DNA of 64,000 nt from Pseudomonas alcaligenes (lineage in GTDB: Bacteria; Pseudomonadota; Gammaproteobacteria; Pseudomonadales; Pseudomonadaceae), in contig NZ_LZEU01000001.1 in NCBI RefSeq assembly GCF_014490745.1, forward strand, positions 3,127,501-3,191,500, written 5' to 3'. The notes under the pieces were generated by a model that was not told the DNA's origin, ran no database searches, and saw nothing but the letters and a program-made list of their open reading frames with translations. The position numbers and the translations under genes were made by a program. This document shows, one piece after another, positions 1-64,000 of the stretch (positions are counted from its first letter, which is position 1; every line of letters starts with the position of its first letter).

Positions 1-567
1 CTCGGAGCCGATCACCCCGGCGCCGTAGATGATGATGCGGCGCGGCGTGTGGGTCAGGCTGAGGATGGTGTCGCTGTCGTAGATGCGCGAGTGATGGAAG
101 TCGACGTCGGACGGACGATACGGGCGCGAGCCGGTGGCGATGACGATCTGCTTGGCCACCAGTTTTTCCACCACGCCGTTGGGGCAGACCACTTCCACGG
201 TCTGCTCGTCGGCGAAGCTGGCGGTGCCGAAGAACACATCGGTACGGTTGCGCGCGTAGTAGCCGGTGCGCGAGGCGACCTGCTTGGAGATCACCCGCTC
301 GGCGCTCTTCAGCACGTCAGGGAAGGAGAACCAGCGCGGCTCGCCGATCTGGCGGAACAGCGGGTTGGTGTTGTACTGCATGATCTGCCGCACCGAGTGG
401 CGCAGCGCCTTGGACGGAATGGTGCCGAGGTGGGTGCAGTTGCCGCCGACCAGTGGGCGGTTGTCGACCACCGCCACCTTGCGCCCGGCCTTGGCCGCGT
501 TCATTGCCGCGCCTTCGCCCGCCGGGCCCGAGCCCAGCACCACCACGTCGTAGTTGTAGACCGCCAT
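1..567 (-). CDS. sthA: Soluble pyridine nucleotide transhydrogenase (N-terminal part)
   Basis: Partial gene: the window holds the first 189 codons and the rest lies beyond base 1. SthA is a cytosolic flavoprotein that moves reducing equivalents between NADPH and NAD+. The N-terminus has the FAD-binding motif [10 protein letters not shown] and then [15 protein letters not shown], where the disulfide partner cysteine of related lipoamide dehydrogenases is a threonine; this is typical of SthA. A second dinucleotide-binding motif (YGAGVIGSE) begins at the window edge. The ATG at 567 gives [14 protein letters not shown] and has a purine-rich GAGGAG stretch just upstream. The family is about 464 residues. 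Identification is firm; only the C-terminal half is unseen. Confidence 0.95.
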
Positions 568-788
568 GCTTACTCCTCATCACGCGCCGGACGCCTCAGG
601 CAGCATCCGGATCGGCTGCGGCACCCCATGGCCGCAGCACTCGAAATCATCCACACAGCTTAGCCGTGCGCTTTTGCCCGGCACATTAGCGCTTGGTCGC
701 GTCGTAGGCGAGCAGAGAATCCACTACATGCCCGCCTGGCGCCGCAATTGTGCTCTGCACCTGGCGCAACTATCGGCGGTTTTATCGC

Positions 789-1811
789 TCACTGCCCGGC
801 TGCGCCGAACTGACGGGCGAAGGCCGAGCTGGGTTGGCTGACGAATACCTGCCCGCTGCGCCGGACAAACAACGCGGCGATTCCCGCCTGCTCCGCATAG
901 GCCAGGCCACGCTCGGGCCCCAGCACCATGAGTAAAGTCGACAGACCGTCGGCGCGCAGGGCCGACGGGTCGATGACCGTGACTGCCGCCAGGTCATGGC
1001 GTACCGGCGCGCCGCTGTGCGGGTCGAAGGTATGCGAATAGCGCTGGCCATCCTGCTCGAAGTAATTGCGGTAGTCGCCGGAGGTGGAAACGCCCTGCCC
1101 GTCCAGCTCCAGCACCTGCTGCGCCACCTGGCGGTCATCGCGCGGCACTTCCAGGGCCACGCGCCAGGCCGAGCCATCGGGCTTGCGCCCGCGCACCTTG
1201 AGCTCGCCGGTGACATTCAGCAGGTAGCTGTCGATGCCCAGCTCCGCCAGCCGCGCACCGATGCGATCGACCGCGTAACCGGCGGCAATGCTGTCGAGAT
1301 CGAGCTGCACAGTGACGTCCTTGCACAGCCGCTCGCCCTCGATACGCAAATGCTGGTAACCAGTATTGGCCCGTGCAGCCGCGATCTGCTCGGCACTGGG
1401 CACCCGCGCGCTGCGCGACTGCGCTCCGAAGCCCCAGAGATCCAGCAGCGGCTGCAGGGTCAGGTCGAAGGCGCCATCGCTGGCCTGCGCCAACTGCTCG
1501 CCGAAACGCACCAGCTGCAACACCGGCGCCGGCATGGCCTGGCAACTGCCGGCCGGCAGCAGGTTGAAGCGCGAGACATCCGAGTCCACCCGCCAGGTCG
1601 ACATCTGCTGGTCGACCTCGGCCAGGATGCCCTCCACCGCCCGGCGCACCTCGGGCTGCGCCGGGGTGGTCGCACCCGCCACATATTTCAGCGAGTAGTG
1701 ACTGCCCATGGTCGGCCCGCCGAACTCTTCGACAGGCGCGTCGCAGGCACTCAGCAGCGCGCTAATCAGCAGCAGGAAAAGGTATCTGGCCAAGCCTGCG
1801 ATCCACTTCAT
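789..1811 (-). CDS. apbE: FAD:protein FMN transferase (ApbE lipoprotein)
   Basis: 340-residue ApbE-family protein, which transfers FMN from FAD onto a threonine of target flavoproteins outside the cytoplasmic membrane. The first 23 residues form a lipoprotein signal peptide ending in LLSAC. Family motifs are present: SIAAGYAVDRIG, TSGDYRNYF, YSHTFDPHSGAPV and RADGLSTLLMVLG. In Pseudomonas this gene normally follows nqrABCDEF, whose NqrB and NqrC are its substrates. Here only 90 bp separate it from the GAPDH gene and no nqr gene, nor the maturation factor nqrM, is visible. Its target must therefore be elsewhere, for example an Rnf complex or another FMN-binding-domain protein (inference). Confidence 0.93.
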   Translation of the reverse strand: MKWIAGLARYLFLLLISALLSACDAPVEEFGGPTMGSHYSLKYVAGATTPAQPEVRRAVEGILAEVDQQMSTWRVDSDVSRFNLLPAGSCQAMPAPVLQLVRFGEQLAQASDGAFDLTLQPLLDLWGFGAQSRSARVPSAEQIAAARANTGYQHLRIEGERLCKDVTVQLDLDSIAAGYAVDRIGARLAELGIDSYLLNVTGELKVRGRKPDGSAWRVALEVPRDDRQVAQQVLELDGQGVSTSGDYRNYFEQDGQRYSHTFDPHSGAPVRHDLAAVTVIDPSALRADGLSTLLMVLGPERGLAYAEQAGIAALFVRRSGQVFVSQPSSAFARQFGAAGQ

Positions 1812-1855
1812 CTAGGTGCACTCATGCTAACGCAGCCGAGCAAAGGCCCTGAAAT

Positions 1856-1884
1856 GCAAAACGGGAGCCTAGGCTCCCGTTCTG
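1856..1884 (-). terminator. Rho-independent terminator after gap
   Basis: Perfect 20-base palindrome at 1861-1880 (ACGGGAGCCT and its complement). Read leftward from the gap gene it is followed by TTTGCATTTC, so it probably ends the gap transcript. Confidence 0.75.
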
Positions 1885-1901
1885 TTTACTGCTCTCGCGG
1901 A

Positions 1902-3350
1902 TTAGCGCGGGAAGGCTGGCGGGTTGACCCCGGCCATTTCTTCCATCACGCGAACCACCTGGCAGCTGTAGCCGAACTCGTTGTCGTACCACACGTACAG
2001 CACGACGCGGTTGTCGTTGCAGATGGTGGCTTCGGCATCGACCACACCGGCGTGGCGCGAACCAACGAAGTCGGTGGACACCACTTCCTGCGACTGGACG
2101 AAGTCGATCTGCTTCTGCAGATCCGAGTGCATGGCCATCTGGCGCAGGTACTCGTTGATCTCTTCGCGGCTGGTGGCCTTCTCCAGGTTCAGGTTGAGAA
2201 TGGCCATGGAGACGTTCGGCGTCGGTACGCGAATGGCGTTGCCGGTCAGCTTACCTTTGAGAACCGGCAGAGCCTTGGCGGCAGCGGTAGCGGCGCCGGT
2301 CTCGGTGATCACCATGTTCAGCGGCGCGCTGCGGCCACGGCGATCGCCCTTGTGGAAGTTGTCGATCAGGTTCTGGTCGTTGGTGTACGAGTGAACGGTT
2401 TCAACGTGGCCGTTGACGATGCCGTACTGGTCATTCACCGCTTTCAGCACCGGTACGATGGCGTTGGTGGTGCAGGAGGCAGCGGAGATGATCTTGTCGT
2501 CGGCAGTGATTTCGCCATGGTTGATGCCATGCACGATGTTCTTCAGCGCGCCTTTGCCAGGAGCAGTCAGAACAACGCGATCGACACCCGGGCAGGCCAG
2601 GTGCTGGCCCAGACCCTCGGCGTCACGCCATACGCCGGTGTTGTCCACCAGCAGGGCGTTCTTGATGCCGTACTGGGTGTAGTCGACTTCGGTCGGCGAC
2701 TTGGCGTAGATCACCTGGATCAGGTTGCCGTTGGCGGTGAGGGTGTTGTTTTCCTCGTCGATGGTGATGGTGCCATCGAACTTGCCATGTACCGAGTCGC
2801 GGCGCAGCAGGCTGGCGCGCTTGACCAGGTCATTGCTGGCGCCTTTACGGACGACGATGGCGCGCAGACGCAGGCCGTCGCCACCACCGGTTTTCTCGAT
2901 CAGGATGCGCGCCAGCAGGCGGCCGATGCGACCGAAGCCGTACAGCACGACGTCGGTGCCTTCGCGGCCGGCGCCGTTCTGCTTGCCAACCACGTCAGCC
3001 AGCTCGTCCTTGACGAACTGCTCGACGCTGCGGCCATTGCCTTCGGCCTTGAACTTGCTGGCCATCTTGCCCAGGTCGACGGAAGCGGCGCCCAGTTTGA
3101 GCTCGCCCATGGCCTTGAGGATCGGGAAGGTATCGTGCACCGACAGTTCGCCGTCGTCAGCCAGGCGGTGACGGGCGAAGCGGTGGGCTTTGAGAATGTC
3201 GATCACCGAACGGTTGATCAGACCACGGCCGTAGATCGAGGTCACCACGCTGTTGTTGCGGTAGAGCTGGCCGATCATCGGAATCATCGCTTCCGCGAGG
3301 GCTTCACGATCGATCCACTCACCGAGACACTGGTCGGGCTTCTGGGTCAC
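1902..3350 (-). CDS. gap: Glyceraldehyde-3-phosphate dehydrogenase, long GapB-like form
   Basis: 482 residues from the chosen start, clearly longer than the usual 330-residue GAPDH because of an N-terminal extension of about 120 residues before the Rossmann motif GFGRIGRLLAR. The active-site motif SAASCTTNA with its catalytic cysteine is intact. It interconverts glyceraldehyde 3-phosphate and 1,3-bisphosphoglycerate; the long pseudomonad isoform is usually thought to serve gluconeogenesis. I chose the GTG at 3350 because GGAAGG lies 8 nt upstream. An in-frame ATG at 3368 (MWKVLPV...) has a poorer ribosome site and is the alternative. It is divergent from mfd, with about 150 bp between. Confidence 0.93.
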   Translation of the reverse strand: MTQKPDQCLGEWIDREALAEAMIPMIGQLYRNNSVVTSIYGRGLINRSVIDILKAHRFARHRLADDGELSVHDTFPILKAMGELKLGAASVDLGKMASKFKAEGNGRSVEQFVKDELADVVGKQNGAGREGTDVVLYGFGRIGRLLARILIEKTGGGDGLRLRAIVVRKGASNDLVKRASLLRRDSVHGKFDGTITIDEENNTLTANGNLIQVIYAKSPTEVDYTQYGIKNALLVDNTGVWRDAEGLGQHLACPGVDRVVLTAPGKGALKNIVHGINHGEITADDKIISAASCTTNAIVPVLKAVNDQYGIVNGHVETVHSYTNDQNLIDNFHKGDRRGRSAPLNMVITETGAATAAAKALPVLKGKLTGNAIRVPTPNVSMAILNLNLEKATSREEINEYLRQMAMHSDLQKQIDFVQSQEVVSTDFVGSRHAGVVDAEATICNDNRVVLYVWYDNEFGYSCQVVRVMEEMAGVNPPAFPR

Positions 3351-3499
3351 GGGCAATACCTTCCACATGTAGGGGCTGAAAAAAGGGGCTACATTATGAC
3401 GGCGCTCGTGCGCCTGAGCAATGCGCGCCTGTCGCGACTGACAGCCGCCACCTCCCCTCGCTACAATCACCCGCTCGCCAATCAGGGGTTGCGTTGCCT

Positions 3500-6400
3500 G
3501 TGTCCGTCCTGCGCCTACCGAAATTAACCGCTGCCGCCGGCAAACAGCACTGGGGCAACCTGCCCGGGGCCGCGCTGAGCCTGGCGATTGCCGAAGCCGC
3601 CAGCGCCGCCCAGCGCTTCACCCTGCTGCTGACCGCCGACAGCCAGAGCGCCGAGCGCCTGCAGGAAGAGCTGGCGTTCTTCGCCCCGGACTTGCCAGTG
3701 CTGCACTTTCCCGACTGGGAAACCCTGCCCTACGACCTGTTCTCACCGCACCAGGACATCATTTCCCAGCGCATTGCCGCGCTCTACCGCCTGCCGCAGC
3801 TCAAGCACGGCGTGCTGGTGGTACCGGTCAGCACCGCCCTGCACCGCCTGGCACCGACCCGCTTCCTGCTTGGCTCCGGCCTGCTGCTGGACGTCGGCCA
3901 GAAGCTCGACGTCGAGGAGATGCGCGCGCGCCTGGAGGCCGCCGGCTACCGCTGCGTGGATACCGTCTACGAACATGGCGAATTCACCGTGCGCGGCGCG
4001 CTGATCGACCTGTTCCCGATGGGCAGCGAGACGCCGTTCCGCATCGATCTGTTCGACGACGAGATCGAGACCCTGCGCACCTTCGACCCGGAGACCCAGC
4101 GCTCGGTGGACAAGGTCGAATCGATCCGCCTGCTGCCGGCCCGCGAGTTCCCGCTGGACAAGAAATCCGTCACCGACTTCCGCGGCCGCTTCCGCGAGCG
4201 CTTCGACGTGGATTTCCGCCGCTGCCCGATCTACCAGGATCTCTCCACCGGCATCACACCGGCCGGTATCGAGTACTACCTGCCGCTGTTCTTTGAAGAA
4301 AGCGCCACCCTGTTCGACTACCTGCCGGGCGACACCCAGGTGTTCTCCCTGCCCGGTATCGAAAAGGCCGCCGAACAGTTCTGGAACGATGCGCGCAACC
4401 GCTATGAAGAGCGCAAGGTCGACCCCGAGCGCCCCTTGCTGCCGCCGGCCGACCTGTTCCTGCCGGTGGAAGACTGCTTCGCCCGCCTGAAGAGCTGGCC
4501 GCGGGTGGTGATCAGCCAGGATGACGTCGAGCCCGGCGTCGGCCACGAACGTTTCGACGCGCGCACCCTGCCCGACCTGGCGATCCAGGCCAAGGCCAGC
4601 GAGCCGCTGGCCGCGCTACGCCGCTTTATCGAGGAATACCCGGGCCGCGTGCTGTTCTGCGCCGAATCGGCCGGGCGCCGCGAAGTGCTGCTGGAGCTGC
4701 TCGCCCGCCTCAAGCTGAAACCCCTGGAAGTCGCCGGCTGGCCCGAGTTCACCGCCAGCAAGGAACGCCTGGCCATCTGCATCGCCCCGCTGGACGAGGG
4801 CCTGCTGCTCGACGGCCTGGCCCTGGTCGCCGAGAGCCCGCTGTTCGGCCAGCGGGTAATGCAGCGCCGTCGCCGCGAGAAATCCCGCGATGGCGGCGAC
4901 AATGTGATCAAGAACCTCACAGAGCTGCGCGAAGGCGCGCCGGTGGTGCATATCGACCACGGCGTCGGCCGCTACCTGGGGCTGGTGACCATGGAGTTCG
5001 ACGGCCAGGCCGCCGAGTTCCTCGCCCTGATGTACGCAGAGGAAGCCAAGCTCTACGTGCCAGTGGCCAGCCTGCATCTGATCGCCCGCTACACCGGCAG
5101 CGACGACGCCCTGGCCCCGCTGCACCGGCTCGGTTCGGAAACCTGGCAGAAGGCCAAGCGCAAGGCCGCCGAGCAGGTGCGTGACGTCGCCGCCGAACTG
5201 CTCGACATCTACGCCCGCCGTGCCGCCCGCGAAGGCTATGCATTCAAGGATCCGCTGGCCGACTACGCCACCTTCAGCGCCGGCTTCCCCTTCGAGGAAA
5301 CCCCGGATCAGCAGAACGCCATCGACGCGGTGCGCGAGGACATGTTGGCCGCCAAGCCGATGGATCGCCTGGTGTGCGGCGACGTCGGCTTCGGCAAGAC
5401 CGAAGTAGCCATGCGCGCCGCCTTTATCGCCGTGCATAGCGGTCGCCAGGTGGCCGTCCTCGTGCCGACCACCCTGCTCGCCCAGCAGCACTACAACAGT
5501 TTCCGCGACCGCTTCGCCGACTGGCCGGTAACGGTGGAAGTGATGAGCCGCTTCAAGTCGGCCAAGGAAGTCGACGAGGCCGTGGCCAAGCTGGCCGAAG
5601 GCAAGATCGACATCGTCATCGGCACCCACAAGCTGCTGCAGGACGACGTGCGCTTCAAGAACCTCGGCCTGGCCATCATCGACGAGGAACACCGTTTCGG
5701 CGTGCGCCAGAAGGAGCAGCTCAAGGCCCTGCGCAGCGAGGTGGACATTCTCACCCTCACCGCCACGCCAATTCCGCGCACGCTGAACATGGCGGTGTCG
5801 GGCATGCGCGACCTGTCGATCATCGCCACCCCGCCGGCGCGGCGGCTGTCGGTGCGCACCTTCGTCATGGAGCAGAACAATCCGACGATCAAGGAAGCCC
5901 TGCTGCGCGAACTACTGCGCGGCGGCCAGGTGTACTACCTGCACAACGATGTGAAGACCATCGAGAAGTGCGCCGCCGATCTGGCCGAACTGGTGCCGGA
6001 AGCACGCATCGGCATCGGCCACGGGCAGATGCGCGAGCGCGATCTCGAGCAGGTAATGAGCGACTTCTACCACAAGCGCTTCAACGTGCTGATCGCCTCG
6101 ACCATCATCGAGACCGGCATCGACGTGCCCAGCGCCAACACCATCATCATCGAGCGCGCCGACAAGTTCGGCCTGGCCCAGCTGCACCAGTTGCGCGGAC
6201 GTGTCGGCCGTAGCCACCACCAGGCCTACGCCTACCTGCTGACGCCGCCGCGCAAGCAGATGACCGATGACGCGCAGAAGCGCCTGGAGGCCATCGCCAA
6301 CGCCCAGGATCTTGGCGCCGGCTTCGTCCTGGCCACCCACGACCTGGAAATCCGCGGCGCCGGCGAGCTGCTCGGCGACGGTCAGAGCGGACAGATCCAG

Positions 6401-6940
6401 GCCGTCGGCTTCACCCTCTACATGGAAATGCTCGAACGCGCGGTGAAGGCGATCCGCAAGGGCGAGCAGCCCAACCTCGACCAGCCGCTCGGTGGCGGCC
6501 CGGAGATCAACCTGCGCGTGCCGGCGCTGATCCCAGAGGACTACCTGCCGGACGTGCACGCCCGCCTGATCCTCTACAAGCGCATCGCCAACGCCGCCGA
6601 CGAGGATGGCCTGAAGGAGCTGCAGGTGGAGATGATCGACCGTTTCGGCCTGCTGCCCGAGGCCACCAAGAACCTGGTGCGCATCACCCTGCTCAAGCTG
6701 CAGGCGGAGAAGCTCGGGATCAAGAAGATCGACGCCGGCCCGCAAGGCGGACGCATCGAGTTCGCCGGCGATACCTGCGTCGACCCGATGGTGCTGATCA
6801 AGCTGATCCAGGGCCAACCGAACCGCTACAAGTTCGAAGGCGCCACCCTGTTCAAGTTCCAGGTGCCGATGGAGCGCCCGGAAGAACGATTCAATACCCT
6901 GGAGGCGCTGCTGGAGCGCCTCACACCGCAATCTGCTTAA
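3500..6940 (+). CDS. mfd: Transcription-repair coupling factor Mfd
   Basis: 1146-residue Mfd, which displaces stalled RNA polymerase and recruits UvrA to template-strand lesions. Domains in order: UvrB-homology module at the N-terminus (FPDWETLPYDLFSPH), RNA polymerase-interaction region near residues 480-545 (VVHIDHGVGRYLGL), then RecG-like helicase motor with Walker A GDVGFGKTE near residue 630 and IIDEEHRFG near 727, helicase motif QLRGRVGRS, and the C-terminal regulatory TRCF domain. Start: GTG at 3500 gives MSVLRLP, the conserved pseudomonad N-terminus; an in-frame TTG at 3494 is also possible. csiV follows after 11 nt and is probably co-transcribed. Confidence 0.96.
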   Translation: MSVLRLPKLTAAAGKQHWGNLPGAALSLAIAEAASAAQRFTLLLTADSQSAERLQEELAFFAPDLPVLHFPDWETLPYDLFSPHQDIISQRIAALYRLPQLKHGVLVVPVSTALHRLAPTRFLLGSGLLLDVGQKLDVEEMRARLEAAGYRCVDTVYEHGEFTVRGALIDLFPMGSETPFRIDLFDDEIETLRTFDPETQRSVDKVESIRLLPAREFPLDKKSVTDFRGRFRERFDVDFRRCPIYQDLSTGITPAGIEYYLPLFFEESATLFDYLPGDTQVFSLPGIEKAAEQFWNDARNRYEERKVDPERPLLPPADLFLPVEDCFARLKSWPRVVISQDDVEPGVGHERFDARTLPDLAIQAKASEPLAALRRFIEEYPGRVLFCAESAGRREVLLELLARLKLKPLEVAGWPEFTASKERLAICIAPLDEGLLLDGLALVAESPLFGQRVMQRRRREKSRDGGDNVIKNLTELREGAPVVHIDHGVGRYLGLVTMEFDGQAAEFLALMYAEEAKLYVPVASLHLIARYTGSDDALAPLHRLGSETWQKAKRKAAEQVRDVAAELLDIYARRAAREGYAFKDPLADYATFSAGFPFEETPDQQNAIDAVREDMLAAKPMDRLVCGDVGFGKTEVAMRAAFIAVHSGRQVAVLVPTTLLAQQHYNSFRDRFADWPVTVEVMSRFKSAKEVDEAVAKLAEGKIDIVIGTHKLLQDDVRFKNLGLAIIDEEHRFGVRQKEQLKALRSEVDILTLTATPIPRTLNMAVSGMRDLSIIATPPARRLSVRTFVMEQNNPTIKEALLRELLRGGQVYYLHNDVKTIEKCAADLAELVPEARIGIGHGQMRERDLEQVMSDFYHKRFNVLIASTIIETGIDVPSANTIIIERADKFGLAQLHQLRGRVGRSHHQAYAYLLTPPRKQMTDDAQKRLEAIANAQDLGAGFVLATHDLEIRGAGELLGDGQSGQIQAVGFTLYMEMLERAVKAIRKGEQPNLDQPLGGGPEINLRVPALIPEDYLPDVHARLILYKRIANAADEDGLKELQVEMIDRFGLLPEATKNLVRITLLKLQAEKLGIKKIDAGPQGGRIEFAGDTCVDPMVLIKLIQGQPNRYKFEGATLFKFQVPMERPEERFNTLEALLERLTPQSA

Positions 6941-6951
6941 AGGACTGACCC

Positions 6952-7479
6952 ATGCGTGCGTTCCGCCATCTCGCCCTGCTGCTGACCCTGCTCGCCCCCG
7001 CGGCTTTTGCCGACGGCCTGTACCAGGTCGAAGTGATCGTCTTCCGCCAGGCCGGCGAACAGATTTCCGCCAGCCAGCCCGCCCCGGACGACTGGGCCGT
7101 GGGCAGCCAGGCCCTGCCAGCCGGCAGCGAGCGCGGCACTGCGCTGGACAACGAAGCGGCCAAGCTCAACCCGGGCAATGGCTACCAGGTGCTGCTGCAC
7201 CAAGCCTGGTCGCAGAACCTCTCGGCTGCACCGAGCAAGGTGGCGATCAGCACCGGCGAGCAGACTTTCGGCCACTATCCGGTGGAGGGCACCCTCACCC
7301 TCAGCCAGCAGGAACGCCTGCTCGACCTGGAAGCTGACTTCTGGATCAACCAGTTCGACGCCGACGGCCTGCTCAGCAGCAGCGAGCGCCTTAAGCAGGG
7401 CACCCGCCTGAAGGCCGACGAGCTGACCTACCTCGACCACGGCAGCCTGGGCATCCTGGTGCGCGTGCGCCCGCTCTGA
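6952..7479 (+). CDS. csiV: CsiV family periplasmic protein
   Basis: 175 residues with a cleavable signal peptide of about 21 residues (cleavage near AFA-DG), followed by the CsiV signature GLYQVEVIVFRQ that begins the mature protein. CsiV was named in Vibrio for a periplasmic peptidoglycan-binding protein needed for the response to non-canonical D-amino acids; what it does in Pseudomonas is not settled. Located 11 nt behind mfd and ahead of a strong terminator, so it is the last gene of that unit. The family call rests on the N-terminal motif and on location after mfd. Confidence 0.8.
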   Translation: MRAFRHLALLLTLLAPAAFADGLYQVEVIVFRQAGEQISASQPAPDDWAVGSQALPAGSERGTALDNEAAKLNPGNGYQVLLHQAWSQNLSAAPSKVAISTGEQTFGHYPVEGTLTLSQQERLLDLEADFWINQFDADGLLSSSERLKQGTRLKADELTYLDHGSLGILVRVRPL

Positions 7480-7500
7480 GATCTCTTGATCGCCCAATAA

Positions 7501-7527
7501 AAAGCCCCGCACATGCGGGGCTTTTTT
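7501..7527 (+). terminator. Rho-independent terminator after mfd-csiV
   Basis: AAA, then stem GCCCCGC, loop ACAT, stem GCGGGGC, then six T. Ends the rightward unit and faces the converging mtnP gene, for which it could also act in reverse. Confidence 0.9.
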
Positions 7528-7540
7528 CATGGCGGCCACT

Positions 7541-9297
<1,757 letters not shown>

Positions 9298-9306
9298 AAG
9301 CATTCC

Positions 9307-9828
9307 TTAGAGCTCGGCAGCCGCCCACTGGGGGCAAGGCGCCTCATCGATCAGCACCGCGCAATGCAGCGGCACACGGGGGAAGAGTTGCAGCAGGTCG
9401 GCGCTATGCAAGCGCACGCAACCATGGGACAACGGCACGCCGAGTGGTTCAGTGTCCGGTGTGCCATGCAGGTAGATGTAGCGACGGAAGGTATCCACCG
9501 CGCCCAGGCGATTGATGCCCGGCTCGCAGCCGCTAAGCCAGAGAATGCGAGTGAGGATCCAGTCACGGCCGGGAAACTGCTCGCCCAGCGCCGGCGACCA
9601 GATCTCGCCGGTCCAGCGCCGCCCGCGCAGTACCGCACCGCTCGGCAGCCCCTCGCCGATGCGCGCCCGCACCTGGTGGCGGCCGCGCGGTGTGCAGTTG
9701 GAACCGCTGCGCTCGCCGACACCCTTGAGCGCGGTGGAAACCGCCAGGCGCAGCTGCAGCTGCCCGCCGGCGAAGCCGTACAGGCACTGGTCGGCAATGG
9801 AAATATGAAGGAAATCGAGCGCGTGCAT
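9307..9828 (-). CDS. YkuD-domain protein without signal peptide, probable cytosolic L,D-carboxypeptidase
   Basis: 173 residues made almost entirely of a YkuD (L,D-transpeptidase) catalytic domain: HGTP with His121, and SHGCVRL with His135 and the nucleophile Cys137. There is no signal peptide or membrane segment; the domain starts about residue 5. Most L,D-transpeptidases are exported, but a class of signal-less YkuD proteins (ElsL in Acinetobacter, LdcV in Vibrio) are cytosolic L,D-carboxypeptidases that trim tetrapeptides during peptidoglycan recycling. Direct linkage to nagZ, also cytosolic, supports that role. The function is inference; the fold is clear. Confidence 0.82.
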   Translation of the reverse strand: MHALDFLHISIADQCLYGFAGGQLQLRLAVSTALKGVGERSGSNCTPRGRHQVRARIGEGLPSGAVLRGRRWTGEIWSPALGEQFPGRDWILTRILWLSGCEPGINRLGAVDTFRRYIYLHGTPDTEPLGVPLSHGCVRLHSADLLQLFPRVPLHCAVLIDEAPCPQWAAAEL

Positions 9829-9871
9829 GGGCCGCTAGCTTAGCCGATCGGCCCGCCGCGGCACAGCATCC

Positions 9872-10576
9872 TCAGCCCTTGGCGGCTACCACTGTCTTGG
9901 CTCGCGGGCGCAGCTGGGCGCTGGCCAGCGCCTCGTCGCTGACGGCCGTCTCCGCACGCATGCCAGCGGCGAGGAACGGCACCATCAGACGCATCACCTG
10001 CTCGATCGAGGTATCCACGCCGAAATCGGTTTCCGCGATGGCGCGCAGCGCCTTGATCCCGGACATGCTGAACGACGCCGCACCAAGCATGAAGTGCACC
10101 CGCCAGAACAGCTCCAGCGGCGGAATCCGCGGCGCTGCCTCGTGCAGCAGCACCAGATAGCGACGGAAAATCTTGCCGTACATGTCTTCCAGGTAACGCC
10201 GCAGGTGCCCCTGGCTCTGGCTGAAGGCCAGCCCCAGCAGGCGCATGAAGATCGACAGGTCGTTGCCACTGCGCGGCTTCACCGCCAGCGCCTGCTCGAC
10301 CAGCAGGAGCAGCAGGTCTTCCAGGCTGGCCTTGCCCTCCGGCTTGGTCTGGCGCCGGTCGAGCTCACGCTCCAGGCTGGCACAGAACGGCCCGAGGAAG
10401 CGCGAGAAGACCGCCTGGATCAGCGCCTTCTTCGAACCGAAGTGATAGTTGACCGCAGCCAGGTTGACCCCAGCCTTGCTGGTGATCAGGCGCAGAGAGG
10501 TTTCCGCGAACCCCTTTTCCGCAAACAACTGCTCTGCCGCATCAAGAATACGCTCAACAGTTTCCGACTGAGCCAT
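9872..10576 (-). CDS. psrA: TetR-family regulator PsrA
   Basis: 234 residues. The N-terminal TetR helix-turn-helix spans about residues 8-55 ([22 protein letters not shown], ... [15 protein letters not shown], given here in part), the rest is the ligand-binding domain. PsrA senses long-chain fatty acids, represses itself and fadBA, and activates rpoS in Pseudomonas. The start ATG at 10576 gives [15 protein letters not shown] with GGAG five bases upstream; upstream in-frame codons run into the operator. Divergent from lexA. Two back-to-back PsrA-type palindromes lie 16-42 bp before the start, consistent with tight autorepression. Confidence 0.95.
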
Positions 10577-10591
10577 GACATCTCCACCTGA

Positions 10592-10618
10592 CAAACACTT
10601 GTTTGAAACATACGTTTC
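10592..10618. promoter_or_regulatory. Tandem PsrA operator palindromes
   Basis: Two 14-bp palindromes fit the PsrA consensus (G/C)AAAC-N4-GTTT(G/C): CAAACACTTGTTTG at 10592-10605 and GAAACATACGTTTC at 10605-10618. They share base 10605, so both dyads lie on the same stretch with centres 13 bp apart. Located between the divergent psrA and lexA genes, just upstream of the psrA ribosome site. Confidence 0.85.
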
Positions 10619-10773
10619 AGGTCAATGCCCTGTCAAGCCTGACAAGCCCGTTCATGGCCGACTGGTCACGCATTTAACCATAGAGCAGATAACAGCAAGC
10701 CTGCAGGAACCGCTGAGCGGTGCAATTGGCCATTTTGCCCTGCCCGAAAACAACTGTTGCCAGCGCGCAATCA

Positions 10774-10808
10774 CTGTATATAATTACAGCAACTGTATAA
10801 ACAGACAG
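10774..10808 (+). promoter_or_regulatory. Two LexA (SOS) boxes
   Basis: CTGTATATAATTACAG at 10774-10789 matches the CTG-N10-CAG SOS consensus; a second, CTGTATAAACAGACAG, lies at 10793-10808, 3 bp further on. Both lie 10-45 bp before the lexA ATG, as expected for an autoregulated lexA promoter with two operators. Confidence 0.92.
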
Positions 10809-10817
10809 ACAGCCACC

Positions 10818-11426
10818 ATGCTCAAACTAACGCCGCGCCAAGCTGAAATCCTCTCCTTCATCAAGCGTTGCCTGGAAGACAACGGCTACCCGCCCACCCG
10901 CGCCGAGATCGCGCAGGAACTGGGCTTCAAGTCGCCCAACGCGGCCGAGGAGCACCTCAAGGCCCTGGCCCGCAAGGGTGCCATCGAGATGACTCCGGGC
11001 GCCTCCCGTGGCATCCGCATCCCCGGCTTCGAACCGGCCAACGAGGAAGACGGCCTGCCGATCATCGGCCGCGTGGCTGCCGGCGCCCCAATCCTGGCCC
11101 AGCAGCACGTGGAAGAGTCCTGCAAGATCAATCCGGAATTCTTCCATCCCAAGGCCGACTACCTGCTGCGCGTACGCGGCATGAGTATGAAGGACATCGG
11201 CATCTTCGACGGCGACCTGCTGGCCGTGCACACCACCCGCGAGGCCCGCAACGGCCAGATCGTGGTGGCGCGAATCGGCGACGAGGTCACGGTCAAGCGC
11301 TTCCAGCGCAACGGCAGCAAGGTGCAGCTGATTGCCGAGAACCCCGAGTTCGCCCCGATCGAAGTCGATCTGGAAGAACAGGAACTGATCATCGAAGGTT
11401 TGAGTGTTGGCGTGATCCGTCGCTAA
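10818..11426 (+). CDS. lexA: SOS repressor LexA
   Basis: 202 residues. N-terminal winged helix ([13 protein letters not shown], residues 4-16; [13 protein letters not shown]) and C-terminal S24 self-cleaving domain. The cleavage site is Ala88-Gly89 in RVAAGAP; the catalytic dyad is Ser123 (RGMSMKD) and Lys160 (VTVKRF). Represses DNA-damage genes until RecA filaments trigger self-cleavage. The ATG at 10818 is chosen because it gives MLKLTPRQ and lies just after the two SOS boxes; a long upstream in-frame extension crosses the operators and is not coding. sulA follows after 35 nt and should be co-regulated. Confidence 0.97.
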
Positions 11427-11461
11427 CGTGATTCGCCACTAAAGGTCTTAAGGAGAGCTTC

Positions 11462-11929
11462 ATGCAGTTCCCGCAGTCGCTGAATCGTTCGCAACTTCCG
11501 CTGTTTGAAGCCTTTCTTGGCCAGACCATGGCACCGCTGCTGGGTGATGCGGTCGAGCTGCCCTGGGTCGAGGCCGAGCCGTTCAGCGAGCTGAGCCTGT
11601 CCGGCTCGCTCGGCCATTGCCGCCACCTGCTCGGCCCGGTACTGCGCGAACTCAGCCATAACCAGAATGCCCGCTGGCTGACCCTGATCGCCCCGCCCGC
11701 CAGCCTGACCACGGCCTGGCTGCGCAATACCGGACTCAACCTGGATCGCCTGCTGGTGCTGCAGCCACGCCCCGGGCAGAGCGCCCTGGAACTGGCCAGC
11801 GAAGCCCTGCGCCTGGGCCGCAGCCACACCGTGGTCAGCTGGATCCAGCTGCAACCCGGCCAGCGCCACAGCCTCAGCGCCGCCGCCCGCCTGGGCTCGG
11901 CACAGAGCCTCAACATTCGCCTGGACTGA
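11462..11929 (+). CDS. sulA: SOS-induced cell division inhibitor SulA
   Basis: 155 residues, SulA/ImuA-type fold. SulA binds FtsZ and blocks septation while DNA damage is repaired. Visible features: RecA-like core with LTLIAPPASLTTAWLR near residues 77-92 and VVSWIQLQPG near 122. Location immediately downstream of lexA (35 nt, ribosome site AAGGAG seven bases before the ATG) is the usual pseudomonad arrangement and places it under the lexA SOS boxes. Followed by a stem-loop. It is shorter at the C-terminus than ImuA proteins, which favours SulA. Confidence 0.88.
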   Translation: MQFPQSLNRSQLPLFEAFLGQTMAPLLGDAVELPWVEAEPFSELSLSGSLGHCRHLLGPVLRELSHNQNARWLTLIAPPASLTTAWLRNTGLNLDRLLVLQPRPGQSALELASEALRLGRSHTVVSWIQLQPGQRHSLSAAARLGSAQSLNIRLD

Positions 11930-11934
11930 AACGA

Positions 11935-11960
11935 CAACGCCCCGAAATCGGGGCGTTGTA
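11935..11960 (+). terminator. Stem-loop after lexA-sulA
   Basis: Ten-bp stem CAACGCCCCG / CGGGGCGTTG with loop AAAT at 11935-11958. The T-run after it is weak (TACTTATTG), so termination may be partial. Confidence 0.6.
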
Positions 11961-11997
11961 CTTATTGCGTGGCGCTCACTGCCGCAGGCGCAAGTTC

Positions 11998-12231
11998 TCA
12001 GTGCAAGACGCGGGGCTGATCGTCCGGCTCCAGCTCCCCTTCGGCCAGGCGGCCGGCCATCTGCACACCGACATTGAGCATGGCCTTGGCCACTTCGACG
12101 TGATAGCCCTGTAGGAAGGCCTTGGCATCTTCGGAGAAGTCCAGGGTCACCAGCACACCTTCGTCTTCGGCGCGACGCAACGCAATACGGCCGTCAGGCA
12201 GCTCGATGATTTCTAGGAAGGATGTGGGCAT
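11998..12231 (-). CDS. Conserved hypothetical protein, 77 aa
   Basis: Small acidic soluble protein of 77 residues starting MPTSFLEIIELPDGRIALRR. No signal peptide or membrane segment. The N-terminal half reads as a beta-rich module, followed by a helix (AKAFLQGYHVEVAKAMLNV). I recognise it only as a gene kept between sulA and topA in pseudomonads. It has its own ATG at 12231 and converges on sulA. No function can be assigned. Confidence 0.75.
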   Translation of the reverse strand: MPTSFLEIIELPDGRIALRRAEDEGVLVTLDFSEDAKAFLQGYHVEVAKAMLNVGVQMAGRLAEGELEPDDQPRVLH

Positions 12232-12298
12232 GGCAGGGTCTCCGATCAGGCCGCCTAGTGTACCAGCCAGAAACGCCCCACCCTAGCCCATCCATCCT

Positions 12299-12817
12299 TC
12301 AGCATTCGCTGAGGGATTCGCGAAAGCGCAGCACCAGTTGCTTGAGCTGTTGACGCCAGGCCTCCAGCTCGGTACGCGCCAGCGCTGCCGGCGCCTCCTC
12401 AACACTGACTGCTTGGATCAGCGGCAGGCGCGGGTCGACCTTGGCCGTCGGCGGCGCCTGCGGCGGTCGGAACAGCTCGGCATGGGCCTGCAGCAGCTGC
12501 GCCAGCCAGGTTTCCGGCTGCTGGGCCAGCTCCACCAGCTCGGCCAGTTCCGGGCTCGGCGCAGCCTGCAGCACCTGGGCGTTGAGCAGCAGCTCGACCC
12601 TCGGCGCACCGGCCTCGGCCAGACGGTAGTAACCGGCAATCTCGTGGCACAGTCCCAGTAGCGCACCGTAGAGATGGAACAACACCTCTTCACGACGCAC
12701 CTGCTGCAGTGCCTGGGCATTCACGGCCTGGCCGGCTTCGGCGCGCCCCAGGTCTTCCAGTGCCAGGCCGGCAAAGAAGATTTTCTGGTTGGTGCGGGTA
12801 TACAACTCATGTGCCAT
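12299..12817 (-). CDS. DUF6586-like conserved hypothetical protein
   Basis: 172 residues, predicted soluble and mostly helical, starting MAHELYTRTNQKIFFAGLAL with GGAGG eight bases upstream. A longer reading from 12841 exists but lacks a ribosome site. Many Glu/Gln/Ala-rich helices, no enzymatic motif. It lies 69 bp downstream of the topA stop on the same strand and is a usual neighbour of topA in Pseudomonas. The family name is from memory and uncertain; function unknown. Confidence 0.78.
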   Translation of the reverse strand: MAHELYTRTNQKIFFAGLALEDLGRAEAGQAVNAQALQQVRREEVLFHLYGALLGLCHEIAGYYRLAEAGAPRVELLLNAQVLQAAPSPELAELVELAQQPETWLAQLLQAHAELFRPPQAPPTAKVDPRLPLIQAVSVEEAPAALARTELEAWRQQLKQLVLRFRESLSEC

Positions 12818-12886
12818 GACAACCACCTCCGAACTACGCACAAACCTCCCCGCCAGACTCCTGTGGAACCCGGCAGGGGCAACCGA

Positions 12887-15496
12887 TCAGCCTTTGCTTT
12901 CGACCTTCCACTTGCCGCCGGAGAAGAAGGCGCGCCAGCCGGTGGGCTTGCCGTCCACCTCGCTCTGCACATACTGCTCCTTGGTCCTGCGGCTGTAGCG
13001 GATCACCGCCGGACGGCCTTCCGGATCTTTCTTCGGCGCCTCCAGCAGGAAGTGGTACTTGGGATCGATCTCGTCCTTGTGCGGAATCAGTTCGAGCACC
13101 AGCGGCGCACGGGTCTCGCGGTTCTTGGGGAAGCCGCTGGCGGCGAGGAACAGGCCGGAAGCGCCATCGCGCAGCACGTAGGTGTCATCGACCTTCTCGC
13201 ACTTGAGCTCCGGCATCGGCACCGCATCCATTTTCGGCGGCGCCGCCTCACCACTTTTGAGCAGCTTGCGGGTGTTCTTGCAGGTGCTGTTGGTGCAACC
13301 AAAGAACTTGCCGAAACGGCCGGTCTTGAGCTGCATCTCGCTGCCGCACTTGTCGCACTCCAGACTCGGCCCCTCATAGCCCTTGATGCGGTATTGGCCT
13401 TGCTCGATCTCGTAGCCCGTGCAATCCGGGTTGTTGCCGCAGATATGCAGCTTGCGGGTCTCGTCCAGCAGGTAGGCGTCCATCGCCGTGGCGCAGATCG
13501 GGCAACGATGCTTGTTGAGCAGCACTCGGGACTCGGACTCGCCCTCGTCATCCGCGGCGATCTCGTCGCCCGGAATCAGGTTGATGGTGGCCTTGCAGCG
13601 TTCTTTCGGCGGCAGCGCGTAGCCGGAGCAACCGAGGAATACGCCGGTGGAGGCGGTACGGATCATCATCGGTCGACCGCAATCGCGGCAGGCGATATCG
13701 GTGGGGGTCGGCTGGTTGGCACGCATGCCCTTGTCAGCTTCGCCAGCCACTTCCAGCTTCTTCTTGAAGTCGCCGTAGAACTCGTCGAGCAGGTGCTTCC
13801 AGTCGCGCTCGCCCTGGGCCACATCGTCCAGGTGCTCCTCCATGGCGGCGGTGAAACCGTAGTCCATCAGGTTGGCGAAGCTCTCGTCGAGGCGCTCGGT
13901 GACGATGTCGCCCATCTTCTCGGCGTAGAAGCGACGGTTCTGCACCGCCACGTAACCACGCTCCTGAATGGTCGAGATGATCGCCGCATAGGTAGACGGA
14001 CGGCCAATACCGCGCTTCTCCAGCTCCTTGACCAGGCTGGCTTCGGAGAAGCGCGCCGGCGGCTTGGTGAAGTGCTGGCTGGGGTCGAGCTTGATCAGCT
14101 TGAGCGCTTCGCCTTCGTTCATTTCCGGCAGCACGTCGTCTTCGCCCGGCTTGCTCTGTTGCGGCTGCGCCTTGGTGTAACCGTCGAACTTGAGGATACG
14201 GCCCTTGGCACGCAGCTCGAAGTTGCCGGCAGCCACGCTGACACTGGTGGACAGGTATTCGGCCGGCGGCATCTGGCAAGCGACGAACTGGCGCCAGATC
14301 AGCTCATACAGGCGCTCGGCGTCGCGCTCCATGCCGGAGATCTGGGTCGGGCGCAGATTGACGTCAGACGGACGAATTGCTTCGTGCGCCTCCTGGGCGC
14401 CCTCCTTGCTCGAATACACATTCGGCTTGGCCGGCAGGTACTTCTTGCCGTACTCGCTCTCGATGAAGCCACGCACCATCTCCACGGCGTCGGCCGAGAG
14501 GTTGGTCGAGTCGGTACGCATATAGGTGATGTAGCCGGCCTCGTAGAGACGCTGGGCCATCATCATGGTCTTCTTCACGCCGAAGCCCAGACGGTTGCTG
14601 GCCGCCTGCTGCAGGGTGGAGGTGATATAGGGCGCCGACGGCTTGCTGCTGGTCGGCCGGTCTTCACGCTTGGCGATGCTGTAGCTGGAGGCCTTGAGCT
14701 GCTCCAGAGCAGCCATGGCCTGAGCCTCGTTGACCGGCTTGAACACCTCGCCGCGCTCGCGGGTAACCTCGAAGCGCACGTTGGCCCCCTTGGCGGTACC
14801 CAGATCGGCATGCACTTCCCAGTATTCTTCCGGGACGAAGGCGCGGATTTCCTTCTCGCGTTCCACCACCAGCTTCACCGCCACCGACTGTACGCGGCCG
14901 GCGGACAGGCCACGGGCGATCTTGGCCCACAGCAGCGGCGAGACCATGTAGCCCACGACTCGATCCAAGAAGCGGCGCGCCTGCTGCGCGTTGACCCGGT
15001 TGATGTCCAGCTCACCGGGCTGGGAGAAGGCCTCCTGGATGGCCTTCTTGGTGATCTCGTTGAACACCACGCGCTTGTAGCGGCTGTCGTCACCACCGAT
15101 GGCTTCGCGCAGGTGCCAGGCAATGGCTTCCCCCTCGCGATCCAAGTCGGTTGCGAGGTAGATGGTGTCGGCATCCTTGGCCAGGCGACGGAGTTCCTCG
15201 ATCACCTTTTCCTTGCCCGGGAGGATCTCGTACTTGGCTTTCCAGCCATGCTCCGGATCGACACCCATGCGGGCGAACAGCTGACGCTTGGCCTTTTCCT
15301 TGGGCGACAGGGCCGGTGCCTCGGCAGCCGCAGCCTTGCCACGCTTGGCCGGCTCCTTGCTGGCACTGGCCGAACCGCTGGTGGGCAGGTCACGAATATG
15401 GCCGATGCTCGACTTCACCACGTACTGGTTGCCCAGGTACTTGTTGATGGTCTTGGCCTTGGCCGGGGATTCCACGATGACCAGCGATTTGCCCAT
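12887..15496 (-). CDS. topA: DNA topoisomerase I
   Basis: 869-residue type IA topoisomerase that relaxes negative supercoils. TOPRIM domain at the N-terminus with Glu9 (VIVESPAKA) and the D117-L-D119-R-E121 metal motif; catalytic Tyr325 in [10 protein letters not shown]; toroidal clamp; then a C-terminal region with three four-cysteine zinc ribbons (starting near [16 protein letters not shown] and CDKCGSEM) and a final basic segment. Residues 40-65 are a low-complexity Ala/Lys linker, also seen in the enterobacterial enzyme. Length matches the family (about 865). Monocistronic or followed by the DUF6586-like gene. Confidence 0.97.
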
Positions 15497-15589
15497 GGAT
15501 TGGAGAATTCCTGAAAACTAAATAAAAGGAAGAATAAGAGGCGGGAGCCTATCAAGGCACCGCTATATATAGTGGCTGCCGAGTCGCGG

Positions 15590-15844
15590 TCAAGCGCGGG
15601 TTCCCACAGCCCCCTGCCCGATCAACGCCGGTTCGGCCTCGATCAGAGCAAAGCGCGGGACTGTCTCGCCGTCCAGTTCGACCGTGCCACAGAACATCTC
15701 CAGCGGCCGTACCCACAGGCCGAACTCGCCATAGAGCGCCTGATAGACCACTACCCATTCCTCGGTTTCCGAGTGCTGCGCGGTACCGAATACACGGTAC
15801 TGCGGGCCTTTGTAGTGACGGTAGAGTCCGGGTTGCAGCTGCAT
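15590..15844 (-). CDS. DUF1653 domain protein
   Basis: 84 residues starting MQLQPGLYRHYKGPQYRVFG, the hallmark of the DUF1653 family (small globular proteins of unknown role). The ATG at 15844 has AGGAG seven bases upstream, which decides it over the in-frame ATG at 15850 that overlaps this ribosome site. Lies between topA and fadA, same strand as both, and after the fadA terminator. Function unknown. Confidence 0.85.
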   Translation of the reverse strand: MQLQPGLYRHYKGPQYRVFGTAQHSETEEWVVVYQALYGEFGLWVRPLEMFCGTVELDGETVPRFALIEAEPALIGQGAVGTRA

Positions 15845-15857
15845 AAACATTCTCCTG

Positions 15858-15887
15858 AAAAACAAAAACCGGGGCACTAGGCCCCGG
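15858..15887 (-). terminator. Rho-independent terminator after fadBA
   Basis: Stem CCGGGGC / GCCCCGG at 15869-15887 with loop ACTAG. Read leftward it is followed by TTTTTGTTTTT, so it ends the fadBA transcript. Confidence 0.88.
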
Positions 15888-15905
15888 CTTCTGTATCCCG
15901 AACGC

Positions 15906-17111
<1,206 letters not shown>

Positions 17112-19259
17112 TTAACCGAAGAACTTCTGGCCCTTGGCGGCCATTTCACGAAGCTTGGCGGTCGGGTGGTACAGGCCGCCCAGGTCGGCATACTTGTCGG
17201 CCAGGGCGACGAACTCGGCGACACCGATCGAATCGATGTAACGCAGAGCACCACCGCGGAAGGGAGGGAAGCCGATACCGTAGATCAGGCCCATATCGGC
17301 CTCAGCTGCGGTCTCGACAATGCCGTCTTCCAGGCAACGAACGGTTTCCAGGCACAGCGGGATCATCATGAAGTTGATGATGTCTTCGTCGGTCAGCTCG
17401 CGCTGCTCCTTGACGATGGACTTCAGCAGCTCGTAGGCGACCGGGTCGGAGACTTTCTTCGGCTTGCCGCGCTTGTCGGTCTCGTAGGCGTAGAAGCCCT
17501 TGCCGTTCTTCTGACCCAGGCGATCGGCCTCGTACATCACGTCGACGGCAGTCTTGCCTTCCACGGCCATACGATCCGGGAAACCTTCGGCCATCACGTC
17601 ACGGCCGTGGTGGCCGGTGTCGATGCCGACCACGTCGGACAGGTAAGCCGGGCCCATGGGCCAGCCGAACTTCTCCATGATCTTGTCGATGCGCACGAAG
17701 TCGACACCGAATTCCAGCAGCTTGGAGAAGCCGCCGAAGTACGGGAACAGTACGCGGTTGACCAGGAAGCCCGGGCAGTCGTTGACCACGATCGGGTTCT
17801 TGCCCATCTTCTTGGCGTAGGCCACGGTAGTGGCAACGGCCACGTCGCTGGACTTCTCGCCACGGATCACTTCCACCAGCGGCATCATGTGCACCGGGTT
17901 GAAGAAGTGCATGCCGACGAAGTTTTCCGGACGCTTGAGGGCCTTGGCCAGCAGGCTGATGGAGATGGTGGAAGTGTTGGAAGCCAGGATGGCGTCTTCA
18001 CGCACCACGCCTTCCACTTCAGCCAGCACGATCTGCTTGACCTTCGGGTTCTCGACTACGGCTTCGACGACGATGTCGACGTTGCCGAAATCACCGTAGG
18101 ACATGGTCGGGCGAATGGCATTGAGGGCTTCAGCCATCTTGGCCGGGGCCAGACGGCCCTTCTCGACGCGCTTGCCGAGCAGCTTGGAAGCTTCGCTCAG
18201 ACCCAGCTGGATACCCTCTTCGCGGATATCCTTCATCAGGATCGGGGTGCCTTTGGAGGCGGACTGGTAGGCGATACCGCCCCCCATGATGCCGGCGCCG
18301 AGAACGGCAGCCAGTTTCACGTCACGGGCGATCTCGTCGTGCTGCTTGGCCTTCTTCTTCAGCTCCTGGTCATTCAGGAACAGACCGATCAGGCTCTCGG
18401 CAACCGAGGTCTTGGCCAGTTTGACGAAGCCAGCGGCCTCGACTTCCAGGGCCTTGTCGCGACCGAAGTTGGCGGCTTTCTGGATGCTCTTGATGGCTTC
18501 GACCGGAGCCGGGTAGTTCGGGCCGGCCTGGCCAGCCACGAAACCTTTGGCGGTTTCGAAGGACATCATCTGCTCAATGGCGTTGAGCTTGATCTTTTCC
18601 AGTTTCGGCTGACGCTTGGCTTTGTAGTCCAGCTCGCCGGAGATGGCGCGCTGAACCAGATCCAGAGCGGCTTCCTTGAGCTTGTCGGCCTTGACCACGG
18701 CATCAACGGCACCGGCTTTCAGAGCGTCGGCAGCCTTGGCTTCCTTGCTCGAAGCGATCCACTCGATGGCGTTGTCGGTACCGATCACACGCGGCAGGCG
18801 TACGGTGCCGCCGAAGCCCGGATAGATGCCCAGTTTGACTTCCGGCAGGCCGACTTTGGCGCTTTCGCTCATGACACGGTAGTCACCGGCCAGGCACATT
18901 TCGAAACCGCCGCCCAGGGCGATGCCGTTGATGGCGACCACGGTCGGTACGGCGAGGTCTTCGAAGTCGCTGAAGATCTTGTTGGCTTCGAGGTTGCCGG
19001 CCATCAGCTCTTCGTCGGGCAGCTTGAAGTTGTCGACGAATTCGGTGATGTCAGCGCCGACGATGAATACGTCTTTGCCGCTGGTAACGATTACGCCCTT
19101 GATCGAACCGTCGGCCTTGATGGCGTCGACCGACTGGCGCAGTTCGCTCAGGGTCAGACGGTTGAACTTGTTAACGGACTCACCCTTGAGGTCGAAATTC
19201 AATTCGACGATGCCGCCCTCAAGAGCCTTAACCGTGATGGCTTTACCTTCGTAAATCAT
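17112..19259 (-). CDS. fadB: Multifunctional fatty acid oxidation complex alpha subunit
   Basis: 715 residues. N-terminal enoyl-CoA hydratase/isomerase (crotonase) domain with [14 protein letters not shown] near residue 115; NAD-binding 3-hydroxyacyl-CoA dehydrogenase domain starting at [13 protein letters not shown] near residue 320; two C-terminal dehydrogenase domains ([25 protein letters not shown]). The ATG at 19259 ([10 protein letters not shown]) has GGAG upstream; the longer in-frame reading to 19421 has no ribosome site and gives low-quality sequence. Length equals the known pseudomonad protein. Confidence 0.97.
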
Positions 19260-19591
19260 CAACTGATCTCCACGGTATGGAAGCTGAACAGTACACATCG
19301 GAGCCAACCGCCAGGGCTTGCCCGCGGCGCAGCCGCGAGCATAGTCCCAATCGGTGCGACACACCCGCCGACGCGATAATCGGGCTGTATAGGCGCTGCC
19401 GATAGCGGCAAAAACGCTCAATTCATACGCCCGTTTGATTTGGGTGGGCGTACATTCAGTGAAAACCCGACAATTGTCAATTGCCCGTCGCAGGCGCCCC
19501 GAATGGGTGCGGCGTCACAGAATGACCAGAATCACCGTAAAAACCACAAAAGTCCCCAGCCGCTCAGGCTCAGGGCTCTGCAACGGGTTTG
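19260..19591. promoter_or_regulatory. fadBA upstream region with inverted repeat
   Basis: 332 bp without a gene between the leftward hypothetical gene and fadB. It must hold the fadBA promoter. I find no clean PsrA palindrome here. An inverted repeat TACGCCC (19426-19432) / GGGCGTA (19446-19452), arms 13 bp apart, is the only obvious dyad and may be an operator. Confidence 0.45.
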
Positions 19592-20029
19592 TCAGGCAAC
19601 CGCGGCGAGCACCTCCGCGACCCGCTGCAGCGCTTCTTCACCGCCGCGCTCGCCCCAGTACAGGGCCAACATCTGCTGGCTGGCCTCGACCTTGTAGACA
19701 TCCGCCGGCAGCGTGCTCAAGCGCTCCAGCAAGGCCGTATCCGCGCAGGGCTCACGCCACTGGTTGAGCCACTGCCCCGGCGCCGTCTGCCAATAACTCC
19801 AGACATCGCTGCGCCCCGGCCGCCGCGGCCTGTGGTATTGGGCGCAGCTCGGCGGCGGCTCCACTTCCAGCCAGTGCGGCCACTCCTGCTGGCTCAACTG
19901 CATGGCCAGGCCCATGCGCCGCGCGGCCAGGCGCTGGGCCATCTGCCCGCTCTGCCGCCGCGAGGGGCGCAGCCAGACCAGCGGGCTCAAGGCTACAGCG
20001 ATGAGCAATACCACGATCCACCCGGTCAT
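19592..20029 (-). CDS. Membrane-anchored conserved hypothetical protein
   Basis: 145 residues: one N-terminal membrane segment (residues 4-20, WIVVLLIAVALSPLVWL) without a cleavage site, followed by a basic stretch (RPSRRQS) and a soluble Trp-rich domain. The topology of positive residues places the soluble part in the cytoplasm. Conserved in location between fadB and the universal stress gene in pseudomonads as I remember. No family motif recognised. Confidence 0.7.
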   Translation of the reverse strand: MTGWIVVLLIAVALSPLVWLRPSRRQSGQMAQRLAARRMGLAMQLSQQEWPHWLEVEPPPSCAQYHRPRRPGRSDVWSYWQTAPGQWLNQWREPCADTALLERLSTLPADVYKVEASQQMLALYWGERGGEEALQRVAEVLAAVA

Positions 20030-20114
20030 ACCTGTAACACCCCGCAGGAAGCGCCTGTGCTATACGGCAAGGCAGCCATAATCAATGGAAAGATCGCAGA
20101 CCGAGGAGTTCCCC

Positions 20115-20561
20115 ATGCCCTACCAGCACATTCTGATCGCTGTCGACCTGACCGACGAGTGCCATCCCGTCGTCCAACGTGCCCTGGAGATCGCCAGCAG
20201 CAGCGGCGCCCAGGCTTCTCTGGTGCATATCGTCGAGCCGATGGCGATGGCCTTCGGCGGCGACGTGCCGATGGATCTGTCGACCCTGCAGCAACAGCAG
20301 TTCGACCAGGCCCGCGAGCGCCTGCAGAGCTTTGCCGGCGGTTACTCGCAACTGGCCGACGACCACCGTCATCTGGTCTACGGCCAGCCGCGCCAGGAAA
20401 TCCACCGCCTGGCCGAGACCCAGGGCTGCGACCTGATCGTGGTCGGCAGCCATGGCCGCCACGGCTTGGCCCTGTTGCTGGGCTCGACGGCCAATGACGT
20501 CCTGCATGGTGCCCCCTGCGACGTCCTGGCCGTGCGCCTGAAGAAACCGGCGAAAGAGTAG
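20115..20561 (+). CDS. Universal stress protein (UspA family)
   Basis: 148 residues with the Usp fold: start MPYQHILIAVDLTDE, and the ATP-binding loop VGSHGRHGLALLLGSTANDVL near residues 115-138, matching the G-2X-G-9X-G-(S/T) pattern of ATP-binding Usp proteins. Cytoplasmic. The ATG at 20115 has GAGGAG seven bases upstream. Stands alone between two leftward genes, so likely its own promoter. Physiological trigger cannot be read from sequence. Confidence 0.92.
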   Translation: MPYQHILIAVDLTDECHPVVQRALEIASSSGAQASLVHIVEPMAMAFGGDVPMDLSTLQQQQFDQARERLQSFAGGYSQLADDHRHLVYGQPRQEIHRLAETQGCDLIVVGSHGRHGLALLLGSTANDVLHGAPCDVLAVRLKKPAKE

Positions 20562-20566
20562 GCCTC

Positions 20567-21253
20567 CTACTCGCCGCTTTCCCCGGCGCTCATTATCAGC
20601 GGCCGGATCTTCTGCAGCTGGGTCTCCAGAGAGACCGTCATGCTCGACGACATGGAGAAGAAGGTGAGGAAGGCCTTGAGGTTGGAATCACCTTCGCAGG
20701 TGTCGTGAATCCGCTGCCAGAAGGCCTGGTTGACCAGCTGCAGCTGCTGGAACTGCTTGACCAGCCCCTTCAGATCCCAGTCCGGACGGCGCCCCTCGCG
20801 GTAATTGAAGTACTGCCGGGCCAGGTACAGGGAAATGGTGCGCAGGATGAACTCCTGGCTGCTGGCGAACGGCAGATGGTTCTGCGCCATCGGCTTGAGC
20901 TTGCCCAGCACCGGGCAGGCGCTGGTGGCCATGATCACCCCGAGCAGCGAACGCAGCCCTTCTTCCAGACCGACCTGCTTGTTGTACTCGCGCTCCGGGG
21001 TGCGCACCCACACCTGGGCCTTCTTGATGGCCGGCAGACCGTGGAAATCCTCGATCACCCGGTGCAGGTCGACCGCCGCCGGGCAGCGGCTGAATTCGTC
21101 TTTCTTCAGCGGGCAATTGCTGCACTGATGGTGTTCCAGACGCGTCCACTTCGGCGTCGCCTCGGCCTCCTGGGCGTCATACTGCCGATCCAGCTCGATC
21201 CTGTAGCTGAATTGGTGGTTGTCATCCAGGGTGATGCGGTACTCAATCGCCAT
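20567..21253 (-). CDS. Conserved hypothetical protein with N-terminal cysteine cluster
   Basis: 228 residues starting MAIEYRITLDDNHQFSYRIEL. After a short beta-rich start comes a possible metal-binding cluster: His41, His42, Cys44, Cys47 and Cys57, and a further cysteine in SACPV near residue 117. The rest is helical with aromatic-rich segments. I recognise the gene only as a neighbour of uup and the Usp gene (a DUF6901-like family; name uncertain). The ATG at 21253 is chosen over 21277 because homologous starts read MAIEYRI. 20 bp downstream of uup, likely co-transcribed. Confidence 0.75.
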   Translation of the reverse strand: MAIEYRITLDDNHQFSYRIELDRQYDAQEAEATPKWTRLEHHQCSNCPLKKDEFSRCPAAVDLHRVIEDFHGLPAIKKAQVWVRTPEREYNKQVGLEEGLRSLLGVIMATSACPVLGKLKPMAQNHLPFASSQEFILRTISLYLARQYFNYREGRRPDWDLKGLVKQFQQLQLVNQAFWQRIHDTCEGDSNLKAFLTFFSMSSSMTVSLETQLQKIRPLIMSAGESGE

Positions 21254-21273
21254 GCATGTCTCCGACAGGCTCC

Positions 21274-23193
21274 TCAAGCTTCCAGTTCGGCCCAGCGCTC
21301 CAAGAGCTGGTCCAGTTCTTCTTGCAGGCCCTGCATACGCGCCAGCACGGCCGCGGTGGTAGCCGCCGGCTGCTGGTAGAACGCCGGATCGGCGATCTGC
21401 GTCTGCAACTCTGCCAGCTGGGTTTCGAGGGCATCGATCTGCCCGGGAATAGCCTCCAGCTCACGCTGCAGCTTGTAGCTGAGCTTCTTCTTGTTGGCGG
21501 CCGGCGCCGCCTCTGCCACAGGCTCGACTACCGGTGCAGCGGGTGCCACTGCACTGAGTTCGGCCTTGCCCGATTTGCTTTCGCCAACCCCCAGCAAGCG
21601 CGGCGAACCGCCCTGGCGCAGCCAGTCCTGGTAACCACCGACGTACTCTCGCACGCGTCCCTCGCCCTCGAACACCAGGGTGCTGGTCACCACGTTGTCG
21701 AGGAAGGCCCGGTCGTGACTGACCATCAGCACGGTACCCGGGAAGTTGAGCAGCACCTCTTCGAGCAATTCGAGGGTTTCCACATCCAGATCGTTGGTCG
21801 GTTCGTCCAACACCAGCAGGTTGGCCGGCTTGCTGAACAGCTTCGCCAGCAACAGGCGTGCCCGTTCGCCACCAGAGAGCGCCTTGACCGGGGTGCGCGC
21901 GCGCTGCGGACTGAACAGGAAGTCGCCCAGATAGCTAAGCACATGGCGGTTCTGGCCATCGATGGTGATGAAGTCGCGCCCCTCGGCGACGTTGTCGATC
22001 ACGGTCTTTTCCGGCTCGAGCTGGTGACGTAATTGGTCGAAATACGCCACTTCCAGCTTGGTACCCACCTCCACCTTGCCGCTGGTCGGCTGCAAATCAC
22101 CGAGCAGCAGCTTGAGCAGCGTGGTCTTGCCGGTACCGTTGGCGCCGAGCAGGCCGATACGGTCGGAACGCTGCAGGACGAAGGAGAAATCGCGCACCAG
22201 CGGCGCCCCGCCGGCATGGGCGAAGGTGACGTTTTCCACCACCATCACCTGCTTGCCCGACTTGTCCGCGGTTTCCAGCTGAATGGTTGCCTTGCCTTGG
22301 CGTTCACGCCGCTCGCTGCGCTCCTGGCGCATCGCCTTGAGCGCGCGCACGCGGCCTTCGTTGCGGGTACGGCGGGCCTTGATGCCCTGGCGAATCCACA
22401 CTTCTTCCTGGGCCAGGCGCTTGTCGAACAGGGCGTTGGCGGTTTCTTCCGCCGCCAGCTGCTGCTCTTTATGCACGAGGAAGCTGGCGTAGTCGCCGTT
22501 CCAGTCGATCAGCCCGCCGCGATCCAGCTCGAGGATGCGGGTGGCCAGGTTCTGCAGGAAGGAACGGTCGTGGGTGATGAACAGCACCGCGCCGTTGTAA
22601 TCCTTGAGCGCCTCTTCCAGCCAGGCGATGGCGCCGATGTCGAGGTGGTTGGTCGGTTCGTCGAGCAGCAGCAGATCCGGCTCGGAAACCAGCGCCTGGG
22701 CCAGCAGTACGCGGCGGCGCCAGCCGCCGGAAAGCTCGGCCAGGGTCTTGTCGGCCGGCAGCTGCAGGCGGCTCAGGGTGCTGTCGACCAGCTGCTGCAG
22801 GCGCCAGCCATCCTTCGCCTCCAGCTCCTGCTGCACATGCATGAGCTGGTTGAGGTCTTCGTCGCTATGGATGTTCTGGCTCAGGTGGTGATAGCGGGCC
22901 AGCAGTTCGCCGACCCCGGCCAGGCCCTCGGCCACCACATCGAATACCGTCCGCTCGTCGGCACGCGGCAGTTCCTGCGGCAACTCGCCGATCTTCAGCC
23001 CCGGAGCACGCCAGATTTCGCCGTCGTCGGCCTGCTGATCACCTTTTACCAGGCGCAGCATGCTCGATTTGCCTGTGCCGTTGCGCCCGATGATGCACAC
23101 CCGCTCACCACGGGCGATCTGCCAGGACACCTTGTCCAGCAGCGGCATGGCGCCGAAGGCCAGGGAAACATCGGCGAACTTGAGCAAAGACAT
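21274..23193 (-). CDS. uup: ABC-F type ATPase Uup
   Basis: 639 residues, two ABC ATPase domains on one chain and no membrane domain: first Walker A GRNGTGKSS and signature LSGGWRRRVLLAQAL, second Walker A GANGTGKTT and signature LSGGERARLLLAKL, with the Lys/Arg-rich linker of ABC-F proteins between and a C-terminal coiled coil (about residues 560-639) typical of Uup. ABC-F proteins act on ribosomes; Uup also binds branched DNA and lowers transposon excision in E. coli. The ATG at 23193 has AAGG eight bases upstream. Divergent from slt. Confidence 0.93.
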   Translation of the reverse strand: MSLLKFADVSLAFGAMPLLDKVSWQIARGERVCIIGRNGTGKSSMLRLVKGDQQADDGEIWRAPGLKIGELPQELPRADERTVFDVVAEGLAGVGELLARYHHLSQNIHSDEDLNQLMHVQQELEAKDGWRLQQLVDSTLSRLQLPADKTLAELSGGWRRRVLLAQALVSEPDLLLLDEPTNHLDIGAIAWLEEALKDYNGAVLFITHDRSFLQNLATRILELDRGGLIDWNGDYASFLVHKEQQLAAEETANALFDKRLAQEEVWIRQGIKARRTRNEGRVRALKAMRQERSERRERQGKATIQLETADKSGKQVMVVENVTFAHAGGAPLVRDFSFVLQRSDRIGLLGANGTGKTTLLKLLLGDLQPTSGKVEVGTKLEVAYFDQLRHQLEPEKTVIDNVAEGRDFITIDGQNRHVLSYLGDFLFSPQRARTPVKALSGGERARLLLAKLFSKPANLLVLDEPTNDLDVETLELLEEVLLNFPGTVLMVSHDRAFLDNVVTSTLVFEGEGRVREYVGGYQDWLRQGGSPRLLGVGESKSGKAELSAVAPAAPVVEPVAEAAPAANKKKLSYKLQRELEAIPGQIDALETQLAELQTQIADPAFYQQPAATTAAVLARMQGLQEELDQLLERWAELEA

Positions 23194-23380
23194 GACAACC
23201 ACCTTCTAAAACCGGGCGCGCATTCTAACCGACTTGCCGGCCGGCGATGCTGGCATTTATGCATCACCGATCACGCCTGCGCCCTCGCGCTTCCGCCGCC
23301 CCCGCGCAAAAGGCTAAGCTAGGCGCATCAGGTGCCAGGCGACGACCGGCACCGCTTCGTTTTCCCTGCCCGGAAGTGTC

Positions 23381-25309
23381 ATGCGCCGCCCTCTGATCTG
23401 CCTGCTTTCCTCCCTGCTCGCCTGCACGTTCGGCCTCGCCAGCGCAGAAGCCGCCTCCCTCGCCCAGCAACGACAAATGTACGACGAAGCCAAGCGTGCC
23501 CTGGCGCAAGGCGACAAGGGGCCGTATCAGCGCTATGCCAGCGCCCTGCACGACTACCCGCTGGAACCCTACCTGGCCTATGACGAGCTGACCGCCCGGC
23601 TGAAATGGGCCAGCAACGAGGAGATCGAGGCCTTCCTCACCGAGCATGGCGACCTGCCCCAGGCCGGCTGGATGAAACTGCGCTGGCTGCGCTGGCTGGC
23701 CGAGCGCGGCGAATGGCAGACCTTCGTCAACCATTACGACCCCAAGCTCAACTTCACCGAACTGGACTGCCTGTACGGCCAGTACCAGCTCAAGCACGGC
23801 ATGAAGACCGAAGGCAACGCCACAGCCGAAAAGCTCTGGCTGGTCGGCAAATCCCAGCCGGAAGCCTGCGACGTGCTGTTCGACCTGTGGCGCGCCAACG
23901 GCCAGCTGACCGAGGAGCGTCGCTGGAAGCGCGCCAAACTGGCGGCAGAAGCGCGCAACTACGGCCTGGCCAGCTACCTGGTCAAGGGCCTGCCGAACCT
24001 CGCCCGCCAGGGCCAACTGCTGCTCGACGTGGCGCAGAACCCGCAACTGCTCAAGCAGACCGCCCGCTTCAGCCCGGCCGATCGCGCCATGGCCGACGTG
24101 GTCGGCCTCGGCCTGCGCCGCCTGGCACGCCAGGATCCGGACAAGGCCCTGGAACTGCTCGACGGTTACGCCGGCAAGATGTCCTTCTCCAAGGAAGAGA
24201 AGGTCGCCATCGCCCGCGAGATCGGCCTGACCCTGGCCAAGAAGTTCGACATCCGCGCCCTGCAGGTCATGGCCCAGTACGACCCGGAACTGCGTGACAA
24301 CACCGTGTCCGAATGGCGCGCGCGCCTGCTGCTGCGTCACGGCCGCTGGGACGAGGCCTATCAGCTGACCAGCCGCCTGCCGGCCGAACTGGCCGGCACC
24401 AGCCGCTGGCGCTACTGGCAGGCGCGCAGCCTGCAGCTGGCCCAGCCGCAGAACCCACAGGCCAAGGGTCTGTACCAGGCTCTGGCCAAGGAGCGCGATT
24501 TCTATGGTTTCCTCGCCGCCGACCGGATCGAGGCGCCCTACAGCCTCAACAACAAGCCGCTGGCCCTCGACCCCAAGCTGGTGCAGAAGGTACGCAATAC
24601 TGCCGGTATCCGCCGTGCCCTGGAGTTCCATGATCGCGGACAGATAGTCGACGGCCGCCGCGAGTGGTACCACGTCAGCCGCCTGTTCAGCCGCGACGAG
24701 CTGGTGGCCCAGGCCAAGCTGGCCTACGACAAGCAGTGGTACTTCCCGGCCATCCGCACCATCAGCCAGGCCAAGTACTGGGACGATCTGGATATCCGCT
24801 TCCCGATGGCCTACAAGGCCAGCCTGACCAGCCAGGCCAAGGCTCGCGGCCTGCATTCGAGCTGGGTGTTCGCCATCACCCGCCAGGAAAGCGCCTTCAT
24901 GGCCGACGCCCGCTCGCCGGTCGGCGCCATGGGCCTGATGCAGCTGATGCCGGCCACCGCCAAGCACACCGCGCAGAAGTTCGGCATTGCCCTGGCCAAC
25001 CCGCAGCAGGCGCTGGTGCCGGAGAAGAACATCCAGCTCGGCGCCGCCTACCTGAGCCAGGTGCATGCCCAGTTCAACGGCAACCGCGTGCTCGCCTCGG
25101 CCGCCTACAACGCCGGCCCCGGCCGCGTGCGCCAGTGGCTGAAAGGCGCCGATCACCTGGCCTTCGACGTGTGGGTGGAAAACATTCCGTTCGACGAGAC
25201 CCGCCAGTACGTGCAGAACGTGCTGTCCTACGCGGTGATCTACGGGCAGAAGCTCAACTCGCCGCAGCCCTTGGTGGACTGGCACGAACGCTTCTTCGAC
25301 GACCAGTGA
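23381..25309 (+). CDS. slt: Soluble lytic murein transglycosylase
   Basis: 642 residues with a signal peptide of about 25 residues (ASAEA). An alpha-superhelical U-domain is followed by the C-terminal lysozyme-like SLT domain: catalytic Glu near residue 502 in TRQESAF, then GAMGLMQLMPATA and AYNAGPGRVRQW. Cleaves the MurNAc-GlcNAc bond to anhydromuropeptides in the periplasm, feeding the recycling enzymes NagZ and the YkuD protein encoded earlier in the window. The stop codon TGA is also the boundary of a MITE-like insertion. Confidence 0.96.
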   Translation: MRRPLICLLSSLLACTFGLASAEAASLAQQRQMYDEAKRALAQGDKGPYQRYASALHDYPLEPYLAYDELTARLKWASNEEIEAFLTEHGDLPQAGWMKLRWLRWLAERGEWQTFVNHYDPKLNFTELDCLYGQYQLKHGMKTEGNATAEKLWLVGKSQPEACDVLFDLWRANGQLTEERRWKRAKLAAEARNYGLASYLVKGLPNLARQGQLLLDVAQNPQLLKQTARFSPADRAMADVVGLGLRRLARQDPDKALELLDGYAGKMSFSKEEKVAIAREIGLTLAKKFDIRALQVMAQYDPELRDNTVSEWRARLLLRHGRWDEAYQLTSRLPAELAGTSRWRYWQARSLQLAQPQNPQAKGLYQALAKERDFYGFLAADRIEAPYSLNNKPLALDPKLVQKVRNTAGIRRALEFHDRGQIVDGRREWYHVSRLFSRDELVAQAKLAYDKQWYFPAIRTISQAKYWDDLDIRFPMAYKASLTSQAKARGLHSSWVFAITRQESAFMADARSPVGAMGLMQLMPATAKHTAQKFGIALANPQQALVPEKNIQLGAAYLSQVHAQFNGNRVLASAAYNAGPGRVRQWLKGADHLAFDVWVENIPFDETRQYVQNVLSYAVIYGQKLNSPQPLVDWHERFFDDQ

Positions 25310-25509
25310 GAACCTGCCCATGAGCAGCTGCGCGTCGGAAAAACTGCGTTGGAATCAGCTTCGGAGGCCGCTTACGGCCAACGCCCTTCAGGGCGGCCCC
25401 GGAGGGGTGAGCGAAGCGAGTCATGCTCATTGACCATTAGTCAACTCCGCTTCCTCAGCTCCTTCCGCCTGGTTTTTCTCTAGCTCGAAAGCCCATGAAC
25501 AGGTTCTGA
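25307..25509. mobile_element. MITE-like element flanked by TGA repeats
   Basis: A 197-bp segment (25310-25506) begins GAACCTG and ends CAGGTTC; extended terminal inverted repeats match at 13 of 16 positions (GAACCTGCCCATGAGC against GAACCTGTTCATGGGC). It is flanked on both sides by TGA (25307-25309, 25507-25509), compatible with a 3-bp target duplication, and the left TGA is the slt stop codon. No coding capacity; internal GC-rich hairpins (GCCGCTTACGGC; CGCCCTTCAGGGCG). Non-autonomous element is inference. Confidence 0.65.
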
Positions 25510-25520
25510 AACATATGCAA

Positions 25521-25546
25521 AGGGCGCCCATGGGCGCCCTTTTCGT
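25521..25546 (+). terminator. Terminator after slt
   Basis: Perfect 20-base palindrome AGGGCGCCCA/TGGGCGCCCT at 25521-25540 followed by TTTCGTTT. It is the likely end of the slt transcript, now separated from slt by the inserted element. Confidence 0.8.
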
Positions 25547-25559
25547 TTCCACAACCGGC

Positions 25560-26363
25560 CTACTCCAGCACTTCCACCGGCATGCCCAGCTGCAGCTCAC
25601 CATAGCCACGCGGCAACAGGTTCTGGCCGAAGTACACCTCGCCGTCGCGCTGGCGGTAGGTCTTCAGGGTGGTCAGCGGCTCGCGGTCGGCATTGCGCTC
25701 GCCGGTATGCGGGTCAAGGGTGGTGAGGATGCAGCGACTGCAGCCCTTGGCCACCTCGAACTCCAGGCCGCCGATGCGGATGCGCTTCCAGCTGTCCTCG
25801 GCGTAGGGCGCAGCCCCCTCGATCACCAGGTTGGGACGAAAGCGCAGCATCTCCAGCGGCCGGCCGACCCGGGCCGACAGATCGTCCAGCGAGGCCTGGC
25901 CGATCAGCAGCAGCGGAAAACCATCGGCGAAGGCCACCTTGTCGCCCGCCTGGGCATAGCCGGTGTCGACCTGCCGTGCGCGGCTTTCCGGCACCTGTAC
26001 CAGGCGGCAGGCACGGCCGATAAAGGCGCTCAGCCATTCGGCCGCGGCATCGCCGGCATCCGGTACGCGCAGGCTGTCGCTCCATACCGTGACGCCGCGC
26101 AGCTCGCTGTCCGGCTGCGGCAGCGCCACCTCCAGGCTGTCGCGCCCGGGGGCGCTGAGGGTCAGGCCGCCGGCGGCGTTGTAGCGGGCACTGATGCGGC
26201 CCATCTGCGGCAGCAGACGCTGGGTCAGGAAGCGCCCGCTGGCCTCTTCCACCAGCATCCAGCGACGGTCACCCGCCAGGCCGAGAGCCTCGACGCGGGC
26301 CTGGGTCAGACTCTCGTACTGACCGGACTTGAGCGGATAACGATAGAGAGCGGAGAGTTGCAT
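25560..26363 (-). CDS. MOSC domain protein (YcbX-like)
   Basis: 267 residues: N-terminal MOSC beta-barrel domain (MQLSALYRYPLKSGQ) and C-terminal MOSC domain with the conserved cysteine in CSRCILTTLDP near residue 220. MOSC proteins handle molybdenum cofactor-bound sulfur; YcbX in E. coli reduces N-hydroxylated compounds using this cofactor. Unlike YcbX (about 369 residues) there is no C-terminal 2Fe-2S ferredoxin domain, so electrons would come from a separate protein. The ATG at 26363 is chosen to match the family N-terminus. Stands alone, converging on slt. Confidence 0.9.
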   Translation of the reverse strand: MQLSALYRYPLKSGQYESLTQARVEALGLAGDRRWMLVEEASGRFLTQRLLPQMGRISARYNAAGGLTLSAPGRDSLEVALPQPDSELRGVTVWSDSLRVPDAGDAAAEWLSAFIGRACRLVQVPESRARQVDTGYAQAGDKVAFADGFPLLLIGQASLDDLSARVGRPLEMLRFRPNLVIEGAAPYAEDSWKRIRIGGLEFEVAKGCSRCILTTLDPHTGERNADREPLTTLKTYRQRDGEVYFGQNLLPRGYGELQLGMPVEVLE

Positions 26364-26438
26364 GACCGGCGTCCTTGAGGCAGAAGCACCGGTTATACGG
26401 GGCAAGCGCCGTCAGCTCAAGCCTGACGGTGTGGACAA

Positions 26439-27368
26439 CTATTGCTCGTCGAGCTCCAGGCGCTGACGGATAACATCGACCAGCTTGTCCGGCTGGAACT
26501 TGGAGAGGAAGTTGTCGCAGCCGACCTTCTTCACCATGGCTTCGTTGAAACTGCCTGACAGCGAGGTGTGCAGCACCACGTAGAGATCCTTCAGGCGCGG
26601 GTCATTGCGAATCTCGGTGGTCAGCCGGTAGCCATCCATCTCCGGCATTTCCGCATCGGTGAAGATCATCAGCAGCTTGTCGGTCATCACCTCGCCGCTG
26701 TCGGCCCACTTCTTCAACTGCTGCAGCCCCTTGAGGCCATCGCTGGCGCTATGGGTGCGGATGCCCAGCTGCGACAGGGTCTCGCGCAGCTGATTGAGGG
26801 CCACGCTGGAGTCGTCCACCAGCAGCACCTCGCGGCCCACCGCCTTGGCCAGCAGCGGATCGGCCAGTTTCTCGTCGGACACCTTGGTGCTCATCGGCGC
26901 GATTTCCGCCAGCACCTTCTCCACGTCGATGATCTCGACGATCTGGTCGTCGACCTTGGTGATCGCCGTCAGGTAGTGCTGGCGCCCCGCCCCGCCCGGC
27001 GGCGGCAGGATGGACTCCCAGTTGAGGTTGAGGATGCGATCCACCCCGCCAACCAGGAAGGCCTGTACCGAGCGGTTGTACTCGGTGACGATGATGGTGC
27101 TGTTGGCGCTGGGGGTGATCGGGCGCATGCCGATGGCCTGGGACAGGTCGATCACCGGCAGGGTCTGGCCGCGCAGGTTGACCACCCCGCAGACATAGGG
27201 ATGGCGGTGCGGCATCAGAGTCAGCTTGGGCAGCTGCAAAACTTCCTGCACCTTGAACACGTTGATCGCGAACAGCTGCCGGCCCGCCAGACGGAACATG
27301 AGGATTTCCAGGCGGTTCTCGCCCACCAGTTGGGTGCGTTGATCCACTGTATCGAGAATGCCGGCCAT
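26439..27368 (-). CDS. cheV: Chemotaxis coupling protein CheV
   Basis: 309 residues: CheW-like domain (about 15-160; GVVNLRGQTLPVIDL) fused to a response-regulator receiver (about 178-305; VLLVDDSSVALNQL, phospho-acceptor Asp in FTDAEMPEMDGY). Couples chemoreceptors to CheA and can be phosphorylated, tuning adaptation. Two adjacent ATG codons at 27371 and 27368; AGGAG is better spaced for the second. Not in a chemotaxis operon here: flanked by the MOSC gene and the YegS-type kinase gene. Confidence 0.94.
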   Translation of the reverse strand: MAGILDTVDQRTQLVGENRLEILMFRLAGRQLFAINVFKVQEVLQLPKLTLMPHRHPYVCGVVNLRGQTLPVIDLSQAIGMRPITPSANSTIIVTEYNRSVQAFLVGGVDRILNLNWESILPPPGGAGRQHYLTAITKVDDQIVEIIDVEKVLAEIAPMSTKVSDEKLADPLLAKAVGREVLLVDDSSVALNQLRETLSQLGIRTHSASDGLKGLQQLKKWADSGEVMTDKLLMIFTDAEMPEMDGYRLTTEIRNDPRLKDLYVVLHTSLSGSFNEAMVKKVGCDNFLSKFQPDKLVDVIRQRLELDEQ

Positions 27369-27497
27369 CATACGCTCCTGTTGTCTGTTTCGAGTCTAGC
27401 CCAGCGGCAGCCGCTATATCGGCCAGCCACCCGGAAAATACAGGGATGGCCGCTAGCCATCATGCCGCAGCTGTACAACCTGCACCAGCCCGCGCCC

Positions 27498-28391
27498 TCA
27501 GCCGAGCAGCGCGGAGTCGCCCGGCAGATGCAGGCGCAGCGCCGCCGGACGGGCGGTAAAGCGCAGCTGGCGGCTTTCCAGCGGCTCGCCATCGAGGTTG
27601 ATGTCCAGGCCCTCGCCCGCCGTCACTTCCAGCCAGGGCAGGCGCGCGCTCAAGGACACGCTTTCGAGGCCGAGAATGCCGCCCGACAGCAGGGTACCCA
27701 GGGTGCCAACCAGATCCTGCGGCGCCGGTACTATGCAGATATCCAGCAGACCATCGTCGATGCGTGCCTGCGGGCACAGCACGTGACCGCCGCCGGCCTG
27801 CCGGCCATTACCGATGCCCAGGGCGAGAAACTCGCCTTCCCAGGCGAAATCCGGCCCGCGAAAACGCCCGAAGGCCGAGTGCACCTCGGAAAAACGGGTC
27901 AGCCCGGTAAGCAGATAGGCGGCGCCACCGAGCAGTTTCTTAAGTTCTTCCGACGTATTGGCCGTCACCTTCGAGCCGAAGCCGCCGGTGGCCATGTTGA
28001 GGAACAAACGCCCGCCGACCTCGCCGAGGTCGATCGGTCGCGCCGGCTGTTCGAGCAGCGCCAGCGCCTCGAGCGGCGCCAGTGGTACCCCGGCGGCCCG
28101 GGCGAAGTCGTTGGCGGTACCCAGCGGCAGCAGCGCCAGGCTGGCCGCCCCACCAGCCAGGGCCAGAGCCTCGGCCACTTCGCGCAGGGTACCGTCGCCG
28201 CCACCGGCGATCAGGGTCGGGTAGCCGGCCGCCAGCGCCTCGTCGACCAGGCGCGCGCCGTCGCCGGCCTCCCAGGTCAGGCGTACCGCCAGCTCCCAGC
28301 CGGCCTCGCGCAGCGCCTGCACGGCGGCACGCACTTCGTCGTTCTGCGCCTGCTTGCCATGCAGGATCAGCAATGCCCGGAGTTTGCTCAC
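27498..28391 (-). CDS. yegS: YegS/DAGK-type lipid kinase
   Basis: 297 residues. The diacylglycerol/sphingosine-kinase catalytic signature GGGDGTLREVA lies near residue 64 and LGTANDFARA near 91. E. coli YegS phosphorylates phosphatidylglycerol in vitro. Cytoplasmic, membrane-associated. The start is GTG at 28391 with AGGAG six bases upstream. It follows the FGGY kinase by 68 bp on the same strand and may be the last gene of the flavoenzyme-GlpD-kinase operon, which would fit a glycerolipid role; this link is inference. Confidence 0.9.
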   Translation of the reverse strand: MSKLRALLILHGKQAQNDEVRAAVQALREAGWELAVRLTWEAGDGARLVDEALAAGYPTLIAGGGDGTLREVAEALALAGGAASLALLPLGTANDFARAAGVPLAPLEALALLEQPARPIDLGEVGGRLFLNMATGGFGSKVTANTSEELKKLLGGAAYLLTGLTRFSEVHSAFGRFRGPDFAWEGEFLALGIGNGRQAGGGHVLCPQARIDDGLLDICIVPAPQDLVGTLGTLLSGGILGLESVSLSARLPWLEVTAGEGLDINLDGEPLESRQLRFTARPAALRLHLPGDSALLG

Positions 28392-28459
28392 CGCCTGCTC
28401 CTTTCTTCAGTCTGCGTCCGAGTACAGCAGACCCCGACGCCCACGAGAAAGTGCCGCCG

Positions 28460-30028
28460 TCAGGCCGGGTAGCCGGTGATCTCGCGAATGCTGCCGTACA
28501 GCGGCTTGAGCTGCTTGTACATGCGCAGGTAGACCTCGCGGTACAGCCGCTCGTAGACGCGCTGCGCCGCGGGGTTGGGCTGGAACACCTTGCCGACGCG
28601 GGTCATAGCCGTAATCGCGCTGGGGAAGTCCGGGTACAGGCCCAGGCCCACCGCGCAATCAATGGCCGCGCCCAGGCCGGAGGCCTCATAGACATGCGGG
28701 CGCTCGGCCGGCAGGCCAAAGATATCGGCGGTCAGCTGCATCGCCGCATCGCTCTGCGAACCGCCTCCGGACACGCGCAGGCGGGTGATCGGCGTGCCCG
28801 AGCGCTTCTCGATGCGCTCGCGGCCCTGGCGCAGGGCGTAGGCCAGGCCTTCGAGGATGGCCCGGTACAGGTGCGCGCGGGTGTGCACGTCGCCGAAGCC
28901 GATGATCGAGCCCTTGGCCTCCAGCCCCGGCTCGCGGATGCCCGGCGACCAGAACGGCTGCAGCATCAGGCCCATGGAGCCGGGCGGCACCTGGCTGACC
29001 AGCTCGTCGAACAGGGTTTCCGCCTCCACGCCCAGTTCCAGGGCGCGCTGGCGCTCGGCGTGGCCGAACTGCTCCTTGAACCAGCTGACCATCCAGAAGC
29101 CGCGGAAAATCATGACCTCGGTGTTGTAGTGGTCGGGAATCGCCGCCGGGTACGGCGGGATCAGCGGAATGGTTTCCAGGTAGGTAGCGCGGGTGGTGTT
29201 GATGGTCGCCGTGGTGCCATAGGACAGGCAGGCCGTGCTCGGCTCCACGCCGCCGGCGCCGATTACCTCGCAGGCCTTGTCCGAAGCGGCAGCGATCAGC
29301 GGCAGGCCCTCGGGAATGCCGGTGTGGCGGCTGGCGGCGGCGCTGATGGTGGCAATCAGCTCGCCCGGCTTGACCAGCTCCGGCAGTTGCTGCGGGCGCA
29401 CCGGCATGGCCTGCCATTTCCAGTCGCTGGGCGCGGCCCACTTCAGGCGCTTGTAGTCGAACGGCAGGTAGGCCACGCAACTGCCCACCGAGTCGGCAAA
29501 GCGCCCGGTCAGGCGGTGGGTGAGAAAGCCGGAGAGCATCAGCAGCTTGTGGCTGCGCGCCCAAATTTCCGGCTCGTGCTGGGCGATCCAGTTGACCTCG
29601 GCCTGGGCGCGGAAGTAATCCACCGTCGCCTCTTCGCCGATCAGTTTGAACAGCCAGCCCCAGGGCCCCTTGATCCGCCCGGCGACCTCACTGCGGCGCT
29701 GGTCGAGCCAGAGGATGGCCGGGCGCAGCGGCGTGCCCTGCTCGTCCACGGTGATCAGCGAGCCGCGCTGGGTGGTCAGCGACACCCCCTTGATCAGGCT
29801 GCGGTCGATATCGACGCTGGCCCACAGCTTGGCGCAAGCCTCGCCGAGGCTGCGCCAGTAGTACTCGGGATCCTGCTCGGCCCAGCCCGGCTGGCTGGAA
29901 AAATAGGGCTGCAACTCGACCTTGCCCTTGCCCAGCAGGTTGCCCTGCAGGTCGAACAGCAGGGCGCGCACGCTCTGGGTGCCGTTGTCGATGGCCAGCA
30001 GATAGCTTTGTTCGCTCAAGGCGAGCAC
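28460..30028 (-). CDS. FGGY-family carbohydrate/polyol kinase
   Basis: 522 residues. N-terminal FGGY motif [17 protein letters not shown] with the catalytic-loop Asp, and the C-terminal FGGY half with the ATP-binding segment [19 protein letters not shown] and EASGLGAAI. Family members phosphorylate glycerol, xylulose and similar polyols; the exact substrate cannot be read. The start is uncertain: GTG at 30028, or TTG at 30019 with GGAG eight bases upstream. Only 13 nt behind the GlpD-like gene, so it probably makes the phosphorylated substrate for that dehydrogenase. Confidence 0.88.
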
Positions 30029-30041
30029 TCCATTGTTCTTG

Positions 30042-31619
30042 TTATATCAGCGCCGGCAGGCTGTAGCAGCGCTGCCACAGCACCAGGTAGCGTTGCTGCT
30101 CGGCGTCCCACCGCGCATCGCTCCAGCCCAGGCGCGCCTGGCACAGGGCGCGGATGCGCGGCAGTTCGGCCGCGGCCCCGGCCGCCAGCAGCAGGCCGAT
30201 GCGGGTGCGGCGCAGCAGCAGGTCGTCGAGGTGCAACACCAGCTCGTCCTCGCAGGCCAGCGCCAGCTCGGCCCACAGGGTGTCGCTGGCGCCGATGCGC
30301 GCACTGCCCAGCTCGCCAACCAGCTCGGCCAGGCGTGCCAGCTTGGCGCCATGCCGGCCTGCCAGGCGCTGGCGCAGGGCCGGGCCGAGCTCGGCCAGCA
30401 GTGCCGGCGGTGCGCGAAACACTGCCTGGCCCTGATCATCCACCGCCTTGCCGACGAAGCCGGCGCAGGCCCGCAGCACTTCCAGGGCCAGCAGGCGGAA
30501 GGTAGTCAGCTTGCCACCGGCCAGGGTCACGCAGCCGGGCTCGAGCCACAGGACATGCTCGCGCTTCTCGTCGGAGGGCTTGGCGCTGTCGTCGCCACTG
30601 CTGACCACCGGGCGCACGCCGGCCCAGGTCGACAGCACGTCGGCGCGCTCGATGGCCGCCTCGGGGAACTGGCTGGCACAGGCGGCCAACAGGTAGGCGA
30701 CCTCCTCCGGACTGATCCGCGCCTCCTCGCCCAGGCCGTCGTGGTGATCGAGGTCGGTGGTGCCGATCACCGTCGCCCCTTCCCAGGGGAAGACGAACAC
30801 CGGACGCCCGTCCGCCGGATGCATGAAGCTCAGCGCCTGGGCCACCGGCAGCCGCCAGTGAGGCAGCAGCAGATGGCTGCCGCGCAGCGGGCGGATATGC
30901 TCGCAGCCGTCGCGCTGGCGCAGCTCGTCGGCCCAGGCGCCGGTGGCCTGGGCCACGGCGCGGGTGCGCAAGGTGAAGCGCCGGCCAGTCTCGCTATCCT
31001 CGGCGAGCAGGCCGCAGACCCGGCCGTTGTCGCGCAGCAGCTCGACCACGCGCAGGCCGTTGAGCGCCTCGCCGCCGTCGGCACGCGCCTCGCCGAGCAC
31101 GCGCATGACCAGGCGGGCGTCGTCGGTGACCGCATCGGCAAAGCCGGTGGCGCCATCCAGGCCGTTCTCGCCGATGCCCGGCATCAGGTAGCGCAGCTGT
31201 TGCAGCGGGTAGTACAGGTGGTTGCGCCGCCCGGCCAGGGCGTCGTACACGGCGAGCAGGCCGCCGAACACCCGCGGCCCGGGGAAGCGCCCGCGATAGT
31301 GCGGAAACAGGAAGGGTAGCGGCTCGACCAGGCCCGGCGCCTCGGCCAGCAGACGCTGGCGCTCGCGCACCGAGTCGCGGGTCAGGCCCAGCTGGCCCTT
31401 GGCGATATAGCGCAGGCCGCCGTGCACCATCTTCGACGAGCGACTGGAAGTACCCCAGGCGAAGTCGCGCTGCTCCAGCAGCAGGCAACGCCAGCCACGC
31501 CGCGCTGCCTCGCGCAGGATGCCGGCACCGCTGATGCCGCCGCCGACGACGATCAGATCCCAGTCGCGCGCCGCCAGCTCGGGCAGCGCCTGCTCGCGCC
31601 ATTGCGCGTTCCAGTTCAT
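30042..31619 (-). CDS. GlpD-like FAD-dependent glycerol-3-phosphate dehydrogenase
   Basis: 525 residues. FAD-binding motif [19 protein letters not shown] near residue 20, GlpD signatures [14 protein letters not shown] and [16 protein letters not shown]. Oxidises sn-glycerol 3-phosphate (or a related phosphopolyol) to the ketone (DHAP) at the membrane, passing electrons to quinone. It is not in the usual glpFKRD cluster. The ATG at 31619 begins one base after the flavoenzyme stop, with GGAAGA inside the end of that gene, so translation is coupled. Substrate assignment beyond the family is open. Confidence 0.87.
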
Positions 31620-31620
31620 C

Positions 31621-33219
31621 TCAGTCTTCCAGCAGCACACCGGGGGCCAAACGGCTTTCGGGGTCGAAGTGCTGCGCCATGCTCTTGAGCGCGGCGATGC
31701 CCAGCTCGCCCTTCTCCGCCGCCAGGTAGGGCGCGTGGTCGCGCCCTACGCCGTGCTGGTGGCTGATGGTGCCGCGGTTGCTGGCGATGGTCTGGCTGGC
31801 GGCGTGCTTGAGCTTGCCCCAGCGTGCCAAGGTCTCGGCATAGCTGGCGCCGGGGCGGAATACGTAGGTGGTGTAGATGCTCGAACCCTGGCCGTAGACA
31901 TGCGACAGGTGGGTGAACACGTGCACGCGCTCGCCCTCCGCGGCCAGGCCGTCGCGCAGGCTGGCCTCGACCTGGTTCAGCAGGTGGTCGACGTTGTTCC
32001 AGTCGGTGGCCGTCTCCAGGGTATCCACCGCATAGCCGGCGGCCCACAGGCCATGGCGCAGATAGGGGAAGCGGAAACGGTTTTCCGCCCACTTGTTGCC
32101 CAGCAGGGTGCCGGTGAACACCCCGCCAAAACCTTTGAGCAACTGCTTGGCCTGCTTCACCGACAGCGCGTTCTGCTTGCGGTTGCCGGTAACGCCGAAA
32201 GTCAGCATGCACTTGCCGCCGCGCGCGCCGCGCAGGGCCAGGTATTTCTCCAGCAGGGCGATCTGCTCGGGATGGCCGGCCAGGGCCAGCTGGGTTTCAG
32301 TCTCGATGGCATTGGACAGGCGCAGCATCGACAGCGGGATGCGCGCCTGCACCAGGGCGCGAATGCCGGCCAGGGCCTGCTGCCAGCTGGGCAGGAACAC
32401 CGCGTAGAAGCGCTCCTGCTCGGCCAGTTTGCTGACCCGCACCTTGACCTCGGAAATCACCCCGAAGCGCCCTTCCGAACCAAGGATCAGCTCGCGCAGA
32501 TCCGGGCCGGCCGCCGAGGCCGGGAAGGTCGGCAGCTCCAGGGTGCCGGCAAAGGTCTCCACGGTGCCGCCAGCAAACAGCTGCTCGATGCGCCCATAGC
32601 GCAGCGACTGCTGGCCGCTGGAACGGCTGGCCACCCAGCCACCGAGGGTCGACAGTTCCCAGGACTGCGGGAAGTGGCCGAGGGTGTAGCCGCGCGCGCG
32701 CAGCTGAGCTTCCACCTGCGGGCCGTTGGCGCCGGGGCCGAAGGTGGCGATCTGGCTTTCCTCGTCCAGCTCCAGCAAGCGGCTCATGCGCTCCAGCGAC
32801 AGGGTCAGCACCGGCCGCGCGCCAGCCTGCGGGTTGATGTGCCCGGCCACCGAGGTGCCGCCACCGTAGGGAATCAGCACCAGGTTGTGCTGCTGCGCCC
32901 AGGCCAGCAGCTCGCGGATCTGCGCTGCACTCTCCGGCTGGGCCACGCCATCGGGGAACTGGCCGAAATCGCCGGAGCGCATGGCCAGCCAGTCCGGCAG
33001 GCTCTGCCCGCGGGCATGGCGCACGCGCACCTCGGCGTCGGTGCTGACCAGCGGGTGGCTGGCCGGCAGGCGCGAGGCCGGCACCTGCGCCAGCACCTCG
33101 GCCAGGGTCGCGTCAGGCAGAACCTGACCGGCACCTACCCGCCCGGCGAGGAAGGCCCCGCCATGGGCCGGCAGCTCCACCACAGTGGCCTCGTCACCCC
33201 ATCCGTTCCAACGTCGCAT
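31621..33219 (-). CDS. FAD-binding oxidase similar to alkyl-DHAP synthase
   Basis: 532 residues in the VAO/PCMH flavoprotein family. N-terminal RWNGWGD, PP-loop PYGGGTSV (117-124), FPQSWELSTLGGW (183-195), GSEGRFGVISEV near 248 and a C-terminal SHQHGVG (486-492). These correspond to landmarks of peroxisomal alkylglycerone-phosphate synthase, the enzyme that forms the ether bond of ether lipids, including its His-rich motif. The ATG at 33219 (MRRWNGWG) has GGGGA upstream; an ATG at 33249 lacks a site. First gene of a four-gene leftward unit with the GlpD-like and kinase genes. Ether-lipid function is inference; an oxidase role is possible. Confidence 0.82.
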   Translation of the reverse strand: MRRWNGWGDEATVVELPAHGGAFLAGRVGAGQVLPDATLAEVLAQVPASRLPASHPLVSTDAEVRVRHARGQSLPDWLAMRSGDFGQFPDGVAQPESAAQIRELLAWAQQHNLVLIPYGGGTSVAGHINPQAGARPVLTLSLERMSRLLELDEESQIATFGPGANGPQVEAQLRARGYTLGHFPQSWELSTLGGWVASRSSGQQSLRYGRIEQLFAGGTVETFAGTLELPTFPASAAGPDLRELILGSEGRFGVISEVKVRVSKLAEQERFYAVFLPSWQQALAGIRALVQARIPLSMLRLSNAIETETQLALAGHPEQIALLEKYLALRGARGGKCMLTFGVTGNRKQNALSVKQAKQLLKGFGGVFTGTLLGNKWAENRFRFPYLRHGLWAAGYAVDTLETATDWNNVDHLLNQVEASLRDGLAAEGERVHVFTHLSHVYGQGSSIYTTYVFRPGASYAETLARWGKLKHAASQTIASNRGTISHQHGVGRDHAPYLAAEKGELGIAALKSMAQHFDPESRLAPGVLLED

Positions 33220-33344
33220 GCGCAATTCCCCGCCTATTCCGGTCGTCATCAATGGCTGCCTATACTAGCCAGCCGCCCTGCCCGGTCACTGTCGGATCAG
33301 GACAGTGGCTGTCGCCAATCAAGCCAAGCAGAACAACAAAAACG

Positions 33345-34373
33345 ATGCACAACCTCGGCTACACCTCGGTTCCCGCCCTGCTCAAGTACCTGCGCTACGC
33401 CGAGCAGCTCGACCTCGACTGCGCGGCCGCCCTGGCCGCCGCCGGCCTGCAGCGCGAGACCCTGAGCGACAACGGCAAACGCATCCCCAGCGAAGAGCAT
33501 GAGCGCCTGCTGAGCCACCTGGTCAGCGCCAGCGGCGACCCGCTGTTCGGCCTGCACTCCGCCAGTTTCGTGCAGCCCGGTTCATGGAGCGTGCTCGGCT
33601 ACATCACCATGAACTGCGCCACCCTGGGCGAAGCCATGAGCCGCATCGTGCCGTACGAGAAACTGGTCGGTGACATGGGCACCAGCCGCATGGAACAGGT
33701 CGGCAGCCAGGTGCACCTGAGCTGGGACTGCCGCCACGACAGCCCGGAAATCCGCCGCCACATGGTGGAAAACGTCCTCGCCTCCTGGCTGCTCTACGCT
33801 CGCTGGATCGCCGACATGGACAAGTCGCCGGATGAGGTGTGGTTCGAGCATGCCCAGCCGGCCGGCACCACTCAGGAGGACTACCAGGCGGTGTTCGGCT
33901 GCCCGGTGCGCTTCGCCCAGCCGAGCAACACCCTGCTGGTGCCGCTGGCCTACCTGGGCATCCCGCTGCGCCAGGCCGATGCCAACCTGCTGCGCACCCT
34001 GGAAGAACACGCGCTGACCATGATGGCCGGCCTGGACAGCGATGAACCGCTGCCGCTACGGGTCAAGAACGCCCTGCGCCTGCTGCTCAAGGACGGCCTG
34101 CCGCGCAAGGAGCGGGTCGCGGAGAAATTCAACATGACGGTGCGCACCCTGCAGCGCCACTTGCAGCAGGCCGGTACCAGCTACCAGGAAATCCTCGACC
34201 AGCTGCGCCAGGAGCTGGCCGAGCACTACCTGCTGCGCAGCGACCTGGCGATCCAGGATATCGCCTGCTACCTCGGCTTCACCGAGTCGCGCTCGTTCCA
34301 CCGCAGCTTCAAGGCCTGCACCGGCATGACGCCCGGGGAGTTCCGCGAGCAGCACAAGGGCAACGCACTGTAG
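33345..34373 (+). CDS. AraC-family transcriptional regulator
   Basis: 342 residues: an N-terminal arabinose_bd-like sensing domain (HNLGYTSVPALLKYL) and a C-terminal two-helix-turn-helix AraC DNA-binding domain (RVAEKFNMTVRTLQRHLQQAG; DIACYLGFTESRSFHRSFK, about 265-335). Regulators of this subgroup usually activate a neighbouring lipid- or hydrolase-type operon. Divergent from the alkyl-DHAP-synthase-like gene with 125 bp between, so that operon is the probable target. The ATG at 33345 is the first good codon giving the family start; earlier in-frame codons overlap the shared promoter. Confidence 0.9.
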   Translation: MHNLGYTSVPALLKYLRYAEQLDLDCAAALAAAGLQRETLSDNGKRIPSEEHERLLSHLVSASGDPLFGLHSASFVQPGSWSVLGYITMNCATLGEAMSRIVPYEKLVGDMGTSRMEQVGSQVHLSWDCRHDSPEIRRHMVENVLASWLLYARWIADMDKSPDEVWFEHAQPAGTTQEDYQAVFGCPVRFAQPSNTLLVPLAYLGIPLRQADANLLRTLEEHALTMMAGLDSDEPLPLRVKNALRLLLKDGLPRKERVAEKFNMTVRTLQRHLQQAGTSYQEILDQLRQELAEHYLLRSDLAIQDIACYLGFTESRSFHRSFKACTGMTPGEFREQHKGNAL

Positions 34374-34403
34374 GGCGGGTGCAACCCGCGGATCTCATCC
34401 GCC

Positions 34404-35600
34404 CTACGCGAGCAGCTCGCTGAGCGGGATAAAGCGCAGCGCATCGCCTGGTGCGTAGGTTCGCCCTTCCAGCACTTCCACCAGGCCATCGGCCCAGGCG
34501 GCGCTGCGCAGTACCCCGGAACTCTGGTTCGGATAGAGCTCCGCGCGACCGTTCTCCAGCCGTGCACGCAGGTACTCGCGGCGCTGCCCCGCACGGGGCC
34601 AGGCGAAACCGGCCGGCACCTCGACGCTCAGCGGCGCGACATCCGCCACGCCGAGACGGCGCAGCAGGTACGGCCGCGCCAGCAGGCCGAAGGTCACCAG
34701 GGTCGAGGCCGGATTACCCGGCAGGCCGAGCACCGGCACGCCGCGATAATGGCCGCAGGTCAGCGGTTTGCCCGGTTTGATCGCCAGCTTCCACAGGGCC
34801 AGCTCGCCCTCCTCGCGCAGCACCTGGCCCAGGCAGTCCGCCTCGCCCACCGAGACGCCGCCGGTGGACAGGATCAGATCGGCCTGGCCCAGTCCGGCCA
34901 GCGCCTCACGGGTGCGCTGCGGGTCGTCGGCGAGGATGCCGGCATCCAGCACCTCGCAGCCCAGGCGCTGCAGCCAGGCACAGAGCAGGCTGCGGTTGCT
35001 GTTGAAGATCTGCCCGGCGCCCAGCGCCTGACCCGGCTCGACCAGCTCGTCGCCGGTGGACAGCACGGCCACCCGCGGCCGCCGCCGCAGCGGCAGCAAG
35101 GCGCAACCCAGCGAAGCGGCCAGCCCCAGCTGCACCGGCCCGAGGCGCGTGCCGGCGGGCAGCACGACCTCGCCCATGCGGGTTTCCTGGCCCTGCGGGC
35201 GGACGTTCTGACCGGCGCGTAGAGGCTCGTTGAAACGTACCCGGCCATCGGTGAGCAGCTCGACGTTCTCCTGCATCTCCACCGTATCGGCCCCAGCCGG
35301 CAGCGGCGCGCCGGTGAAGATCCGCGCACAGCTGCCCGCCCGCAGGGGCGCCGGGGCCTGGCCAGCGAGGATGCGCTGGCTCACCGGCAGCGGCTCGCCC
35401 GTCCAGTCGGCCAGGTTCAGGGCATAACCATCCATGGCGCTGTTCGGCCACGGCGGCAGATCGAGCCCGGCCACCAGCTCGGTCGCCAGCACCCGGCCAT
35501 CGGCCGCTGCCAGCGGCAGCAGTTCGAGTTCACGGATCGGCGCCTGTTCGGCCAGCTGCAGCAGACGCTCGAGAGCCGCCTCGACCGGCAGCAGGCTCAT
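34404..35600 (-). CDS. moeA: Molybdopterin molybdenumtransferase MoeA
   Basis: 398 residues. Inserts molybdate into adenylylated molybdopterin. Motifs: [13 protein letters not shown] near residue 50, [25 protein letters not shown] near 185, STGGVSVGE near 240 and LPGNPAS near 300. Start ATG at 35600 ([14 protein letters not shown]); the upstream in-frame extension overlaps moaB and is discarded. Overlaps the moaB stop by 4 bp, so moaB-moeA form a coupled pair, with mobA divergent. Comparable pseudomonad clusters carry a second moeA paralog elsewhere. Confidence 0.95.
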
Positions 35601-36136
35601 CCGCGGCTCTCGCAGGGGGCTGCCTGTTTCAGGTGCGGAACGAAGTTGCAGGGGCGGTGACGGTTGTCCAGCTGCTCGGCGAGGATGCCATCCCAAGCGG
35701 TGCGGCAGGCGTTGGTGGAGCCCGGCAGACAGCACACCAGGGTGCCGTTGGCGAGGCCGGCCAGGGCGCGCGACTGGATGGTGGAGGTACCGATGTCGGC
35801 CACGGAAATCTGCCGGAACAGCTCGCCGAAGCCATCCACCTGTTTGTCCAGCAGGCAGCGCACCGCCTCGGGCGTGCTGTCGCGGCCGGTGAAGCCGGTG
35901 CCGCCGGTGATCAGCACCACCTGCACCTGATCTTCGGCGATCCAGGCGGCGACCTGGGCGCGGATGCGGTACAGGTCGTCCTTGAGCAGCACCCGCGCAG
36001 CCAGGTGGTGGCCAGCGGCAGTAAGACGGTCGACGAACAGCTGGCCAGAGGTATCGGTGTCCAGGCTGCGGGTATCGCTGACGGTGAGAACGGCAATGTT
36101 CAGCGGCACGAAAGCCGCCTCGGCCTTGTGGCTCAT
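35597..36136 (-). CDS. moaB: Molybdenum cofactor biosynthesis protein MoaB
   Basis: 179 residues, MoaB/MogA family; adenylylates molybdopterin before MoeA acts. The G-rich motif [17 protein letters not shown] lies near residues 77-93, and [15 protein letters not shown] near 138-152 forms the other half of the active site. The start ATG at 36136 faces mobA across a 66-bp divergent promoter. Its last codons overlap the moeA start by 4 bp. Confidence 0.94.
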
Positions 36137-36202
36137 GGCGTGATCCGGTTGTGGCGAAAACAGGCCGGTGTTATATCACAGGCCCCCAGCCAGAGCGCCG
36201 TC

Positions 36203-36805
36203 ATGACCGCCCCCACCCCGTTCCCGCCCTGCTCCATCCTGCTCCTGGCCGGCGGCCGCGGGCAGCGCATGGGTGGTCAGGACAAGGGCCTGCTGGCCTG
36301 GCAAGGGCAGCCACTGATCGCCCATCTGCACCAGCTGACCCGGCCGCTGACGGACGACCTGATCATCTCCTGCAACCGCAACCAGGAACGCTACGGCGCC
36401 TACGCCGACCAGTTGGTGGCCGACCCCGAGCACGACTTTCCCGGCCCCCTGGCCGGCATCCTCGCCGGCCTCGCCGCCGCCCGGCATGCCTGGCTGCTGG
36501 TGCTGCCCTGCGATGCCCCGTGCGTCGACGCCGCCCTGCTGCAGACCATGCGCCAGCAGGCGCACAGGGACGGACAGCCGCTGCTGGTGCGCCGCGGCGG
36601 CCAGTGGGAGCCGCTGTTCTGCCTGTTGCCACGCACCCTGCTGGCACCTCTGCAGCAAGCCTGGCAGGCCGGCGAGCGCAGCCCGCGGCGGGCACTGTTG
36701 GCACTTGGCGCCCAGGCCCTGGACTGCCCGGCCGACGACCCGCGCCTGGCCAACCTGAATACGCCGCAACTGCTGGCAGCAGCCGTGCAGAAGCGCTGCG
36801 ACTGA
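36203..36805 (+). CDS. mobA: Molybdenum cofactor guanylyltransferase MobA
   Basis: 200 residues. Attaches GMP to the molybdenum cofactor to give the MGD form used by nitrate reductase and formate dehydrogenase. Signature [18 protein letters not shown] at residues 14-31 with the nucleotide-binding Gly-rich loop and Lys; [13 protein letters not shown] and PCDAP (metal-binding Asp) follow. The ATG at 36203 is taken as start; a long upstream in-frame extension is antisense to moaB and not coding. Confidence 0.94.
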
Positions 36806-36866
36806 ACTCTGCGGCGCACTTTCCGTCAGAAACTGGGCAGACCCCTTTCAACAAGGAGACGATCCC

Positions 36867-37088
36867 ATGAGCCCACGGAACTTGCAGATACTGGTCGCCG
36901 CCTTCGGCCTGGCGGCCCTCACCGGTTGCTCCACCCCCAGCGTGATCACCCTCAACGACGGCAGTCAGATCCAGACGGTGGACACTCCGGAATTCGATAA
37001 CGACTCCGGTTTCTACGAGTTCGAGCAACTCGACGGCAAACCCGCCCGAATCAACAAGGATCAGGTCATCACCGTCAAGGAACTCTAA
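36867..37088 (+). CDS. YgdI/YgdR family lipoprotein
   Basis: 73 residues: lipoprotein signal peptide with lipobox LTGC (Cys21), then the short SH3-like DUF903 domain beginning VITLNDGSQIQTVDTPEFDNDSGF (two segments), ending in NKDQVITVKEL. Small outer-membrane lipoproteins of unknown role. Strong ribosome site AAGGAG nine bases before the ATG. 61 bp downstream of mobA. Confidence 0.92.
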   Translation: MSPRNLQILVAAFGLAALTGCSTPSVITLNDGSQIQTVDTPEFDNDSGFYEFEQLDGKPARINKDQVITVKEL

Positions 37089-37203
37089 GCCCCCAGCCAT
37101 GGCCGTTTCCTGCACGGATGCCGGGGCGGCTGCCCGGAGCAAAAAAACTTTCCGCTAACCCCTTGTGCAGCAAAACTTTTTCGGTAGAATGCGCGCCATT
37201 CAT

Positions 37204-37280
37204 CGGAGCGTAGCGCAGCTTGGTAGCGCGTCTCGTTCGGGACGAGAAGGTCGCTGGTTCGAATCCAGTCGCTCCGACCA
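37204..37280 (+). tRNA. tRNA-Pro (CGG)
   Basis: 77-nt cloverleaf: acceptor CGGAGCG / CGCTCCG, anticodon stem TCTCG / CGAGA with loop TTCGGGA giving anticodon CGG (codon CCG), T-loop TTCGAAT, and encoded ACCA at 37277-37280. Confidence 0.97.
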
Positions 37281-37310
37281 AATTCCCGATCACCCTCAGA
37301 GGTGACAGAA

Positions 37311-37336
37311 AAAACCGGCCACTGGCCGGTTTTTTC
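37311..37336 (+). terminator. Terminator after tRNA-Pro
   Basis: AAAACCGGCC, loop ACT, GGCCGGTTTTTT: an 8-bp stem with a T-run, 30 bp after the tRNA. Confidence 0.9.
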
Positions 37337-37438
37337 GTTTCTGCGCCCAACAAAATACCCCCCTCCAGCTCAGCCACCCAGCGCAATGATGGCGAACATC
37401 AGCAGCGCCCCCACTACCGCGATCGTCACCACACTGGC

Positions 37439-38037
37439 CTATTCGAATTCAAGTATCTGCGCCGCATCTACCACATCCAGCACTGGGAGCTCTGGCTGTC
37501 CATCGCCTGCTTCACCGGCGTGGCGGTATTTGGCGCCACCCCGGCATCGGCCTGCCCGTGGCGATCGCCGTGATCGAGTTCCTCTGGGGTAGCTGGCGCC
37601 CGCACTACGCCGTGCTCGGCCGCGTCGACGGCGTACGCGGCTACCACGACGTCAGCCGCTACCCGCATGCACGCCTGGTGCCCGGACTGGCGCTCTTCCG
37701 TTGGGACGCGCCGCGGTTCTTCGCCAACGCCGAGCCGTTCCAGCAGTGTGTGCTGGAGGCCGTCGCCAAATCCCCGTCAACGATGCGTCGACTCGTGGCG
37801 GCCGCGGAACCCGTTACCAGCGTGGACGTCACCTCGGCCGACATGCTCATCGAACTGCAACAGGCACTGGACGCCGCCGGTACCGAGCTGCGCTTTGCCG
37901 AGATGAAGGATCCGGTGAAGGACAAGCTGCAGCGCCTGGAGGTGCTGAGCCGAATTGGCAGCGATATTTCCCAGCCCGCGGTAGGCGCCGCAGTGGACGC
38001 CTACCTCGAAGAACATGGGGTGGACTGGACACCGTAG
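37439..38037 (+). pseudogene. Remnant of a SulP-family sulfate permease
   Basis: Only the C-terminal third of a SulP anion transporter remains. Frame one (from 37439) reads LFEFKYLRRIYHIQHWELWL up to GVAVFG, the last membrane helices; a one-base frameshift near 37532-37537 moves to a second frame reading HPGIGLPVAIAVIEFLWGSW and the linker AVLGRVDGVRGYHDV, followed by an intact STAS domain (RWDAPRFFANAEPF; DVTSADMLIELQ; KDPVKDKLQRL) to the stop at 38035-38037. The 400-residue transport domain is missing. SulP proteins move sulfate or bicarbonate; this copy cannot. It lies between two tRNA genes. Confidence 0.82.
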
Positions 38038-38178
38038 CCCAGGCAAAGCCAACCCAGCCGGCATGTGCGCCAGTGCGCGCGCAGGGCAAGGGTCGAGAAA
38101 CGGGGAGAGAACGAAGACGAGGGGAAGCCCGAGGGCCAATCAGGCCTGCCGCAGCAGACACCAGCCCGTTGATGCAGA

Positions 38179-38255
38179 TGGCGTCCCAGAGTGGGTTCGA
38201 ACCACCAACCTTCCCCTTAGGAGGGGGATGCTCTATCCAATTGAGCTACTGGGAC
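38179..38255 (-). tRNA. tRNA-Arg (CCT)
   Basis: 77-nt cloverleaf read leftward: acceptor GTCCCAG / CTGGGAC, anticodon loop CTCCTAA giving anticodon CCT (codon AGG), T-loop TTCGAAC, discriminator G and encoded CCA. Confidence 0.96.
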
Positions 38256-38604
38256 TAGCGGGCGGCATGTTAACGGGCAACACGCCTTTTGTCATGCCGT
38301 TCGCCGCTTGCACCCGGCAGGGAACTCCAGCCTTCCTCACCGGTCTCACCGACTGCTCTAGCATCAGCATTCCGAGCATTTCCGGAACGAACGTTTTGCC
38401 TAATAGCACTCATTTCGGACAACCGGTGCTGGCAATGCGCCTGCATTCCAACCACAATCCGACACGCAATTGGCGTCAAATAGTCGACCCACTAAACATC
38501 CGATGCTAATCCCAGCTGAACGGCTAGTGCCAAACATGGTCAAAGCAGTGACAATTCAATAGCTGAATGCCAGCATCGCTTTCCTGAACTAACCGGTTTA
38601 ATGT
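38256..38604. promoter_or_regulatory. amrZ upstream region
   Basis: 349 bp without a gene, visibly less GC-rich than the surroundings. It must carry the tRNA-Arg promoter (reading left) and the amrZ promoter. Weak candidate extracytoplasmic-sigma elements (GAAC followed by AT-rich spacing, near 38390 and 38585) can be seen but none is a convincing full match. Confidence 0.4.
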
Positions 38605-38931
38605 ATGCGCCCTATGAAACAGGCAATCTATTCCAGCCGCACGGCTGACAAGTTTGTGGTACGCCTCCCCGACGGTATGCGCGAGCGCATCGCCGACGTG
38701 GCCCGCAACCATCATCGCAGCATGAACTCGGAAATCATCGCTCGCCTGGAGCAGAGTCTGGTTCAGGAAGACTCTCTGGGCGACGAGCTGGATCTGCGCT
38801 TGGACAGCCCCGAGCTGTCGCTGCACGAGCGCGAGCTCCTGCAACGCTTCCGTCAACTGTCGCGCCGCCAGCAGAACGCCTTGGTTGCCCTGATCGCCCA
38901 CGACGCGGAAATGGCCAGCGAAGAAGCCTGA
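38605..38931 (+). CDS. amrZ: Ribbon-helix-helix regulator AmrZ
   Basis: 108 residues, the exact length of P. aeruginosa AmrZ, with the same start pattern MRP-KQA and the Arc-type ribbon-helix-helix [19 protein letters not shown] ... [17 protein letters not shown] (about residues 10-55), followed by the tetramerising C-terminal part [20 protein letters not shown] (two adjoining pieces). AmrZ is a global DNA-binding regulator: it activates alginate and twitching genes and represses fleQ and thus flagella, and alters c-di-GMP genes. Its own terminator follows after 19 bp. Confidence 0.93.
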
Positions 38932-38950
38932 GCCCGACCACCGCCCATGA

Positions 38951-38977
38951 AAAAGCCGGCTCGATGCCGGCTTTTTT
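38951..38977 (+). terminator. Terminator after amrZ
   Basis: AAAAGCCGGC, loop TCGAT, GCCGGC and six T. May serve converging mgtE in reverse through its A-run. Confidence 0.9.
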
Positions 38978-39010
38978 GTGCCCGTTACCCCGGCAGCGCC
39001 GGGGTCGCCC

Positions 39011-40453
39011 TCAGAGCAGGAACAGCGTGGCCAGCCCGAGGAAAATGAAGAAACCGCCGCTGTCGGTCATCGCCGTGATCATCACGCTGGCCCCCATGGC
39101 CGGGTCGCGCCCCAGGCGAATCAGCGTCATAGGGATCAGCACCCCCATCAAGGCCGCCAGCAACAGATTGAGCGTCATCGCCCCGGTCATCACCAGGCCC
39201 AGTGACCAGCTGCCGTACAACAGGTAGGCGACCACACCGATCACCCCACCCCAGACCACGCCATTGATCAGCGCCACGCTGAGCTCCTTGCGCATCAGGC
39301 GCGAGGTATTGCCGGTACTCAGCTGATCCAGCGCCAGGGCGCGCACGATCATGGTGATGGTCTGGTTGCCGGAGTTGCCACCGATACCCGCCACGATCGG
39401 CATCAGCGCCGCCAGCGCCACCAACTTCTCGATCGAACCCTCGAACAGGCCGATCACCCGCGAAGCGATAAAGGCGGTAATCAGGTTGATCGCCAGCCAG
39501 GACCAGCGGTTGCCCAGGGACTTCCAGACCGAGGCGAAGATGTCTTCTTCCTCGCGCAGACCGGCCATGTTGAGGACTTCGGTCTCGCTCTCCTCGCGGA
39601 TCAGGTCGACCATCTCGTCGATGGTCAGACGACCGATCAGCTTGCCGCCCTTGTCCACCACCGGCGCCGAAACCAGGTCGTAGCGCTCGAAGGCCTGAGC
39701 CGCGTCGTAGGCATCCTCATCCGGCAGGAAGCTGACCGGATCGCTGGCCATCACCTCGCTGACCTGCTTGTCGGGATCGTTGACCAGCAAACGCTTGATC
39801 GGCAGCACGCCCTTGAGGATGCCGTCATAATCGACCACGAACAGCTTGTCGGTGTGCCCCGGCAGCTCCTTGAGGCGCCGCAGATAGCGCAGCACCACCT
39901 CGAGACTGACATCCTCGCGGATGGTCACCATCTCGAAGTCCATCAGTGCACCGACCTGATCCTCTTCATAGGACAGCGCCGAACGCACCCGCTCGCGCTG
40001 CTGCGCATCGAGCGACTCCATCAGTTCGAGCACGACATCGCGCGGCAGCTCGGCAGCAAGGTCGGCCAGCTCGTCCGCGTCCATTTCCTTGGCCGCAGCG
40101 AGGATCTCGTGATCATCCATGTCCGCGAGCAGCGACTCGCGGACAGCATCGGATACTTCGAGGAGGATATCGCCGTCGCGCTCGGCCTTGACCAACTGCC
40201 AGACAGTCAGACGATCGTGGAGCGGAAGGGCTTCGAGGATGTGCGCAACGTCGGCGGAGTGCAGTTCGTCGAGCTTGCGTTGCAGCTCGGCCAGGTTCTG
40301 CCGATGAACCAGGTTTTCCACCAGATCATGGTGCTGCCCTTCCTGACGATGGGTCAGGTTTTCCACCACCTTGTGGCGGTGCAGCAGATCGACCACCTGG
40401 GCAAGGCGATCCTGCAAGCTCTCTTGCGGCTTTTTGGCTTCTACTTCAGTCAT
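39011..40453 (-). CDS. mgtE: Magnesium transporter MgtE
   Basis: 480 residues: N-terminal helical N-domain, two CBS domains (about 180-300; VVDYDGILKGVLPI, APVVDKGGKLIGRLTIDEM in part) that gate the channel with cytosolic Mg2+, and five C-terminal membrane helices with the pore signature PIVAGIGGNSGNQT near residue 360. The N-terminus has a duplicated short motif (VVENLTHRQ at about 29-37, LVENLVHRQ at about 44-52). Inner membrane Mg2+ channel; in P. aeruginosa it also affects type III secretion genes. ATG at 40453 (MTEVEAKKPQ). Confidence 0.95.
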   Translation of the reverse strand: MTEVEAKKPQESLQDRLAQVVDLLHRHKVVENLTHRQEGQHHDLVENLVHRQNLAELQRKLDELHSADVAHILEALPLHDRLTVWQLVKAERDGDILLEVSDAVRESLLADMDDHEILAAAKEMDADELADLAAELPRDVVLELMESLDAQQRERVRSALSYEEDQVGALMDFEMVTIREDVSLEVVLRYLRRLKELPGHTDKLFVVDYDGILKGVLPIKRLLVNDPDKQVSEVMASDPVSFLPDEDAYDAAQAFERYDLVSAPVVDKGGKLIGRLTIDEMVDLIREESETEVLNMAGLREEEDIFASVWKSLGNRWSWLAINLITAFIASRVIGLFEGSIEKLVALAALMPIVAGIGGNSGNQTITMIVRALALDQLSTGNTSRLMRKELSVALINGVVWGGVIGVVAYLLYGSWSLGLVMTGAMTLNLLLAALMGVLIPMTLIRLGRDPAMGASVMITAMTDSGGFFIFLGLATLFLL

Positions 40454-40771
40454 ATGGCGCGCTCCACCCCAGCAGCAGAGCACGCCACGGGGTATCAATC
40501 AGTCAATACGCGATCAGGCAATCGAGGTGTTGAGTAACTACTGGGTAAGTCCATGGTGGTATTCCACAAGCCCCGGCGGGGCTGACCCCTTAATAATAAC
40601 ACCGGGAGCCACTTTTTACGCGCCAAAATCACGTCTAGAACAAGCGCTTGCATTGAATACTTAAGCAGTCTTTGAGCGCCTTATCCGACGTTTGCACTGC
40701 ATCACAAGGCACCACTGGCGCAACGAAAAAGCCCGACTAGGCTTGCCTGCAACCGTCAAGGAGGACGACCC
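40454..40771. promoter_or_regulatory. Divergent region between mgtE and the DUF4124 gene
   Basis: 318 bp without a gene. Contains the mgtE leader and the promoter of the rightward gene. A compact hairpin AGCCCC-GGC-GGGGCT sits at 40569-40583 and an AT-rich patch (TTAATAATAA) follows at 40590. I do not see a recognisable Mg2+ riboswitch. Confidence 0.4.
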
Positions 40772-41263
40772 ATGCTGCGATCAATCTGCGCAGGTTCTTG
40801 CGCTGCCCTGCTCTGCCTGAGCACCGCCACCACCGCCTCAACCGTATTTCGCTGCGAGGATTCCGGCGGCCACATCACCTACACCCTGCAAGGCTGCCCA
40901 ACGGAAGCCGACCAGCAACTCCAGAGCGCCGACAACTCAACCCCAGGGCAAGGCAAGGCCGTGCCACTGGCCAAGGTCAGCAAAGGCGAAAGAAAACACG
41001 ACAAGCAGGCCAGCGACCTGGTCGTGGTCGGCACCAAGCAGGACGGCTGCGGCAATCGCGTCACCGGCAGCGAACGACGCACCGCGATGATCCGCCAGCA
41101 AGTACGCAGCGGCATGACCCAGAGCGATGTGCAAAGCTCATTGGGCACGCCGGACAAGATCACCAGCCAGGATGGCCAGACCCGCTACCACTACGAGGAC
41201 AACGACGGCAACCGACGCCAGGTGACCTTCGACGAAGCTGGCTGCGTAAAAGGGAAACACTGA
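40772..41263 (+). CDS. Exported DUF4124 protein with BamE-like C-terminal segment
   Basis: 163 residues. Signal peptide to about residue 22 (TTA-ST), then a DUF4124 domain (STVFRCEDSGGHITYTLQGCP), a hydrophilic Lys/Ser linker, and a C-terminal segment IRQQVRSGMTQSDVQSSLGTPDKIT ... YHYEDN (in pieces) that looks like the SmpA/BamE (OmlA) fold. Periplasmic; no lipobox, so not a lipoprotein. Function unknown; a cell-envelope role is inferred from the domains. Ribosome site AAGGAGG upstream of the ATG. Confidence 0.82.
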   Translation: MLRSICAGSCAALLCLSTATTASTVFRCEDSGGHITYTLQGCPTEADQQLQSADNSTPGQGKAVPLAKVSKGERKHDKQASDLVVVGTKQDGCGNRVTGSERRTAMIRQQVRSGMTQSDVQSSLGTPDKITSQDGQTRYHYEDNDGNRRQVTFDEAGCVKGKH

Positions 41264-41269
41264 AATGCA

Positions 41270-41296
41270 AAAGGCCCGCATCTCTGCGGGCCTTTT
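41270..41296 (+). terminator. Terminator after the DUF4124 gene
   Basis: AAAGGCCCGCA, loop TCTC, TGCGGGCCTTTT: an 11-bp stem whose ends are A- and T-rich. Confidence 0.88.
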
Positions 41297-41303
41297 GGCT
41301 TTA

Positions 41304-41380
41304 TGGCGCACTCAGGAGGATTCGAACCTCCGACCGCCCGGTTCGTAGCCGGGTACTCTATCCAGCTGAGCTATGAGTGC
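41304..41380 (-). tRNA. tRNA-Arg (ACG), copy 1
   Basis: 77 nt read leftward: acceptor GCACTCA / TGAGTGC, anticodon stem CCCGG / CCGGG with loop CTACGAA giving ACG (inosine-modified, codons CGU/CGC/CGA), T-loop TTCGAAT, encoded CCA. Identical to the copy at 41454-41530. Confidence 0.97.
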
Positions 41381-41453
41381 GTATGGCGCTTTTAGACCAG
41401 ATCACCGCTGGTTAGAGAAACATGACTTGCATCACTGCAAGCCATTTTCCATA

Positions 41454-41530
41454 TGGCGCACTCAGGAGGATTCGAACCTCCGACCGCCCGGTTCGTAGCC
41501 GGGTACTCTATCCAGCTGAGCTATGAGTGC
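41454..41530 (-). tRNA. tRNA-Arg (ACG), copy 2
   Basis: Same 77-nt sequence as the copy 73 bp to the left, in the same orientation; the pair probably belongs to one precursor transcript with the tRNA-Ser upstream. Confidence 0.97.
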
Positions 41531-41637
41531 GTGTAGGGCGCGCATTATAGAGATCTCTAACTCTTCGTCAATTGATTTTTCGATAACTTTCAACAACTTA
41601 TCGAACTAACCAGTGACATCTCTATAACACTGAATAA

Positions 41638-41728
41638 TGGCGGAGAAGGGGGGATTCGAACCCCCGACACCCTTTTGAGGTGTACTCCCTTAGCAGGGGA
41701 GCGCCTTCGGCCACTCGGCCACCTCTCC
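41638..41728 (-). tRNA. tRNA-Ser (GCT)
   Basis: 91 nt with the long variable arm typical of class II tRNA: acceptor GGAGAGG / CTTCTCC, anticodon loop CTGCTAA giving GCT (codons AGC/AGU), T-loop TTCGAAT, discriminator G and encoded CCA. Lies 62 bp downstream of rsmA, same strand. Confidence 0.96.
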
Positions 41729-41790
41729 GCAACACGGGGCGCATGATAACCATGTTTTCCCCGTTTGCAAAGACAAAATTTCGATAAAAA

Positions 41791-41976
41791 TTAGTGGCTT
41801 GGTTCGTCACCCTTCTCTTTCTGGATGCGCTGGTAAATCTCCTCGCGATGCACAGCAACTTCCTTGGGTGCATTGACGCCAATGCGCACCTGATTACCTT
41901 TCACGCCCAACACGGTGACAGTGACGTCATCACCCACCATCAGGGTCTCTCCGACCCGGCGAGTCAGAATCAGCAT
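41791..41976 (-). CDS. rsmA: Carbon storage / secondary metabolism regulator RsmA
   Basis: 61-residue CsrA-family RNA-binding protein, starting [16 protein letters not shown]; Arg44 (VHREEI), needed for RNA binding, is present. It binds GGA motifs in mRNA leaders and represses biofilm and secretion genes until titrated by the RsmY/Z RNAs of the Gac system. Very strong ribosome region AAGGAGAAAGGA before the ATG itself contains GGA motifs, allowing autoregulation. Between lysC and tRNA-Ser, the standard pseudomonad order. Confidence 0.98.
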
Positions 41977-42113
41977 TCCTTTCTCCTTACGGATTTCAGT
42001 TCAGGACAACAGTCTGCAAAAAAGAAAATGGTGGCAGCCCCAACCCGTATCAAGTCAGAACCTTCACCCAAGTATTGACCAGCACGGACAAAAGGAAAGT
42101 TCCGCCATACCGA

Positions 42114-42148
42114 TCAAAAAAGCAAAGGCGCGGACTAGCCGCGCCTTT
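42114..42148 (-). terminator. Terminator after lysC
   Basis: Ten-bp stem AAAGGCGCGG / CCGCGCCTTT with loop ACTAG at 42124-42148; read leftward it is followed by GCTTTTTTG. Confidence 0.88.
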
Positions 42149-42158
42149 CTGGTCGTGG

Positions 42159-43397
42159 TTACTCGCCCTGTCGGGCCGGAGCATCCAGATCGAAGGCCGT
42201 GTGCAGGGCGCGCACAGCCAGTTCCAGGTACTTCTCTTCGATGACCACGGAGACCTTGATCTCCGAGGTGGAGATCATCTGGATATTGATGGTCTCCTTG
42301 GCCAGGGCCTCGAACATGCGGCTGGCAACACCTGCGTGGGAACGCATGCCGACGCCGACGATGGAGACCTTGGCGATGTTGGTGTCGCCGATCACTTCAC
42401 GGGCGCCCAGCTCGCGCGCGGTGTTTTCCAGTACGCCCATGGCGTTCTGGTAATCGTTGCGGTGCACGGTGAAGGTGAAATCGGTGGTGTTATCGTGCGC
42501 GACGTTCTGCACGATCATGTCCACTTCGATATTGGCGGCGCTGATCGGGCCGAGGATCTTGAAGGCCACGCCGGGAATATCCGGTACGCCACGGATGGTC
42601 AGCTTGGCTTCGTCGCGGTTGAAGGCGATGCCGGAGATGATCGGCTGTTCCATGGATTCCTCTTCATCAAGGGTAATGAGGGTGCCCGGACCCTCCTGGA
42701 AGCTGTGCAGCACGCGCAGCGGGACGTTGTACTTGCCGGCGAACTCCACCGAGCGGATTTGCAGCACCTTTGAGCCGAGGCTGGCCATTTCCAGCATTTC
42801 CTCGAAGGTGATCTTGTCCAGGCGCTGGGCCTTGGCCACCACACGCGGGTCAGTGGTGTAGACGCCGTCGACGTCGGTGTAGATCTGGCACTCGTCGGCC
42901 TTCAGCGCCGCGGCCAGGGCCACGCCGGTGGTGTCGGAACCACCGCGACCGAGGGTGGTGATGTTGCCCTGCTCGTCCACACCCTGGAAGCCGGCAACTA
43001 CCACCACGCGCCCAGCCTTGAGGTCGGCACGGATCTTGGCGTCGTCGATCTGCAGGATGCGCGCCTTGGTGTGGGAATTGTCGGTGAGGATGCGCACCTG
43101 GTTGCCGGTATAGGAAACGGCCGGTACATCCAGCTTGATCAGGGCCATGGCCAGCAGGGCAATGGTCACCTGCTCGCCAGTGGATACCATCACATCCAGC
43201 TCACGCGGTACCGGCTGGCCGTCGCTGACCTGCTTGGCCAGTTCGATCAGACGGTTGGTCTCGCCACTCATGGCGGAAACCACGACGACAATGTCATCAC
43301 CCTTCTCGCGGAATTTCTTAACCTTCTCGGCCACCTGCTGAATACGCTCGACGGTGCCGACGGAGGTGCCCCCAAACTTCTGTACGATCAAAGCCAT
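42159..43397 (-). CDS. lysC: Aspartate kinase
   Basis: 412 residues; phosphorylates aspartate, first step to lysine, threonine, methionine and diaminopimelate. N-terminal kinase domain ([31 protein letters not shown] near residue 150) and two C-terminal ACT domains for feedback inhibition. An internal in-frame ATG at 42653 (residue 249, [11 protein letters not shown]) has GAGGA just upstream and resembles the separate beta-subunit start known in class-II aspartokinases. Monocistronic with its own terminator, between alaS and rsmA. Confidence 0.97.
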
Positions 43398-43498
43398 GTC
43401 AAAAAGCCGCCTGATTCCTCAAGGGCGCCCATTAGACCCGCATCGGGTCACACTGCCAAGGCTCGCCGGACGCGCTGCAAGCCTTGGGTATCGCTGAT

Positions 43499-46123
43499 TT
43501 ACAGACCTTGTTCGGCAAAGGTCACGGCCAGGGCCAACGCTTCGTCCAGCTTGCCGGCATCCACGCCGCCACCCTGGGCCATGTCCGGGCGACCACCGCC
43601 CTTGCCGCCCACGGCTGCCGCAGCCTGACGCATCAGGTCGCCGGCCTTGAGCTTGGCGGTCAGATCCTGGGTCACGCCGGCAACCAGCACGACCTTGTCG
43701 TCCTGCACGCCGCCGAGCAGGATCACTGCACTGCCGAGCTTGTTCTTCAACTGGTCAACCATGGCCAGCAGGGCCTTGCCGTCCAGGCCGTCGAGACGCG
43801 AAGCCAGCACCTTGATGCCTTTGACGTCCACGGCCGAGCCGGCCAGGTCGTTGCCGGCGGCACTGGCGGCCTTGGCCTTGAGCTGCTCCAGCTCTTTTTC
43901 CAGCTGGCGGTTGCGCTCGATCAGGCCAGACAGTTTGTCCAGCACGTTGTCGCGACTGCCCTTGACCAGCGCAGCGGCTTCTTTCAGCTGCTCTTCCGCG
44001 CCATTCAGCCAGGCCAGCGCCGCGGCGCCGGTGACGCCTTCGATACGGCGTACACCAGCGGCCACACCGCCTTCGCTGGTGATCTTGAACAGACCGATGT
44101 CGCCGGTGCGCGAGACGTGAGTACCGCCGCACAGTTCGACGGAGAAGCCGCCGCCCATGGTCAGCACGCGCACGTCGTCGCCATACTTCTCGCCGAACAG
44201 CGCCATGGCGCCCTTGGCCTTGGCGGTCTCGATATCGGTCTCTTCGGTCTCGACTGCGGAGTTCTTGCGGATCTCGGCGTTGACCAGTTCTTCCAGGGCC
44301 TTCAGCTGCTCGGGCTTGATCGCCTCGAAGTGGCTGAAGTCAAAGCGCAGACGCTGGCTGTCGACCAGCGAGCCCTTCTGCTGCACGTGCTCACCCAGCA
44401 CCTGGCGCAGCGCTGCGTGCAGCAGGTGGGTAGCGGAGTGGTTCAGTGCAGTGGCCTGGCGCACCGAGGCGTCGACCTCGGCCTGCAGCTCGGCACCGAC
44501 CTTGATCCCGCCCAGGGCGACGATGCCGTGATGCAGGAAGGCGCCACCGGCCTTGGTGGTGTCGCGCACATCGAAACGCACGCCGGCCGCAGACAGATAG
44601 CCACTGTCGCCGACCTGGCCGCCGGACTCGGCATAGAACGGCGTACGGTCGAGGACAATCACGCCCTCCTCGCCTTCGCCCAGGCTGTCGACGGCTGCAC
44701 CGGCCTTGAACAGAGCAATGACCTTGCCGCTGCCAGTGGTGCCCTCGTAGCCGAGGAACACGGTGTCGCTATCGACCTTGACCAGGCTGTTGTAGTCCAT
44801 GCCGAAGGCGCTGGCGGAGCGGGCGCGCTCGCGCTGGGCTTCCATCTCGCGCTCGAAGCCTTCCTCGTCGAGGGTCAGCTCGCGCTCGCGGGCGATGTCG
44901 CCGGTCAGGTCGACCGGGAAGCCGTAGGTGTCATACAGCTTGAACACCACGTCGCCAGGGATGACGCTGCCTTTCAGCTCGGCCAGATCCTGCTCGAGGA
45001 TCTTCAGGCCCTGCTCCAGAGTCTTGGCGAACTGCTCTTCTTCGGTCTTCAGCACGCGCTCGATGTGCGCCTGCTGCTGTTTCAGCTCGGGGAAGGCCTC
45101 GCCCATCTCGGCCACCAGGGCGGCAACGATCTGGTAGAAGAAGCTGCCCTTGGCGCCCAGCTTGTTGCCGTGACGGCAGGCGCGACGGACGATGCGGCGC
45201 AGCACGTAGCCGCGGCCCTCGTTGGACGGGGTCACGCCGTCGGCGATCAGGAAACCGCAGGAACGGATGTGGTCAGCCACCACCTTCAGCGAAGCCTGGC
45301 CTTCGTTGGCGCAGCCGATGGCCTTGGCCGCAGCATTGAGCAGGCTCTGGAACAGGTCGATCTCGTAGTTCGAGTTGACGTGCTGCAGCACGGCGCTGAT
45401 GCGCTCCAGGCCCATGCCGGTGTCCACGCTCGGCGCCGGCAGCGGGTGCAGCACGCCGTCCGCGGTGCGGTTGAACTGCATGAACACGTTGTTCCAGATC
45501 TCGATGTAGCGGTCGCCGTCTTCTTCCGGCGAGCCGGGTGGGCCGCCCCAGATGTGCTCGCCGTGATCGAAGAAGATCTCGGTGCACGGGCCGCACGGGC
45601 CGGTATCGCCCATCGCCCAGAAGTTGTCGGAAGCGTACGGCGCGCCCTTGTTGTCGCCGATGCGGATCATGCGCTCGGCCGGGATGCCGACTTCCTTGTG
45701 CCAGATGTCGTAGGCCTCGTCGTCGGTGGCGTAGACGGTGACCCAGAGCTTCTCCTTCGGCAGGTTCAGCCACTTGTCGCTGGTCAGGAATTCCCAAGCG
45801 TAGGTAATGGCGTCGCGCTTGAAGTAGTCGCCGAAGCTGAAGTTACCCAGCATCTCGAAGAAGGTGTGGTGGCGCGCGGTGTAGCCGACGTTTTCCAGGT
45901 CGTTGTGCTTGCCACCGGCACGCACGCACTTCTGGCTGGTGGTGGCGCGGGTGTAGGCGCGCTTTTCCAAGCCGAGGAAGCAGTCCTTGAACTGGTTCAT
46001 GCCGGCGTTGGTGAACAGCAGGGTCGGGTCGTTCGCCGGGATCAGCGAACTGGAGGCGACGCGGGTGTGCCCCTTCTCTTCGAAGAAGCGGAGGAAGGCT
46101 TCACGGATTTCTGCGCTTTTCAT
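43499..46123 (-). CDS. alaS: Alanyl-tRNA synthetase
   Basis: 874 residues. Class II catalytic domain at the N-terminus ([30 protein letters not shown]), tRNA-recognition domain, editing domain with zinc ligands ([12 protein letters not shown] near residue 560 and [13 protein letters not shown] near 665), coiled-coil linker ([22 protein letters not shown] in part, about 735-760) and C-Ala domain. Charges tRNA-Ala and clears mischarged Ser/Gly. ATG at 46123; 157 bp separate it from astE upstream. Confidence 0.98.
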
Positions 46124-46280
46124 CTATTTCATCCAGGCAAACGGCGGCCACGGCAAAAGCCGGCAAAGGGCCGCATTATATCGGCCCTGCGCGACAGGGA
46201 CAGCCCGTTTACGGGGAATTTGGATAGAAAACGACTATCGAGGCCTCTGGCGTTCATGCCGGAGGGCCTCAGGGACAGCC

Positions 46281-47273
46281 TCAGAGGCTGGTGGGGACGA
46301 TCAGAATGCCGGCGCGCAGGCCGTTCTTGACCTTGGGATTGGGGAAGATGATGCGTGCGCCCTGCTCCTCCACCAGCCAGCGGGTGCCGGCGATGTCCTC
46401 GGCCAGCAGGTAGCCGACCGGCAGTTCGCTGAAGTTCTCGACATCGCTGGGCAGGTGCAGCTTGAACGCTTCGCTGTGCTTGATCACTTCGCGCGCCACG
46501 CTGAACAGCTGCAGGCCGTCGAGGTCGGCATCGGCCGGCTCGCACTGCTCGATCACCTCGCGCAGACGCTTCTCCAGCAGGTCGAGGTTGACCGCCTGGT
46601 TCTGCCCGAACGGCCGCGCCTTGCCCAGCTCCAGGGTAAAGGCCTCGGCACCCAGGTGGGCATAGGTGTAGGAACTGAAGGTGATGCCGACCTTCTGCTG
46701 CAGCAGCACCGCCTCGATGCCCGCGGCACGCAGACGGGCCAGCTCGCGGGCGGAGTGCTCGCGCCCTTCGGCGTAGGGATAGAGGGCGAACTGCTCGATC
46801 TTCGAGCCGCGAATCGCCGTGTGCAGGTCATAGTGCAGGCGCTCGCGCCCGGCCCTGCTGAAAAAAGCTGCAGCCAGACGCTCCAGCTCGTTGGCACGCA
46901 GCGCTTCGAAGCCACTGCTCTGCTCATGCCGCCCACTGAACAGGCGGTTGATGTCCTGCTCGATGTAGCGCTCGCCGCGACGGATCGCCTCGGGATTGCC
47001 GAGCAGGAACAGGATGCGTGCCCGCGGGATCAGCTGGCCGGAGGCAATGCCCTGCAGCAGGCGGTCGAGCAGTTCGATCGGCGCGGTTTCATTGCCATGG
47101 ATACCTGCCGACAGCAGCAGGTCGAGGCCGCTGTCCTCGCTGGCCGCCGGCGTCACTTCCAGTGCGCCCTGGGCCAGCCAGTGCAGGCGCGCGCCCTCGC
47201 GGGTCAGCTGAATCTTCTCGGTCGGCTCACGGCCGGCCAGGGTCAGTTCAAGCAGTTTGCCGAGGGCGAGCAT
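46281..47273 (-). CDS. astE: Succinylglutamate desuccinylase
   Basis: 330 residues; last step of the arginine succinyltransferase pathway, splitting N-succinylglutamate to succinate and glutamate. Zn peptidase M14-like fold with the HGNETAP metal motif near residue 59 and a further His ([10 protein letters not shown], near 147) and Glu near 210. Called aruE in P. aeruginosa. Last gene of the ast/aru operon, 14 bp after the small unknown gene. Confidence 0.96.
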
Positions 47274-47287
47274 GGCAGGAGACTTCC

Positions 47288-47590
47288 TTAGTGGTTGCAG
47301 TCCGGGCCGTGGACGTGGCCTTCCTCTTCATCATCGGCGTCAGCCGCTTCCATCTCCAGCTGCAGGCTGACCAGGTTGGTGGCCAGCGGGCGCAGCAGCA
47401 GGTTGGCGTACTCGGTATCACCCTCCTCCACGTCCACGCCGATCAGCAGCTGACCGTTGCCGGCCTGCTGGATCCACACTTCCTTGCCCTGCCAGATCAC
47501 GGCAAAGCGGGTGCAGGAGGTCTCCAGCTGGGTGCCGTCGGTATCTTCGAGGATCAGTTGCAGGGCGTCAGACATGGTTGCAGTACTCAT
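47288..47590 (-). CDS. Conserved small protein of the ast operon with His/Asp-rich tail
   Basis: 100 residues; soluble. The core ([44 protein letters not shown] in pieces) looks beta-rich; the C-terminus is very acidic then ends [10 protein letters not shown], a potential metal-binding tail with three His and one Cys. The ATG at 47590 overlaps the astB stop (TGATG); a second Met at 47575 is possible. Gene position between astB and astE is conserved in Pseudomonas as I recall, but no function is known to me. Confidence 0.82.
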
Positions 47591-48935
47591 CAAGCCAATT
47601 GGAAGGGGTAAACCGCGCCCAGTTTAAGGATCTGCGTCAGTTCATCCAATGCCGTGCGGCATTCGATCAGCAATTGCGGGTCGGCCAGGTCGCTTTCTGC
47701 CAGGCGATCACGGTAATGCTTGTCGACCCAGGCAGTAAGAGTGTCGTACAGAGCCGGGGTCATCACCACTCCGGGATTGACCGCCGCCAGTTCCTGCTCC
47801 TTGAGCGCCACGCGCAGGCGCAGGCAGGCCGGGCCGCCGCCGTTCTGCATGCTCTGCTTGAGGTCGAACACCTTGACCTCGCGGATCGGCCCGCTGCCGC
47901 TGGTCAGTTGCTGCAGGTAGGCCCAGACGTTGGCGTTGTTGCGGCATTCCTCCGGCACGATCAGCAGCATGCTGCCATCGGCGCGGGTCAGCAGCTGGCT
48001 GTTGAACAGGTAGGAACGCACCGCATCGTCGACACTGACCGCATCACCCGGAACACAGACGGCCTGGAAGTTGCCGCCACGGCGACCCAGCTTGTCGCCC
48101 AGCTCGGCCAGCACCTTGTCGGTGTCGAGGAAGGCGTCCTGGTGATAGAACAGCACCTCGCCGTTGCCCACCGCGATCACGTCGTTGTGGAACACGCCCT
48201 GGTCGATCACCGCCGGATTCTGCTGGGCGTAGACCACGCCCGCCTCGCTCAGGCCATGCAGGCGAGCCACCGCCTGGCTGGCTTCCAGGGTCTGCCGCGC
48301 CGGGTAGCGCTGCGGCACCGGGTAGCGGGCATCGAAGGCGCTGCGGCCGTAGACGAAGAACTCCACGCCGGCATCGCCATACCCCTTGCAGAAACGCGTG
48401 TGGTTGGCCGCGCCCTCGTCACCGAACTGGCCGACCGCCGGCAGCGCCGCGTGGTGGGCGAAGTGCTGCTCGTTGTTGAACATCGCGCGCAGCACGCGAC
48501 TGGTAGTCGGGTGCTCGATACTGCGGTGGAACTTGCAGTTGAGGTTGGCGGCGGTGAAGTGCACGCGGCCGTCGGCGGTGTCGGCACTCGGGCTGACGGT
48601 GCAGGAGTTGGCCGTCCACATGCTGGAGGCCGAGCTGCAGGCGGCCAGCAACGGCATGGCCTCCTTGGCCGCCTGGGCGATCACCTGCGCATCGGTGCCG
48701 GCAAAGCCGAGACTGCGCAGGGCGGCGACATCCTGGCGCTCCTGCGGGGCGAACACGCCCTGCTTGAAGCCCAGATCCATCAGCGCCTTCATCTTGCCCA
48801 GGCCCTGCTTGGCCGCTTCCTTCGGGTTGGAAGCCGCCTGGCTGTTGCTCTGCGACGCCACGTTGCCGTAGGACAGACCGCCGTAGTTGTGGGTCGGGCC
48901 AACCAGGCCGTCAAAGTTCATTTCATAGGCGGACA

Positions 48936-48936
<1 letters not shown>
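47590..48936 (-). CDS. astB: N-succinylarginine dihydrolase
   Basis: 448 residues; converts succinylarginine to succinylornithine, CO2 and ammonia. Guanidine-modifying (pentein) fold; N-terminal [21 protein letters not shown] in two pieces is diagnostic, and the catalytic Cys lies in [11 protein letters not shown] near residue 365 with His in [10 protein letters not shown] near 250. ATG at 48936 overlaps the astD stop as TGATG, so translation is coupled. Length agrees with the family (447-448). Confidence 0.97.
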
Positions 48937-51421
<2,485 letters not shown>

Positions 51422-51432
51422 ATTGCCTCCAG

Positions 51433-51507
51433 AATTCTCGCCCCTCTCCTTCCGGGAAAGGGGCCGGGGGTGAGGGAGTTCCCTCATCCGGCCCTGCGGG
51501 CCACCTG
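51433..51507. repeat. Palindromic intergenic repeat inside the aru operon
   Basis: A cluster of short dyads: CCCCTCTCC/GGGAAAGGGG (imperfect, 51441-51463), TGAGGGA-GT-TCCCTCA (51471-51486) and GGCCC-TGC-GGGCC (51490-51502). In one frame it reads PHPRPLSRKERGE, a tell-tale translation of a repeat family scattered in pseudomonad intergenic DNA. Located in the 111-bp gap between aruF and aruG. Confidence 0.65.
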
Positions 51508-51532
51508 CACCGACGGGCACAGGGTTACAGCA

Positions 51533-52549
51533 TCAAACCGCCACCAGCCGAACGCTGGCGCCCTCACCTACACCCAGTGCCTCGGCTGCCTCGGCACTCA
51601 GGGTCACGGGCTTGCCCGGCACCCAGTCGAGCTCGGCGACGATCGCGCGGAAGTCCTGCAACTGGCCATTGCTCACCAGGTACTGGCGCCCGCCCTTGCT
51701 CGGTTCACCGATACGTACCGGCACCATGCGGCTCTGGGCAATCGAGCGAATGCCCGAGGTGCGCGCATGCAGGGTCGGGCCGCCGTCGAAGATGTCGATG
51801 TAGTGGTCGGTCTCGAAGCCTTCGCGCATCAGGATGTCGAAGGTGATCTGCGCCCGCGGATGCACCTGGCCCATGGCCTCCTGGGCCGTGTCCGGCAGCA
51901 GCGGCACATAGATCGGGTAATGCGGCATCAGCTCGGCGAGGAAGGTGCGGCTCTTCAGCCCGCACAGGCGCTCGGCCTCGGTGTAGTTCATGTCGAAGAA
52001 GTTGCGCCCGACCGCGTCCCAGAATGGCGAGTCGCCCTGCTCGTCGCTGTAGCCGACTATCTCCACCACCACCGCATCGGCGAAACGCTCCGGCTGGCCG
52101 GCCATGAACAGCAGGCGGCCGCGCGAGTTGAGCTCGGCGAACACCGAGTCCACCAGCTCCGGCTTGACGTAGAAACTGGTCAACAGGCTGTTGCCGGTGA
52201 GGTCGTGGCACAGCGACAGAACGTGGATCTTGTTGTGGATCGACAGCGAGCGCGAGGCATGCACGAAGGTTTCGTTGCGGAAGCTGTAGAACGGCTCGGA
52301 ATAACCGGCCGAGGCGACGATGGCGGAACAGCCGACCAGCTGGCCGCTGCTGCTGTCTTCGAGGACGAAGAAATAGCTCTCCTCGCCGTTGAAGCTGACC
52401 TCGGCGGCAAACGACGCCTCGGACGCCTGGATCTTGTCACTCAGGCGACCGGCATCATCCGGCAGCGAAGTGACGCCCACCGGGCTGTCCGCAGCCAGAC
52501 GCTGCACATCGGCAAGGTCGGACAATTGCGCGGGGCGCATCACCAGCAT
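51533..52549 (-). CDS. aruF: Arginine/ornithine N-succinyltransferase, alpha subunit
   Basis: 338 residues, AstA family, the other chain of the heteromeric AruFG enzyme that starts arginine breakdown. N-terminus MLVMRPAQLSDLADVQRLAA; conserved SYFFVLEDSSSGQLVGCSAI, ELMPHYPIYVPLLP and HYIDIFDGGPTL. ATG at 52549 with AAGGAG seven bases upstream. Shares the same architecture as aruG, indicating an old duplication. Lies 175 bp downstream of aruC, with a stem-loop between. Confidence 0.95.
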   Translation of the reverse strand: MLVMRPAQLSDLADVQRLAADSPVGVTSLPDDAGRLSDKIQASEASFAAEVSFNGEESYFFVLEDSSSGQLVGCSAIVASAGYSEPFYSFRNETFVHASRSLSIHNKIHVLSLCHDLTGNSLLTSFYVKPELVDSVFAELNSRGRLLFMAGQPERFADAVVVEIVGYSDEQGDSPFWDAVGRNFFDMNYTEAERLCGLKSRTFLAELMPHYPIYVPLLPDTAQEAMGQVHPRAQITFDILMREGFETDHYIDIFDGGPTLHARTSGIRSIAQSRMVPVRIGEPSKGGRQYLVSNGQLQDFRAIVAELDWVPGKPVTLSAEAAEALGVGEGASVRLVAV

Positions 52550-52679
52550 GGCGTTACTCCTTTCCAGAACAGCGCCCCACCACTGGGCGCCCGTCGAATA
52601 AAAGCTCCAAAAGGCGCACTCGGCCCCCTGGAGAAAGACCGGGCCGCAGCCCGATCACGCATGGAATCGCTCATCCTGA

Positions 52680-52712
52680 GAAAACCCGGCGGCGCTTCCC
52701 GGCGCCGCCGTC
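52680..52712 (-). terminator. Attenuator-like stem-loop between aruC and aruF
   Basis: Nine-bp GC stem CGGCGGCGC / GCGCCGCCG (52687-52710), read leftward followed by GGTTTTCTC. Probably partial termination or mRNA stabilisation that sets aruC above the downstream genes. Confidence 0.6.
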
Positions 52713-52724
52713 TTGCTCGATGCC

Positions 52725-54111
<1,387 letters not shown>

Positions 54112-54333
54112 TTTAAACGCTGTGCGGGGGGATCGGGGCATTTCGCTACCCCAGACCAGCACCCCGCACTCAATAGCCTGAGCGCAACGCCTTCCTCGGC
54201 ACCCGGCTACAGACTGCGCCCGGTACGGCACCATACTTTGACTCGCTGCGCTCGCCCTTCGGACCAGCCTGCGGCTGTTACTCCGCTTCGGCCCACTGGC
54301 GGGGACTCGGGCTCCGCGCTGCCTGAAGAGGTG

Positions 54334-54429
54334 CATCTGGATTCCCGCCTGCGCGGGAATGACGAGGTGAAAAAGAAAAGTCCTACCCCCACTTCCGCCA
54401 TCCCCGCGCAGGCGGGGATCCAGTAATGC
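54334..54429. repeat. Inverted REP doublet
   Basis: Two inverted copies of a GC-rich palindrome unit: TGGATTCCCGCCTGCGCGGG... at 54338-54364 and its near-complement at 54397-54423, about 32 bp apart. Each holds its own dyad (TTCCCGC/GCGGGAA; CCCCGC/GCGGGG). Translations read SFPRRRES and WIPACAG, a typical sign of this repeat class. REP/BIME-like. Confidence 0.8.
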
Positions 54430-54670
54430 AACAGAACGGCGCAAGGTTGAGACTCAAGCGCCTACCTTCTGGCAGCGCCAAACGCCCCTTCAGGGGCGAA
54501 CGATTCCGGAGCGAAGCGTAGGGCCGAATGGCGAGGCAAGCGTTTTTGGCTCCTTTTGGCGGGGCCGGCCAGCCGAGCGACTGCAAGAAGGAACCCGCCC
54601 AGCAGGGCGAAACAGAAGAATCGAACACTGAGATAAACAGCAGCGGCACGATAGCCCGAAGGCAGGCTGG
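54430..54670. other. Non-coding stretch before argR, probable intergenic repeat
   Basis: No convincing gene. Short open frames overlap on the minus strand without ribosome sites, and one reads like dispersed pseudomonad intergenic DNA (WAGSFLQSLGWPAPPKGAK). A hairpin CGCCCC-TTCA-GGGGCG lies at 54483-54498. Read leftward this is downstream of nothing; it lies after argR and so may hold its terminator. Confidence 0.45.
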
Positions 54671-55657
54671 TTACCCGCGCTCTGCAGCCGCCGGCGCGAT
54701 CTCGAACGGACTGGCACTGCGCCGCTGGTTGCGATCCTCGCGCGGGGTGGCGCCGAAGAAGTTGCGGTAGGCACTGGAGAAATGCGGCCCCGAGGAGAAA
54801 CCGCAGGACAGGCCGATCTGGATGATCGACTTGCTGGTCTGCATCAGCAGCTGGCGCGCCTTGTTCAGGCGCAGCTCCAGGTAGTACTGGCTGGGCACAC
54901 GATTGAGATACTGCTTGAAGATGCGCTCCAGCTGACGCCGCGACACGCACACGTGCTGGGCGATCTCGTCGGTGGTCAGCGGCTCTTCGATGTTGGCTTC
55001 CATCAGCAGCACGGCCTGGGTCAGCTTGGGATGGCTGGAGCCGATGCGGTTCTGCAGCGGAATGCGCTGGCGCTCGCCACCTTCACGGATGCGCTCGACC
55101 ACCAGCTCCTCGCTCACCGCGCCAGCCAGCTCGGCGCCATGGTCACGGGCCAGCACCGCCAGCAGCAGATCGAGCACGGCCAGGCCGCCACAGGCGGTCA
55201 GGCGATCGCGATCCCAGTCGAACAGATGGCTGGTGGCGATGACCTTGGGAAAACGCTCGGCGAAGTCGTCCTGCCAGCGCCAGTGCACGGCGGCGCGATA
55301 GCCATCGAGCAGGCCGAGCTGGGCCAGCGGATAGACCCCGGCGGACAGGCCGCCGACCTGGCAGCCACTGCGCACCAGTTGCTTGAGCGCCGCACCAAGG
55401 GCAGGCGCCACCGCCGCCGGTGGCTCGTCGGCAAGCAGAAACAGCTTCTGGCAACCGTCCAGGCGCCCCGTCCAGGCCTCACCCGGCAGACGCCAGTCGG
55501 CCGCGTCCGCAGCTTCGGCCTGGAGGAAGCGCAGCTCGTAACGCACCTCCGGATGCACCCGCTGCGCCACGCGCAGGGCTTCCTCGGCCAGAGCCAGGGT
55601 CATGGGCCGGGTGTGCGGCCAGATCAGGAAACCGATGCAGTGGGCAGTCGCAGTCAT
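54671..55657 (-). CDS. argR: Arginine-responsive AraC/XylS-family regulator ArgR
   Basis: 328 residues: an N-terminal DJ-1/PfpI (GATase1-like) domain (about 8-190; GGLSAGVYPLAQLGLL) and a C-terminal AraC DNA-binding domain (ITTDEIAQHVCVSRRQLERIF region as LTTDEIAQHVCVSRRQLERI; IQIGLSCGFSSGPHFSSAYR, about 230-310). It is unrelated to E. coli ArgR. In Pseudomonas it activates the aru and aot operons and represses arginine synthesis. Last gene of the aot operon, 16 bp after aotP, so autoregulated through the aotJ promoter. Confidence 0.94.
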   Translation of the reverse strand: MTATAHCIGFLIWPHTRPMTLALAEEALRVAQRVHPEVRYELRFLQAEAADAADWRLPGEAWTGRLDGCQKLFLLADEPPAAVAPALGAALKQLVRSGCQVGGLSAGVYPLAQLGLLDGYRAAVHWRWQDDFAERFPKVIATSHLFDWDRDRLTACGGLAVLDLLLAVLARDHGAELAGAVSEELVVERIREGGERQRIPLQNRIGSSHPKLTQAVLLMEANIEEPLTTDEIAQHVCVSRRQLERIFKQYLNRVPSQYYLELRLNKARQLLMQTSKSIIQIGLSCGFSSGPHFSSAYRNFFGATPREDRNQRRSASPFEIAPAAAERG

Positions 55658-55673
55658 GTTGGCAGTCTAGTGC

Positions 55674-56438
55674 TTACTTCAGGCTACCGGAAAGGAACTG
55701 TTTGAGCCGCTCGGACTGCGGGTTGGCCAGCACCTCTTTCGGGCAGCCGGTCTCTTCCACCAGACCCTTGTGCAGGAACACCAGCTGGTTGGACACCTCG
55801 CGGGCGAAGCCCATCTCGTGGGTCACCACCACCATGGTGCGACCTTCCAGGGCCAGATCCTTCATCACCTTGAGCACTTCGCCGACCAGCTCGGGGTCGA
55901 GGGCCGAGGTCGGCTCGTCGAACAGCATGACTTCCGGCTCCACCGCCAGGGCACGGGCGATGGCCACGCGCTGCTGCTCGCCGCCACTCATGTGCGCCGG
56001 GTAGGCACCCTTGCGATGGGCCACGCCAACCTTGGCCAGGTAGTACTCGGCCTTTTCGATGGCTTCCTTCTTCGGCACGCCGAGCACGTGCACCGGTGCT
56101 TCGATGACGTTTTCCAGGGCGCTCATGTGCGACCACAGGTTGAAGTGCTGGAACACCATGGCCAGACGCGAGCGCATGCGCTGCAGCTGCTTGGGATCGG
56201 CGGCCTTGAGCGAGCCTTCCTTGTTCTTCACCAGCTTGAGCTCTTCGCCATTGAGCAGGATCTTGCCGCTCCAGGGCTGTTCGAGCATGTTGATGCAGCG
56301 CAGGAAGGTGCTCTTGCCCGAGCCCGACGAGCCGATGATGCTGATCACGTCGCCGGCCTTGGCGGCCAGGGACACGCCCTTGAGCACTTCGTGGTCGCCG
56401 TAGCGTTTGTGCAGATCCTGGACTTCAAGCTTGTACAT
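55674..56438 (-). CDS. aotP: Arginine/ornithine ABC transporter ATP-binding protein
   Basis: 254 residues, HisP/ArtP-type ATPase: Walker A GSSGSGKST near residue 36, Q-loop, signature MSGGEQQRVAIARAL near 150, Walker B VMLFDEPTSALD near 172. Energises import by the AotQ-AotM permease pair. 36 bp after aotM; the aotO gene that I recall between aotM and aotP in P. aeruginosa is absent here. Confidence 0.96.
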   Translation of the reverse strand: MYKLEVQDLHKRYGDHEVLKGVSLAAKAGDVISIIGSSGSGKSTFLRCINMLEQPWSGKILLNGEELKLVKNKEGSLKAADPKQLQRMRSRLAMVFQHFNLWSHMSALENVIEAPVHVLGVPKKEAIEKAEYYLAKVGVAHRKGAYPAHMSGGEQQRVAIARALAVEPEVMLFDEPTSALDPELVGEVLKVMKDLALEGRTMVVVTHEMGFAREVSNQLVFLHKGLVEETGCPKEVLANPQSERLKQFLSGSLK

Positions 56439-56474
56439 GGTCTCGGCTCTCGTATGCGAATGCGGTAGGAACGG

Positions 56475-57173
56475 TCAGGCCTTGCGCGGGGCCAGGTAGG
56501 CCAGCCAGCGGCGCTCGGCGCGCTTGAACAGGCGCACCATGATGAAGGTCAGGCACAGGTAGAACAGGCCGGCGGTGATATAGGCCTCGAACGGCAGGTA
56601 GAACTGCGAGTTGACGGTCTTGGCCGCGCCGGTGATGTCGATCAGGGTGACGATCGACGCCAGGCTGGTGGTATGCAGCATCATGATCACTTCGTTGCTG
56701 TACTGCGGCAGTGCCCGGCGCAGGGCCGACGGCAGCAGGATGCGGTAGTACAGTTTGTAGCGCGACATGCCGATGGCCTTGGCCGCCTCGATCTCGCCGT
56801 AAGGCGTAGCCTTGATGCTGCCGGCGAGGATTTCCGCGGTATAGGCGCTGGTGTTGACGGCAAACGCCAGGCAGGCGCAGAAGGTCGCATCGGACAGCAG
56901 CGGCCACAGCGCGCTGTTGCGCACCACCTCGAACTGGGCCAGGCCGTAGTAGATCAGGAACAGCTGCACCAGCATCGGCGTGCCGCGGATCACGTAGGTG
57001 TATAGCCAGGCCGGGAAGTTGATCGCGGCCTGCTTGGATACGCGCATCAGCGCCAGCGGCACCGCCGCCACCAGGCCCAGGGCCAGGGAAATGGCCAGCA
57101 GCTTGAGGGTCACCAGTACCCCGCCGAAGTACAGCGGCAGACTGTCCCAGATCACGTTGTAGTCGAAGATCAC
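56475..57173 (-). CDS. aotM: Arginine/ornithine ABC transporter permease AotM
   Basis: 232 residues, HisM-type polar amino-acid permease with five predicted membrane segments and the EAA-loop GEIEAAKAIGMSRYKLYYRILLP (in part, near 135-157) that docks the ATPase. Start is GTG at 57173 (MIFDYNVIWDSLPLYFGG) with GAGAGGG seven bases upstream; a longer in-frame reading to 57233 overlaps aotQ. 16 bp after aotQ. Confidence 0.95.
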   Translation of the reverse strand: MIFDYNVIWDSLPLYFGGVLVTLKLLAISLALGLVAAVPLALMRVSKQAAINFPAWLYTYVIRGTPMLVQLFLIYYGLAQFEVVRNSALWPLLSDATFCACLAFAVNTSAYTAEILAGSIKATPYGEIEAAKAIGMSRYKLYYRILLPSALRRALPQYSNEVIMMLHTTSLASIVTLIDITGAAKTVNSQFYLPFEAYITAGLFYLCLTFIMVRLFKRAERRWLAYLAPRKA

Positions 57174-57189
57174 GTTGGCGCCCTCTCGC

Positions 57190-57879
57190 TTACAGTTCAG
57201 CGGCTTTGATGCCGGTGGAATAGCGCTTCTCAAGGAAACGCAGGGCCAGCAGCGACACCGTGGTCAGCACCAGGTACAGCCCGGCCACAGCGAGGAAGAA
57301 GGTGAACGGCTCACGCGTCGCATCGGCGGCGCTCTTGGCCTTGAACATCATGTCTTGCAGACCGACCACGGAAATCAGCGCGGTGGCCTTGGTCATCACC
57401 AGCCAGTTGTTGGTGAAACCGGGAATCGCCAGGCGGATCATCTGCGGCACCAGGATGCGGAAGAACACCTGCAGGCCGCTCATGCCGTAGGCCGCGCCGG
57501 CCTCGCCCTGCCCCTTGGGGATGGCCATGAAGGCACCGCGGAAGGTTTCCGACAGGTAGGCACCGTAGATGAAGCCCAGGGTACCGACACCGGCGGCGAA
57601 CGGGTTGAGGTCGATGTAGTCCTCGTAACCCAGCATCGGCGCGATGCGGTTGAGCATGTCCTGGCCGCCGTAGAAGATCAGCAGGATCAGCACCAGATCG
57701 GGAATGCCGCGGATCACCGTGGCATAGGTCTCGCCCAGCAGCGCCAGCCAGCGCATGGGCGACAGCCGGAATGCTGCACCGAGCAAGCCCAGAACGACCG
57801 CCATGGCCATGGAGCACAGCGCCAGCAACAGAGTAAGCCAGGCACCATCGAGAATGGTCGAGCCGTAGCCGTTCAGCAT
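57190..57879 (-). CDS. aotQ: Arginine/ornithine ABC transporter permease AotQ
   Basis: 229 residues, HisQ-type inner membrane permease. Starts MLNGYGSTILDGAWLTLLLAL; membrane helices at about 12-35, 55-75, 90-110, 155-180 and 190-215; EAA-type loop GEAGAAYGMSGLQVFFRI near 120-140. Pairs with AotM. Separated from aotJ by 101 bp that holds a strong stem-loop. Confidence 0.95.
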   Translation of the reverse strand: MLNGYGSTILDGAWLTLLLALCSMAMAVVLGLLGAAFRLSPMRWLALLGETYATVIRGIPDLVLILLIFYGGQDMLNRIAPMLGYEDYIDLNPFAAGVGTLGFIYGAYLSETFRGAFMAIPKGQGEAGAAYGMSGLQVFFRILVPQMIRLAIPGFTNNWLVMTKATALISVVGLQDMMFKAKSAADATREPFTFFLAVAGLYLVLTTVSLLALRFLEKRYSTGIKAAEL

Positions 57880-57923
57880 GATCGGAATTCCTCAGGCGTT
57901 ACGCGGGCAGCGTCCGCTACAAC

Positions 57924-57966
57924 GAAAAAGTGGCGCAAACCGTACTTCGGGAAGTTTGCGCCACTC
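57924..57966 (-). terminator. Intra-operon stem-loop between aotJ and aotQ
   Basis: Eleven-bp perfect stem GTGGCGCAAAC / GTTTGCGCCAC (57930-57964), loop of 13, then TTTTTCG read leftward. Terminator-like and inside the operon, so likely a partial terminator that leaves the binding protein AotJ in excess over the membrane parts. Confidence 0.75.
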
Positions 57967-57980
57967 TTGCCGGGCGGCGA

Positions 57981-58757
57981 TTACTCGCCGTAGACGTTGA
58001 ACTGGAAGTACTTGTCCTGCACTTCCTTGTATTTACCGTTGGCGCGGATGGCCAGGATGGCGGCGCTGATCTTGTCGGCCAGAGCCTTGTCACCCTTGCG
58101 CACGGCGATGCCGGCACCGTTGCCGAAGTATTTCTCTTCGGTGTAGTCCGGGCCTACCAGGGCGAAGCCCTTGCCGGCGTCGGTCTTGAGGAAGCCGTCG
58201 TCGATGTTGACCACGTCAGCCAGGGTGGCGTCCAGACGGCCTGCGGTCAGGTCGAGGAAGATCTCGTTCTGCGAGCTGTAACGCACCACTTCCACGCCAG
58301 CCGGGGCGAAGACCTCGGTGGCGTAGCGGTCATAGATGGAGGCGCGCTGCACACCGACCTTCTTGCCTTTCAGGTCGACCAGCGGGTCGTTGAGTACGGT
58401 ACCGGCCTTCATCGCCAGCTTGGCCGGGGTGTGGTAGTACTTGGCGGTGAAGTCCACCGACTTCTTGCGCTCGTCGGTGATCGACATGGACGACAGCACG
58501 GCGTCGAACTTGCGCACTTTCAGAGCCGGGATCAGGCCGTCGAATTCCTGCTCGATCCACTGACACTTGACCTTCATCTCTGCACACAGGGCGTTGCCGA
58601 TGTCGTAGTCGAAGCCGGTGATGCTGCCGTCGGGTTGCTTGTAGGCGAACGGTGGGTAAGCCGCCTCGATGCCGATGCGCAGGGGCTTTTCATCTGCCTG
58701 AACCAGGCCGCCGAATACAGAGAGCGCCAGGGCGCCGAGAAGTACGATCTTCTTCAT
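57981..58757 (-). CDS. aotJ: Arginine/ornithine-binding periplasmic protein AotJ
   Basis: 258 residues: signal peptide of 21 residues (MKKIVLLGALALSVFGGLVQ-ADE with cleavage near VQA), then a class-II solute-binding fold with the family start LRIGIEAAYPPFAYK and GFDYDIGNALCAEMK. Captures arginine and ornithine for AotQMP. First gene of the aot operon; an ArgR-type site lies about 155-195 bp upstream. Confidence 0.96.
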   Translation of the reverse strand: MKKIVLLGALALSVFGGLVQADEKPLRIGIEAAYPPFAYKQPDGSITGFDYDIGNALCAEMKVKCQWIEQEFDGLIPALKVRKFDAVLSSMSITDERKKSVDFTAKYYHTPAKLAMKAGTVLNDPLVDLKGKKVGVQRASIYDRYATEVFAPAGVEVVRYSSQNEIFLDLTAGRLDATLADVVNIDDGFLKTDAGKGFALVGPDYTEEKYFGNGAGIAVRKGDKALADKISAAILAIRANGKYKEVQDKYFQFNVYGE

Positions 58758-58909
58758 CTTGTGACTCCTTCGATAGGGTGCAGCGTTTGGCAGAGTGCGT
58801 TCGCCAGGGCCGTGGGTGAATTGTAGGAAGTGTCACCATCTTTGCCGCCCGCAATGGGCTGGCAAGAGGGCCGGCCAGGTGGGCGGCATTCTAGCGAGAG
58901 GGGGAAGGT

Positions 58910-58951
58910 CGATATTTCCTGAAAGCGACAACAAATTACAGAACGGCTGAA
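58910..58951 (-). promoter_or_regulatory. Candidate ArgR binding site upstream of aotJ
   Basis: Read leftward: TGTCGC (58930-58925), N8, AA (58916-58915), preceded at a 21-nt step by TTCAGC, N8, AA. Two direct half-sites of the form TGTCGC-N8-AA-N5, the second exact and the first matching at half its positions plus AA. Confidence 0.6.
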
Positions 58952-58959
58952 CAGCCCGG

Positions 58960-59349
58960 GAACACGCCTTGACAGGTCGCACCAAACATGACCAGCAAGA
59001 CAGAAAGCGGCAACCCAGTACCAAGGCAATAACCACGCCACTTTTCTCGCCACCCTTGCAGCACTAGGCCCTGAGGCTTCGAGCAGAGTTTTTCCCGGGG
59101 TGCCGCCCCGCCCTCTTCCGGTGCCTGCCGTTTCCCCTCACCCCGAAATGGCGCAGTGGTGTTACGCCGCCGTGTTACGGGCGCGGTAATGCCGATATTC
59201 ATCGCACCAGGCCGGACGCAAGGTTTTCCCTCATGCCATAAAAAAGGCTGCGCCACCGGTACGGGTTGCATCTCCGCGCCCTGTCTCTGGATTCGGCAGC
59301 ACGGACAGCGTGTTAATCAGAGGACGCACACACTATTGGGACATGGCCA
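58960..59349. other. Intergenic stretch upstream of aot operon, no gene seen
   Basis: About 390 bp between the aotJ promoter and the acsA terminator. Open frames here are short, lack ribosome sites and show no family resemblance. Nothing specific recognised. Confidence 0.5.
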
Positions 59350-59378
59350 TAAAAAAGCCCCGGCTTGTGGCCGGGGCT
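59350..59378 (-). terminator. Terminator after acsA
   Basis: Stem AGCCCCGG / CCGGGGCT with loop of seven at 59356-59378; read leftward it ends in five T. Confidence 0.88.
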
Positions 59379-59402
59379 GGGTGTACCTGCGGGGACGCCG
59401 GG

Positions 59403-61358
59403 TCAGGCGACCTGCATGGTGCGGTGGGTATCGATGAGGTGTTGCACCACGCCAGGGTCGGCCAGCGTGGAGATATCGCCCAGCGAATCGTATTCGCCGG
59501 TGGCGATCTTGCGCAGGATGCGGCGCATGATCTTGCCCGAGCGGGTCTTCGGTAGCCCCGGAGCCCACTGGATGACATCCGGCGAGGCGATCGGGCCGAT
59601 CTCCTTGCGCACCCAGTTCTTCAGTTCCAGGCGCAGCTGCTCGGAAGCCTCCACGCCGGCATTCAGGGTCACGTAGACATAGATGCCCTGCCCCTTGATG
59701 TCGTGCGGCACACCGACCACCGCTGCTTCGGCGACTTTGGCGTGGGCGACCATGGCGCTCTCGATCTCGGCGGTACCCATGCGGTGGCCGGAGACGTTGA
59801 GCACGTCATCCACGCGCCCGGTGATCCACCAGTAGCCATCCTCGTCGCGGCGCGCGCCGTCGCCGGTGAAGTACATGCCGCGGAAGGTCTTGAAGTAGGT
59901 GTCGACGAAGCGGTCGTGGTCGCCGTACAGGGTACGCGCCTGGCCCGGCCAGGAGTCGATGATCACCAGGTTTCCTTCGGTGGCGCCCTCGAGGATGTTG
60001 CCGAGGTTGTCCACCAGCGCCGGCTGCACGCCAAAGAACGGCCGCGCGGCGGAGCCCGGCTTCATCGGGTGGGCACCTGGCAGCGGGGTCATCAGGCAGG
60101 CGCCGGTTTCGGTCTGCCACCAGGTGTCGACGATCGGGCAGCGGCCCTGGCCGACGTTCTCGTAGTACCAGTGCCAGGCTTCCGGGTTGATCGGCTCGCC
60201 CACCGAGCCGAGCAGGCGCAGGCTGGAGCCGTCGGCACCGGCCACCGCGGCCTTGCCCTCGGCCATCATGGCGCGGATCGCGGTCGGCGCCGTATAGAGG
60301 ATGTTGACCTTGTGCTTGTCGATGATCTTGGCGACGCGGGTGATGTCCGGGTAGTTCGGCACGCCCTCGAACATCAGGGTGGTGGCGCCGTTGGCCAGCG
60401 GGCCGTAGATCAGGTAGGTGTGGCCGGTGACCCAGCCGATGTCGGCGGTGCACCAGAAGACCTCGCCCGGGCGGTAGTCGAACACCCGCTCATGGGTCAG
60501 CGCGGCGTACACCAGGTAGCCGCCGGTGGTGTGCAGCACGCCCTTGGGTTTGCCGGTACTGCCCGACGTATAGAGGATGAACAGCGGCTCCTCGGCGCCC
60601 ATTTCCTTCGGCGCACAGGTGCTGCCCGCCACCTTCATCAGATCCTCGTACCAGATGTCGCGGTGCTGGTTCCACTTGATCTCGGCACCGGTGCGCTTGA
60701 CCACGATGATCTTCTGCACGCTGCTGGTTTCCGGGTTGGTCAGCGCGTCGTCGACATTGGTCTTGAGCGGCACCTTCTTGCCGGCACGCACGCCTTCGTC
60801 GGCGGTGATCACCACCTTCGACTTGCAGTCGATGATGCGCCCGGCCAGGGCCTCCGGCGAGAAACCGCCGAACACCACCGAGTGGATGGCGCCGATGCGC
60901 GCACAGGCCAGCATGGCCACCGCCGCTTCCGGAATCATCGGCATGTAGATGGTCACCACGTCGCCGCGGTGCACGTCCTGGCCGCGCAGGGCGTTGGCGA
61001 ACTTGCACACCTGCTCGTGCAGCTGGCGGTAGGTGATTTCGCAGTGCTCGCTCGGGTCGTCGCCTTCCCAGATGATCGCGACCTGGTCGCCGCGGGTTTC
61101 CAGGTGACGATCCAGGCAGTTGGCGGAGAGATTGAGGGTGCCGTCGGCGAACCACTTGATGTCGACATGGTGGTCGTCGAAGGAGGTCTGCTTGACCTTG
61201 CTGAACGGCTTGATCCAGTCGATACGCTTGGCCTGTTCGCGCCAGAAACCGTCGGGGTTGATCACCGACTGCTGATACATGGCCTTGTAGGTGGCCTCAT
61301 CGGTCAGGGTGTGGGCGGCAGCCTCAGGGCGGACGGGATACAGGGAAGCGGCACTCAT
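59403..61358 (-). CDS. acsA: Acetyl-CoA synthetase
   Basis: 651-residue AMP-forming ligase that makes acetyl-CoA from acetate, ATP and CoA. ATP-binding P-loop [11 protein letters not shown] near residue 265, adenylate motif TWWQTETG near 415, [20 protein letters not shown] near 497 and the regulatory lysine in RSGKIMRR near 608, which is acetylated in related enzymes. Monocistronic, leftward, with its own terminator. Confidence 0.98.
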
Positions 61359-61479
61359 GGTTCATACCTCGGCGAGGAGTTGTTCTTGTATGGCGCCTTT
61401 TGTATCCCCAGGCCTTTTGCAGGGCCATTCGACCATGGTCTTACCGCTCTACGACCATTGTCGCAGCCATTTTTTGCGG

Positions 61480-61508
61480 GCAAAAAAATGGCGACCCGAA
61501 GGTCGCCG
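61480..61508 (-). terminator. Terminator after phhR
   Basis: Stem GGCGACC, UUCG-type loop, GGTCGCC (61490-61507), followed leftward by A and seven T. A second AT-rich dyad (61466-61492) overlaps its base. It lies between phhR and acsA. Confidence 0.88.
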
Positions 61509-61630
61509 CCAAATCATTCCGGGGAAGGAATGTCAGAAACGCAGTCCAGGCATCGCAGGAGCCGGACGCCTGACTTTTTACCCCTGCGCCAGCCACTCAG
61601 CCATTACACCAAGGTCGTAAGCGCGCCCCT

Positions 61631-63184
<1,554 letters not shown>

Positions 63185-63353
63185 GGCGGGCTTGGGCTCT
63201 TGGCTGGCCGTTTTCGTCAAGAATACGTGACAAAAAGCTCCAGCGTCTCGACAACAACACCCTACCCCGCGGCAAGCGTCATCCTTCTGTTACACCGACA
63301 GCAATGGCATCGCCGGCTAACATCCTAGGTGTCGCGCTACGGACGCCGGCTGC

Positions 63354-64000
63354 ATGAGCATCTATGTCATCCACAATCTGATTCACTTCGACAGCGAGGC
63401 TTTCACCCTGTATCGGGTGGACGCGCCCGACGAGCCGCTGCGCATCGGCGCCATCGCCAGCCGCTGCCTGCTCCTGCTGCTGCAGGCCGAGGGACAGATA
63501 GTCGGCAAGCGCGAGCTGATGAATGGGGCCTGGGGCGCCTTCGGCCTGGAGGTCACGGAGAACAGCCTGGCCCAGGTGGTGCGCCAGCTGCGGGTGGCGC
63601 TGGACAAGCTGCAGCCGGGCCACGAACTGATCGATACCGTGCCGCGCATCGGCTACCGCATCAGTGAACGGGGAGTGCTGCTCGATGCCACGCCACCCGC
63701 CCCGGCCCAGACACCTGCGCCCACTATCGAGGTGCCCCCCATGCCACTGGCAACGCCGGCCCCGCCGGCACGCCAGCATCCCGACTGGCCGATCCGCCTG
63801 GTACTCGGCTTGGCCACCCTGCTCTGCTGGATGGCGCTGTTCAAACTGCCAGGCCTGCTGCACCCGGCCGCCCCGCCCGAACAGCCCTTCGTGGAAGCCA
63901 GGGTAGAAAAACTGGACGGCGTGACCTTGCACCTCGAGGACATTCCCAACGGCGCCCTTCGCCCGAGCAATGACCAGCTGGTTGCTCACGCCAGGCAGCT
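63354..64000 (+). CDS. ToxR/CadC-like membrane-bound transcriptional regulator (N-terminal part)
   Basis: Partial: 215 codons are visible, running off the right edge. Residues 1-105 form an OmpR-type winged helix (SRCLLLLLQAEGQIVGKREL; TENSLAQVVRQLR; TVPRIGYRI), followed by a Pro/Ala-rich linker (112-140), one membrane helix (147-168, LVLGLATLLCWMALF) and the beginning of a periplasmic domain. This layout is that of ToxR/CadC one-component regulators that bind DNA from the membrane. The signal sensed is unknown; the part after the window edge would be needed. Divergent from phhR. Confidence 0.85.
   Translation, partial: MSIYVIHNLIHFDSEAFTLYRVDAPDEPLRIGAIASRCLLLLLQAEGQIVGKRELMNGAWGAFGLEVTENSLAQVVRQLRVALDKLQPGHELIDTVPRIGYRISERGVLLDATPPAPAQTPAPTIEVPPMPLATPAPPARQHPDWPIRLVLGLATLLCWMALFKLPGLLHPAAPPEQPFVEARVEKLDGVTLHLEDIPNGALRPSNDQLVAHARQ

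Follow-up and report, generated by a model that had tools for sequence, protein, structure and literature searches.

A three-enzyme AGPS-like, GlpD-like and FGGY kinase gene set in Pseudomonas alcaligenes that may cut ether-linked glycerolipids without oxygen

The window, a 64,000-nucleotide stretch of the Pseudomonas alcaligenes genome, contains a gene for a flavoenzyme resembling alkyl-DHAP synthase (AGPS), followed on the same strand by genes for a GlpD-like dehydrogenase, an FGGY kinase and a YegS/DAGK-type lipid kinase, and this raises the question of whether such a gene set makes ether-linked glycerolipids, breaks them down or has some other function. Family matches confirm the leftward gene order and the divergent AraC-type regulator as first described. 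The features are as follows.

33345..34373, plus strand: AraC-family activator, ortholog of GliR (PA3027); PF12625 and HTH_18 domains, above the NCBIfam NF050186 equivalog cut-off (655.1 bits versus 570)
33285..33326, minus strand: candidate GliR operator, two direct half-sites with a 22-bp period; a footprint in the GliR-AGPS intergene alignment
33262..33290, minus strand: putative weak operon promoter, -10 TAGTAT and -35 GTGACC; read by eye, with a conserved block around TAGTAT
31621..33219, minus strand: AGPS-like FAD enzyme, PA3026 ortholog, proposed to cleave or exchange alkyl-DHAP; based on AGPS likeness, residues and tree
30042..31619, minus strand: GlpD-like FAD dehydrogenase, PA3025 ortholog, proposed to oxidise C2 of a 1-O-substituted glycerol-3-phosphate; DAO and DAO_C domains, G3P-site residues
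28460..30028, minus strand: FGGY kinase orthologous to PA3024, with a non-canonical substrate site and a proposed role as an alkylglycerol-type kinase; FGGY_N and FGGY_C domains, residue changes
27498..28391, minus strand: YegS/DAGK-type lipid kinase, PA3023 ortholog, a neighbour in some Pseudomonas and an optional part; above the NCBIfam TIGR03702 equivalog cut-off (435.2 bits versus 387.45)

The original prediction noted the same gene order in P. aeruginosa, without an assigned function. The counterpart exists but has already been given a nearly identical interpretation, without a phenotype: the GliR (PA3027) regulon and PA3026-PA3023 operon have been published, with the conversion of glycerol to alkyl-DHAP proposed (PMC8151288). 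Deletion of PA3026-PA3024 resulted in normal growth on glycerol and in no growth defect under the conditions tried (PMC8151288), and on C18 alkane the PA3026 protein reaches approximately half its level on C16 (PMC5491041), an observation that favours neither direction. We consider it unlikely that the operon functions in ether-lipid synthesis, supplying ether phospholipids with alkyl-DHAP that would be derived from glycerol through DHAP (PMC8151288) or from monoacylglycerol. The latter variant, with monoacylglycerol converted to acyl-G3P and then to acyl-DHAP, would avoid a DHAP acyltransferase.

The alignment of the flavoenzyme with AGPS is far better than that with D-lactate/glycolate oxidases, in agreement with the original prediction, and has the AGPS fold, including the N-terminal region. 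Identity as a glycolate/D-lactate oxidase (GlcD) was rejected, given this alignment and a score of 99.9 bits relative to a GlcD equivalog cut-off of 567.9. Most catalytic residues are retained, namely H300, T309, R419, R515, Y578, H615 and H617 (guinea-pig numbering). At S527 the window enzyme has T and at H616 it has Q, so that the full HHH motif is absent. Q occupies position 616 in 31 of the 35 rows of the clade that contains the window enzyme, versus H in 7 of 7 eukaryotic-type rows, which argues against synthesis. Synthesis is favoured by the fold and residues, by the published interpretation and by the nearby YegS lipid kinase, and the near identity of the catalytic residues to those of a synthase counts against cleavage.

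On a 61-row AGPS tree, drawn midpoint-rooted, eukaryotic AGPS group with five bacterial rows (support 99/96) whereas the window enzyme is in a separate 35-row clade (support 100/99). Its position outside the clade of eukaryotic and acyltransferase-linked AGPS is evidence against synthesis. In 5 of 5 eukaryotic-type bacterial rows, a Pfam-confirmed PF01553 acyltransferase is fused to AGPS or located within 140 bp, and in 2 of the 5 the fetched stretch also encodes a fatty-acyl reductase. Among the 109 GlpD/FGGY-linked loci (107 distinct), none has such an acyltransferase within 6 kb, and none has a fatty-acyl reductase. The acyltransferase search model was built from four of the five eukaryotic-type bacterial loci, with all five confirmed by Pfam. 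Likewise, the two loci in which the reductase model detects a match are those used to build it, and these matches too are Pfam-confirmed. There is an acyltransferase 6.8 kb from AGPS at locus L085, beyond the 6-kb limit. Within the PF07993 family, the one searched, the P. alcaligenes genome also has no standout dedicated fatty-acyl reductase, a further point against synthesis (10 matches, the best with 49.7 bits versus 189 in L093). When further eukaryotic-type AGPS loci were sought in three genomes, only L093's own matched, and a larger search of 398 genomes gave 19 with a match, one being that of L093 and the other 18 already known (15 GlpD-linked and 3 of the plasmid-like type). With no new eukaryotic-type loci, the acyltransferase contrast therefore rests on five bacterial loci. 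The partnership with GlpD and FGGY is also not confined to one clean clade, as the midpoint-rooted drawing places a far clade with both genes (L029 and L107, with L124) beyond the eukaryotic-type group, on its opposite side. On the 61-row tree, five changes are required to account for the trio label.

The FGGY kinase in the window is not, as judged from its sequence, a canonical glycerol kinase. It scores 152.5 bits, below the GlpK family cut-off of 590, and has G, K and T in place of E84, Q246 and F270, respectively, the glycerol-contacting residues of GlpK. Among 93 such kinases, E84 is never retained, Q246 is K in 88 and F270 is retained in one, with W103 and D245 present in all 93. The GlpD-like protein is similarly below the curated GlpD equivalog cut-off (264.6 bits versus 360) but retains R54, Y55, H233, R317, R332 and K354, the G3P-site residues of GlpD, as do 104 to 105 of the 105 rows of the alignment (after removal of three short rows). 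The kinase changes and retained GlpD residues would be compatible with an sn-G3P head that carries a different tail.

Elsewhere in the genome, a kinase that scores 727 bits as GlpK and a second GlpD that scores 811 bits are both above the NCBIfam cut-offs. It is therefore very improbable that the operon is a redundant glycerol/G3P pathway for ordinary glycerol catabolism, with the flavoenzyme as a D-2-hydroxyacid-type oxidase. The conserved GlpD G3P-site residues and FGGY family membership fit this idea, but the flavoenzyme is AGPS-like rather than lactate/glycolate oxidase-like and the P. aeruginosa deletion had no glycerol phenotype (PMC8151288); a plain glycerol pathway is disfavoured also by a kinase that lacks E84, Q246 and F270. 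A kinase and a respiratory dehydrogenase would also be superfluous for making DHAP, a further argument against synthesis.

Of 99 genomes from the genus, 33 contain the cassette, one of them in pieces, a distribution that suits an accessory trait. The trio is also present in P. chlororaphis EA105 (L149). AGPS-GlpD-FGGY recurs in several phyla without other constant partners, and at 17 loci, some at contig ends, AGPS-GlpD is present with no FGGY detected, which means that the kinase gene need not be nearby. YegS, located within 7 kb at only 9 of 90 trio loci, was rejected as a core part, and an apparent GlpD-AGPS fusion in L079 was rejected as the frames are separate. A Pfam search of 50 selected flanking ORFs outside Pseudomonas returned mostly unrelated families or none, with FadR the recurrent exception: a Pfam-confirmed FadR_C/GntR-type gene immediately precedes AGPS, on the same strand, at 13 loci, including 11 of the 19 loci with Chloroflexota-type titles.

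Distant homologs have different neighbours, a sugar-phosphate isomerase and MFS transporter in L029, and a LacI regulator and ABC transporter in L124. These contexts, and a kinase site unlike that of glycerol kinase, would be consistent with the breakdown of a different 1-O-substituted glycerol or polyol (a short glycol or aryl glyceryl ether, or a glycosylglycerol) by the same phosphorylate, oxidise and eliminate logic. This seems unlikely, as the sugar-type contexts are confined to relatives only 27-28% identical to the window enzyme, and a lipid substrate is suggested by the neighbouring lipid kinases and the FadR-type regulator. The original suggestion, that the set makes or breaks ether glycerolipids, is thus partly supported: GliR biology (PMC8151288) and the FadR-type gene at 13 loci favour a link to lipids, with synthesis the weaker half, given an AGPS-like enzyme outside the eukaryotic and acyltransferase-linked clade, a non-canonical kinase and the presence of GlpK and GlpD elsewhere. 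Together, the clade separation, the 0 of 109 acyltransferase count, the kinase changes, the FadR-type gene and the patchy spread point away from ether-lipid synthesis, although a FadR-type regulator would fit lipid synthesis too, and this weakens the argument for cleavage.

The operator footprint was derived from an alignment of 26 GliR-AGPS intergenes, one of them that of the window and two forming a duplicate pair. The operator-like repeat is conserved at the sequence level, with the proximal half-site overlapping the putative -35 GTGACC. A consensus promoter scan found no promoter. The composite operator pattern came from the same 26 rows, so that its match in the window is by construction, and with three mismatches allowed it has no second occurrence in the genome (a reversed-pattern control gave 0). 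As the pattern is present only once, the published link of GliR to phospholipase C is not seen in this genome. The P. aeruginosa GliR motifs A and B (PMC8151288) differ from the repeat conserved here; neither has a match in the intergene (33220-33344) within the allowed mismatches, and motif A is over-frequent across the window, with 106 matches versus 33 expected.

We propose, with a probability of about 0.45, that the cassette is a GliR-controlled salvage or catabolic route for 1-O-alkyl (ether) glycerolipids, and infer its substrate, direction and chemistry as follows. The FGGY kinase would phosphorylate a 1-O-alkylglycerol at sn-3, and the GlpD-like flavoprotein would then oxidise C2 to a ketone, with quinone as the electron acceptor. 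This ketone would allow the AGPS-like enzyme to break the C1-O bond via an FAD N5 adduct, in effect AGPS reversed, yielding a fatty alcohol together with DHAP if water is the co-substrate, or with acyl-DHAP if a fatty acid is. Each enzyme would prepare the handle for the next, and so neither a DHAP acyltransferase nor a fatty-acyl reductase would be required. None of the sources consulted demonstrates AGPS reversal. That a kinase, a C2 dehydrogenase and a reversed AGPS provide widespread O2-independent cleavage of glycerol ether lipids in Bacteria, a second way beside AGMO, is a tentative extension that may well prove wrong.

If correct, cleavage by this three-step, directly testable pathway would explain the absence of a glycerol phenotype in the P. 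aeruginosa deletion. It would also separate bacterial AGPS homologs that likely make ether lipids from those that likely break them, which matters for annotation. In search listings of the open-licence literature covering alkylglycerol breakdown in bacteria and bacterial AGPS, no paper describing such a pathway appeared, and none of those listed dealt with how Bacteria recycle alkylglycerol ethers, in particular in the absence of oxygen.

Rv2249c-Rv2252 of mycobacteria may be a parallel to this gene set. Relatives approximately 29% identical to the window enzyme, with no GlpD or kinase partner detected, adjoin a glutathione transferase in plasmid clusters of hosts named for PEG or dioxane, with a similar cluster in Aminobacter. 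A PEG-carboxylate dehydrogenase with a glutathione S-transferase was reportedly described in Sphingopyxis (Somyoonsap 2008). That enzyme acts on glycol-ether acids; the plasmid genes are candidates for it, and their putative ether-cleaving role would favour the cleavage reading. Eukaryotic AGPS (EC 2.5.1.26) differs from the window enzyme in clade and in having H616 rather than Q, and its bacterial clade-mates are partnered by an acyltransferase rather than by GlpD and a kinase. P. aeruginosa PA3026-PA3023 has the same genes, order and divergent regulator as the window, but whereas that cluster was described as limited to a few strains (PMC8151288), the trio is present in several phyla, and we propose cleavage in place of synthesis for a locus whose only label so far has been that of a "glycerolipid" operon. 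Alkylglycerol monooxygenase (AGMO), which depends on tetrahydrobiopterin (PMC9192799), was described in 2021 as the sole known alkylglycerol-cleaving enzyme (PMC7911779). It would share substrates with the proposed route, which would need no O2 as a substrate and, if real, would be a second biological route for alkylglycerol ether cleavage.

The operon in the window is real, conserved and in part already published, and the landmarks, spacing and orientation that the original prediction gave for its genes all proved correct on re-inspection:

33345-34373, + strand, GliR-type AraC gene, divergent from the operon
31621-33219, - strand (leftward), AGPS-like flavoenzyme
30042-31619, - strand (leftward), GlpD-like dehydrogenase
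28460-30028, - strand (leftward), FGGY kinase
27498-28391, - strand (leftward), YegS-type lipid kinase

Among named proteins, the closest to those of this genome are from Pseudomonas. In P. aeruginosa, PA3027 has been named GliR and, according to PMC8151288, GliR excess increases expression of PA3026-PA3023 and PA3464 (phospholipase C) >40-fold, with PA3342 (DUF2804) likewise strongly increased. In the same study, deletion of PA3026-PA3024 left growth on glycerol and on the Biolog plates tested unchanged, and all the orthologs are clustered in 4 of 1748 genomes, with PA3027 and PA3026-PA3024 similarly arranged in 8 more.

The flavoenzyme gene is present in 33 of 99 genomes of the genus, including that of the window. 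One of the 33 (genome G420) has it split into three pieces (C1:5257981-5259477), which suggests a decayed gene. Among 29 fetched genus loci, the window's excluded, GlpD is present within the 1.5-kb flank in 28 (the exception, L045, begins at a contig end) and GliR in 28 (all but L057). Matches with an E of 1e-30 or better, a threshold that also admits distant relatives, occur in 12 of 369 class and 22 of 398 phylum genomes drawn. A scan of named genomes returned at least 581 relatives; the record titles of the best 80, which were kept, place them in Pseudomonadota, Chloroflexota and several further phyla, and many are metagenome assemblies. The 137 loci examined (135 distinct, as L086 = L207 and L112 = L210) comprise 90 with GlpD and FGGY, 17 with GlpD only, 2 with FGGY only and 28 with neither, some of which sit at contig ends. 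The usual order is AGPS-GlpD-FGGY on the same strand, and the 137 loci have no other constant partner. Of the four-gene block originally predicted, this trio is recurrent but YegS is not, being detected within 7 kb in 9 of the 90 GlpD plus FGGY loci.

A 26-row alignment of the GliR-AGPS intergene that includes the window (L149, with an empty interval, was dropped) shows a direct repeat, of period 22 bp, ahead of a conserved -10-like box that reads TAGTAT in most rows. The composite pattern derived from this same alignment occurs once in the genome with ≤3 mismatches, at window positions 33285-33326 (- strand; reversed control, 0), so GliR may be a dedicated local activator here. The proximal half-site by itself is not specific, with 30 matches at 3 mismatches versus 19 in the control. 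Two DUF2804 genes, the family of PA3342, are present in this genome (C1:2748424 and C1:1595112), the composite pattern being found only at the operon; 14 control genomes have no DUF2804 gene. Elsewhere, the gene immediately before AGPS, in the same orientation, carries a FadR_C domain (Pfam; 71-140 bits, cut-off 23.6) in 13 loci (L135, L138, L140, L141, L152, L155, L157, L162, L164, L169, L180, L185 and L188), namely 11 of 19 Chloroflexota-titled loci, L162 (Holophagales) and L155 (a 'Bacillota' MAG). Eleven also have a GntR domain; the other two, cut by contig ends, retain the FadR_C part only.

Judged by fold and most active-site residues, the flavoenzyme is an AGPS (alkylglycerone-phosphate synthase); by clade and partners it is not. 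In a 61-row IQ-TREE phylogeny, Dictyostelium and guinea-pig AGPS group with bacterial L090, L092, L093, L094 and L123 (support 99/96), and the window's enzyme falls in the main GlpD/FGGY-linked clade (35 rows, 100/99), neighboured with weak support (92/73) by a 3-row actinobacterial GlpD-linked group. A far clade (L029, L107, L124), whose loci also carry GlpD and/or FGGY, belongs to neither the 35-row clade nor the eukaryotic-type group, and this, with the 5 changes that the trio label requires on the tree, counts against a simple picture. A glycerol-3-phosphate-responsive antiterminator (PF04309; L107:2-574) adjoins the divergent trio of L107.

In animals, an acyltransferase provides the C1 leaving group on DHAP. 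Each of the five bacterial members of the eukaryotic-type group is accompanied by or fused to a PF01553 acyltransferase (Pfam):

L094, fused to AGPS
L090, directly upstream of AGPS
L123, directly upstream of AGPS, with a fatty-acyl reductase 2.6 kb off
L093, 140 bp upstream of AGPS and itself fused to a fatty-acyl reductase
L092, 3 bp downstream of AGPS

In contrast, none of the 109 GlpD/FGGY-linked loci has an acyltransferase within 6 kb (one, L085, has a confirmed PF01553 at 6.8 kb) or a fatty-acyl reductase in the fetched flanks, which average 10.5-14.6 kb in total by group, so that some loci are only partly visible. The contrast is strong, although it rests on few eukaryotic-type loci, four of which supplied the acyltransferase search model, and on groups that were set by GlpD/FGGY presence and whose loci share descent. 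The single reductase-acyltransferase ORF directly before AGPS in L093 (2106-6567) makes with it a candidate compact ether-lipid synthesis kit. HMG-CoA reductase (PF00368, ~350 bits) near the acyltransferase/AGPS genes in L090:3391-6975 and L094:286-5270 might hint at isoprenoid-linked ether lipids.

The references for the partners were the GlpK (727 bits, cut-off 590) and the GlpD (811 bits, cut-off 360) that this genome itself encodes, the residues presumably having the roles they have in the E. coli enzymes. In 93 kinases (92 loci plus the window), W103 and D245 are retained in all and R83 in 92, but E84 in none (G 62, A 18, others 13), Q246 is K in 88 and F270 is lost in 92. In 105 GlpD-like rows (short L117, L141 and L189 left out), R54, Y55 and H233 are invariant, and R317, R332 and K354 are retained in 104, with one gap each. 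The dehydrogenase therefore probably still recognises a glycerol-3-phosphate head, and the kinase appears unlike glycerol kinase.

In Sphingopyxis macrogoltabida, Xanthobacter dioxanivorans and Aminobacter, distant relatives (~27-33% identical) belong to plasmid clusters that also contain GMC oxidoreductases, AMP-ligases and a GST; other such relatives accompany CoA-transferases and transporters. PEG-carboxylate dehydrogenase with GST is known PEG metabolism. Streptomyces and Tsukamurella loci have GlpD, TetR, an AGPS-like gene and a lipid kinase. Opposite-strand AMP-binding (acyl-CoA-ligase-type) genes lie near the cassette in L169:11952-13478, L193:4943-6640 and L206:11762-13294, and sterol-desaturase-family genes, a superfamily that we take to include AGMO, near distant AGPS-like genes in L128:6785-14804 and L023:14783-15727. 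Related literature comprises PMC6987047 and PMC7299911 for the PEG genes, as well as PMC5491041, PMC7911779 and PMC5552659.

The operon may serve alkylglycerol cleavage, a reading that we place a little below even odds (about 0.45). AGPS chemistry requires a C2 ketone beside the C1 leaving group. We infer that, starting from an existing 1-O-substituted glycerol, the kinase would add the phosphate and the GlpD-type dehydrogenase the ketone, and that, with an alkyl substituent, fatty alcohol would be expelled at the AGPS-like step; the upstream quinone-linked oxidation would favour breakdown. The same genes could possibly synthesise from monoacylglycerol. PMC8151288 also suggests synthesis for P. 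aeruginosa, with alkylglycerone phosphate made from glycerol and an acyltransferase of unknown identity involved. The original prediction allowed for making or breaking ether glycerolipids; clade and partners favour cleavage and make synthesis, the published direction, the less likely.
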